DNA of 64,000 nucleotides from Brachypterus glaber (lineage: Eukaryota > Arthropoda > Insecta > Coleoptera > Kateretidae). Of this stretch, positions 1-64,000 are shown piece after piece. The stretch lies in the NCBI GenBank assembly GCA_958510825.1, contig OY294048.1:13471589-13535588 (forward strand), written 5' to 3'. Position 1 is the first letter of the stretch. Each line of letters begins with the position of its first letter. The position numbers and the translations under genes were made by a program. Below the pieces are notes generated by a model. It was not told where the DNA came from, made no database searches, and saw nothing but the letters and a program-made list of their open reading frames with translations.

Positions 1-1400
1 ATTAGTGGCATATCATATAAACAGTTTTTTATTACCTAATATATTAAAATAAAATTAGAAGAATGTAAAGCATTAATAAAACAGTTTCTTTTTGCATTAT
101 TATAGCTTTTGTATGACGCTAGGTTTTCTGGAAATAGCCAAAATAAAACTGCTACCAACAAAATAATACTTTGTCTTTCTCCATTAAAACAATTATTTTG
201 GGAAACAAAAAAAAATTATTTTTTTTAATTTTTTTTTTTTTTTGAAAAATTGTCTTTTCAAAAGTAAAATTTATTTTTAAAAGGAAATTTAAAAATATAT
301 TTTTTTATTTTTGGGTTGTTTTCTCTTTATCTTGTCACATACTTCTTTTTAGTTTAGCATTCCTAAAAATTTTGACTACGAGATACTAAACTAAAAAGCA
401 GTAAGTGCCATTTTTTTATTTAAATAAATAATTAATGATTGCGTACTTGTGTTATAATAAAGGTACTTTAAACCTAAAGTTATACACCAACTTTCTCGAT
501 TCTAGCTATAACACAAGGGAGTGGCTAAGACGATTTACTGTTTTTGCCATTATCTCAGTTTTATTAAATATGGAGTAACTGCTTTTTAGGGTAGTAGGGC
601 AGTACATATAGGTAGTTATAACTGAAACGATACCAGAAAATTTTACTGTTACATTTAGAAGCTTTGTTTAAACTAGATGAAACATTGCAAGCACCCTGTC
701 AAAACATCGGCACTATTGTACACTAGAGCCATCTAGTTTGCAAATTTCAAACAGGTGTTTTGTTTGATTTTAAATTCTGTATCTTTAAAACATTATATTC
801 TAGCAAAAAAACTGTATATAACATTTTTTATATGTCTTAAAAAGAGCTTTTATTTAAAATATGATTTTTTGAAATCGGGTTATAAATATGTGAGATATGC
901 TAAAAAAACCATTTACTGCTTTAAACGCCAATATCTCGAAAACAATTCGTTTTAGGAAAACGTTGTTTATAAATAACATTTTTTGACCAATTTAAAATTA
1001 TCTTTTATATAAGTGCTAAATTAACCAAATACAATAATAATTGCCTTAATTATAAACAAAAAACGCTAAAAATAGGAGTTTTACCCTATTTTTACCCCCT
1101 TACCCCCAATGGTTTACCCCCAAAATCTAATCAGCTTTTCGGAATACGATAAGAAACAATATGAAAAAATCGCGTCGATATCTCATGTAGAAATGGAGTT
1201 AGAGTTTACACCCAGACAGACAGACAGACAGACAGACAGACGGACGCAAATTTTTTTTTTACTGATTTCGACTCAGAATGGTCGAGAAATGTGAAAAAAA
1301 CGTGGTCAAAGATTTTGACTTTTCGGCGAAGATTTCAATACATCGGCACTCTTAGTAGCCGATGTAAATTAATAAGCGACTAGGCTTACACACAGTATGA
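1..1400. other. Intergenic AT-rich DNA, no gene seen
   Basis: No frame has coding character; the short ORFs here are AT-rich chance frames. A block near 560-610 with the motif GTAGTAGGGCAGTA recurs at about 41150 in SPG7 intron 1, so it is a dispersed repeat. The right part (1140-1290) belongs to the widespread class that carries a CAGA microsatellite. Confidence 0.6.
1213..1243. repeat. (CAGA)n microsatellite
   Basis: Seven perfect CAGA units followed by CGGA. Similar tracts at 10333-10386 and 24191-24245, and degenerate ones near 22400, 28430, 42600, 51175, 57235 and 59700, usually follow a GTTATCGTG-like motif, so the microsatellite travels inside a dispersed element. Translated, it gives a TDRQTDRQ-type peptide that is not a gene product. 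Confidence 0.9.
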
Positions 1401-1409
1401 ATAGTTAGG

Positions 1410-1923
1410 TAGGGGGAGATCTAATGAGTGTCCCATGATGGGACGCTGTTTTTTACTAAAGGGCTCCTAAAATTTTATTTTTAATCTTTTATACGTAACT
1501 TTTTTTAGTTATCATGTTTGGAAATAAAAGTCCAAATGTTTATTTGGGAAATGCAATATACTATTTACTGTGAATAATATATAAAGGAATGTGTAGCATT
1601 ACATATCTTCACGGCTTATTTGGTATATGTTTCGTTTTGCACTAGACTATTACATATCCCAAACAAAAACATTTTCCTTTAACCTTTAGGCAATAAAATA
1701 TCTTTTAAAATTATTAAAAAAATTACTTTTGACTTTGTAAAACTGAGTTTTTAAATTTGCCAAAAAAAACAGCTGCCCAAACTTTGCCATTTTTTATTAT
1801 TTTTTTACAGCACATCTAGGGCGATCTAATCATGGTAACAAAAACCAAAAGTTACGAAGCATAGTTCAGAAACAGGCACTGTCCCATTCAATAATATGTC
1901 CCACTTATGGGTATCTCCCCCTA
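1410..1923. mobile_element. MITE-like element with TAGGGGGAGAT termini
   Basis: The 11-bp end TAGGGGGAGAT (1410-1420) is exactly inverted at 1913-1923. Inside both ends lie related GTCCCA motifs. There is no coding capacity. The middle (about 1548-1615) holds a block, TAGCATTACATATCTTCACG, that recurs in the 57.5-kb region and inverted near 10.04, 21.24 and 25.6 kb. Confidence 0.55.
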
Positions 1924-2089
1924 AACGTAAACAGTGTAATTTTAAGGTTTTTAATGCATGTTTGTAGTCGGAAATGTATTCTCCCTGTTTGAATGGGGGA
2001 CTATTACCAATGACAATTTTTTTTCTTTTATTAGAGTGTACCGCTCTGGCCCAGAGACTTTTCCCTTTTAGTTGAACATTCCCTTATTC

Positions 2090-2935
2090 ACGTGAAATAG
2101 TATATTACATAACAAGTGTGGAAAGTGACATATTTCACGTTAGTGGGAAGGTTTACGAACGAGCCGTCAGGCGAGTAAGGGAACCCCACGAGTGTACGAA
2201 ATACACTTTCCAACGAGTTATGTACACTACTTTTCCTACGATCCTGAAAAAATATAAAGTTTCTTAATTTAATATTTTCTAATTTTTATTACTTATTCAA
2301 AGAATAAGGCAAGGCATACAAAGCAAAAAATAGCATACAAATTTATGTATGTTAAATATGATTTTCTTTTACTTTTAGTTTTCTTGGTTTTTAAATTTAA
2401 TACAATGTTATACAATACAATACCTAGCTGTTTAATGGGTTGCCTATAACGCAAGCCTCTTGTGTAAATCAAGGCAAGACAGTTTGCTAATTAAATTAGA
2501 TTTCAGATATGTTTCCATATAAAACAGTAAAATTGTACTTTTTTACGATTTCATAAGAAAAAGACCGTGTATTTCGATGTTTTTTATAAAATGTAAGGTA
2601 ACTAAATCAAAAATTAAGTTTTTTTTATATAATCTAGACATAAATAAAACATCCCAAGTTTTATCTTGGACAATCTAGTAAGGCTATAACTATAGTTTCT
2701 ATTTTTGACACGAAAAAATAAATATTTGGATTGAAAAACATAAAAGATATCATAAAATTCTGTGATGAAGGTGAAAAATGGCATATAAAACGAAGCGAGC
2801 TTAATTCTTAGAATCTATAACGTAAATTAAGGCAAACCTACATACATAAATATCAAACTAGGGTGATATAAGGCGTTTTCTGAAGAACAAAATAGTGCTA
2901 AATGTCATTTTCATAAGGGATCGAAGGAAAAAGAA
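2090..2935 (-). repeat. Dispersed ~850-bp repeat, reverse copy
   Basis: This block is the reverse complement, with moderate divergence, of 27130-27960. Shared landmarks are the AACGAGTTATGTACACTA segment, the GTTTACGAACGAGCC segment, the GGGTTGCCTAT segment and the end containing AATGTCATTTTCATA. A third, partial copy is at 28018-28330. No ORF is shared, so it is a non-autonomous element or decayed transposon of unknown class. Confidence 0.7.
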
Positions 2936-3288
2936 ATAATTTATCCTTTAACATTTTAACACTTAAATGTTCTCTAAATATTATTCAGTGGATAACTAGT
3001 TAAGTTTGTTTGCGTTGCGTAAACAATATCGAGTGTCCTTTTGACACCTTCGGAATGCCCCTAGAGGGCACAGGTGCAACATTATACGTGGGGGACTTCC
3101 CAAGATGAAACTTGGGTCAAGCACTTAAAAAGTACTTGTGGCTAACTTAAGGCTAGTTTGTCTAAAATACACCGGGACCTAATCCGGGGTTTTGCCCGAA
3201 CGTTTTGCCGCTTGTTAAATATTAGTTTTAGAGGATATATTTGATAGCGATGTAGATACAGGGTGTTTTTGCAATAGCCTCGAGAATT
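2936..3288. other. Gene-free stretch
   Basis: Nothing recognisable. The segment 3030-3200 is somewhat GC-richer than its surroundings and has no match elsewhere in the window, but no ORF or splice structure is evident. Confidence 0.4.
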
Positions 3289-4392
3289 TTAAAGTAATTC
3301 TATTCTACATTCTAATTTTATTTTTTTTAAGTTTAAAAAAAAAATTAAAAAAAAAAAAATTTTTTTCATTTGGACAAAATATAAATTGAAAAAATGTGGT
3401 CCAAATATAATTGACGCGTATTCTAATACAGATCTAACTAAGGAATAATATACTTTCAAGATTGTGTTGACAGAAAATTCTGAACAATTTCTTAATTTAA
3501 AGCCAAGCATTTTTTAAGCTTTGGATGTTATGATATTAATGTGGGTATTAAAGTTTGGACTAATCTAAATTAACTCTTTTTTAATTTTAACAGACTAAGA
3601 TTGAATTATCTATCGTATAGGCAAAATTAATTGACTTATTACCTCTAAAATAGGACAAAACCTTACATTTACTAACATTAAGTTATAAATTATTGGTTTT
3701 ACACCATTTTATCAAACTTTTTAAGTCACTCTAGAGAAGAAGAGCGTCATGAAGAAATGTTATATGTTTGAAAATTTTTAAGTCGTCAGCAAAAAGTACG
3801 ACATCACTATACTTAAAGATAGAAAAAATATCATTAATAATTAGAAACAATGTAGGAGCACAATGAGAGCCTTGTGTTGCACCTGATGTCACCAACAACT
3901 TTTAAACAAATTTACAAAATGTTTACTGAGGCCACATTCTATTAATTTAAAGAAAAGAATATTCGGGTCAACATTGTCAAAGGCTTTATAAAAGTCATTA
4001 TAAATTGAGTCAACCTGCCCAAACTTCTTTTCCATAACTTCCAATATCATGGATTCATATACTAAGAGATTAGAAACTGTGGAGCGATTCCTACAGAAGC
4101 CATGTTGCTGGCTAATAAAAAGTTCTTTATAGGACCAATAATATAATCTGCAACAACACTATCAAACAGTTTTGGTATACTAGATTGGATACAAACACTT
4201 CTATAATTGGAAACGTTATCCTTAGCGCCGGATTTAAAGACGGGCATTATGAAACTGTGCTTCCAACCAGAAGGAAATTCTCCTAGTTTTAAAAAACTAA
4301 AACTAAACTTAAAGGATGACTTAATGTAAAAATGCATTTTTTTAAAAAGTAGTTTGGGATACCATCAGGACCGGAAGATAAAGTGTTTTTAA
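3289..4392 (-). pseudogene. Decayed non-LTR retrotransposon reverse transcriptase (LINE)
   Basis: Read on the reverse strand, broken frames spell successive landmarks of a non-LTR reverse transcriptase. GPDGIPN lies near 4360. A long open piece at 4062-4337 carries the GEFPSGWK segment and a following FKSGAKDNVSNYR segment. After a frameshift come HGFCRNRST (about 4100) and a YKAFDNVD-like region (about 3980). The catalytic FADD box (LFADDLKIF) is near 3800, and the thumb region with SLVRSVLEY is at 3400-3470. The order is that of the Jockey/CR1-type clades. At least two frameshifts and stop codons separate the pieces, and the endonuclease half is missing, so this is a dead 5'-truncated copy. 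The exact clade cannot be assigned by eye. Confidence 0.85.
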
Positions 4393-4980
4393 AAGAAAAT
4401 ATTTATATAAATATATAAATATTTATGCATGAGCTACATAATAATAACTACGTACAAAATAACACAAATGAGATTATTTGCAGTTCCTCCAACAAATGTT
4501 TAGTTAACTATTCCAATTAATACAAAAAAAAAACCTATTTATGTATTGTTGTTAAAGCAACAAACTATTATTTTAAAACAATATTTTTGCTTGTTAAAAA
4601 TAATAGATCACTCGCAACGAAAGCATATATTTTAACCAAGTGTCTACGAAATATTTTTTCTTTCGATTTTTTTTTCTCTAAACACCATTTAACCTGTTAA
4701 TTTTCAAATTGCCGTATCAAATATCCTTTAAAACCCCATGAAAAATTAAATGGAGGTGTACAAAAGAAAAGGTTACATGATGTTCGATTTTTTTGGAGAA
4801 AAATATTATTAAATGACAATAGTTCCAGTTGTAAGAAAACATTTTATAACTTCTTCCCAATAATCAAAAAAAACTTATTAACAACTAAAAACCCGACTTC
4901 GGTATCAGCATTTTATCGAGAATTTTATCCTCAAATTTAGCTCTCTTGACCATTTAGTGCATCACAAGTAGACTAAGAGC
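4393..4980. other. Gene-free AT-rich stretch
   Basis: No coding frame, inverted repeat or tandem structure beyond low-complexity A/T runs was seen. Confidence 0.5.
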
Positions 4981-5400
4981 TGGCGGCCGCGAGGTACTAT
5001 GATATTACCTCCGGCTGGAATTTTGTGAGGTGGTTGCGGGGACCATCAGGAAGTGTTATCTGCAAGGATTTTGCTCAAAACTCCTGTAAAGGACACGTCA
5101 GACGACTAAAACATGCAAAAAAGTCCTGAAAAAAAAATAATCGTACCTCCGGCTGAAAATTTGCCTGTTACCTGTTTGAAGGTCACAGATGATGTATGTA
5201 AATCGTCAGACGGCTAGGGGTGTCAGATGCCCCCAATTTTTTTAATTTAGTTTTCGATTTTTTTTTGTTACCTCCGTCTGACCTTTTAACATATTACCTC
5301 AGAGACCATTCTGAGCACATATTATAATCGTCAGATGAAAATACCGTTGCAAAGTTCCTTCTTAATTTTTTTGTCGAAATTTTTTTTCCTACCTCCTTTT
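4981..5400. repeat. Internally repetitive block alternating ACCTCCGGCTG and CGTCAGACG motifs
   Basis: The motif ACCTCCGGCTG or close variants occurs near 5027, 5145, 5270 and 5390, alternating with CGTCAGACG-like motifs near 5097, 5205 and 5328. The variant CCGTCTGAC (about 5275) is the reverse complement of GTCAGACGG (about 5207), so segments can pair. It looks like a degenerate tandem array with a unit of about 110-120 bp. Function unknown. Confidence 0.5.
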
Positions 5401-5960
5401 TTTTAGTCACCAAAAATTTTATCGGGAATTTTTTTTGTCTGCAAGAATGTGTGCATTACTTTGCCATATTCTGCGTTAAAAATATCGTGAATTACGTGCA
5501 TTTTTCATGCATTTTCTGCAGTAGGTGTACAAAAATTTACAGGTGATAGACCCCTCGGTTCGAACCAAATCTGTTTTAAAATCAAGGAACAAGTTTGAGA
5601 ACAACTTCCGTCAAACTGTGCCTTTTTCCGACGAACGAAGTAAATTTTTAGTAGCGGCAAAAAATCTCAGTGACAACAGAACCCCGCGTGTCTCTTGTTT
5701 CCAACCTAAAGCTGTCCAGCCTTCAATTTGACAGTTGACATTAAACATCTGCAACTGTAAACACCGTTGTCATGGCAATACGAGATGAATTTTAGCAGCG
5801 GGATATCCGGATATTTTAAGATGAAGGTCGAAACGAAAGTGGAGAAGTTAATTCGTCTGGTGAAGGATTCGATTTCCAAACAGGTTCCATATAAAAATTT
5901 GCAAATTAGACCCGGTAAAATAGTAAAAAATTTATTATTCATAAAAAAAAGTTGACCTCT
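5400..5960 (+). other. GC-richer stretch with uncertain ORFs
   Basis: Two short + strand frames, 5525-5731 and 5767-5955, are less AT-biased than the surrounding DNA. The second reads through a charged stretch (KVETKVEKLIRLVKDS) and could end at a CCCG|GTAAAA donor near 5914. I recognise no domain in either. Between them lies GTTGTCATGGCAAT (about 5764-5777), which resembles an RFX X-box. This might be the 5' part of an unknown gene or a decayed transposon; the evidence is weak. Confidence 0.2.
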
Positions 5961-7412
5961 GAGGCCCTTGGGCCGAGTGGGTTAATTTTTGAGTGAATAA
6001 CACGTCACAGCGCGTAAACTAAATAGCACTCTGTAGGGTGATTAGCATTTATTTCTTAAGACTTAATAATAGTATATTAAAGTACTAGTTTCATAACATA
6101 CATATGTACGTACATAACATATTCGCCGCAAGCGGCTCGTTTTCTAAACTTGTACTCGTGCGCTAAAAACGTGTTATGAAACGAGTGGTTTATACAATTT
6201 TTTCTATTTTGCTCTAAAATTAAAAAAAATTTACATTTAAATTGATGACTGATTTAGGGATTTTTGTTTTGGATTGGCATTACAGTTTACCGGCTTGTAT
6301 TGTCCTTGTTAAAAATCGGAGTAGGGGTGAAATGGGGCAAAAACAGTTTTTCAAAAATCAAAAAAAAAGGATTTTTTTGTGGAAAAAAAAGTTTTTTTAT
6401 GATAAATAAGGAAACGTATTCTTTTGTTCGCAGCAGTTTTAAAACTGTCACCACCTCGATATGCCAGGCATTTCTGCTAAAAATCAAAAGTAACGAATGG
6501 TATTGTGAACGCGTTGAATGGGATTTATTCAAATGAACGTTCATATCTTAAATCAATATTTATAAAATAAATAAACCACTGAATGGTTAGTACGGTAAAA
6601 TTCTTCCAATATTATTTTTAAGCATTACAATGGCGATTGAAAGATTTTCAACACATTTTTCACTCAAATATAATTTATTTGGACTAAATAAATAGTAAGA
6701 TAATAGACAGTTTTAACAGGTTCGCATTTTTATCCTTTTGAAAATGGACAGGTAGAAAGTTCATAAATATTTTAATTAATTTGATTTTGGCTTTTGCATC
6801 CTTTTGTAAATGTGTGGCATTAAAAATAAGAATTCCAACGTTTCGATCTAAATTTTGCCTCCTTAGGGTTCCTAGCCTTAAGGCGATAAACGGAACCTTT
6901 ATACGATCGCTTGGCTGTCCGTTCGTCAGTCACAGCCGTTTATCTCGGGAACTATAAATCCTAGGAATCTGAAATTTGGCATACAAGTAGATTGAATTAA
7001 CGAAAATCTAGTCCAGTTATAGTTTTTAGGATATTTAGGATATATTTAGGACCTCGAAAATATAAAAATGCGTTGGTCTAGTACCTGGAAAATGCTTTTT
7101 TTTGTGGCTGTGTTATCGAATTATAATGATTCTAAATACTACTTATTTGTTAAGTAAATAAACTAAATTGTTTGTATTGAAAAGTGATCAAAGTTAATCA
7201 GATGGGTTTAAAGCAATATTGTATTATTTTCAAAAATAATATTTTTGATTTGATACTTAGGGGCGCAAACACCTTGTATTGTTACAACCGCTTATAAGCT
7301 AGTATCTAAATAAACGGAAAAAAGATTGCAAATTAGATAAAGACAAGCCAAACTATCGAATTTCTCTAAAAACTTCCCTGTTTTTCAGTATTTAGGTATT
7401 TGATTTTATACA
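5960..7412. other. Intergenic repeats without a gene
   Basis: 6260-6540 resembles repeat DNA near 48900 and 58310 (AAAAATCGGAGT motif). 6860-6960 contains AACGGAACC followed by a GTCCGT tract, a motif seen again near 8925-8960. The ORFs here translate such repeats and are not genes. Confidence 0.5.
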
Positions 7413-8495
7413 TACAGGGTGATTCAGAAATAAGTCACAAAAAAAACCTGAACATCTTGATGATGTGAAAAATTTTCTTTAAGAGTTCAAAAATATTTCT
7501 GGAGTACTTTTTTTTTTAAATTAAAATACCCACCCGGAGACCAAAATGATCAAAATTTGTGTTACGTAATACTTGAACGTTCCCTGACCAGCGATTAGAA
7601 TACCTACTTTGTGCAAGTACTTATAGGGAATAAATCAGCCCAACTTTCGTTTGCAGAAAATCTGATATCGTTACAAATTACTTACCTACTAAACTGACCC
7701 TCCTGAGTTCAAAAATGACAATCATTTTCTGCGGAAATGCACCATTTTTTTTTCTATGGCGATTTTTTATAGTATTGTTTTCGCAAATAACGTTATGGAA
7801 ATCTGATATAATTAGAAACGATATATATTCTAGTTATTTTGGCTCCCCTGAATCCGAAAATATTAATCGTTCTTTGCGGAAACGCACCGTTTTTTTTTCT
7901 ATGGCGAAAAATTAAAACGCGTTTTTCTCAATAATATATGTAGACTTTTTGATAAATTTTTATTAAAAAAACTTTAAACGCGTTTTCCCCAAAACAAAGT
8001 TATTTCGGTCGGCGGTCGTGATTTCTCCGGAACCACTGGACCGATCCTTATGAAAATGTAACCACATATTCTACACATGAATAGCTTAAATGAAAACAAA
8101 CACGAAGTCAAATGACCGAAAATCAGCAATCCCATTGGCCAGGTGGACAAAGCATGGTTTTATCTGAAACTGAGAGGTGGACAAAACACACTCTGATTAA
8201 AACCATAGTTTTTAACAATTATTTTAAATAGGAAAAAGCTTTTTTTAATTGATGGTTTTATCTGAAACTGAGAGGTGGACAAAACACACTCTGATTAAAA
8301 CCATAGTTTTTAACAATTATTTTAAATAGGAAAAAGCTTTTTTAATTGAAAAGTGAGGTTGGTTCATGTGCAAATGACAAAGTTTGCGTTACGTAATACT
8401 TGAACGTTCCCCTAACCAATTATTTAATTTTTTCTATGGAAATTTGTAAACTATTAATAGATTTTTTTTGTAAGTTATTTCTGAATCATCCTGTA
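7413..8495. mobile_element. ~1.08-kb element with TACAGGGTGATTCAG termini
   Basis: TACAGGGTGATTCAGAAATA at 7413 matches, inverted with one or two changes, the end TTATTTCTGAATCATCCTGTA (8475-8495, the extra base being the outer A). There is no transposase frame. It contains the ACGTAATACTTGAACGTTCC motif at about 7565 and 8390 in the same orientation and a 98-bp tandem duplication. It is probably a composite non-autonomous DNA element. Confidence 0.6.
8154..8348. repeat. 98-bp tandem duplication
   Basis: The segment starting ATGGTTTTATCTGAAACTG at 8154 is repeated almost exactly from 8252; the two copies differ mainly in the length of the final T run. The near identity suggests a recent duplication. 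Confidence 0.9.
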
Positions 8496-8695
8496 GTATT
8501 TAGAAAATATTTTGTTTTAAACTCCGCACAGAATCTATTTGAGTTGCTATCTGAGATGCTCATTTGTTTCTTGAATTAACTCATTGTCAATCGAAATTTT
8601 TTATATTATTAGGTATATTTTGACATTTAAGAAATATCCAAATAATTTTTGATGTGGTACAAGGAATCGTGTTAAAAATTTAACCTAAAATGTGT

Positions 8696-8827
8696 ATTAC
8701 ATTAAATTACATTAAATTATATTAAATTACTTTAAATTACATTAAATTACATTAAATTACATTAAATTACATTAAATTACATTAAATTACATTAAATTAC
8801 ATTAAATTACATTACATTAACATTAAA
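8696..8827. repeat. 10-bp satellite (ATTAAATTAC)n
   Basis: About 12-13 units of ATTAAATTAC, the central ones identical. The edges vary (ATTAAATTAT, TTTAAATTAC, ATTACATTAA). With no spacers, it is a simple minisatellite and not a CRISPR-like array. Confidence 0.95.
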
Positions 8828-8879
8828 TGTTTACACTTTTTATACATTTTAACACGTTTCCGTGTCAATTCAGTTCTAC

Positions 8880-9340
8880 ACGGATAAATGAGTAACTGTT
8901 TTCAGGGTTTCTTCGCTTAAAAAGGAAAAACGGAACCATCAGATCGCCTGTCCGTCCGTCTGTCGCCGTCGCCTAATCATATGCGTACATGCTGTTGCTT
9001 TACTATACTTCCTCTTTGTTGGCGAGTGGCGCGGTACCGGCTTAAAACAATTTTTTTCAAAAATTTGCTAATTAGTATTGTGACAATTTAAATTCATACT
9101 GTTTGAATACATTCCACAAATAGAACAGACCGAAATTCAAACAGCACACCGCCGCCGATTGTTTAATTCCTGGTGCACTAGATAAACACTGCCTCCACCG
9201 CCGCCGCCGCCCCCAAAAAACAAACAGACATCGGCCTAATGCCGCCATTTTCTATTTGCATGACAATTACAACAAGCCGCGGAGAAAAGCAACTGCTTGG
9301 GTGGTTCCTGTAAACTCGTCGATGTACTAAGATTTTAAAG
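8880..9340. other. GC-richer island with CCG repeats and an octamer
   Basis: Unlike its surroundings, 9140-9310 is rich in CCGCCG and CpG and includes a perfect POU octamer (ATTTGCAT, about 9255). No reading frame is convincing. It could be a conserved regulatory sequence or an untranslated exon; this is inference from composition only. Confidence 0.3.
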
Positions 9341-9620
9341 CATGTTTTATCTTAAAAAAACTGTTTTTGTAATTTACGATGTAAATTATTAAAAATTATA
9401 GGGAGAGGGAGATTTTATCACTGATAATGATTATTTATTTCGATAACTTGTGCGAGGGGAAGTTACTTAAAACTTTTAAGTGATATGTGTAAAAAAAGTT
9501 CAAAAGTGTGAGAGAGAGAGGGAGACGATCGAGAAGTCTCAATGCTTGATTAAGTCTCAATGGAGCTCTTTACAACTAGAATTATGAAACAAAAGACGTC
9601 TACCCTATCTCTATCTCATT

Positions 9621-9715
9621 TGTGCTACACTTTCCAGCCAACCAAATAAATACTGTATTTTTTTTTCATACAAAAAATACAGTATTTATTTGGTTGGCCG
9701 GAAAGTGTAGCACTG
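9621..9715. repeat. ~42-bp-arm hairpin
   Basis: The arm GTGCTACACTTTCC...AATACTGTATTTTTT (from 9621) pairs with its near-perfect complement ending GGAAAGTGTAGCAC at 9715, across an 8-nt loop. A diverged relative lies at about 9825-9890 (AAATATTGTATTTG...GTTTGGTTGG), so a larger element may span 9621-9890. Confidence 0.75.
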
Positions 9716-10035
9716 AGCGGCACGAACGAACATAGCTAATGTGAATCTGTAAGATAATTCTACTAAAATTTAGATGGCGCCAGTAATTTCTTTAATAAAA
9801 ATAATATAGTTACACTTTTCGCCCGGGCAAGTAAATATTGTATTTGTTCAACAAAGAACAAATACAGAATTTGTTTGGTTGGGTGGAAGTGGGAGTGTAT
9901 GTATGTCTTCTATCCTTTTTGGGTAGAACTTTTGTCCCTGTCTAATCTAACGGGAGAAATCGCCATTCTCGACGACGTGACCCTTGTCTCTAAGTACAAG
10001 GTTGTACAATACAACTGTCTTAATTTTTTTAAACA

Positions 10036-10336
10036 AGCCGTGAAGATATGTTATGCTACGCATTCCATTATACACTATTCACAGTAAATTGTATAAAAAA
10101 GTTTCAAAATTTTTCATTTTTTTAAATTTTCTTTTTGCGAAAAACGAAAAAATGTTGAAAAAAAAAATTTTAAATTATAGTTTTCTTATTTTTTTAAAAA
10201 GTTTAATCCCCCATAACGTTTTTGTTTTTTTGGGGAGAAACAATAGGGATCTTCCCCTCATATAACTTGATTTTTCTTGAAAATGTCGATTGGATTATTC
10301 ATTTTTGAGTTATCTTGTCCACAAAAAACGTGACAT

Positions 10337-10368
<32 letters not shown>

Positions 10369-10530
10369 TGGACAGACAGACAGAGGGACATTTTCAAAGT
10401 TTCTTATTTTTTCATGAAACGCATTTGTATCTAAGAATCTTTTGTCTAGGACATTTTTTGGCGATTTTGGGAAATTCAAAACTACCGTATAATACTATTC
10501 TAGCGCTTGCGCTGTGAATAGTATAATAAC
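10036..10530 (+). mobile_element. Dispersed element carrying CAGA microsatellite
   Basis: It starts with AAACAAGCCGTGAAGATATG and ends with a hairpin region around TAGCGCTTGCGCTGTGAATA. An inverted relative spans 56940-57540: the GCGTAGCGCTAGAATAG end, a GTCTGTCTGTATGTCTG tract, then ATATCTTCACGGCTTG. Truncated starts occur inverted at 1548-1615 and in the same orientation at 21230-21300 and 25600-25660. It encodes no protein; the ORFs 10053-10517 are translations of this repeat. Confidence 0.65.
10333..10386. repeat. (CAGA)n microsatellite
   Basis: CAGACAGA units with GGAC interruptions, inside the element at 10036-10530. Confidence 0.9.
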
Positions 10531-13500
10531 ACTCTTTTTTTGATTTTTTCTCGAAATCAAGACGAAAAATCTTGATTTCTCGTTTGGACTTTTGGCACTA
10601 GCTGTAACGAGGCGAAGAGTGTGATTAACAAGTAAAAGCCGACCACGGTTCGGTGCGCTCCGTTTCGAGTGCGTGGGATTAAATTAGCATCGTTTATCTG
10701 CGAAAACATGTTTGCCAAAAGAGGGCTTACCGCCCTAGGGAGGCGGCCCCCAGGCGGAACAAACGTAACTTTTACCGCGAGTTAGTTTTATTTTCGTTTG
10801 TGGGATAAACTGCGGTTTGTTTAATTGGGCTTACTGTTCAACACACATTTGCTTTTTCGTAAAATAATTAACTATTTTTGTAAAAATATCTCTCTGCAGA
10901 CAGATCTGGGAGCGACAGGACTTTTTCTGAAAATAATTTTCCAAACAATTTAAATGCGTTTTCTTTATTTTATAGAACTCTTAGATATATGGTACGAAAA
11001 AAAGTAAAAAAAGCTAGGTACAGAACCTTCAATGCACGAGTCCACTCGTAGCTGACCAAATATTCCCTACTGAGCTAGTCATACACTTTTATGCAATTCT
11101 GCATGAAATTTTAATAATAACCAATCCAATTTTTTGAATTATACTTAATATCGCTTTTAAATATACAGAGCGGTCTAAAAGTCACCCCCCTCTTAACCTT
11201 TGAACGAGTTGAAATATCGACTTCAAATTTAAAACTCTTAAATAAGACAACTTAAACTATCTTTTAGCATATATTTTTAACATTATTAGTTATCGCGTCC
11301 CTTATAATATAAAGCTTAAATCACTATAATTTGCCACTGTTACCAAATATCTTATAATGTATAGCGCAGACCTCACTAATTTCTTTCCGTGTAAATACTG
11401 TAAGTATGTTTTTACATATCGTTACAGAACTGTGTCATAACAAAAAAAATTAAAAAATGTGTTTTTAGTGTAATATTGCTGCTCTTATTGAGATCTACCG
11501 ATCTGTATAACTGGCATATTTCTAACTAGCATATTATATGTAATATGCTAGTTATATGTTCGTGTCAAACGGTTATTAAAAGATACTCTGAACGTCTCTT
11601 TTTTAAAAAATAAATGTATTCTTTTGAAAAAACAGTCCTATTATATATACGTTTTTATCCCTATGATAACGAAATTCATTAAACGAGTGGGTTTGTGGCT
11701 ATTGACTAAAATGCAAATTAGTCTTTGGAAGCCGTCGCGATGCGTCGCGTCGCAACGCGTCGGTTCTAGTCTTATCTCTGCTAACCGCTTCGAAGCATGG
11801 CATTCAGGGCCCGGGAGTCGTGAGAACCAGGTCCGTACTCAAAAAAATAAATAAATTTTAACTTTTTTGTAACAAACTGCGTTTAAAACATACTATAGTG
11901 GACAGCGCGTGCAAGGGATTGTGGGTTCGAGTTCCACTTAGAGCATGGTTGTATAGTGGTGTCTGTAGTAGGTAGATGGAACTCCGTTGACTAACTGTAA
12001 TGTGGGTTGCATACACTCCAGCGCGCAAAATTCAATTTTGCGCTTGCCTTTCATGGTAACGAGCAGAAAAGTTGAATGCTAAGAAATAGGTTATTTTGCG
12101 GTCTGAAAACTTCGTTTGTTTTTGTAGAAATGTCAACTTTTCTATTCGTAACAAAAACACATTTTCAGGGTGGATGTGAGTTCTGTCGATGACCGTGCTT
12201 CGGAGGGTACATACAAGCCCTCGGTCTTCAAATCGACAATAGCAGCGTAAACCGACTTTAATTAATAAAACAAAACAAAATGCATTATAATTCACCTAGT
12301 TTTACCGCCATATTAAATCCGTCATTTTAAATATTTAATGTGCAATAATGGATTTAGTTTAGCATCCTAGATAGTATCTAGGGCATCCTTGAAAACCCTA
12401 TCTACTAGACTAGTAGATACTAATTTTAATCCATTATTTACCAAATTTTGGCGTCATATTGGATCCGCCCGAGGATCCGCCATTTTAAATATGTATTTAA
12501 TTTTCAATACTTGATTAATAATTAAGAACATGTTTCTTCTGGGTAAGTCGGTTAAAAATAGCGTTTTTTAAATACAGATAAATTGTCAAATATGAGTGTT
12601 TTAACGCATTTTGATTTTAAAAAAATAAAAATACTGCCAGTTGCTTTTCACGCGTGAAACGAGGAAGAAGTACTTTTGGCAAGAATTATGTAATCCGTTA
12701 ATCGCGTTTAAATTGGAGTTTGGAGAGAAGAGAATTTTATGTTTTTTAATCATTTATAATGCTAATTTTGATTTGGAAGCAACTAACACGTGAAGAAGTT
12801 TTTATACGTACAGAATTTTTTTATATACTAGCGCATGCGCAAATATAACAAATTAGAAAAAATAACCTTGTCAACAGCTAACACAACCAACAGCAAACAC
12901 GAAAAGACAAGAAGGAAAAGAAAAAGAGAAGGTCTTACAGAAGACTGGAAATTTTTTATAATCAAAACAGGAGTGGGCATGGTGCCAAGCCAGACAATAA
13001 CCACTCTTGGTGAATTGAGTAACTAAGAGGGATCTGGCTAATTATCTCACTGAGAAAAGGCCAAAAAAAAAGGAAGAAAGAAGAAAAAAAATACTGCTGC
13101 CAACAAGATAATACTTTTCCCTCTAGGCTAACCCAAAAACGAAAAAAAAAAGATAAATTGAAAATTTTTTTTTTCCAATTTTTGTTTAATAACGCAGGAT
13201 TTTCCTAGGGGAAAGTAAAAAAATATTTTTTTGAGTACGGGTCTGGCCTAGGTCCTGATTATATGATTGTTCTGCAATATTAAATCCTTCGATCTGGGCG
13301 ATTAAGCCACCCGCATACTGCAGTTGATAATATATTAATTTTAAGCATCGATTGAAATGTCAAAATACGGGATTATGATAAGTCCATAATATTTTATTTT
13401 TCCCTGTACACAAAGATTAAACTGAATATAATACGGTTCCATCGCACTTTCTCCCAAAAATGAGTCGATAAGTTTTGAGATTTTGATTATTTTGTTGTAA

Positions 13501-13640
13501 TTTTTTATAACTAGTTTGCATTTATTTTTGGTTATTATGTTGTTACGTTTGTAAGTTACTATTAACCAAGGGTGACCCGAGGGATTTTTTTTTTGTTGGG
13601 GGTTAGGTCAAAAATTTCTTACTTCTTACTAAATAGTAAG
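10531..13640. other. Intergenic DNA with scattered repeats
   Basis: 10640-10850 is GC-richer than average and unmatched in the window. 11166-11275 recurs with divergence at 21520-21630 (GAACGAGTTGA and AACTTAAACTATCTTTTAGC motifs). 11524-11557 is a hairpin (TAACTAGCATATTA against TAATATGCTAGTTA). 12300-12500 has TGGATCCGCC motifs of the satellite-like family also seen near 33 kb, 52.7 kb and 62.5 kb. No gene was recognised. Confidence 0.5.
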
Positions 13641-13932
13641 AAATAATTAAAAAAGGCTTATAATCGACTTCACGTTAATTTTATTATTGAAAACAATTAG
13701 TGTGACCGCGGTTTCGCTATAATAGATATAGCATCTACGGACTTAAATACATATAATGGGACATCTTTAACATTCTGGTCATAAATAACACTAAGGACAT
13801 TACACAATGCATTTTCAGTGGCATGAATTAGGTTATGTTTAAACATAACCTAATTCATGCCACTGAAAATGCATATTTTTAATCTGTAACCTAATTTATT
13901 AATTGTCGATTATAAGCCTTTTTTAATTATTT
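13641..13932. mobile_element. 292-bp foldback MITE with a 68-bp perfect palindrome
   Basis: Terminal arms at 13641-13668 and 13905-13932 are perfect 28-bp inverted repeats (outer motif AAATAATTAAAAAAGGCTTA). The interior holds a perfect palindrome, 13807-13874: 34 bases per arm, no spacer, centred on GTTTAAAC between 13840 and 13841. No coding potential. Spacer-free palindromes this long are usually unstable, which suggests a young or selected copy. Confidence 0.9.
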
Positions 13933-14678
13933 TATAATAAACCACTTCACTATAAGAAGTTCAGACGTTCAGAACCATGAATGAATTTTCAAACTGGAAA
14001 ATAGTAAGAATTTCCCAACTAAAAAAAAAGGTTATTACCTCTGCAAAGTTCCCAACTATTATAGTTTACTTTTTACAAATTTTGTATTACAAAAACTCAT
14101 CAGGATTTTATTTTATCTCGAAAAAGTAAAATATTGGGGAATTTATTTAGACAATCATACTAAATGGAATAAGAAATGAAGAAGAGAAACTCTTAACCCT
14201 ACCACACCCCCTCCCCCCACAGTGAACAAATTTAAGGGGTGAGAATCTAACCGTGAGACCCCCATATTTTTTAATTTGAAATTTTGGTGGGTCAACCTAA
14301 TAAAAATTCCCTATTTAGCTTAGAATATAAGTAATTTTCTGAACTAAATAAGACCTTACTTGAAATAAAATATTTATATAAACCTAATTAAATCAAAATT
14401 AAAATTAATTTTTGTTTAAAAATTAACTTATTTTTTAGCACATATACACACACCATGGACCAACAACGACTAAAAAGAAATTCTGTAGGTTATTCAAAAC
14501 AGTTCTTCGAAAATGCTCAGCCCGTTTTCCAAGAAATTGTTTCGTTAGGTCTATGAGTCATAGACTATGACCTTCTTTAGGGGTGCATTTTCACCATCGT
14601 AAACAAAAAATATTATACGCAAATCACAATTACATATCGAGTAACCCGATTCGAGTTGAATAAATAAATTCTAATTTT

Positions 14679-14765
14679 TCGGGATTTTCGGGATTTTTTT
14701 TCGGGATTTTCGGGATTTTTCGGGATTCAAAAATCTTCGGGATATCCCGAACTTTCGGGATCCCG
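14679..14765. repeat. CGGGATTTT short tandem array
   Basis: Several TCGGGATTTT units of slightly varying length, followed by inverted forms (ATCCCGAA, CCCGAATTTCGGG) and a GGAAACCCTAA end. This resembles a decayed transposon terminus with subterminal repeats. Confidence 0.7.
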
Positions 14766-15042
14766 AATTTCGGGACTGGAAACCCTAATTGTTACAAATT
14801 GTAAAAATTCTAAACTGAATGATTATAAAAAATAATTTAAAATTAATGATGTAACTAAAAAGTACTGAATTAATTTTCAAAATTTAATTAATCTTTGTTT
14901 TTAATGGCAAATATTAATTGAATAATAAATGAAGAGTAAAACTTTCATAAGGGCTCTAGGCAGTTTTTGCTTTTAATTTAAAAAGTTTGAAAATTTTCAA
15001 TCTTAGGTTAGGTTTCAATCTAAAGGTTTGGGAAATCGCAGA

Positions 15043-15076
15043 CTTTATTTATTTATTTTATTTATTTATTTATTTG
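15043..15076. repeat. (TTTA)n microsatellite
   Basis: Runs of TTTATTTATTTA; on the reverse strand this reads (TAAA)n, typical of a non-LTR retrotransposon tail. Confidence 0.85.
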
Positions 15077-15810
15077 TACAATTTAAATAATTACATTAAA
15101 AGATTACATTAATTCAGGTACATGTACATTTTTATAGTGTACGATTAACTTATACAGTTTGTGGGTACACTCCAGTTACTTCACATATATAATTACATTT
15201 ATAACATTTATACATAATTACTAAACATTAAATACAAATTACTTTCATAGCATTAAATAACTTTAAATATATTTTATTTTGTTTTATAATTTTTTATTTT
15301 ATTATATCTGAAACCATGGTATATGTAGTTATAGTTATCCACAATCCAAAGGAAATAGGTTGGGAAAATGACTATTTTTAACTGGGAAATTTTTGTTTCA
15401 GTCCCCAATAAAATTTTGACAGTATCGTTGGACTTCTTATGAAAGTTGTACTCTTTAAATGTAATTTAATTACTGCATCGCGATGCATCGGTGTGGGAAA
15501 TTTAATATTTTAAATTAAATTTATTATTAATTTTCAATTTAATTTATTAATAATTTATCAACGTAATAAATATTAATAAATATTTTTATTCGTTGAAATA
15601 ACACAATACTGTTTTAAGTATTATTATTTTATGAAATGCAATAATGAAATTTAATTAGTGTAAAACGTTTTTTTGTTTCTCATTCTCATTGTTTGTCATA
15701 ATGGAAAATTATAGTATTAAAATTATTATTTTAATCGACTGTGTAAGGGTCCATTGATAGATTACGTAATAAACTTTTTGGGTAATTTTAACCCACCCCA
15801 TTTGTAACAT

Positions 15811-16969
15811 ATACCGGGTGTCCCACCAGGTTCTTGACAAGCTATATCTCCGTTATTTGAAAAGATAGAATTATTTGCAAAAAACAGCGTTAAATGGGAG
15901 TCATTGAAGTTTTTATTCAAATATCCAAAACCACCCCTTGCTTACCCACCCTCTTGAAACCACCCCCAACTTCTGTTTTTCAAATAGCTCCTTCAATTTT
16001 TATCAAAGAATATGAAAGTACATTTCATTCTGAATTCAACCATGTATTATAAGTGGTATCTTATCATTTAAGTGGCTCCAAATAACAATTATTATTTATT
16101 AATAATAGGGAGGTATTTAGAACAAAGTTGCAGGTGGTTCCAGGAGAGTGGGTTATTAAGGGTGGTTTATGGATACATTGTTTTGTTTTGTTTGTTTAAC
16201 CTCGTACTATTCTACTTAATTAAGCATCCCCTAAGTCCAGGACTTGTGTGGGCTAGTAGTAGAGGGAACCACCGTTTCACTTATCGCCTTCGCCAAATTT
16301 CAATTATTAATCAGTTCTCTTTTAGATATAATCTAACGTGAGTTTTTGGATTTTTCTTTATGAAAAATATTGCTTGTGATCTGATCGGGTTGTACTTTGG
16401 AGCCCCTTGAAAAAATAAGATATTATCTATACATGGTTGAATTTAGAATAAAATGTGCTTTCATATTCTCTAGTTAAAAAGGGGGGGGGGTACTATTTAA
16501 AAAACAAAAGTTGGGTGTGGTTCCAAGAGGGGGTGGGTAAGTAAGGGGTAGTTTTGCATAAGTCAGTAAATTCTACTTTGACTAGCATTTAATTTTGTTT
16601 TTTCGATTTTTTTTTATCTTTTTAAACAACAGAGATATAGCCCGTCTAAAACCTGGTGGGACAGTATTATTAATAAATAATAGTTGTTATTTGGAGCCCC
16701 TTTAAGAAATAAGATACTACTTATAATACATGCTTGAATTAAGAATAAAATTTACTCTTATATTCTTTGATAAAAATGGCGGGGGGGGGTGCTATTTAAA
16801 AAAAGAAAAGTTGAGGGTGGTTCCAAGGGGGTGGGTAAGCAAGGGGTGGTTTTGGATACGTGAATAAAAACTTCAATAGCTCCCACTTAACGCTGTTTTT
16901 TGCAAAAAAAATTATCTTTTTAAATAACGGAGATATAGCTTGTCAAGAACCTGGTGGGACACCCGGTAT
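15811..16969. mobile_element. 1.16-kb foldback element with 48-bp perfect terminal inverted repeats
   Basis: ATACCGGGTGTCCCACCAGG at 15811 begins a 48-base arm that is exactly inverted at 16922-16969. Homology of the arms continues with divergence for about 290 bases on each side (G-run and AACCACCCC motifs). A further right-arm-like copy lies at 16387-16665, and a SINE fragment lies in the middle. No transposase frame. The perfect ends beside diverged interiors suggest gene conversion or recent mobility of the termini. Confidence 0.85.
16179..16318 (-). mobile_element. Truncated tRNA-derived SINE, reverse copy
   Basis: It is the reverse complement of the body and tail of the SINE at 26131-26402, sharing AATTTGGCGAAGGCG, CTACTAGCCCACACAAGTCC and the TACGAGGTTAAA...ACAAA tail. 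The tRNA-like head is absent, so this copy is 5'-truncated. It sits inside the foldback at 15811-16969. Confidence 0.8.
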
Positions 16970-17635
16970 AACGCTCTTTCCCCAAAAAGATTAGGTGCGT
17001 TCAGTCGAGCTCAGCGAAAATCTGTCGTCTGCGTGAAAATTGAACGATCTTTCTCAAAAAAAAAGACGGAAAGTTGAAACACTTTTCATCACTTTTTTGA
17101 GTTTAGGAACGAAATGCGATCTGACCGAGTCAGACCAACCCCAGATTCGGATTCAGCGACCACAAAAACGTACAGAAATGAGACTCACTTCTGGTGGACA
17201 AGACCTTTTTTTTTCGTGTGCCTGTGTTTTTGTTGAATCAGTAAACGGGTTAGGGGACACATATGAAAAATTAAAAAAGGCGTTTTTTTTCAATACCCTA
17301 CCTCGTATGATACGAGGTCGGTAAAATGAAACCAACAGTAGAGCCTATTAATCCAACTGCGCAGTTTTTTTGATGCAAGGGACATTTTTAGTATCGAGTC
17401 GTATCTATTACCGTTTATGAGATCCCCTGCAAGTTGGACACACTGTATACCCAAAAATAAACAATAGGGATATCCCTAAGACAACAGTTGCTTAATTTCA
17501 ACCGCGGTTGAAAGAAAGTTCTTTGAGCTAATTTAAAAATAGATTCTGGTGTCTCGAAAACAAGAGACTAAATGTCACTACACTTTTATTTGTACATTTG
17601 ATTAGACTGCAATTAGTAAGTAAGCTTATTTTGTC
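16970..17635. other. Gene-free stretch with repeat fragments
   Basis: 17138-17170 carries GATTCGGATTCAGCGACC, the satellite-like motif shared with 33.6, 52.8 and 62.4 kb. The overlapping frames at 17040-17335 on both strands are translations of repeat DNA. Confidence 0.5.
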
Positions 17636-17998
17636 TAGGGTTGCCAGCAGATCTAGATTTGCCTAATTTAGGCAATCTATACAGATGCCTACACAAAGAA
17701 AAATTACAAGATCACGTCTCGTCTAGCGAGATTCTGATATTCAAGACCCTCGACATTGTGCAGGGTCAGACCTAAGTATCACGCGTCTAAACATCCCCAA
17801 ATTAGGCTAGACAAGTTTTATTATTGAGAAATATTTTCATGTGTAGAGAATATACTTAAAAACTTTTAAGTGGTAGGTTTTAAGAAAAAAACTTAAGCCT
17901 TCTCTTGCTTTTTAAATTACATTTTTATCTCGATTTTTTCTTAAAATCGAGTCTTGTCTTAAAGACAATTCTCGTGAAATCCTAGGTTGGCAACCCTA
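17636..17998. mobile_element. hAT-type MITE with perfect 8-bp target duplication
   Basis: Termini TAGGGTTGCCA (17636-17646) and TGGCAACCCTA (17988-17998) are exact inverted repeats. Both sides are flanked by ATTTTGTC (17628-17635 and 17999-18006), an 8-bp target duplication as made by hAT transposases. At 363 bp without an ORF it is non-autonomous. Confidence 0.9.
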
Positions 17999-18221
17999 AT
18001 TTTGTCTTCACTAAATTTTACTAATTAGGTTTTAAGGTTATTTTGTGATACTTTTGATGTGTGAAATTGTTTGTCTCTGATTTTTTAGACCCTTTCGGAT
18101 TCGTATGTAAAAAATTTTTCTAAATCAGAATCCGACAAAAAAAGAAATACGTTAATTTGACACACTTACTAGATTTCTTTGTGCAGGGTCACATATAGTG
18201 TTTTAAAGCTGCAATAAAAAC

Positions 18222-18928
18222 TATTTGCAAAAAAAATGAACCGACTTCTGTCTCTAAAAAGTAAAAAATAAAAAATAAGCCGGTGCCTATTTCACCAGTC
18301 CCTAAATTAAATACTAATAATTATTTTTGTTGTTAAATTGTTTGCTGTGAAATTGGCACCGACTTATTTTTTATTTTTTTACTTTTTAGAGACAGAAGTC
18401 GGTTCATTTTTTTTTGCAAAAAGTTTTTATTTTTTACTTTTTAGAGTCACAGAACTTTTAGATTTGTTAAAGTTTAAGCGTTAAGTAATAATCAAATAAC
18501 GCTTTATGGTATAATCACAAATTTTTTAATTTTCTCTTGATATTTTAATATTACAGGTCCACAGAATCAAGTTTATCGGCATTTAAAAGATTTTTAGCCT
18601 GCCGTAATATTTGAGTGACCCCTTAATCAAGTTATCCGACTTATCCGAGTTGTCCGATCATTTTCTAAAAATTTGGTCGGTATTAGAACCAAATTAAGCC
18701 GGTTTTAAGTGAAACTGCGTTAAAACGATTAGATTTATCTTAATTATCCGACTTACCCGGCATTATCCGAGCGTCAAATTAAAACGGGACCACGTCATGA
18801 ATGTCCTATTTAATTTGCAAAAGGTTTCATCAAATTCCGTTCATCCGTTCCAAAGTTATGCGGGAACAAACATAAAAAAACAAAGTCACACGTCGAATTG
18901 ATAACCTCCTCCTTTTTTGGAAGTCGGT
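18222..18928 (+). mobile_element. GAAGTCGGTT-family element, copy A (internally deleted)
   Basis: It begins with a long hairpin: AAAATGAACCGACTTCTGTC at 18235 pairs with the inverse near 18390-18415. It runs to a TTTTTTGGAAGTCGGTTAAA end near 18930, so the ends are also inverted (AACCGACTTC against GAAGTCGGTT). Copy B at 19867-20770 is about 80-90% similar by eye and has about 200 extra bases after the hairpin. No coding capacity. Confidence 0.8.
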
Positions 18929-19866
18929 TAAAAATATATCCCATTAGTAACTAATAGTTAAATATTGATGCCACTTGACATAAAGTTTGGACTATAAAAC
19001 ACTAAAATATCCCTGTTCTGTGCATTTTAAATCTTCTTTTTGGCTATAGGATTTTTTGAACATCTGCTGGGACATATATGTCCCTACAGAAAATCAAAGG
19101 TATTTTTAAACATCTGCTGGGACATACAGGAGCGAAAGGGTTAAACACAAGTTGCTCTTGTACAAGTTACTTTATTAATCTTGATAAAATCAGTTTTGAC
19201 ACACGGGTTTAGATGAAAGTATTGTATATTTTAAGTGTGAACAGATGGTTTTTACAAAAATTGACTTAGATTACCCAGGGTAGTTTTTTTGTAGCTACTA
19301 ATTAACTAATTAGACTTGGAGGTCTAAAAAATACTTTTGTCGATTAGAGCCAACGAACTAACAAATCTTCTCTCTAGAATACGCATACCGTTAAAATAAA
19401 GTATCGCCAACATCTCGGTTTGTTTGTAAACAAATAGTAGGTATATTCAGGCCTGAACAATAACAATTACCAGTAACTGTTATTGTTGTCTCTGTTAGAA
19501 CAAAGCTGTGCGAGTAAGACAGACAAATGTATATGTTGGCTACGTTTTTGTCAGTTTTTACAAATTAAATGACTATTCTAGAAAGAAGAGTTATTAGTTC
19601 GTTGATTTGAGCCTTTTCTATTGCACCAGTCGATAGAGCTCATTTGTCTAAACCACTTTAATTTATATCTTTTTTGTCGTCATATTTTTTTGACTTATTT
19701 GAAGTCAAAAAGTCAAAACTAAAAAACAGCTGAAGCTCAGAAAAATATCCTATTATATGCCTATCTGGGAAAAAAATTTGACGGTGTTCTTTAAAAAACG
19801 GCTTGATAGATTTTTTTATTTTTGCCTTAAATGATCCTTAAGTCTCATAGAATCGATTTATTAAAA
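18929..19866. other. Spacer between two copies of one repeat family
   Basis: No gene. 19030-19135 holds a short duplication of the motif AACATCTGCTGGGACATA. The rest is plain AT-rich DNA. Confidence 0.5.
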
Positions 19867-20770
19867 AAAACTTTTTGCAAAAAAAATGAACCGACTTCTG
19901 TCTCTAAAAAGTAACAAATAAAAAATAAGCCGGTGCCAATTTCACCACTCCCTAAATTAAATAACAACAATTATTTATGTTGTTAAATTGTTTGCTGTGA
20001 AATTGGCACAGACTTATTTTTTATTTTTTACTTTTTAGAGACAGAAGTCGGTTCATTTTTTTTGAAAAAAGTTTTTATTTTTTACTTTTTAGAGACACAG
20101 AACTTGTAGATCTGTGAGGTCATCTAAGCTAAATTATAGTTGTCCTTCCATCTCGGCAAGCTACGGCACAACGCACTATTAATACGTTGTGGCGTTATCA
20201 TCTTAAAGATAAATTTCTAAAAAATAAATTTAGTTGTATTTTTATTTCAGCGACCAAAAGTCCAACCAACCTTATTTTAAACGAAATACTAAATAAAATC
20301 TTTGTAAAACTTTAAGCGTTAAGTAATAATCAAATAACGCCTTATGGTATAATCACAAATTTTATAATTTTCTCTTGGTATTTTAATATTGCAGGTCCAC
20401 AGAATCAAGCGGAATTTAAAAGATTTTTAGCCTGCCGTAATATTTGAATGACCCCTTAATCAAGTTATCCGACTTATCCGAGTTGTCCGATCATTTTCTA
20501 AAAATTTGGTTGGTATTAGAATCAAATTAATCCGTTTTAAGTGAAATTGCGTTAAAACGATTAGATTTATCTTGATTATCCGGCTTATCCGGCATTATCC
20601 GATCGTCAAATTAAAACGGGACCACCTCAGGAATGTCCTCTTTAAGTAGCAAAAGGTTTCATCAAATTCCGTTCATCCGTTCCAAAGTTATGCGAGAACA
20701 AACATAAAAAAAAACAAAGTCACACGTCGAATTGATAACCTCCTCCTTTTTTGGAAGTCGGTTAAAAAAA
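19867..20770 (+). mobile_element. GAAGTCGGTT-family element, copy B (longer)
   Basis: Same family and orientation as 18222-18928. The leading hairpin (about 19885-20055), the CCGACTTATCCGAGTTGTCC segment and the GGAAGTCGGTTAAAA end are all present. The extra segment 20110-20290 is absent from copy A and may be closer to the full-length form. Confidence 0.8.
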
Positions 20771-21670
20771 AAACTAGGATTAATTCAAGTCGAACTAAAT
20801 ATTTCATCTACCGCACCGTGACCCGTTATAATATAATTTCTTTTCAAAAATAAGTTTAGTCGAATTAATAGATTTGAAACGTTTCTGGAGTATCGGAATG
20901 AATTATTGTTTCAGCAGATTGTCAAGTTTCGAGCGGGGGCTTATTTCGAGAGCCGCAGCTCTGTAAAGGATTAACGAAATACTTAACAAAAGCTCCCGCA
21001 AACATATTGAGGATTTGTAGTTGATAACTTTACTCTGGCAGATGGAATTAAATTTAAACTCGTAGTCCCCTAATTTATTGCCGCCGAAACGTTTCAGGAC
21101 AGAAGTTTTTGATTAAATTTAGCAAGATATTTTTAAATAGCTAGGACCCCTAGCCTATAGGCTTTTAAGGCCCTTATAAGGGCGCCCTACAGTTTTTTTT
21201 ATACCTATGTCTCTGTTAAAAGATAAAAACAAACAAGCCGTAAAGATATGTAATGCTACGCATTGTCTATTGTATACTATTCACAGTGGATGGTATATTG
21301 CATTTTTCCAAATAACACAACTTAAAAAATAAAAAAATAATAACACTTTTTTTTGAAAAAAAAAGTTTTTAATTTTTTTTTTAGTGACGAAGAAATTAAA
21401 AAAAACGACACGAAAAAATTTAAAAATAATAAAAATTATAAAAATTAAAAACAATTTTCATATTTTTTTTCAAAAACGATTTAAAACAATAGCTTCTTAA
21501 CGTAAGAATAATACATAGAGAGCGGTCCGAAAGCCACCCCACCCCTTCTTAACTTTTGAACGAGTTGAGATATCGACTTCAAAATAGGACACTTAAATAA
21601 GACAACTTAAACTATCTTTTAGCAAAATTTCTTTGGAGTATATCTACATATGGTTTATATTTCTTATCTA
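20771..21670. other. Partly unique, GC-richer stretch, then repeats
   Basis: 20890-21110 lacks matches elsewhere in the window and is richer in CpG and GC than its flanks (CGAGCGGGGGCTTATTTCGA). It may be a conserved non-coding element, though only cross-species alignment could show that. 21230-21300 is a fragment of the CAGA-carrying element. 21520-21630 repeats 11166-11275. Confidence 0.35.
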
Positions 21671-21674
21671 AATT

Positions 21675-21762
21675 AATGAAGAGCCCCTAGCACAAGCTTA
21701 AAACTTATTTAGGGCTCTCCATGCATTTGTATAAAAACTCACCAATAAATAAATAAATATAT
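21675..21762 (+). mobile_element. LINE/SINE 3' end with hairpin and AATA tail
   Basis: GAGCCCCTAGCACAAGC...GGGCTCTCCATG forms a hairpin and is followed by an AATAAATAAATAAAT tail. A close copy is at 44975-45057 in SPG7 intron 3. A shared 3' hairpin plus A-rich repeats is what a retroposon 3' end looks like. Confidence 0.7.
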
Positions 21763-22821
21763 TTAATACTTTCAGCTCTTAAAATGTGGGCAGGGAGCAT
21801 GGGGGACATTTTTTTAACGGAAAGGGGGGTCGTGTGATACATCTCTTTAAAGCAAATAAAATTCTCTATTTGACTATATTTTTTAATTTTTTAAACATTT
21901 TTTAGTTGAGTTTTCAATTTGTTGTGCTAAAAAATGCGATTTTTTAAGTTTTTTTTTTGTAAAATTTTATTTATGTCAATTAAAATTAGTTTAAAAGTAT
22001 AATTTACGTTTTTTCATCATGAAATTAGTCATTTTTAAAAAATTGTTTGATTTTTTTAGAGAAATTTTGACAAAAATACCCATTATCAACCCTATTTTAA
22101 AGAATTAACAGTCTATAAAAATATATATCTTATAACGAAAAAAAAACATGTATGGCAAAAATTAATTTAAGCCCTTGTTAAAATGTTTATCTTAAAAAAA
22201 GTTTCTTTTGTAAAAAAATTAAAAACAAAAGTTGTAGAAAAAATTGATTCTAAATCTTTTGATCCCTTACCCCTTACCCCTTACTCCTATTTTTATCAAA
22301 ATCAATGCCAGCCGAGAGCTTTGAATAAGGAAACTTTGTTTCAAATATGAAGTCTTTAGCCCAAAGCGTTCTCGAGTTATTGTGGATACAAACTTTTTCT
22401 TACAGACAGACGGATTTTTTTCTCGGAAATCAACTTATTGCATATGCGTCGCATGCGTCGATAAATGTGAAAAAAATACAATATTTTTTTATTTATTTTT
22501 TCTAACGCAAAGCATTCCCTCTGGGTACCCAGGGGAAAGTAAACATGTATAAAAATATTTATTTACTGTTAAAAAAGACATTTGGATGAAATATGACCAT
22601 AATGATGGGTAGCTATAGTTTTGGTCTCTTTTAGGCCCCAAATACGGCATAGTGCGACGCATCGTCGCTGTTGCTTCACATTTTAGCTATTATAGGTTTT
22701 GTGCCTTTTATAAAAGCAACTTTTTCACGTACTTTTCAGTTTTTGAAAAAAAAAATCAACCCGTTGTTTGGCACTGTCCAATAAAATGACGTACAACGAC
22801 TAGCTTCAAAAACTACAGCGC
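21763..22821. other. AT-rich repeat DNA, no gene
   Basis: 22260-22430 has the CTCGAGTTAT...CAGACAGACGG arrangement common to the microsatellite-bearing dispersed family. Nothing coding was found. Confidence 0.5.
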
Positions 22822-23677
22822 ACACAGGTAAAAAATTCCAAAAAACGGAAAAAAATCATGAAGCGTCCACAGTTGAATATTTATAAACTTTATAGTGTCC
22901 TCTAAATGATGTATATACATTTTTTTGAAAATGTTTGCGGTCTTGCCTAAAAAATTAAATTTAAGAGGCACATTGCATATACAATATCTTACACTAGGGC
23001 TGTATTTTTTAAATTTTAAAATATAGTACAAATATGGGGTATTAAATCATAGAAAGGTATTATCTCCATGTCCGGAAGCGTCATGTCGCGCCCGGATGCG
23101 TCAGGTAAAAAAATTTAAATTTTTGGAAAAAAATCATATATGATTTATTTTGTATATTTTTAGATTTAAAACAATGAAATAAACCTAAACAATAGAAAAC
23201 TACTAAAATATTCAAATTTTTCAATTTTTTTTAAGGGCGTTTTTTTATTTTATTTTTTTTTAACAGCCTAATTTGAGGTTGAAAATAAACTTTTTCGGTC
23301 AATTATGTAATTATTTATACTGAATTTAAATCTGAATAAAAAAACCACCATTTCATTTAAAAACTTTAAGTTAACCCCTCTCCCGCCTAAGGGTGTGGAT
23401 GAAAAAAAAAATCTGCTTTGATAAAAAGGTGTCCCCCTTGATATTGAAGCTTAGTACCAAATTTCAAAAACCTATCTTATACGGTTTCTGAGATATAACC
23501 GTTTAAATGGCCCACCCGGTATGCAGTGTGCCACTTAAATTTAACTTTTTAATCAAGACCGCAAAAATTTTCAAAAAAATGTACATACATCATTTAGAGG
23601 ACACTATAAGGTTTATAAATATCAACTTTCGACTCTTCATGAACTTTTTCCGTTTTTTTGGAATTTTTTACCTGTGT
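22822..23677. mobile_element. Foldback element with ~160-bp terminal inverted repeats
   Basis: The arm beginning ACACAGGTAAAAAATTCCAA at 22822 pairs with the inverse ending ACCTGTGT at 23677. Homology extends about 160 bases, through GAGGACACTATAA-type and CTTAAATTTAA-type segments, with some mismatches. Other family members are 31361-32003 (5'-truncated) and 58505-59056 (reverse). The ORFs at 22813-23031 and 23507-23824 are translations of the two arms. Confidence 0.85.
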
Positions 23678-24610
23678 AGGTATTACAAATTGACTAACTT
23701 CCAAGGTTTTTTTTTACTGTCACATCATAATATACTTGTTATATTTACGAGCTTTACACGCGACACGTGTACTCATTTAACGGCAACAAATCAGCCGTCG
23801 GGGCCCTCACATCTATTTCTCTAATCTCGTGTTTACATAAGTTATTAGCCGCAAATTGTTTACAACCCGGCCTTTTATTTATCGGCCGTGAGGTATTCCA
23901 GATACAGTCTAATTATATCACCACTTTTTTAGTAGAAAGGTGTCCAGTGATACAGTACACAACGCCAAATAAAGCCTGCTGTCAAAAAAAAAAATTCAAT
24001 TTTCAAAAAATTTTGAAAAAAAAATATTTCTAGAAAAAATAGTTTTTACCTCCTTTGACCCAATAATCTCCTATTTTGACAAAAAAAAAATCCCAGCCGA
24101 CAACTTTGGATAGGGAACTTATAGTCCAAATTTCAAGAATTTGACTCAAAGGGTTCTCGAGTTATCGTGGCCACAAGTTTCCCGGAAGTACAGACGGGCA
24201 GACAGACAGACAGACAAACAGACAGGCAGATATACAGGCAGGCAGTTTGCAACGCTGCCGCTATTAAATCTAGTAAACTGGCTTTCCACAGTTGGGATAC
24301 GTGTTTTTATTAAAAATCTCTAAATATCTATACTATGGTTTTATTTGTTTATTTTTATTTAAACGGTAAATTTTGTTTTTTAGTCTGTCAGACATTGTGG
24401 CAACCGCGCAAGATCCTTAAATTCAAATCTAGGGTCCCCAAAAGTACTCTGGGATTGTTTCGTTCGCTATTAACGCAGATTTAGGTTCATTCATAAGTTA
24501 CATAACCTTAAATAATTGCATAATGAATCTAGAGTAACGTTTTCTGTCAAATATAAGAGTAAAGATATAAAAAAAATCTAGGGAAGTGACAAACCCACAA
24601 ACGTGCTTTT
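23678..24610. other. Gene-free stretch with a GC-richer patch
   Basis: 23745-23910 is unmatched in the window and contains GACACGTGTACTC and TTATCGGCCGTGAGG-type sequence; it may be a regulatory or conserved non-coding segment. 24060-24245 belongs to the microsatellite-bearing repeat family. No gene. Confidence 0.35.
24191..24245. repeat. Interrupted (CAGA)n microsatellite
   Basis: CAGACGGGCAGACAGACAGA and following CAGA/CAGG units, preceded by CTCGAGTTATCGTGG as in other copies of this class. Confidence 0.85.
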
Positions 24611-24614
24611 CGGT

Positions 24615-24790
24615 ATATCCGGAAAAGGCTTTGCTATACTGCCGTGCTATGAAAGACCCGCGTATCTCCATTTGACGCATAGCAACGTTTTCACGTCAAC
24701 TCGAGGTAATATTTTGAAAACGCTGGTATTCTACAAATGGAGATACGCGAGTCTTTCATAGGACGGCAGTATAGCCTTTTTCGAATATGC
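24615..24790. mobile_element. MITE with ~48-bp terminal inverted repeats
   Basis: AAAAGGCTTTGCTATACTGC (about 24622) through CGTATCTCCATTTG is inverted at 24735-24784 (CAAATGGAGATACGCG...GCAGTATAGCCTTTTT). The spacer is about 60 bases and no ORF is present. Confidence 0.85.
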
Positions 24791-25682
24791 AGTATCTCTT
24801 CTAGTTAAAAATGTGTCAAAATATATTTTTTAAGGTTTTTAAGATTCGTTCTTTGAAAATATGCGCTCATGTTATTTGTGACATCTAATGTCAAAACATA
24901 GTTACCAACTATCAAGTAATAATTTTTGCCAGAGGTTCTCAATATTTGATTAAAAAAATGAATTTCTTATGCATATTATTGTTACACCAGGCGAGCATTT
25001 ATTATTTAATTAGCTAAAGCTAAATTATTTAGCCTAAATATAATCCTATTTGATTCTTAAAATATATCGCCTTCTAAATTCTGAAATATCGTACCAAACC
25101 AAACCATTGTTAACGTAAACCAACGCGTCCCATTAAAAAAAAAACACCAAACCAGCAAACTCCCAAACCAAACCAAAACATTGAGTATAAGTATTTTAAC
25201 AATTTTTTGTTGTAAAGATTTCAACAATTATTTTATTATATTTATAAATTTGCAGAGAATAGTAATAAGCAACCAGTTATATATCTCAATGTATAAATAC
25301 TTGCCAAAACACTTTGAGAGCCACTGAAATCAGTGCTCCCACTACTATAAACCTAGCTTTCGGCCGTATAATTTTCGGCCGTAATACTCACCTCGTTTTT
25401 ATCGTCTTTACTCTTTTTTTGACATAAAATGTCACATTTAGGCACTCTAGATGAATCTAGTGATATCTGAGCATTGAATCTATTTGTAATTCAAGTAAGT
25501 TTTTGACTTGAATTAACCATAAAATAAAATTCAGAAAAAGAAACTTAATACGCTTGGATTTTAAAATTGACAGACAATTTTGATTGGAAATAAACCACAA
25601 AGTCGTAAAGATATGTAATGCTTCGCATTCTGTAGAACACTACTTGCAGTTGCAAGTAGTTTTTTTACTGGTGGAGTTTTAA
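24791..25682. other. Gene-free AT-rich stretch
   Basis: No coding frame. A short inverted motif (ACTACTTGCAGTTGCAAGTAGT, about 25640) and an element fragment (CGTAAAGATATGTAATGCTT, about 25606) occur near the right end. Confidence 0.5.
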
Positions 25683-26682
25683 CCCTCTGCCACAGACACC
25701 TTATTTATGGAACGTTACTACAGACATGGCGTAATAATTACGCCTCGCTCTAAACAGTTTAAAAGTTGAACAACATTTTTAAAATTTTTACTTAGCTAAA
25801 TATTATGAAAAAATAAAACAAAACTAAATTTTTAAACGTCAGTTCAAAGTATTTATTTGAGCAAATGTCACTGAACAAGGCTACTTGATTTTTATGAGAA
25901 TTTCAAGAAATATAATTTCTGTTAATAATAATAATGCTAATAGTGAAAAAACTAATATATAAACTACGGTAGAGAAGACTATTATAGCCTCGCACTCTTA
26001 AATCCCTCGCTGCTACGCAGCTCGGGATTTAATAAGCTCGGCTATAAAAAAAATGTCTTTTCTACCTTGATATATAATTACTATTTAAGACAAAATTAAA
26101 AACTTAATCAAAAATTAACAACACAAACATAGAGATTTAGCTCAGTGGTCAATGGCATCGATATAGCCTGACTGATCTAATGATCGTGAGTTCAAACCTC
26201 ACTGACGCCAATTGCCTTTTTCAGTTAATAAATAATTGAAATTTGGCGAAGGCGTACTCCCTAGATATATTGGTTCGAAAGTCAATTAAAGCCGGTGGTT
26301 CCCTCTACTACTAGCCCACACAAGTCCTGGACTTAGGGGATGCTTAATTAAGTAGAATAGTACGAGGTTAAAAACAAACATAAACAAACATAAAAACATA
26401 AATTCTAAAAAAGAGAATTAAAAAAAACTGCAATGGGTAAACCCTATGGTTTTTATTATTTCGTACTAACAGACATGGCGTGTTTTTTACGCCGACTATT
26501 TTGAAATGAACACGTGAAAAATCACTGTGAAACATAACAACTTCTCCGTTTGGATTTAGTGCTTAAACTGAATGCGTAAAAGGTACAGAGACGCGCAAAG
26601 CTGCAAGTAGCAGGAGTTTTGAGAAATCACAATTGTTTATACTACTCAGGCGTAAAATATACGCCGTGTCTGTAGCTAAGGG
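25683..26682. mobile_element. Non-autonomous piggyBac-like element with TTAA duplications
   Basis: The left end CCCTCTGCCACAGACAC (25683) and the right end GTGTCTGTAGCTAAGGG (to 26682) are inverted repeats with three mismatches. Both ends abut TTAA (25679-25682 and 26683-26686), the duplication made by piggyBac transposases, and the CCCT...AGGG termini fit. Subterminal ACAGACATGGCGT motifs recur at about 25723 and 26470. No transposase frame. A SINE lies inside at 26131-26402. Confidence 0.85.
26131..26402 (+). mobile_element. tRNA-derived SINE
   Basis: The head resembles a tRNA promoter region. An A box (TAGCTCAGTGGT, 26138-26149) and a B box (GAGTTCAAACC, 26188-26198) fit RNA polymerase III signals. 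A perfect T arm is visible (GTGAG, TTCAAAC, CTCAC). The first seven bases do not pair with the region after the T arm, so there is no acceptor stem and this is not a functional tRNA. The body (GGCGAAGGCG, AGCCCACACAAGTCCTGG) and a CAAACATAAA-rich tail follow. A truncated reverse copy is at 16179-16318. Confidence 0.8.
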
Positions 26683-26686
26683 TTAA

Positions 26687-27129
26687 ACCTTATTAAATTG
26701 TATTGGAATATTTCTAATTTTAAGTGGGCCCCCTCCATTTTTTTTCTTTTTAATTTATTTATTTTTTTAATTTAATATGATTGACTTTTAATGAAGGTAA
26801 TTTTTTCTAAAAAAGGAACCCTTTTATTTATTTTTTTTATTTTTTTGTGATTTTTTTTTCAGTTTTAGAACAAGTAATCCTTTTTTTTTAGAAGTATTTT
26901 TTTCCTGGAAAAATAACGTTTATCGATAATTATCGATTATAATCGATATATCGCCTTTTCTTTTATTTCTTTTCGATGTTTTTAAAAGTTTGGCCTCTAT
27001 AACTTTTTGTTTTCGGAGGGATTTCTTTGAAATTTTGTACTACTGATCTTTTTAATAAAAGTAATTTTGTCTTAAAAACTGAAGTTAATCAAAGATTTTC
27101 CTCCACCATTTTCGATTTGTTTTAAATGC
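26687..27129. other. T-rich gene-free stretch
   Basis: Low-complexity T runs. 26985-27060 resembles 50890-50985 in SPG7 intron 7 (AACTTTTTGTTTT...GATCTTTTTAATAAAAGTA). No gene. Confidence 0.5.
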
Positions 27130-27965
27130 TTTCCTACGATCCTCTATGAAAATGACATTTAGCACACTCTTTTGTTCTTTAGAAAACGCCTCATATCGCA
27201 CTAGTTTGATATTTTTATATCACACTCGTGTGATATTTTTGTACGGAGGTTTGCCTAATTTTATTTATATATTTACCTCATAGATTTTACGAATTTTATT
27301 CACCTAGTTTTATAAACCACCTTTCACCACAGCCTTTTATATCTTTAAGTGTTTTAATCCAAATATATCTGTTTTTCATGTCAAAAATAGAAACTATAGT
27401 TATAACGTTACTATTTTGACCATTACTGTCTATATATCTTATAAAAATTACTTAATTTTTTATTTAGTTACCTTACATTACATAAAAAAAATCTAAATAT
27501 ACAGTATTTTTCTTACGAAATGTAAAACAGTACAATTTTACTGTCTTATATGGAGCATAACCACAGAAATCTAATTTAATAAGCAAACTATTTAGGAATA
27601 GGCAACCCATTAAACAGCTATGTATTGTATTAAATATAAAACCAAGAAAACTAAAGCTAAATGAAAATCATATTTCCTGTTTCACATACCTACATATATA
27701 AATTTGTATTTATGCGATTTTTAATTATGTTGTGCTTTGCCTTTCTTAAAAATTAATAAAAATTAGAAAATTTTAAAATAAGAAACTTCATATTTTTTCG
27801 GGATCGTAGGAAAAATAGTGTACATAACTCGTTGGAAAATGTATTTCATACACTCGTGAGATTTCCTCACTCGCTTGGCGGCTCGTTCGTAAACCTTCCC
27901 ACTCGCGTGAAATATGTTACTTTCCACACTAGTTATGTAAAAGCCCACTATAAGTTTATTTTTTT
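27130..27965 (+). repeat. Dispersed ~850-bp repeat, forward copy
   Basis: Counterpart of the reverse copy at 2090-2935; the two align along most of their length. Its right part (27640-27965) is directly repeated at 28018-28330. Confidence 0.75.
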
Positions 27966-28017
27966 GGGAGATTCTTTTCAATTTCAATAGGGTCGTTTAC
28001 TCACCAAAACTGATTTT

Positions 28018-28330
28018 TTTATAAAACCAAGAAAACTAAAGCTAAATGAAAATCATATTTCCTGTTTGACATACCTACATATATAAATTTGTTTGTTATT
28101 TATAATTATTTTGTGCTTTGCCTTTCTTAAAAATTAATAAAAATTAGAAAATTTTAAAATAAGAAACTTCATATTTTTTTGGGATCGTAGAAAAAATAGT
28201 GTACATAACTCGTTGGAAAATGTATTTCCTACACTCGTGGGATTTGTCACTTTCCACACTAGTTATGTAATATACTATTAGCCCACAATAAGTTTATAAA
28301 TTTTTTTGGTGATTCTTTTCAAATTCAATA
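28018..28330 (+). repeat. Partial tandem copy of the preceding repeat
   Basis: From ATAAAACCAAGAAAACTAAA onward it matches 27640-27960 closely, with a deletion of about 45 bases before GTCACTTTCCACACTAGTT. The arrangement is a local direct duplication. Confidence 0.85.
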
Positions 28331-29053
28331 GGGTGGTTTACTTACCAAAAATTATTTTTCCTGCAAAAATTGAAGTCGATCGGATTTTTCTTTTTTGAGT
28401 TATCGTGCGGACAAGAAAACGTGGCATACGGACAGACAACGAACGGACGGTCAAACAGACAGGCCGATGGAATTTTTTAAAAACACAAAAAAAATTGATT
28501 TTAGACATTTTTTTTTGTCTGAAATAAACGTATAATACTCCTCTGCTTCTACGCTGCGAGGAGTATATTAAATATTTAGGACAATAGAATACTTGTATTT
28601 TATGTTATCACTGTTTTCCCAGGAGTGTTTTAAATGATAAAATTGCAATCAAGTTTTAAAAATTGATGATTTGGTGAAATCATTTTCTTTTAGAGATAAT
28701 AAACTGGCTAAAACATTGTATAGTTGAATTATACAGGCAAGTTTAAGTGACTTGCCAACGCAAACCAAGAGTTAATCCTGTTAGTAGGAGGTCTGCACAT
28801 AAAACCATCAACAGTAAAATCTGAGGTGCTCGGACTTCGGAGATAATGACCATAGTCGACATAATAGTTTTCCAGTTTATACTGTTTTAATTTTGCTTTC
28901 CCATTTTGAACATTTTCAAAATTTCGGAAAGCCTTGTATTCGTGCAAAAATTTTCAAATTTAGTTCTTAGTCATGACTCATTATATAATTAGTTTATCTG
29001 TTGGATGTTAATATAAATAAATAAATAAAATAATACAAAAATAAGACTATTTG
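28331..29053. other. Repeat-rich gene-free stretch
   Basis: 28385-28470 repeats the GTTATCGTGCGGACAAGAAA motif seen near 51150. 28500-28565 ends in a hairpin around AATACTCCTCTGCTTC. 28870-28955 matches 42665-42735 (inverted) and 59560-59640. 29010-29030 is a TAAA run. Confidence 0.5.
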
Positions 29054-30396
29054 GTGAAGCTGGAGCTAAAGTGACCTAACTAACTTTTTTGGCGAAAATG
29101 AGTTACGTCATATTTCAATACTAGACATCATATTTTTATAGTAACGCATTTTAGGCCCAACCCCCTTAATTTAAACGATAACATTTAGGAACTCTACATT
29201 TATTAATTTTTTTAATTTGTTAAAAACGGTTAAGCTCATTGCATTTTTAATATTTATTTTCCTATTTCTAAATAATATTTGCAAAAAATATATATATAAG
29301 CGAGCTTTATATAATATAATAAAATTATTTTTGGGTGTGCTCAAGTATTACGCAACCCTGTTTGGGGTATACTAAATAAGCCTGTTTTTTACAAAAAAAA
29401 AAGGGTCACAATATGAATAATTTTAGCTAAAAACGCACAAGAAACGTTGTATAGAACATAAAAAGACCCACCAAATAAGATTATAATTAATTTAATGTCA
29501 TTTTAAAATTATTTCACACATAAATTTTAGAAATTGCTATTTTTGCCAAATGTGAAAAACCTAAAGTGGTCTAACTAACATTGTTTCCAACACTCGTTAT
29601 TTCCCAAACAAAACCAACTATTGCAACAATTATGCGTGGAATAGTGTAGTACTACCTTTAAACTATACTATAAAATTATTTTTGGGTGTCCAAGTATTAC
29701 GTAACATTTTTTAGGGTATACTAAATGAGCCTGTTTTTACAAAAAAAACATCTTTTTTTGTAAAAAATAGGCTTATTAGGTATACCCCAAAAAGTGTTAC
29801 GTAATAGTTGGACACACCCAAAAATAATTTTATAGTATAAAGGTAAAACTACAGCATTGAATGCATAGTTGTTGCAATAGTTGGTTTTGTTTGGACTTTT
29901 TAGGTATACCCCAAAAAAATCTACGTAATACTTGGACACACCCAAAAATAATTTTATAGTATAAAGGTAGTACTACAGCATTGAATGCATAGTTGTTGCA
30001 ATAGTTGGTTTTGTTTGGAGAATAACGAGTGTTGAAAACATTGTTAGTTAGACCACTTTAGCTTTTTAAGTTTTGGCAAAAATAGCAATTTCTAAAATTA
30101 ATGTATGTAATAGCTTTAAAATGGCATTAAAATAATTTAAATTATATTATATGGTTAGGTTTAAGTATTATTTTACAACTACTGTGCCAACTTACCCAAA
30201 AAATACTAAACTTTTGTGTGAAAAGATACTATGAGTTTTTTTCTTAAAAAGTGTCGGGTAAAGTTTTTTTATATTTTATGCTAACATATGCCCAAAAAGT
30301 TTTGTTTTAAAGGTAAAGTTGATTAAATTATAAGTTAAAACGCGTTTTCTTCAATTTCTCCATATTTAAATTTTGTTAGTTGAGCTCCAGCTTCAC
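29054..30396. mobile_element. ~1.34-kb foldback element
   Basis: The ends GTGAAGCTGGAGCT (29054-29067) and AGCTCCAGCTTCAC (30383-30396) are exact inverted repeats. Inside, left-arm blocks (CTAAAGTGGTCTAACTAACA, CCAACTATTGCAACAATTAT and ATAAAATTATTTTTGGGTGT at 29540-29690) reappear inverted at 29800-30070. The inner block is duplicated within the right half (29760-29880 and 29900-30000). No protein is encoded. Confidence 0.8.
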
Positions 30397-31360
30397 TATT
30401 TATGCAAAAAAATTGTAGGTCGATCAAAATACTTTCTCTTTAGGGGAAAGTAAATATTGTTTTAATATTTGTTGTTCTATTTTAGGCCGAAGTCATTTAT
30501 TATTTCCAAATTTTACTTACGTAATTAATTAATTATTCTGTATGTTATGTTTACGTGACAAACCCCCATTAGTCTACTAAACTTTAATTTAATAATTAGT
30601 TCCAGTGGCGGGGAATGGACACGTCGCGTCGGGTAGACGGATGCCCTCTGAAATCTTTTTTACCTTTTGTAATAAATTATAATAATTTTTATACAATCAA
30701 AAACAAAATGAAATATGACGTTTTTTGGTGCCTTATCTCGGCCCTAGTAAATAAAATAAATGCCTCCCTTAAAGAAAACATATCTTTTTAATAGGGACTT
30801 GTGGACTAAAAATATACTTTTATTCACAAGCATACAGAAAAACGTTTATATACATTATAAAAAGTTGCAAAATCTATTAGTGTTGCCGCCCAATGCGATA
30901 GTTATAAACACCTCTCGTATCGCAACTACGATGCGATAGTTCAAAAATTATCGTCTCGCACAAACGATAACGAGAGGCCTCTCGTTATAGCCTACCTCTC
31001 GCGATAACGATACTTATCGTTCCAGCGTAAAAGTTGAATATTTCAGCCATCTAATATTAGTTAAATGAATTTGACGCAAATGTCACATTTAAAAAGAATA
31101 TGTCAAAAATTACTAAAATGCATATATCATCGTAAAAGGATATTTTGCTGCATATATGTGACCATTATAAAAGGCTTTTATCTTTTAAATCGTCTCAGGC
31201 AGTAATTGCTTTAACATTGTCCTATTTTTATAGCAGATATTAAAGTACTAAGCACCTAACTAGGCTTATAGTAAGTACGGTAGTATTTGACTAATACGAG
31301 GGGTAATTTAAAAGAAGGCATAAAGGCCAGAGCTGCTGTTAGTAGGTTTGGAGTGCTAAA
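30397..31360. other. Gene-free stretch including a CGATAACGAGAGG block
   Basis: 30480-30650 is unmatched in the window and contains AATTAATTAATTA homeodomain-type sites. 30890-31025 is dense in TATCG and CTCTCG motifs and includes a 22-bp perfect palindrome (30967-30988, centre GAGAGGCCTCTC). It probably marks another transposon end. Confidence 0.45.
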
Positions 31361-32003
31361 AATGTTTGCTACCTTGCGTAAAAAATTAAATTCAAGTGGT
31401 ACATTGCATATACAATATCTTACATTTAATTTTCTTTAGGGCTGTATTTTTTAAATTTTAAAACAGAGTACAAATATGGGGTATCAAATAATAGAAAGGT
31501 ATTATCTCCATGTCAGGACGTGTCATGAATCATGACACGGAAAAAAATCAGATTTGATATCTTTTGTATATTTTTAGGTTTAGAACAATTAAACAAACCT
31601 AAACAATAGAAAACTACCAAAATATTTGAAAGGTCACTTCATTTTTGGCGAAATTAGGTATAAATTTATTTTTCTAACAAAAACTTTTTTGGTCTTTAAT
31701 CTGAATTTGAATCTGAACAAAAAATCACCCCTATTCCATTTAAAAGTTTTAAGTTGCCCCCTCTCCTGCCTAAGGGTGTGAATAAAAAAAAATCTGCTTT
31801 GATAAAAAGGTGTCCCCCTTGATATTAAAGCTTATAAGTACTAAATTTGAAAAACCTATCTGTTACGATTTCTGAGATATCGACTTGTAACTGTTTAAAT
31901 GGCCCACCCGGTGTGCAATGTGCCACTATAAGGTTTATAAATATTCAACATTCGACGCTTCATGAATTTTTTTCGTTTTCTTTTTTTGGGATTTTTACCT
32001 GTG
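31361..32003 (+). mobile_element. Foldback family member, 5'-truncated
   Basis: It is homologous to the interior and right arm of 22822-23677 (TCCATGTC...CATGAC, GGTGTCCCCCTTGATATT, ATGGCCCACCCGGT), ending TTTTTACCTGTGTG. The left arm starts only at AATGTTTGCTACCTTGCGT. Confidence 0.8.
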
Positions 32004-33360
32004 TGCGGCCTTTTGGACCCAGTCCGACACTGATTAGTTCATCCTAGTTAATTAACTCTGCATTATGTATGCGATAATTGTACCGGTGTGTAACTTTATC
32101 AAAACAAAGCGACTCTCTGAAATAATATTCGCTGATAATTTGTTTTCCTAAAATTAGGAGTTTATCGGACTTTTCTTTCTATAAATTAAGAATTGATAGT
32201 CTATGTTTAATAACCTTCTGAAATTTTAACATTTAATATATGCGTATAAGCTACAACCTTTTTAATTTAGCCGAGCGGTTAATTATAACTTTTATTATAA
32301 CTTACTCAGTTAGGTTGGCCATACAATCTTCTATCGTATTTAAAGAATACCCGAGCGGAGAATATACTTAACCACTTATCACTTTATTCGGGAGCGGGTA
32401 TTCTAGTGAGATGGTGCTTTGGAAACAGATTTAAACGATTTCTTCTTAACTTAAGAATAATATATTAAATAAATGTGAATAAATTATTCAAGAACATGAA
32501 AGATCAATTCTTACTTCTAAGTCCTACTTCTATGCAAAACCCCTAAATTCTAATTTCCATTATATATTAGTTTTCCATTAAATACTTCTAAATTAAAACA
32601 TTCTATGTTTGAAATCCCAAATAATCACAATCATTTTCAAAGCCCATTTTATTGTCCACATTTTCCTTAGTGTAAATATTAAAACTGGTTCGTATAAGTC
32701 ATTTAAATAAGTTTACAGAATATGTTTCAAAGTTCATTAATATTCGTCAAAATTTCTATCAGTGTTCATACTAACAATATTTATAAGTGTCCAATATTAT
32801 TTTTTTTAAGTCTGATATTACAAGTCTCAAAATTTTTCTAAGTTTTAAAAACTATTTTTAATTCAAGAATAATTCTCAAAATTATTTCTCACAGAAACTA
32901 CATTTCCACTTTTGAAATTGACATGGAGACACTCTAAGTAAAACTGAATCAATATGAATTTTCCGATGAGTTTATATATACAATAAGTAGGTCAATAGTT
33001 AAATTTATTTGACAAGGCTTTTAGCGCAAAATATTTCTAAAGATACCGGCTATATTTAATTACCCCAACAAAAGAGTTCCAGTCTCATCAATTTGCAAGC
33101 TAATTACTATTCCTGACATCTGAAACGATCAGTTTGACCATAAATTAGATTTGTTTAAACAATTAAGATTATGAGACAACTTTTAAGTTATACCGACAAG
33201 AATCACCGAAAAGGGGTCCGACCTAATGTAGAACAAACCGGACTTTGCCGAAGCCGAAATCTCGTGAAGGCCAGAATGTATTTGCGCTAATAATTAAAGT
33301 AATATTATTTTTAAAATTTTAACACCATATAAAATATGCGGATCATGATAGGACGTTTCA
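32004..33360. other. Long stretch with no recognised repeat or gene
   Basis: Compared with most of the window it has little internal or inter-region similarity. 33050-33290 is less AT-biased and contains homeodomain-like sites (GCTAATTAC, CAATTAAG) and CCGACCTAATG-type sequence. It is a candidate for conserved regulatory DNA, but nothing proves that here. Confidence 0.35.
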
Positions 33361-33982
33361 TGTCAACCGGATCACCTGCGTACCCAAAATTTGCGTTGAT
33401 AGATTTTTATTGATCCAGGTGTCAAAATGTTCGTCTGGACAAGAGCTTTCAAAAAATGGTGGCGTATTGAAAAATTAAATTCAAATGAGATGACATGGTT
33501 TGATTTTCGAAAATTTGTCCGCCATCTTAACGAAATTTTGTCTAAATCGGTTGATTTTCGAAAATTGGGACAGCCATATTGGATCCGCCATCTTGAATTT
33601 TTCAAATCCGACCTCAGATTCGAAATCAGCGACCCCAAAATCCCCTTAGTACAAATTTTTGCTTAGATTCCTCTAATTTTATTTTTTTGTCCGTCATATT
33701 GGATCCGCCATTTTTTTTGGTAATGTCAAATGTTGGTATAGTATCAGTGATCCCTGTACTTATTTTAAACGTAATTAGAATGTATATTTTAAGGATTAAA
33801 GCAATTTCATTAAACTTTTTCTCAAATTTAACGTGGGATACCGGCTTATAGCCGCCATATTTGATCCGCCATATAGAATTTTTCAATACGCCACCATTTT
33901 TTTAAAAGCTCTTGTCCAGACAAACATTTTTACACCTCGATCATAAAAATCCATCAACCCAAATTTTGGGTTCCGGTTGACA
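33361..33982. mobile_element. 622-bp TIR element with GGATCCGCC interior
   Basis: TGTCAACCGG (33361) and CCGGTTGACA (to 33982) are inverted ends. The arms stay homologous for about 110 bases (CCAAAATTT...GTCTGGACAAGAGCTTT). The interior contains degenerate units with ATATTGGATCCGCCAT, linking it to the satellite-like array at 62385-62965. The ORFs on both strands (33372-33886) are translations of the repeat. Confidence 0.8.
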
Positions 33983-34661
33983 TATGCTAACAAAAAACTT
34001 TAATATTGTAACCCGCTTATCTTTAACAGCTTACTTTTGCTGTATTTTACACTTTATAACCAAATTGGCCGTATTTCGCGAAATACTGCAAAACTTTTGT
34101 TAAAAAAAGTGGAAAGCACAGCAAATGCAAGAAACGGCATTTAAATTTGATGTATTTAGGTTAGGTAATTTAGCTGTTATTGACTCTTAGCAGCCAAGTA
34201 AATAAGACAGAATACAGCTACAGCCAATTTGTATTTTTTATACATTTTAAACCAATTAAAATTCTAACGCTACACTGTAGCGACTACAGCCAATAGCCAG
34301 GTCATAGAAAACAAAGTTGATGACTAAAAGAAAGTCATTCACCTCACAAACTTCATCGTTAACTCGTTAGTTGACGACTAAAAGAAGCTTTAAACTTTTA
34401 AAATGGGGACGGCAAAGATTTGTTTAGGGATGGCAAAAAAATAAATAGGAACGGCAATAATTGTCGTTCCTGTTTGTCCCTATTAACCCCGAAATTACGC
34501 CCTTAGCTGAGAATATCATAAATATACTAAAAATAAAAAATGTAGATTGTTTTTCAATTTATGTTGACAACAAATAGCTGAACAGCATAACATAACATTA
34601 TGTTCACTTAAAATACAAATAATGTAAAATTTATAGCGTTACTTGAAAACCTCCTCGCAAC
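33983..34661. other. Gene-free stretch
   Basis: No convincing gene or repeat. A weak duplication of GTTGATGACTAAAAGAA/GTTGACGACTAAAAGAA lies at about 34317-34386. Confidence 0.5.
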
Positions 34662-34673
34662 TATAAATTGACT

Positions 34674-35151
34674 AAGGACAGAAATTTTTAATTTTAAACA
34701 AAATTATAAAAATATTAAGAGGGCCAGCAGCCCGAAACTGTCAGTCTACCAATATCACTCTGTACGATGATTAGAAAATAGATTGATGGAATAATAAATT
34801 AATATTTTTATAATTTTGTTTAAAATTAAAAATTTCTGTCCTTACTAATTTTACGTCTAACCACCCGTTAGTGGTACTATGTGCTTGAGACACACAAGTC
34901 TTCAACTTGCTACCATTCAAAGTCTCCAGATAAGGAGAGGTATGAGTAGTTGTCTACATCTAGAAATAGATGGCGCACAAGTCTACATCAATCTAATGGC
35001 TATATTCCTTTTGCGAGTAAAGTCTAAAAACGTTTTCTTAATCAGCGTGCAGAGTTGACTCTTGGTACTGAAGAGGGCCAGCAGCCCGAAACTGTCAGTC
35101 TACCAATATCACTCTGTACGATGATTAGAAAATAGATTGATGGAATAATAA
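34674..35151 (+). mobile_element. Penelope-like/retrozyme-like element with hammerhead ribozyme
   Basis: This 478-bp element is bounded by a perfect 12-bp target duplication, TATAAATTGACT (34662-34673 and 35152-35163). It has two copies of an ~80-bp repeat (34718-34797 and 35072-35151) spaced 354 bp apart. Copy 2 forms the 3' part of a complete hammerhead ribozyme. In copy 1 the ribozyme's 5' half is replaced by a 44-base segment (34674-34717), the exact reverse complement of 34800-34843. There is no ORF, so it depends on another element's proteins. Head-to-tail units each carrying a type I hammerhead with short helix III are known from Penelope-like elements and animal retrozymes. A 5' inverted segment and a long target duplication also fit Penelope-like insertions. 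Assignment to the group is inference; the repeats, target duplication and ribozyme fold are read directly. Confidence 0.85.
35046..35120 (+). ncRNA. Type I hammerhead self-cleaving ribozyme
   Basis: All invariant core residues are present in order. CTGAAGA (35068-35074) fits CUGANGA. Helix II is GGGC/GCCC (35075-35078, 35084-35087) with loop CAGCA. GAAA follows (35088-35091). A short helix III has A-C-T paired with A-G-T (35091-35093, 35097-35099) around a GTC loop. The cleavage-site base is C35100, so self-cutting would fall between 35100 and 35101. Inner helix I is TTGGTA (35062-35067) with TACCAA (35101-35106). After an internal loop, outer helix I pairs 35046-35055 with 35111-35120 over ten pairs, one of them G-U. 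The bulge in helix I and the loop of helix II are where natural hammerheads make their loop-loop contact. No core position is mutated, so activity is plausible but unproven. Confidence 0.9.
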
Positions 35152-35163
35152 TATAAATTGACT

Positions 35164-36773
35164 CCTAAATTGGTGAAATGTCTGGCTGGTTGCAATTTAG
35201 GCTGCGAAAGAGCAGTAAAAGACACATTAAGCTACTCTTGTTACTTGGGGTATTACCCAAGAACTTAGTCTATATTACCATTTAGTAATGGTAATATAGA
35301 CTAAGTTCTAAGCTCTATAAAAAAATACTACGTATCTAATAGGTACACCTATAGGAAAAATAACGGATACCCATTAATCGTTTGAAACTAAATATAGTGG
35401 AATATATCTAACAAAAATAACAAATTAAAGTTCTTTTGTGTTTTCAGCTCGATGACATTCAATCATTAAGACCTAGGGGACCACGATTTCATTCAATTCA
35501 AAGCCTTCTCCAACAAAGGAACACCAATATGGCGGTCGGCGACCAATGACGTGTACGCTGACAACAATAGCTAGGGGACGAACCACTTCGGCGGCAATGT
35601 TTATTCTGCGGCCCTCGAATCCACCTAAACACTATTCTGCCTTTGTACAGGAAAACCCCGTACCATCGATATCAAAAATATCTCGGAAACATTTTTTGAA
35701 AAAAGAAAATAGTGATTCCTCTTAGACAAATCACTCGATTTTTGGCGGTATTAGTAAAGCTGACAAAATAAATTTCATACCAATTAATAAAGATCCAACA
35801 AGCTACAAGTTTGCTTAAACAAACGTTTAAATGGTATAAATCAGTCGCAGCGGGTTCTTTGTAAGAGACGGATGTGGCCGCTTAGGCGTATTTATTCCTG
35901 CATCAGCCTGCTGTCGTAGATATGCACAGGACTTGATTTATTTTATTTTATGTTGTTTCTTGAAAGTATTACTTTAATAACTTTAAGTGAATCGTGAATA
36001 TTTATGTTTTTTTATTGTGTGATGTTAAACTTTAACGTGGGACTGTTAAACATGTAAAGTCAATTTTTTTATAAATTTTAAAGATATTTTTTTTATAAGT
36101 TGGCGTCTGCGCAAACATCACTACAGAGTGAGACGGTTTTGCGTAGGCCAAAAATTATATTAGATCGAGCTGGCAACCTATCCTATGGAAAATGCCATTA
36201 TTGGAATTAGAATTGGAATTGGAAATGGTATAAATTGTATTTTAATAACTTTAATATTAACAACAAAAAACGATTGATTTGTCTCAGGTGAATCGCCCTG
36301 TATATGTGCATACACATGTGTATAATAAATAAAATATTTTTTTGTTTTAATTTTAATTGGTTTTCAGTATTATTATTTTCCTCCTAAAAATCGAAAATCA
36401 ACAAGTTTTGTTTCAGAATTTCTTCGTTTCTAGAAAAAAAAAATAGTAAAAAATACATTAAAAAACACTTTTAAATGAACACATTAAAAAGTTTTTGTTT
36501 TGTGGCAGCAGTATTTTAAAAGACAGATATCATGTGATACGGGGTTCTGTGATTCAAGTGCACTGCCAAGGAGGCAGTATTGTCCAGTTATCACCGCTTA
36601 AAATAACAGAACGGGGCGTAGCGCTGTCTTTGTTGAGTGTGTTGTTGAAAAGAGAAAGAAAAGTGAATTAAATGTATAACCTTTTACCAAACACACTTCC
36701 AGAATACCGAATTTGTACGTAAGGAACAAATTTATTTTCATTAAGGTTTAGTAATAAAGTAATAAATAATTAA
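35164..36773. other. Gene-free stretch with a promoter- or exon-like patch
   Basis: At 35448 TTTTGTGTTTTCAG resembles a splice acceptor, and 35449-35740 is clearly richer in GC and CpG. This patch has an ATATGGCGGTC (YY1-like) site, GACCAATGACG (CCAAT and CRE-like sites) and a 53-codon + frame from about 35547. I recognise no protein. It may be a promoter with first exon of an unknown transcript. The remainder to 36773 shows nothing. Confidence 0.3.
35260..35309. repeat. 23-bp-arm perfect hairpin
   Basis: AGAACTTAGTCTATATTACC (from 35260) through CATT pairs exactly with the inverse ending AAGTTCT at 35309, across a four-base TAGT loop. It lies about 100 bp downstream of the ribozyme element. 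Confidence 0.9.
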
Positions 36774-36911
36774 TAGTATATTGTTTTACCAAGAGGAAAA
36801 GTGAAGCTTTTTTTCACTAGTCTGTAGAATTTACGGACGACGCGAAGCGGAGCCCGGAAACTACACACGAGTAAAAAAATGCACTTTTCCTCTGAGTCAA
36901 ACATACTATTT
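36774..36911. mobile_element. Short MITE with GAGGAAAAGTG arms
   Basis: TAGTATATTGTTTTACCAAG at 36775 followed by AGGAAAAGTG is inverted, with mismatches, at 36879-36911 (CACTTTTCCTCTGAG...ACATACTA). The centre is GC-richer (ACGACGCGAAGCGGAGC). Confidence 0.65.
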
Positions 36912-37923
36912 TTTCGTCAAGCATCCTTAATATTTTTTTTAAATATTAATTTTTGAATTTAATTTATTTTTTTTAATAAAATAGGCCAATAAAACCCTTT
37001 TAAAATAAACTTAAACCTTCCTTAGCTTATTTTAAATTTTTCGTAGGCCAAATCGTACACTTTTCGCGATTTCGATGGTAGCTTGTCTAATGTAGAATTT
37101 GCAATCTTGGAGAGATTTGTAGGTGTATAAACCATATATTCTTCTTCAATCATTTTTAATCAATTTCACACAAGGTTTTTGCACAGAATCTCGAGTCAAC
37201 CACCTGTTTACATAATAAACAAACAAGTTTGAAGTATGGCTGTCATCAAAGTCAAAGAGTGCTGCCGCCAGTGGTGGTTTTACTAACTAACTTTTTTTTA
37301 CAATAATGGACTCATTTCTTTACGGTAAAAAATATAGATCACTTCTAACTAGTGTGTTCAGTTATAAAATATGAACATTTTAGTACGCTTGAAGAATTTT
37401 TTTTTTTTTGAATTTTCAACTGCTATACGAGAAATATTCGTATCGTGAAAATTCGAACTATAGTACTATTTTCTAAATTTATTGGTGTTGAATATAATAA
37501 TAGGTACCTACCTACCTATTATCATGCAAAACTAATAATTTTTTCTTGCTTTTTATATTAAATAGGTTTTTGATATAAATTACGAACAATAAAGGGCCTA
37601 AAATTGTACCCTGCGGCACCATAATTATCCATTCTTGCTTATTTATATTTCTATCGATTAAATAACTTTTTGTAATTTAGGTTTACCTCTTATTTCAATT
37701 CACTAAAATGTCAAAGAACTAACCGTAACAAATGCCCTTGCAAGATCCAATAAAGAACACTTTAGGGCCTGAAATTGCACTCTGCAAAGGCCCCCATTGG
37801 AATCACTTTAATTATCTATTTTTGCATAATATAACATATTATGTTCTATCTACGTTTAAATAAATTTTTTGCACGACCGGGCAATTTGACATGTTACTAG
37901 CTTAATTATGACAGCGGTAGGTT
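36912..37923. other. Gene-free AT-rich stretch
   Basis: 37570-37650 and 37740-37800 share a loose motif (GGGCCTAAAATTGTACCCTGC and GGGCCTGAAATTGCACTCTGC, each at most one repeat unit), reminiscent of a decayed LINE segment, but no frame is readable. Confidence 0.4.
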
Positions 37924-38070
37924 AAGGCATATCCAGAAGCTTGCATAAGAACCTAAAACATAAGAATGCGATGCCGTGATTGGCTTACAAGATACATGGC
38001 GGCACATCAAGCCAATCACGGCATCACATTGTTATGTTTTATGTTCTTATGCGAGCTTGTGAATAGGCAC
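37924..38070. mobile_element. MITE with ~50-bp terminal inverted repeats
   Basis: AAGCTTGCATAAGAACCTAA...GCCGTGATTGGCTT (from about 37937) is inverted as AAGCCAATCACGGCATCACA...CTTATGCGAGCTTG (to about 38058). The spacer is about 20 bases and no ORF is present. Confidence 0.85.
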
Positions 38071-39794
38071 TTATGTTTACAAATTGCTCTTCGGTAAGTA
38101 AATTACTTACCGATCGGGAGGCGGTAAGTAAATTATAATTTAATTTTTAATTTTTAAAGCTTTAAATTAGTTTTTATTAAAGTAAATATAAAATTACAAT
38201 TGGAACAATAGATGTTAAACGATATGGGACTATTTAGGTTTCTTCTTCGAACGAAATATATCTTATATTCCACGCACCTTAAAGCTCAAAATTCTCATCT
38301 TGAAGCATTTTTACAAAAAATGTTTATTTTACAAAAATATTAATTGCCACACAGGACAAACGTCAAACAAAATTAGGAATTTAGCATTGTTTATTATACG
38401 TAGCAACCTGTTGTTAGGGTTAAATTTTACCAAAGGGACTGCCTTGATTTTTACAATAAAATAAATTTGACGTTTTAATTTCTCCTTTATAAGTTTTATT
38501 ATTGTTTATTTTGTTAAATCGTGCAAAAAACGTAATAAGCATTACGGCCATTAAGTTCTTTACCGGTTTCGGATAATATTGGAGATTTCGACTTCGTCTC
38601 AATCTGTACTCACTAAAGAGAAATATCCTTAGAAAAACTTGCAGATACATACACCAGTTTAAGCAATTATTTTTTGACCGACCTTATCTATAACTTGATG
38701 TTAATTTAAAACGACCAAATTGTGTATAAGGGTTTATCTCCTATTATTGAAAGTCACAATTTGTCTCAAAAATCTTTTTAAAGTTAGAGAAATTAAAAAA
38801 GTACGATTTGCGGACGGTACGATATAGCTTCCTCTATACTTTTGGTGGAAGTAAAATTAAGCCTTTCAGCTGTCAATTCATTAATCGACCCAATGTTTTT
38901 CTAACTGACGATGTGAAAGACTACTGGATTTCAATTCTCTCAATTTTGACAAGTCTATAATGCTATTCATTAGTTCTCCTTAAATGATTGTTTTCTTTTA
39001 AAGGGTGACATGTCAGTGTATTAAAAAATACTTGATAGTTTTAGTTGAATCATTTTATCATTGAACATTGTGTATATCCCTGGGATATCCCACAAACTTT
39101 CATCAGATTTTATGTGGTATACCTAGATATCAGATGTTCTGACTCGTGTACTGATAAAAAAATTATTTTTTTATCCTATTGGACCCCCCAAAGCCCTCCA
39201 GTTATTTTTTTTTACATTCATTTAACCCTTTTCAGACAAAAATGAATAAAATAATCAAAATTTTTGCTTGAAAAAAATATACAGAATCTGTATGCCTTTA
39301 GCACCTTCCCCACCTCCACAAGAAAAATCCTGAGTGCGCCGCTGGTTTACAAAATGAAATGAAAAGGGGCCCATAAAACTGCCCAAAAACCAAGAAAAAT
39401 AAAACAGTTCCACCGAAAATATTTTCTCACGAAAATGTGCCGATAAGTTTTAGATAGTCATCACCTCCAACATTTGAGACAACCCTAATATTTTTTTGTC
39501 AGCAAGTCACGGTCCGTATCATCCGTGGCCCACGGATGATACACGTTATAACGTTGTAACTATAGTTGTATGACATCAATGATGTCACATGTTATACACC
39601 GTGTGTGATACACGGTGTTTGGCAATATATATTATTTTTTATGCATCCTACTGTATAGTAACTGTACAAAAGTTTCTGTGCAACAGTTAGGTACTGTTAA
39701 AAGTAACTGTTGTACAACAGTCTGTTGTACAGTTGTTCAAACATTGTATTGAAAAATTAAAGATATTAGGGACTCTGAATAAGGTGACTCTAAC
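38071..39794. other. Gene-free stretch with small palindromes
   Basis: 38092-38112 is a hairpin (CGGTAAGTAA/TTACTTACCG). 39516-39542 has 13-base perfect arms (GTATCATCCGTGG) around one base, followed by related inverted GTGTGATACAC motifs. No gene was recognised. Confidence 0.5.
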
Positions 39795-39920
39795 GCCCGG
39801 TTGTACAAACCTCGCTCAAATCTGAGCCTACCCTGTCTGTCATGGAAACGATTGTTGTAACAAATGTTTCCATAGTAAAGGAGCCTCGCTTAAAGTTAAA
39901 CCAGGTTTGTACAACTGGGC
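39795..39920. mobile_element. PIF/Harbinger-like MITE (GCCCGGTTGTACAAA)
   Basis: GCCCGGTTGTACAAACCT (39795-39812) is inverted as AGGTTTGTACAACTGGGC (39903-39920) with one mismatch. Both ends adjoin CTAA-containing DNA, consistent with a short TAA-type target duplication. No ORF. It lies about 620 bp upstream of the SPG7 start codon. Confidence 0.8.
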
Positions 39921-39970
39921 CTAAGTCACTGACTCAAAGTTTAATGTCATTTCATTTAGTATCTTTGTTA

Positions 39971-40105
39971 GGGCCACTTGCACCAACTTTTGGTCTGGGA
40001 TTATCTTCACTAAACCAAGTTTAAGTTAAAAATGCTGCGTTCTGATTGGTCGGCCGTCGACTTAATCCAAGTTTAAAGTTAAACCATCGTTGGTGCAAGT
40101 GGCCA
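39971..40105. mobile_element. PIF/Harbinger-like MITE (GGCCACTTGCACCAAC)
   Basis: GGCCACTTGCACCAAC (39972-39987) is exactly inverted at 40089-40104. The interior has paired TTTAAGTTAAA/TTTAAAGTTAAA motifs. It is about 435 bp upstream of the SPG7 start codon, so it may lie in or near the promoter. Confidence 0.8.
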
Positions 40106-40540
40106 ATAAACATAAATGATACTTACCTATGTGGAAGCTTTTAAGCTGGACCTCCGGCGGAGACTCGCTGCTTACCCGTCGTTTTTTTTCTCTTAATCGT
40201 TAATTCATTCCGTTGTAGAACTTTTTGAATCACAAATACACCACTAAACTTATTTTTACACAATAACTACTCGCTCTATCTCTACCACCGGTATACTTTA
40301 CCACTTTTGAAAACCAAGAACCCGTGGCACCATCTAACGGCAACTAAATTTAGTTAATTAACAGCTAACTACAATATAAAACTGTAATATATGCCAGATG
40401 GTCAATTGAACAATATAAATAAAACTACTCACTAATAGATGTCGCTATTTGTCTAAGAAAATTGTTCCAGAGACCACATAACCTAAGTTTTACAGCAGTT
40501 TTAGTGTCAAAATGTAAAATAAATTTAAAAAAAGATAAAA
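40106..40540 (+). promoter_or_regulatory. Presumed SPG7 promoter and 5' UTR region
   Basis: This is the DNA between the last MITE and the start codon. No TATA box or initiator can be placed with confidence. The leader just before the start is A-rich, and the only nearby upstream ATG (40512) is followed at once by a stop, so 40541 is the first usable start. Confidence 0.35.
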
Positions 40541-54950
<14,410 letters not shown>

Positions 54951-55004
54951 AGTAATTTTTCAATTATAGAATATAGTAATTTATATATGATATTATTTGT
55001 GACA

Positions 55005-55010
55005 AATAAA
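55005..55010 (+). terminator. SPG7 poly(A) signal
   Basis: A canonical AATAAA lies 55 bases after the stop codon and is followed by T-rich DNA further downstream, giving a short 3' UTR. Confidence 0.7.
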
Positions 55011-55237
55011 ACGAGAAAAAAACATAATTTCTATGTAGTTTTATGAAGGAAAACCTGAGATAAGTGCAAACAATTTAATTTTTCTTTAATTTTTGTCTTA
55101 CTTTTCCTTCTTTTCTTTTTGAATTAAAAACAAATCTTCGTAAAAGTCTATGATTTTTAAGATTTTCTGAACAATCTTAAAAATCTTGCCGAAAATTACG
55201 GAGATTTTCGAAATTTTTGTCAAGATTTTTGTGGTTG

Positions 55238-55679
55238 GAAAGGAGACTACCGAGATCTTCCTATAGGGAGTGGCCTGTAGGAGGCCTTGTGGTGGATTGA
55301 ACTGCACTTTAAACTGATTAGTATGCACTTAATTTGAGTTCCATTGGATGATGGGAACATGATTAAAATGTGGTCTAAAGTTCAATGAGACTGACGATTT
55401 TTTTTATTCGAAACCAGTTGAAAATAAGTTGCAATGTTAAAACCACTGATGGTTTTAGATGGATCATCATGTGAGCTTTCAAGGCACATGAAGCAATCTG
55501 CGGGGAAACGCCAAATTTAAACACTATATTGGCCTTACATCCCATTCATGTCGGAACTAAGCATTTCCCCGCAGATTGGTTTGTGTATCTTGAAAGCTCA
55601 CATGACGATCCATATAAAACCATCAGTGGTTTTCACATTGTAACTTATCTTCAGCAGGCCAATCTCGGTAGTCTCCTTT
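55238..55679. mobile_element. 442-bp nested foldback downstream of SPG7
   Basis: The outer ends AAAGGAGACTACCGAGAT (55238-55255) are exactly inverted at 55662-55679. Inside, ~95-base arms (AACCACTGATGGTTTTA...AATCTGCGGGGAAA) pair between 55418-55508 and 55564-55655. No ORF. Confidence 0.85.
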
Positions 55680-56536
55680 GTACATGGACTTCCCAAAGTG
55701 GTTCAACTCTCGAAAAAAGAAATCGTGTTTTTAGTAAGGGGCCACGTATAATAATAATAGTAATTGACAAAAGAAGCATTTATTTGCAATAAATATGCTA
55801 CACAGAAATATTAATATTTGAATGTGTTAGGTATCCATCAACATAATTAATAAAAATAACGAAGTTATACATTTAATAAATAAATTGCCATAAAAATATA
55901 AAAACATCGAGGATTGGGTAAGTGGTAAAAATAATTGTTATTACTTTTTTTTTTGTGAGATTATCATGTTGTCTTAACTTTTAAGAACTTACTAAACATA
56001 AAGACTAAATATAAATTAAATATAAATGAAAACAAAATACAATGAGTACAAGTAAAAGGAACAATAATAACAATAAGTTAAATAGTATAAAATAGAACAA
56101 AAATGTTTAAAATGCACAAACGATCGACAAAGAGAAAGTCATTTGAAAAGAATAGCAAATGCAAAGTATATAAAATATAAAAAAAATATATAAAAACCAT
56201 TTTTGCTATTTTTGGCCAACTAAGCCCCCTCTCCCTTCATCACGCTGACCGACACCCCCTAAATAAATACATCACGCTGTTCAATTACCCCCTATCAATA
56301 ATATATAAAAAACAAAAATCTCAAAAAAAAATCCATCCATTGTATTGCTTTACACTAGCCCCATGTGTCTACTAAAGAAAAATGTCGTATTTTTTATTTT
56401 AAATAAAACAGAACCCAAGCCCATTTTTATTTAAACATGTTTTTAAAAAGTGCTATTAAAAAATAAAACTGGCCGTATCTCAAAACATCTAATTTGCAGA
56501 TAGGACAACTTGTCTTAGCAGGGCAGTATACATACA
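55680..56536. other. Gene-free AT-rich stretch
   Basis: No coding frame or repeat structure recognised. 56215-56295 is a GC-richer patch (AACTAAGCCCCCTCTCCC) with no match in the window. Confidence 0.5.
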
Positions 56537-56876
56537 CTGAGAAAACGAACGTAAAAGTTTAAAAATAAAATTACGTTTTATGTACCGATTTTTTTATAAA
56601 ATTCCATACCGTAAAATTTGAAAAAAATAATACATTTTTGGTATTTTCTTCGTAAAATAAACATTCGAAATGTAATATAATAATAATAATAATAATAATA
56701 GGTTATTTCGTTGCCCATATGTATACCGAAAATTTATTTTTACCATAAAAATACTAGTAAAAATTATAAAACTCCTTTCATATATATTCATTTCGGAATT
56801 TTATCGGTATTAATTGTGGCAACAAAGTAACCAATAATGCATCCGAAGTCCTTTCTTTCAGTGCACTGAAAGAAAA
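56537..56876. mobile_element. MITE with CACTGA termini and (TAA)n
   Basis: CACTGAGAAAA at 56537 corresponds to TTTCTTTCAGTG (about 56853-56864). The right end forms a perfect palindrome around CAGTGCACTG (TTTCTTTCAGTGCACTGAAA). A TAA microsatellite lies inside at about 56679-56700. Confidence 0.55.
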
Positions 56877-56939
56877 TATTCTAAAATATATTTTGTCGAG
56901 TTTTTTGTTTATTTTTCCATGTTTAACACAAAAATTATT

Positions 56940-57540
56940 ATTATACTATTCACAGCGCGTAGCGCTAGAATAGTATTATAAGGTAGTTTCGAATATCAAA
57001 ATCGCCAAAAACGACCTAGGGAACGTTCAAGTATTACGTAACGCAAATTTTGATCATTTTGGACCCCCCCCCTGTAACGCTATTTTCCTATACCATTAAC
57101 ATGGGTGTAACACTCCAAATTCCCCCCCCCCCTCTAGGAGCGTTACGTAATACTTGAACGTTCCCCTAGACAAAAAGTTCTTGGATACAAATTTCTCATG
57201 AAAAAAATAAGAAACTTTGAAAATGTCCGTCTTTTTGTCTGTCTGTATGTCTGTTCGTATGAGGGGAAGATCACTATTGTTTTTGAAAGTAATTCCCCCA
57301 AAACCGAAAAAGTTATAGGGGGTTAAACTTAAAAAAAAAACAATAATAAAAAAACATAATTTTCAAAAATTTATTTTTTCAAAATTTTTTCGTGTTTTTC
57401 AAGAAAAAGAAATGTTAAAATTTTTTTGTCCTATTTTTTTTGAAAACTTTTTAAAGAATTTCGGAAAATGCAATATACCATTTACTGTGAATAGTATATA
57501 ATGAAATGCGTAGCATTACATATCTTCACGGCTTGTTTTA
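56940..57540 (-). mobile_element. CAGA-carrying dispersed element, reverse copy
   Basis: Inverse of the element at 10036-10530, with the TACTATTCACAGCGCGTAGC end, a GTCTGTCTGTATGTCTG tract at about 57235 and the ATATCTTCACGGCTTG end. It is interrupted by the MITE at 57019-57165. Confidence 0.7.
57019..57165. mobile_element. GGGAACGTTCAAGTATTACG MITE, complete copy
   Basis: GGGAACGTTCAAGTATTACG (57019) followed by TAACGC is inverted at 57140-57165. G/C-homopolymer runs lie in the interior. Solo ends of the family occur at about 7565, 8390, 58467, 59215 and 60305. Confidence 0.85.
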
Positions 57541-57879
57541 AATATAATATTGGTAATGCCTATATTTAAACGATATTTTTGATAATATTTATATTATAAC
57601 CTACGTAAATTGTCAATAATTTATAACTGACCATTAATCAAATTTAAAATAAATCATTTTATGCAATTTACCAAAAAATTTGACATTTACATTAAAAAAT
57701 GTAATCTAGAATTTTTGCACAATAGGTATAACATATACATAAATATAGATGATCTAATGTTAAGATTAATTAGACTTTTTTATCTAATGTTAGAAAAGTA
57801 AATAGTCAATAATTATTTAAGGCGCCAATACATTTAATTTAAATAATTATTTTTGAAAGTATTTTATAATGAAGATTTA
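57541..57879. other. Gene-free AT-rich stretch
   Basis: Nothing recognised apart from the loosely repeated motif ATCTAATGTTA (about 57750-57790). Confidence 0.5.
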
Positions 57880-58048
57880 TACAGGGTGTTCAGTAAGTGG
57901 CTTGCCAAAATTTAAAAGGTCGGTACGGAAATGTAAATACAAAGATATCAAAGATATTTAATTTCCGGACCAACCTTTATAAGAACTTTTTTAAATTTTT
58001 TTGGATTTGGAATCACCTTTTAAATTTTGGCATGCCAGTTACCTTGTA
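57880..58048. mobile_element. 169-bp MITE with TACAGGGTGTTCAG termini
   Basis: TACAGGGTGTTCAGTAAGTG then GCTTGCCAAAATTTAAAAGGT is inverted as ACCTTTTAAATTTTGGCATG...TTACCTTGTA (58010-58048). The termini resemble those of the 7413-8495 element (TACAGGGTG). Confidence 0.85.
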
Positions 58049-58465
58049 TTTGTATTCCCTACGGCCAAAGTGATACTTTTTTTTTAAAACTGTTTTAATG
58101 AACCTAGGCCTACAGGGGAAAGTATTCATTTAATGACAGTTATTTTTTACGTTTCTCAAAGTTTTATATTCAAAAAAGATGATTTCCGTACAAAAAATCT
58201 GTCGGTCTGTCTCTCCGGGAACCACGATAACTCGAGAACGCATTGAGCTAAAGACTTAAAATTTGAACCATAGGTTCCTTAAAGTTCTAGGCTGAGATTG
58301 TTTCTGATAAAAAATTGGGGTGGGGTAAGGAAAACAATTTTTTTTCAAAATTTTTTCGTTCTTGGAAAAAATTGATTTTTTGTTTTGGGAAAAATATTCT
58401 TTTTTTTGCAACAGTATTTACTAGTTTAAAAAAAAGTAAAATTATCTTCCATAGCGTAGTAGAAG

Positions 58466-59235
58466 GGAACGTTCATGTATTACGTAACGCAAAATTTGGC
58501 CATTTTTTTGAAAATGTTTGCGGCCTTGCGTAAAAAATTAAATTTAAGTGGCACACTGCATACCAGGTGGGCCATTTAAACAGTTAAAAGTCGATATCTC
58601 AGAAACCGTATAAGATAGGGTTTTGAAATTTGGTACTAAGCTTCAATATCAAGGGGGGCACCTATTTATCAAAGCAGATTTTTTTTCATCCACATCCTTA
58701 GGCGGAAGAGAGGGTAACTTAAAATTTTTAAATGTAATGGGGGTCTTTTTCAGTAGTTTTCATTGTTTTAAACCCAGAAATAAACAAAAGATATCAAATC
58801 TGAATTTTTTCTAAAAATTTAAATTTTTTTACCTGACGCGTCCGGACATGGAGATAATACCTTTCTATGATTTAATACCCCATATTTGTAGAATATTTTA
58901 AAATTTTAAAAATACAGGCCTAAAAAAAATTAAGAGTAAGATAGTGTATATGCAATGTGCCACTTAAATTTAATTTTTTAAGCAAGACCGCAAACCTTTT
59001 CAAAAAAATGTATATACATCATGATTACGTTTTTTTTGGAATTTTTTACCTGTGTGCGCCATATGCAATAAAATTTGCAAGGAATCCGTCTCTTTAGGCC
59101 TAGATCATTGTTAAAAACGTGATCCAATAAACATTTTATAATTTTTTAAGTACCGTACCCCCCCCCCCCCTCTGTAACGCGGCGTAACGTTTTCGAGACC
59201 CCCCCTAGCGCGTTTCGTAATACTTGAACGCTCCC
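58466..59235. mobile_element. GGGAACGTTC-ended element containing a foldback copy
   Basis: GGAACGTTCATGTATTACGT (58467) and the inverse ACGTAATACTTGAACG-like end (about 59213-59235, with changes) bracket 770 bp. Within lies 58505-59056, a reverse member of the foldback family at 22822-23677, so one family appears to have inserted in the other or captured it. Confidence 0.6.
58505..59056 (-). mobile_element. Foldback family member, reverse copy
   Basis: It shares AATGTTTGCGGCCTTGCGTA, the TGGGCCATTTAAACAGTT region, AAGGGGGGCACCTATTTAT (related to GGTGTCCCCCTT) and the CCAAGACCG/ACCTGTGTG end with the copies at 22.8 and 31.4 kb. Confidence 0.8.
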
Positions 59236-59291
59236 TAATGTGTACAGTTTGAAGAAAGCAGTATTTTGTTTTATTACAAAATGTTTATACT

Positions 59292-59462
59292 CTTGTACTG
59301 AAGTATTCCATTGAGCCGGTAGTGGGCACAAAAGAGTCAAGACAGCGTCATCGTAGGTGGTCGCCGCCAGGTCTGAAGATGGCGCATTCCAGCCATTTCA
59401 CTGAACTGACCACAGCTCTCTTCGCGAAGGCGCTGGATGCTGAGCTGCAGGTCAGGACTTAA
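59292..59462 (+). other. Unidentified coding-like fragment
   Basis: A GC- and CpG-rich island in AT-rich DNA that is open on both strands. On + it reads through RRWSPPGLKMAHSS and TTALFAKALDAELQ to a TAA at 59460-59462, or to a possible donor CAG|GTCAGG at 59451. On the reverse strand it reads LREESCGQFSEMAGM...WRRPPTMTLS to a stop. The reverse reading faintly recalls the end of a LINE ORF. I recognise no family with confidence. Confidence 0.25.
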
Positions 59463-60239
59463 AATACTGCTGCTAAAAAATAATATTTTCCCCATAAGCA
59501 TATGTCCAACAAAGTAGTCTTTTCATAAAAAAAAGGAATTTTAAAAATATGTTTACAATTTTGCTTTCCCATTTTGAAAATTTTCAAAATTTTGGGGAAA
59601 CCTTAAGGCCTTGTATTCGTGCAAAAATTTTCAAAAAAAATTATTGCGTATTGTTGCGTTTTATGACGTTTTATGTCGATATAAATCAATTTCGAGCAAA
59701 AAAAATTGTCGGTCGATGGGACGATCGGTCGGTCGTTCTGTCCGGGAAATCTTGTGTGCACGATAACTTTAGAGCTTAAAGCTGGCATACAGGTATGTTA
59801 TCAAAAGTTCTCTCTCGGGATTTGTTTACAAAAATTTGAAAATTGCTATATAGTGGTTTTTGAGGTTGCTGAAAGTGAATCTGATAATACAAAAAATATA
59901 ACTCCACCCCCTGGGGGCGGGGGGCGGGGGTAGTTTTCGATCCGACCACCGGATCCGTTAAATTAAAATATTAAATATTAAAAATAATAATAAGTTTTCT
60001 AGTTTCTCTTTAAAAAATATTTTTCTAAAAAGGGGGTATATATTAACAATATCATGGGGCAAATATTAACAAGTTATACAAAGAAGAATATTTTATGAAT
60101 TTTAATAAATTTTTGTTTGTTTTAATCGAAATTTATTTATTTTTCCCTTAATATAAGGTATTTAAATATTTTTTTTTAAGAATACTATTCAGTTTTATGT
60201 GTTTTTAAAATGTTAACTTAATCGTTTTTTTTTGAGTGT

Positions 60240-60335
60240 TACGTCCATGTTAATGGTATAGGAAAATAGCGTTACAGGGGGGGGGGTCCAAAATCATCAA
60301 AATTTGCGTTACGTAATACTTGAACGTTCCCATAC
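60240..60335. mobile_element. Half copy of the GGGAACGTTC MITE
   Basis: ATGTTAATGGTATAGGAAAA, a G run, then CAAAATTTGCGTTACGTAAT...GAACGTTCCC matches the inverse of the left half of the complete copy at 57019-57165. Confidence 0.75.
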
Positions 60336-60926
60336 TATTTTATTCGCAACTGTTTTTATTTAAAAATAAAGTACTATTTTGTTTTAAACCTAGATGTTTG
60401 AATTTAAATGAAGAAAATAATACTATAATATGATACTTAGATTTTTAGTTCTTTTCATATTTACCACAAATATTTTTTCACAAGAAAAGCACAATCATAT
60501 AAAACTAAAGTTTCGCATACGCGTAACCCAAATTAACAACCACAAAAAACATTTGTTTATAGCTCACAAGGCACCGTTTATAACATTTATTATTCTTCTC
60601 AGTCTCAAAAGTAAAACACATTGACCAAAACTGTACCACATTTAAGTTTTTTAAACGAAATGTATTAGATTATATGTTTATCATGACAACACCAGTTCAG
60701 CCATCTTGCTTTAAGCATTAATAATGATATTTTAATCGGTGGCGCCATCTAGCTGAAATTAATGATTTAAATTGCAGACCAGTAATAATTAGTTTACTGG
60801 TCTCTATTTTTCATTACAGGTCAGGTCCAGGCGTGGAAAACAGTGGGACAAGAAATCACGTACTTCCCAAACTTTATTAATACATGTAATGTATGTATTA
60901 CATTTACAATTGCGAATAAAATGTTT

Positions 60927-61446
60927 CCCTCCAAATAGCAAACTGCCGCCTCTCCAAACTCTACCCCTTAATAGGTAGAAAGAGTCCCCTATCCATTAAA
61001 AACAAACTTCTTCTTTACAACCAAACCCTAAAGCCGGTATTTCTTTACGGAGCCCCATCCTGGAACAAAATCACCCTTAACAAAGCGCTCTCAGCAAAAC
61101 TTCAGGCCTTCCAAAACAAGGCACTCAGAATATGCCTCGATGCCCCCTGGTTCACGAGGAACAACCAGATACACAGAGATCTCGAAATGCCCCTCCTAAA
61201 AACGGAAATCATCCGCTACAGCACGTCTTTTATACAAGAAAATTTAGATCACCCAAACCCCCTCATTTCAAACTTTCTAGATTACGATCACGAAATACAC
61301 AACACTCAGATGCATTCTAGGCATCAGTGAGCCAGTCTCACTCTTCCCGCACATCCCTCCTCTCCCTATCCCATCCCTCCTCATAGATAAATGAGCCATA
61401 GGCTGCGCCTGTCTCTTAAAGGCCCAAACAAACTATTGATGATGAT
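60927..61446 (+). pseudogene. 5'-truncated Jockey-like LINE, reverse-transcriptase C-terminus
   Basis: The insertion is bounded by a perfect 13-bp target duplication, GAATAAAATGTTT (60914-60926 and 61447-61459). It ends in a GATGATGATGATGA tail. The frame 60929-61330 is open without an ATG from the truncation point to a natural TGA, encoding LYNQTLKPVFLYGAPSW and LQAFQNKALRICLDAPWFTR, the C-terminal thumb region of Jockey-clade reverse transcriptases. This is the last ~130 residues plus 3' UTR; it cannot be functional. The intact frame and target duplication indicate a young insertion. Confidence 0.9.
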
Positions 61447-62384
61447 GAATAAAATGTTTTATGTAATATTCTGTCGGTAAATCCTTTATAATGCGATAAT
61501 TCGTAAAGTCCATCCCTGCATTAACTTAAGTGCAATCGTTACCTGTTCCACTCTACCTGCCTGCAATTATGTCTCATCCTTTCCGATGAATGACTTTATC
61601 AGCCAGGCACTCAAACTACCATAGTGTCACCGTGTCTTTTCTGGTTGTTCCCATGCTTCTATAGTATGTACCCATGTTGTCTACATGGTTATACCTTCAA
61701 CAATCCTTCCGCTAAAATACGGGCATCCAAAAAAAAAATAGTGTAGATAACGAAATAATAAGTTAATGAAAATTCTGCTGTCAACAAAAAAGAATACTCC
61801 CTAATTCAATTTTTTATTAAAAACAATCCCAGCCGAGAAATTTTGATAGGAAATCTATTATCCAAATTTAAGTCTTTATTTCAAGGTATTCTCGAGTTAT
61901 CGTTTTCACAAATTTCTCAGGCAGACCGACGTAAAATTTTTACTAACCCAATTGGGTTGACTTTTTACTACTTTTTTACTAGAAAAAAGTACAAGATTTT
62001 TAAGGAATTAAGTTTTAGTAATTTAATGCCAAATATTTAGGCTCCTAGGCATAAGTATCAATAAATTTCGAATGAAATGACGTCAAACTTGGTTTCGCTA
62101 CTAGTACATAGTAGGTACTTTAACCGAGACTTTAGGTTTTGTATTTAAATAGTAATAGATAAAAAAAGTAGCAAAATAATTTTTTTTATTAATTTTTATC
62201 AAAATTTTCAGCTAATTATTAATTTTAATAATATTATTTAAAAAGCAAAAATTGTTTTTTTTTTAATTGCAGGTCTCCGTTATTAAAACTAGGGACATTA
62301 GAGTTAGTAAGTTAACAAGGACTTGCTAACTTAAGATCCAGTTTCCCTAATTACTTATGGACCAGGAGACCTTCGTTTTTGGCC
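61447..62384. other. Intergenic repeats, no gene
   Basis: 61820-61930 belongs to the dispersed class with ATTCTCGAGTTATCG followed by a CAGGCAGACCGACG tract. The ORF 61843-62040 is a translation of this repeat. Otherwise AT-rich. Confidence 0.5.
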
Positions 62385-62965
62385 AAAACTCGGCTTAAAA
62401 ATTAGTAACAAGGGGTTTTTGAGGATGCTGAAATCGAATCTGTTTATAAAAATTCTAAATTCAAAATGTAAAATCCAATGGCGGCCAAATATGTTAGATT
62501 TTGAGGATGCTTAAACCGAATCTGTATTAAAAAAAATTAAAATTCAAAATGGCGGATCCAATATGGCGGTAAAATCTGTAAAATGTGATTGGATTCTGAT
62601 GAAAAATGGTATTTAGGGGTTTTCGAGGATGCTAAAACTGAATATGTTATTAAAAATTTAAAATTCAAAATGGCGGATCCAATATGGCGGCAAAATCGGT
62701 AAAATGTTATTTGATTCTGATGAAAATTGGTATTCAGGGGTTTTTGAGGTTGCTTAAACCGAATCTGTTTTTTAAAAAATTAAAATTGAAAATGGTGGAT
62801 CCAATATGGCGGTAAAATCTGTAAAATGTGATTGGATTCTGATGAAAATTTTTATTTAGGGGTTTTTAAGGATGCTTAAACAGTGCATCTTTTCAAAAAT
62901 TTAAAGTACAAAATTGCAGATCAATATGGCGGCAAAATCTGTAATTAAATTAAATTTTATTGAAT
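62385..62965. repeat. ~125-bp satellite-like array with GGCGGATCCAATATGGCGG
   Basis: Four to five units, each with GGGGTTTTTGAGGATGCT, AAACCGAATCTGTT, AAATTCAAAATGGCGGATCC, AATATGGCGG and GTGATTGGATTCTGATGAAA. Related single units occur at 12.4, 17.15, 33.6 and 52.7-53.0 kb. The array resumes at 63743, after the LINE insertion. Confidence 0.9.
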
Positions 62966-62974
62966 TAGGATGAA

Positions 62975-63742
62975 GTAATAGAAGAATAACTATTCTTACG
63001 GATAGCAAAGCTTCCATACAAGCAATCAAGTCTTTCAAAATTACTTCAAAACTAGTTTTGGAATGTCACCAATCCCTGGAGGAAGCGGCAGTTTCTAATA
63101 CTGTTACACTCTCATGGGTAAAGGGGCATAATGGAAATGTAGGCAATGAAGAAGCTGATAGATTGGCACGAGCAGGCTCAGGCTCTGTACCTATTGGTCC
63201 AGAGCCCATAATCCCTGTATCTGTCGCTTTTAAAACAGCTCTCATTAATCAAGAAACTCACATAAAACACACCCGTAATTGGATTACGAGAAACGATTGT
63301 AAACATGCAAGAGCAGCCCTTCCCACTCCGTGTGAAAAGACAGCACGCTTTTGTATGCAACTAAAAAGGGATAACCTAAGACAGTTTGCAAGCATCGTAA
63401 CAGGTCACTGCAAACTAAATAAGCATCTTAACATCATGGGGAAGCCAGTCGACCCCATCTGTAGAGGATGCTACATGGAAGAGGAAACAATGGAACATGT
63501 GTTATGTCACTGTCCAGCGTTAGCCTTAATAAGAGGGTCCATGCTAGACGAGTACTGGCTCGACATGGCCGGTATAAGCAGCATCACTCCCAGACATCTT
63601 CTTAGATATATTCAAAGAATTGGATGGCTGAGAGGTTAAATTAAATGCTGCGACCAAAGGGAGGTAGTACAATGGGCCCAGCTAAGTGGCCTAAGTGCGT
63701 GTAGATAGCTACCCTCCACCCTAATAACCATAACCATAACCA
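62975..63742 (+). pseudogene. 5'-truncated LINE with RNase H domain
   Basis: The insertion has a 9-bp target duplication, TAGGATGAA (62966-62974 and 63743-63751), and ends in a CCATAACCATAACCATA tail. The frame is open from the truncation point (about 62974) to TAA at 63637-63639. It encodes the second half of an RNase H domain (ITILTDSKASIQAI, then VTLSWVKGHNGNVGNEEADR and LARAG) and a C-terminal segment with a cysteine/histidine cluster (CRGCYMEEETMEHVLCHC). This arrangement is found in non-LTR retrotransposons of the I/R1/Jockey-related groups whose ORF2 ends in RNase H. The reverse transcriptase is missing, so the copy is dead, but the frame is undamaged, pointing to recent insertion. Confidence 0.92.
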
Positions 63743-64000
63743 TAGGATGAAAATAGGTATTCAAGGGTTTTCAAGGATGCTGAAATTGATAATTGAAATT
63801 AAAATTATAAAAATCGGTAGCGTTGTACACAGTTATTTTACATTGAAAGTGAAAATTTTGGTTTCCGCTAATTTAAAAGTAAGAATTAAAAAAATTTATT
63901 AATTAAATATGATATTTTATTAGTTTATACCTTTTTTAATTATTTTAATTTAAAACAAAACTTAAATGATTGCTTATTCAAAAGTATAGTATTTATTTTA
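63743..64000. repeat. Continuation of the satellite, then AT-rich DNA
   Basis: 63743-63810 resumes the array interrupted by the LINE (GAAAATAGGTATTCAAGGGT and AAGGATGCTGAAATTG). From about 63820 to the end it is AT-rich with no gene. Confidence 0.7.

Follow-up and report, generated by a model that had tools for sequence, protein, structure and literature searches.

The question raised by this locus is whether a hammerhead ribozyme found upstream of a housekeeping gene serves that gene or belongs to something that inserted next to it. The complete type I hammerhead, with its outer helix I, occupies positions 35046-35120 on the plus strand of the window (the whole 64-kb stretch of DNA that was analysed), and the minimal motif occupies 35062-35106. 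It has the core expected of the class (CUGANGA, GAAA, U16.1, H17) and three helices, and is open at helix I. The first eight of the following features were identified by reading the sequence, and the cleavage site is predicted from hammerhead anatomy:

35068-35074, plus strand: CUGAAGA core
within 35046-35120, plus strand: helix II, GGGC/GCCC, with the loop CAGCA
35088-35091, plus strand: GAAA core
within 35046-35120, plus strand: helix III, ACU/AGU, with a GUC triloop
35099, plus strand: U16.1
35100, plus strand: C17
within 35046-35120, plus strand: inner helix I, 6 pairs
within 35046-35120, plus strand: outer helix I, 10 pairs including one G-U, followed by a bulged U and 2 more pairs
35100/35101, plus strand: predicted cleavage site

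The initial annotation had reported an intact type I hammerhead at 35046-35120 with all of these core positions and helices, and this description was confirmed. A descriptor requiring an exact core, at least three pairs in helix II, two in helix III and four in helix I, but not the outer helix I, detected one site in the whole window, namely this motif. In 2000 simulated 64-kb windows (first-order Markov, both strands), it detected two sites, a chance expectation of about 0.001 per 64 kb, or nine when helix I was allowed at least three pairs. The self-cleaving RNA motif is thus real; it is a type I hammerhead by sequence and structure, and its cleavage is predicted on that basis.

The annotation described the ribozyme but overlooked a truncated second copy 354 nt upstream, as well as the insertion that surrounds both. 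The ribozyme sits inside a 478-nt insertion, flanked on each side by a perfect 12-nt target-site duplication (TSD) and arranged as follows:

34662..34673, no strand: left TSD, TATAAATTGACT, whose last T is also counted in the left arm
34673..34718, minus strand: inverted left arm, 46 nt, unit positions 98 to 53, with a long-type outer end
34717..35151, plus strand: direct right arm, 435 nt (1.23 laps), with a short-type outer end
34717..34752, plus strand: truncated hammerhead lacking the helix I 5′ strand and C3-G5, expected to be inactive
34747..35100, plus strand: 354-nt monomer between the two predicted cleavage sites
35152..35163, no strand: right TSD, TATAAATTGACT, a perfect direct repeat

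The left arm is the exact reverse complement of 34799-34844, and the right arm is composed of unit positions 325 to 354, 1 to 354 and 1 to 51. Counted from the cleavage site, the insertion therefore ends at unit position 51 on the right and, inverted, at 98 on the left. An 81-nt part of the ribozyme region is repeated 354 nt upstream without a mismatch and, since the TSD is perfect and these repeats are identical, the insertion is, judged by its sequence, recent. The unit has a GC content of 0.36; no open reading frame of at least 75 aa lies within 34662-35163, and searches found neither a tRNA in the window nor a strict A or B box within the element.

We searched the 648-Mb genome (842 contigs) with the 33-nt ribozyme core and obtained 5793 matches with up to 3 mismatches, while the reversed core pattern gave none. 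The gene downstream of the insertion, on the same strand and about 5 kb away, encodes paraplegin; its best named relatives are from beetles (Anoplophora, 85% identity over 100%; Brassicogethes, 89% over 94%), and the first recognised exon piece lies within an open frame starting at 41444. The initial annotation had treated the location of the ribozyme, some 5 kb 5′ of a housekeeping gene, as notable, and a domesticated ribozyme that regulates paraplegin would fit a motif lying upstream on the same strand. However, the thousands of core matches genome-wide, together with the perfect TSD and the identical 81-nt repeats as signs of recent insertion, make such a role a negligible prospect. Given so many core matches and the recent, mobile nature of the insertion, its proximity to paraplegin looks incidental; the intact hammerhead of the annotation is supported by sequence and structure, and the significance that it gave to the position is not supported.

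The same genomic count underlies the assignment of the element, which, as read from its sequence, is a 354-nt non-autonomous non-LTR retrozyme in a beetle. The type I hammerhead occurs once per tandem unit, within the range of about 150-450 bp, in many dispersed copies; tandem arrays with 354-nt spacing are present; the unit is non-coding with a GC content below 50%, and the TSD is larger than 4 bp. In the available portions of PMC7229834 and PMC7761336, metazoan non-LTR retrozymes likewise have a type I hammerhead, partial or multiple tandem copies, no open reading frame, TSDs longer than 4 bp and a structured monomer, to which the beetle unit adds an example of 354 nt and 36% GC. Unlike what we found described in those portions, the beetle retrozyme has head-to-head arms, two fixed ends and TSD bounds, and the word "inverted" does not occur in the main text of PMC7229834 in the part available. 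Among the part of the literature surveyed, judged by title or the start of the abstract, no report of a beetle retrozyme was found.

A covariance search, which the annotation had proposed as a check and whose failure it had counted as one half of a refutation, gave no Rfam match at the gathering score for the window hammerhead. When the stretch was searched alone, the only hammerhead family listed, below threshold, was RAGATH-1 (RF03152; 21.3 bits, E 0.08, gathering score 56.3), which the window motif resembles in its hammerhead core and short helix III, but to which it is not assigned because it falls below that score. Two other good candidate motifs, detected by the same descriptor in the viral contig L120, were missed likewise (RAGATH-1, 26.8 and 25.6 bits), which indicates that the Rfam cut-off is insensitive here. 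These two hammerhead-like motifs (L120:10567-10616 and L120:11214-11261) are 647 nt apart, and both sit shortly 5′ of an ATG in the common context TATGTCAAACTTAAAAATAC. A loose hammerhead pattern in viral contigs left two loci with three motifs that passed the helix tests among 120 listed stretches, the exact core had no match in these contigs, and a third pattern had one, apparently in coding sequence as judged by eye; a stricter pattern had no match in a collection of genome contigs.

We then considered how the ribozyme may fold. What counts against the motif is that the 75-mer, as a single strand, has a minimum free energy of -30.7 kcal/mol in a structure that pairs CUGA with UCAG and disrupts the core, whereas the hammerhead fold has -24.4 kcal/mol, with a helix III pair probability near 0. 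The helix III segment, ACUGUCAGU, is self-complementary except for one U-U, and a dimeric hammerhead (-61.3 kcal/mol) is 11.7 kcal/mol better than two core-open monomers (-49.6), about equal to two free monomers (-61.4) and worse than the free dimer minimum (-65.5). According to the accessible part of PMC7761336, amphibian and PLE-type (Penelope-like element) hammerheads have a weak helix III and act as dimers, and invertebrate retrozyme motifs cleave mostly as monomers. Folded as a circle, the 354-nt monomer reaches -93.3 kcal/mol (z -5.2), and none of 200 shuffles was equally low.

To describe the family, we used 92 of 100 listed places (the last 8 left out), all exact matches within the first 16.4 Mb of one contig, together with the window, giving 58 loci and 65 insertions; the sample was selected by an intact core and so says nothing on the frequency of ribozyme loss. 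By orientation, 36 insertions are head-to-head, 15 plus-only, 12 minus-only and 2 complex, with no tail-to-tail case; L129 and L173 each supply two near-identical insertions, probably by segmental duplication. About a third of the arms (32 of 99) are longer than one unit, the longest measuring 2015 nt, or 5.7 laps. With strict trimming and unit positions counted past the cleavage site, the outer ends of 105 arms fall mostly into two groups, a short one (median 53, 46 ends) and a long one (median 98, 40 ends). Both ends could be classed in 26 of the 36 head-to-head insertions, the other 10 having at least one end outside both classes, and all 26 combine a short with a long end (25/25 once the L129 duplicate is removed), compared to an average of 13.3 and a maximum of 22 when the ends were shuffled in 20000 trials. 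A short opposite arm of at least 10 nt is visible in 7 of the 27 single-arm insertions, three of which are short+long, two clearly short+short and two weakly short+short. Since some of these short-armed copies break it, the rule of one short and one long end is strong, not absolute.

TSDs of 9-14 nt are present at 23 of the 36 head-to-head insertions (one of them, at L164, being of low complexity), compared to an average of 0.28 TSDs of at least 9 nt, and a maximum of 2, in 50 rounds with mismatched left and right flanks. The 23 TSDs are 77% A+T, and the inner joints share an overlap of 1-6 nt in 22 of the 36. Head-to-head arms, a TSD and a tail at one end are the form of a Penelope-type insertion: as described in the portions available, PLEs have inverted pLTRs, TSDs and a tail on one pLTR (PMC3846280), and they resemble the beetle retrozyme in their partial tandem structure, in inverted repeats arranged head-to-head with TSDs around 10 nt long, in a tail that may be present at one end, in targets rich in A+T and in two reverse transcription (RT) start sites (PMC3846280; PMC11167929). 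The beetle retrozyme differs from the PLEs of these sources in having no open reading frame, a 354-nt unit and a tail of about 45 nt, where the PLE tail is 30-40 nt.

The RT and GIY-YIG open frame of an autonomous PLE is absent from the 354-nt unit and present at a separate locus of the same genome. Of 419 candidates from a GIY-YIG search, 150 were scored and 31 of these matched, and L192 carries a tandem PLE with a 3.0-kb period (99.4% identity over 801 nt) and a 716-residue open frame with RVT_1 and GIY-YIG. A 39-nt segment taken from around its hammerhead-like motif matched the genome 124 times; among 100 of these that were listed, neighbours within 3.5 kb comprise 22 head-to-head, 2 same-strand and no tail-to-tail pairs. 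In the 16 head-to-head pairs with the shortest spacing, with ends taken from BLAST, 15 combine an end at about +55 with one at about +88, counted from the cleavage-equivalent site (medians 55 and 88), the exception being the complex short+short pair L193, and end repeats of at least 10 nt occur in 13, compared to 0.02 in mismatched pairs. Hammerheads in PLEs are reportedly the subject of papers from 2014 and 2017. In the motif of this PLE (L192, L193-L208) the 5′ core is disturbed, in the copies inspected, by an extra or changed base (CUUGARGA and similar), which makes its activity doubtful. Comparison of the PLE with the retrozyme showed no clear sequence similarity, and a 9-mer near the short end common to both is a weak link, as 290 of 1000 shuffles gave one as long and 12 of 1000 also at the same offset.

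From these data, we infer transcription, cleavage, circularity and the mover, and consider it probable that the retrozyme is copied via a circular RNA and inserted by Penelope-type machinery. Tandem retrozyme copies would be transcribed, the hammerhead, singly or as a pair of motifs, would cut the RNA into 354-nt units, and a host ligase would close these into circles. A Penelope-like enzyme (RT and GIY-YIG) would then make nicks some 12 nt apart on the two strands of an AT-rich target. Reverse transcription would begin at two set positions, roughly 53 and 98 nt beyond the ligated cleavage site, as a rule with one of the two at either end of the break. Each cDNA would run around the circle for a partial lap or several laps, and the two cDNAs would be joined head-to-head, often over 1-6 shared nt.

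If a single RNA, probably a circle, served each insertion, its laps and arms should agree in sequence. Over six polymorphic sites, laps within an arm are concordant in 74 of 75 cases (31.9 expected) and the two arms in 54 of 54 (32.3 expected); the arms agree in all 17 informative insertions, whereas permuted pairs agree on average at 57% of sites and never at 100% in 5000 trials. Rare variants at unit position 43 (L191) and unit position 11 (L153, L165) occur in every lap of one arm and also in its partner arm, and the discordant arm, at L187, has one lap with another allele at unit position 186. One RNA source per insertion is thus well supported by the haplotypes, and, between a circle and a homogeneous linear multimer, the circle is the likely, though unproved, template. 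The tandem arrays present in the genome could supply linear multimeric transcripts, a template that would leave the rest of the model unchanged, and in vitro the anole PLE works with unprocessed RNA (PMC11167929). In addition, 35 of 120 partial-lap variants recur in at least two other insertions, but about half of these lie in the AT-rich stretch 52-99, where alignments may overrun the arm end. Given the concordance of the laps, and as animal retrozymes studied so far accumulate as circles in the available text of PMC7229834, we regard a linear template as unlikely. In the long arm of L176, unit positions 227 and 319 are changed in 3 of 6 laps; such half-lap changes in long arms hint at a later expansion by unequal exchange.

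Two other origins of the inverted arm were considered. Twin priming of an ordinary LINE also yields inverted 5′ parts, and LINE-like RT fragments are found within the window. However, in twin priming the inverted part begins at dispersed internal positions, whereas the outer ends of both retrozyme arms lie at fixed unit positions, and the resident PLE has the same insertion form; hence, movement by a LINE is highly improbable. Snap-back, or self-priming of a single cDNA, was our initial reading of the window insertion, the left arm of which can be read as a snap-back on 34719-34798. It would account for variants common to both arms, and self-priming has been proposed, on other grounds, for PLE inverted repeats in the accessible part of PMC3846280. 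Under snap-back, nevertheless, the outer end should depend on the point at which copying stops and not on a fixed site, and minus arms have outer ends in the same two classes as plus arms. The family end data set this reading back, and we consider it improbable.

Returning to the Penelope-type insertion of a circular RNA, a narrower proposal, on which our judgement is evenly balanced, is that the two ends divide the labour, with two RT sites on one circular RNA, short-site and long-site starts on opposite target strands, giving almost all insertions one end of each type, and the same rule for an autonomous PLE and a non-coding circular parasite. For the anole PLE, cleavage and extension of both strands are described, with two internal start sites that are used alike on either strand (PMC11167929). 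In the portions available, PLEs are named as strong or likely candidate movers of animal retrozymes (PMC7229834; PMC7761336), and animal retrozyme repeats show no motif that points to a mover (PMC7761336). The identity of the mover and the use of the circle as template can both be tested here, since thousands of core matches coexist in one genome with a PLE that leaves the same kind of scar. The analysis provides predicted RT start sites, a template haplotype readable from every insertion and a specific PLE protein for expression. The rule of one short and one long end bears on PLE integration and, if truly shared, would identify the mover of animal retrozymes. Head-to-head retrozyme insertions, their near-exclusive short+long pairing, a template haplotype common to the two arms and a co-resident PLE with this pattern were not found in the portions available of PMC7229834, PMC7761336 and PMC3846280, nor in PMC11167929, although other papers may have them.

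Other repeats were observed in the window. A perfect 23-bp inverted repeat with a 4-nt loop (35260-35309) lies 97 nt past the insertion and gave a mir-754 covariance match far under threshold. The LINE-like fragments, with RNase H and a weak RVT_1, are at 62974-63639 and 3889-4364, and nested inverted repeats spanning about 590 bp (33382-33971) resemble a foldback or MITE element.
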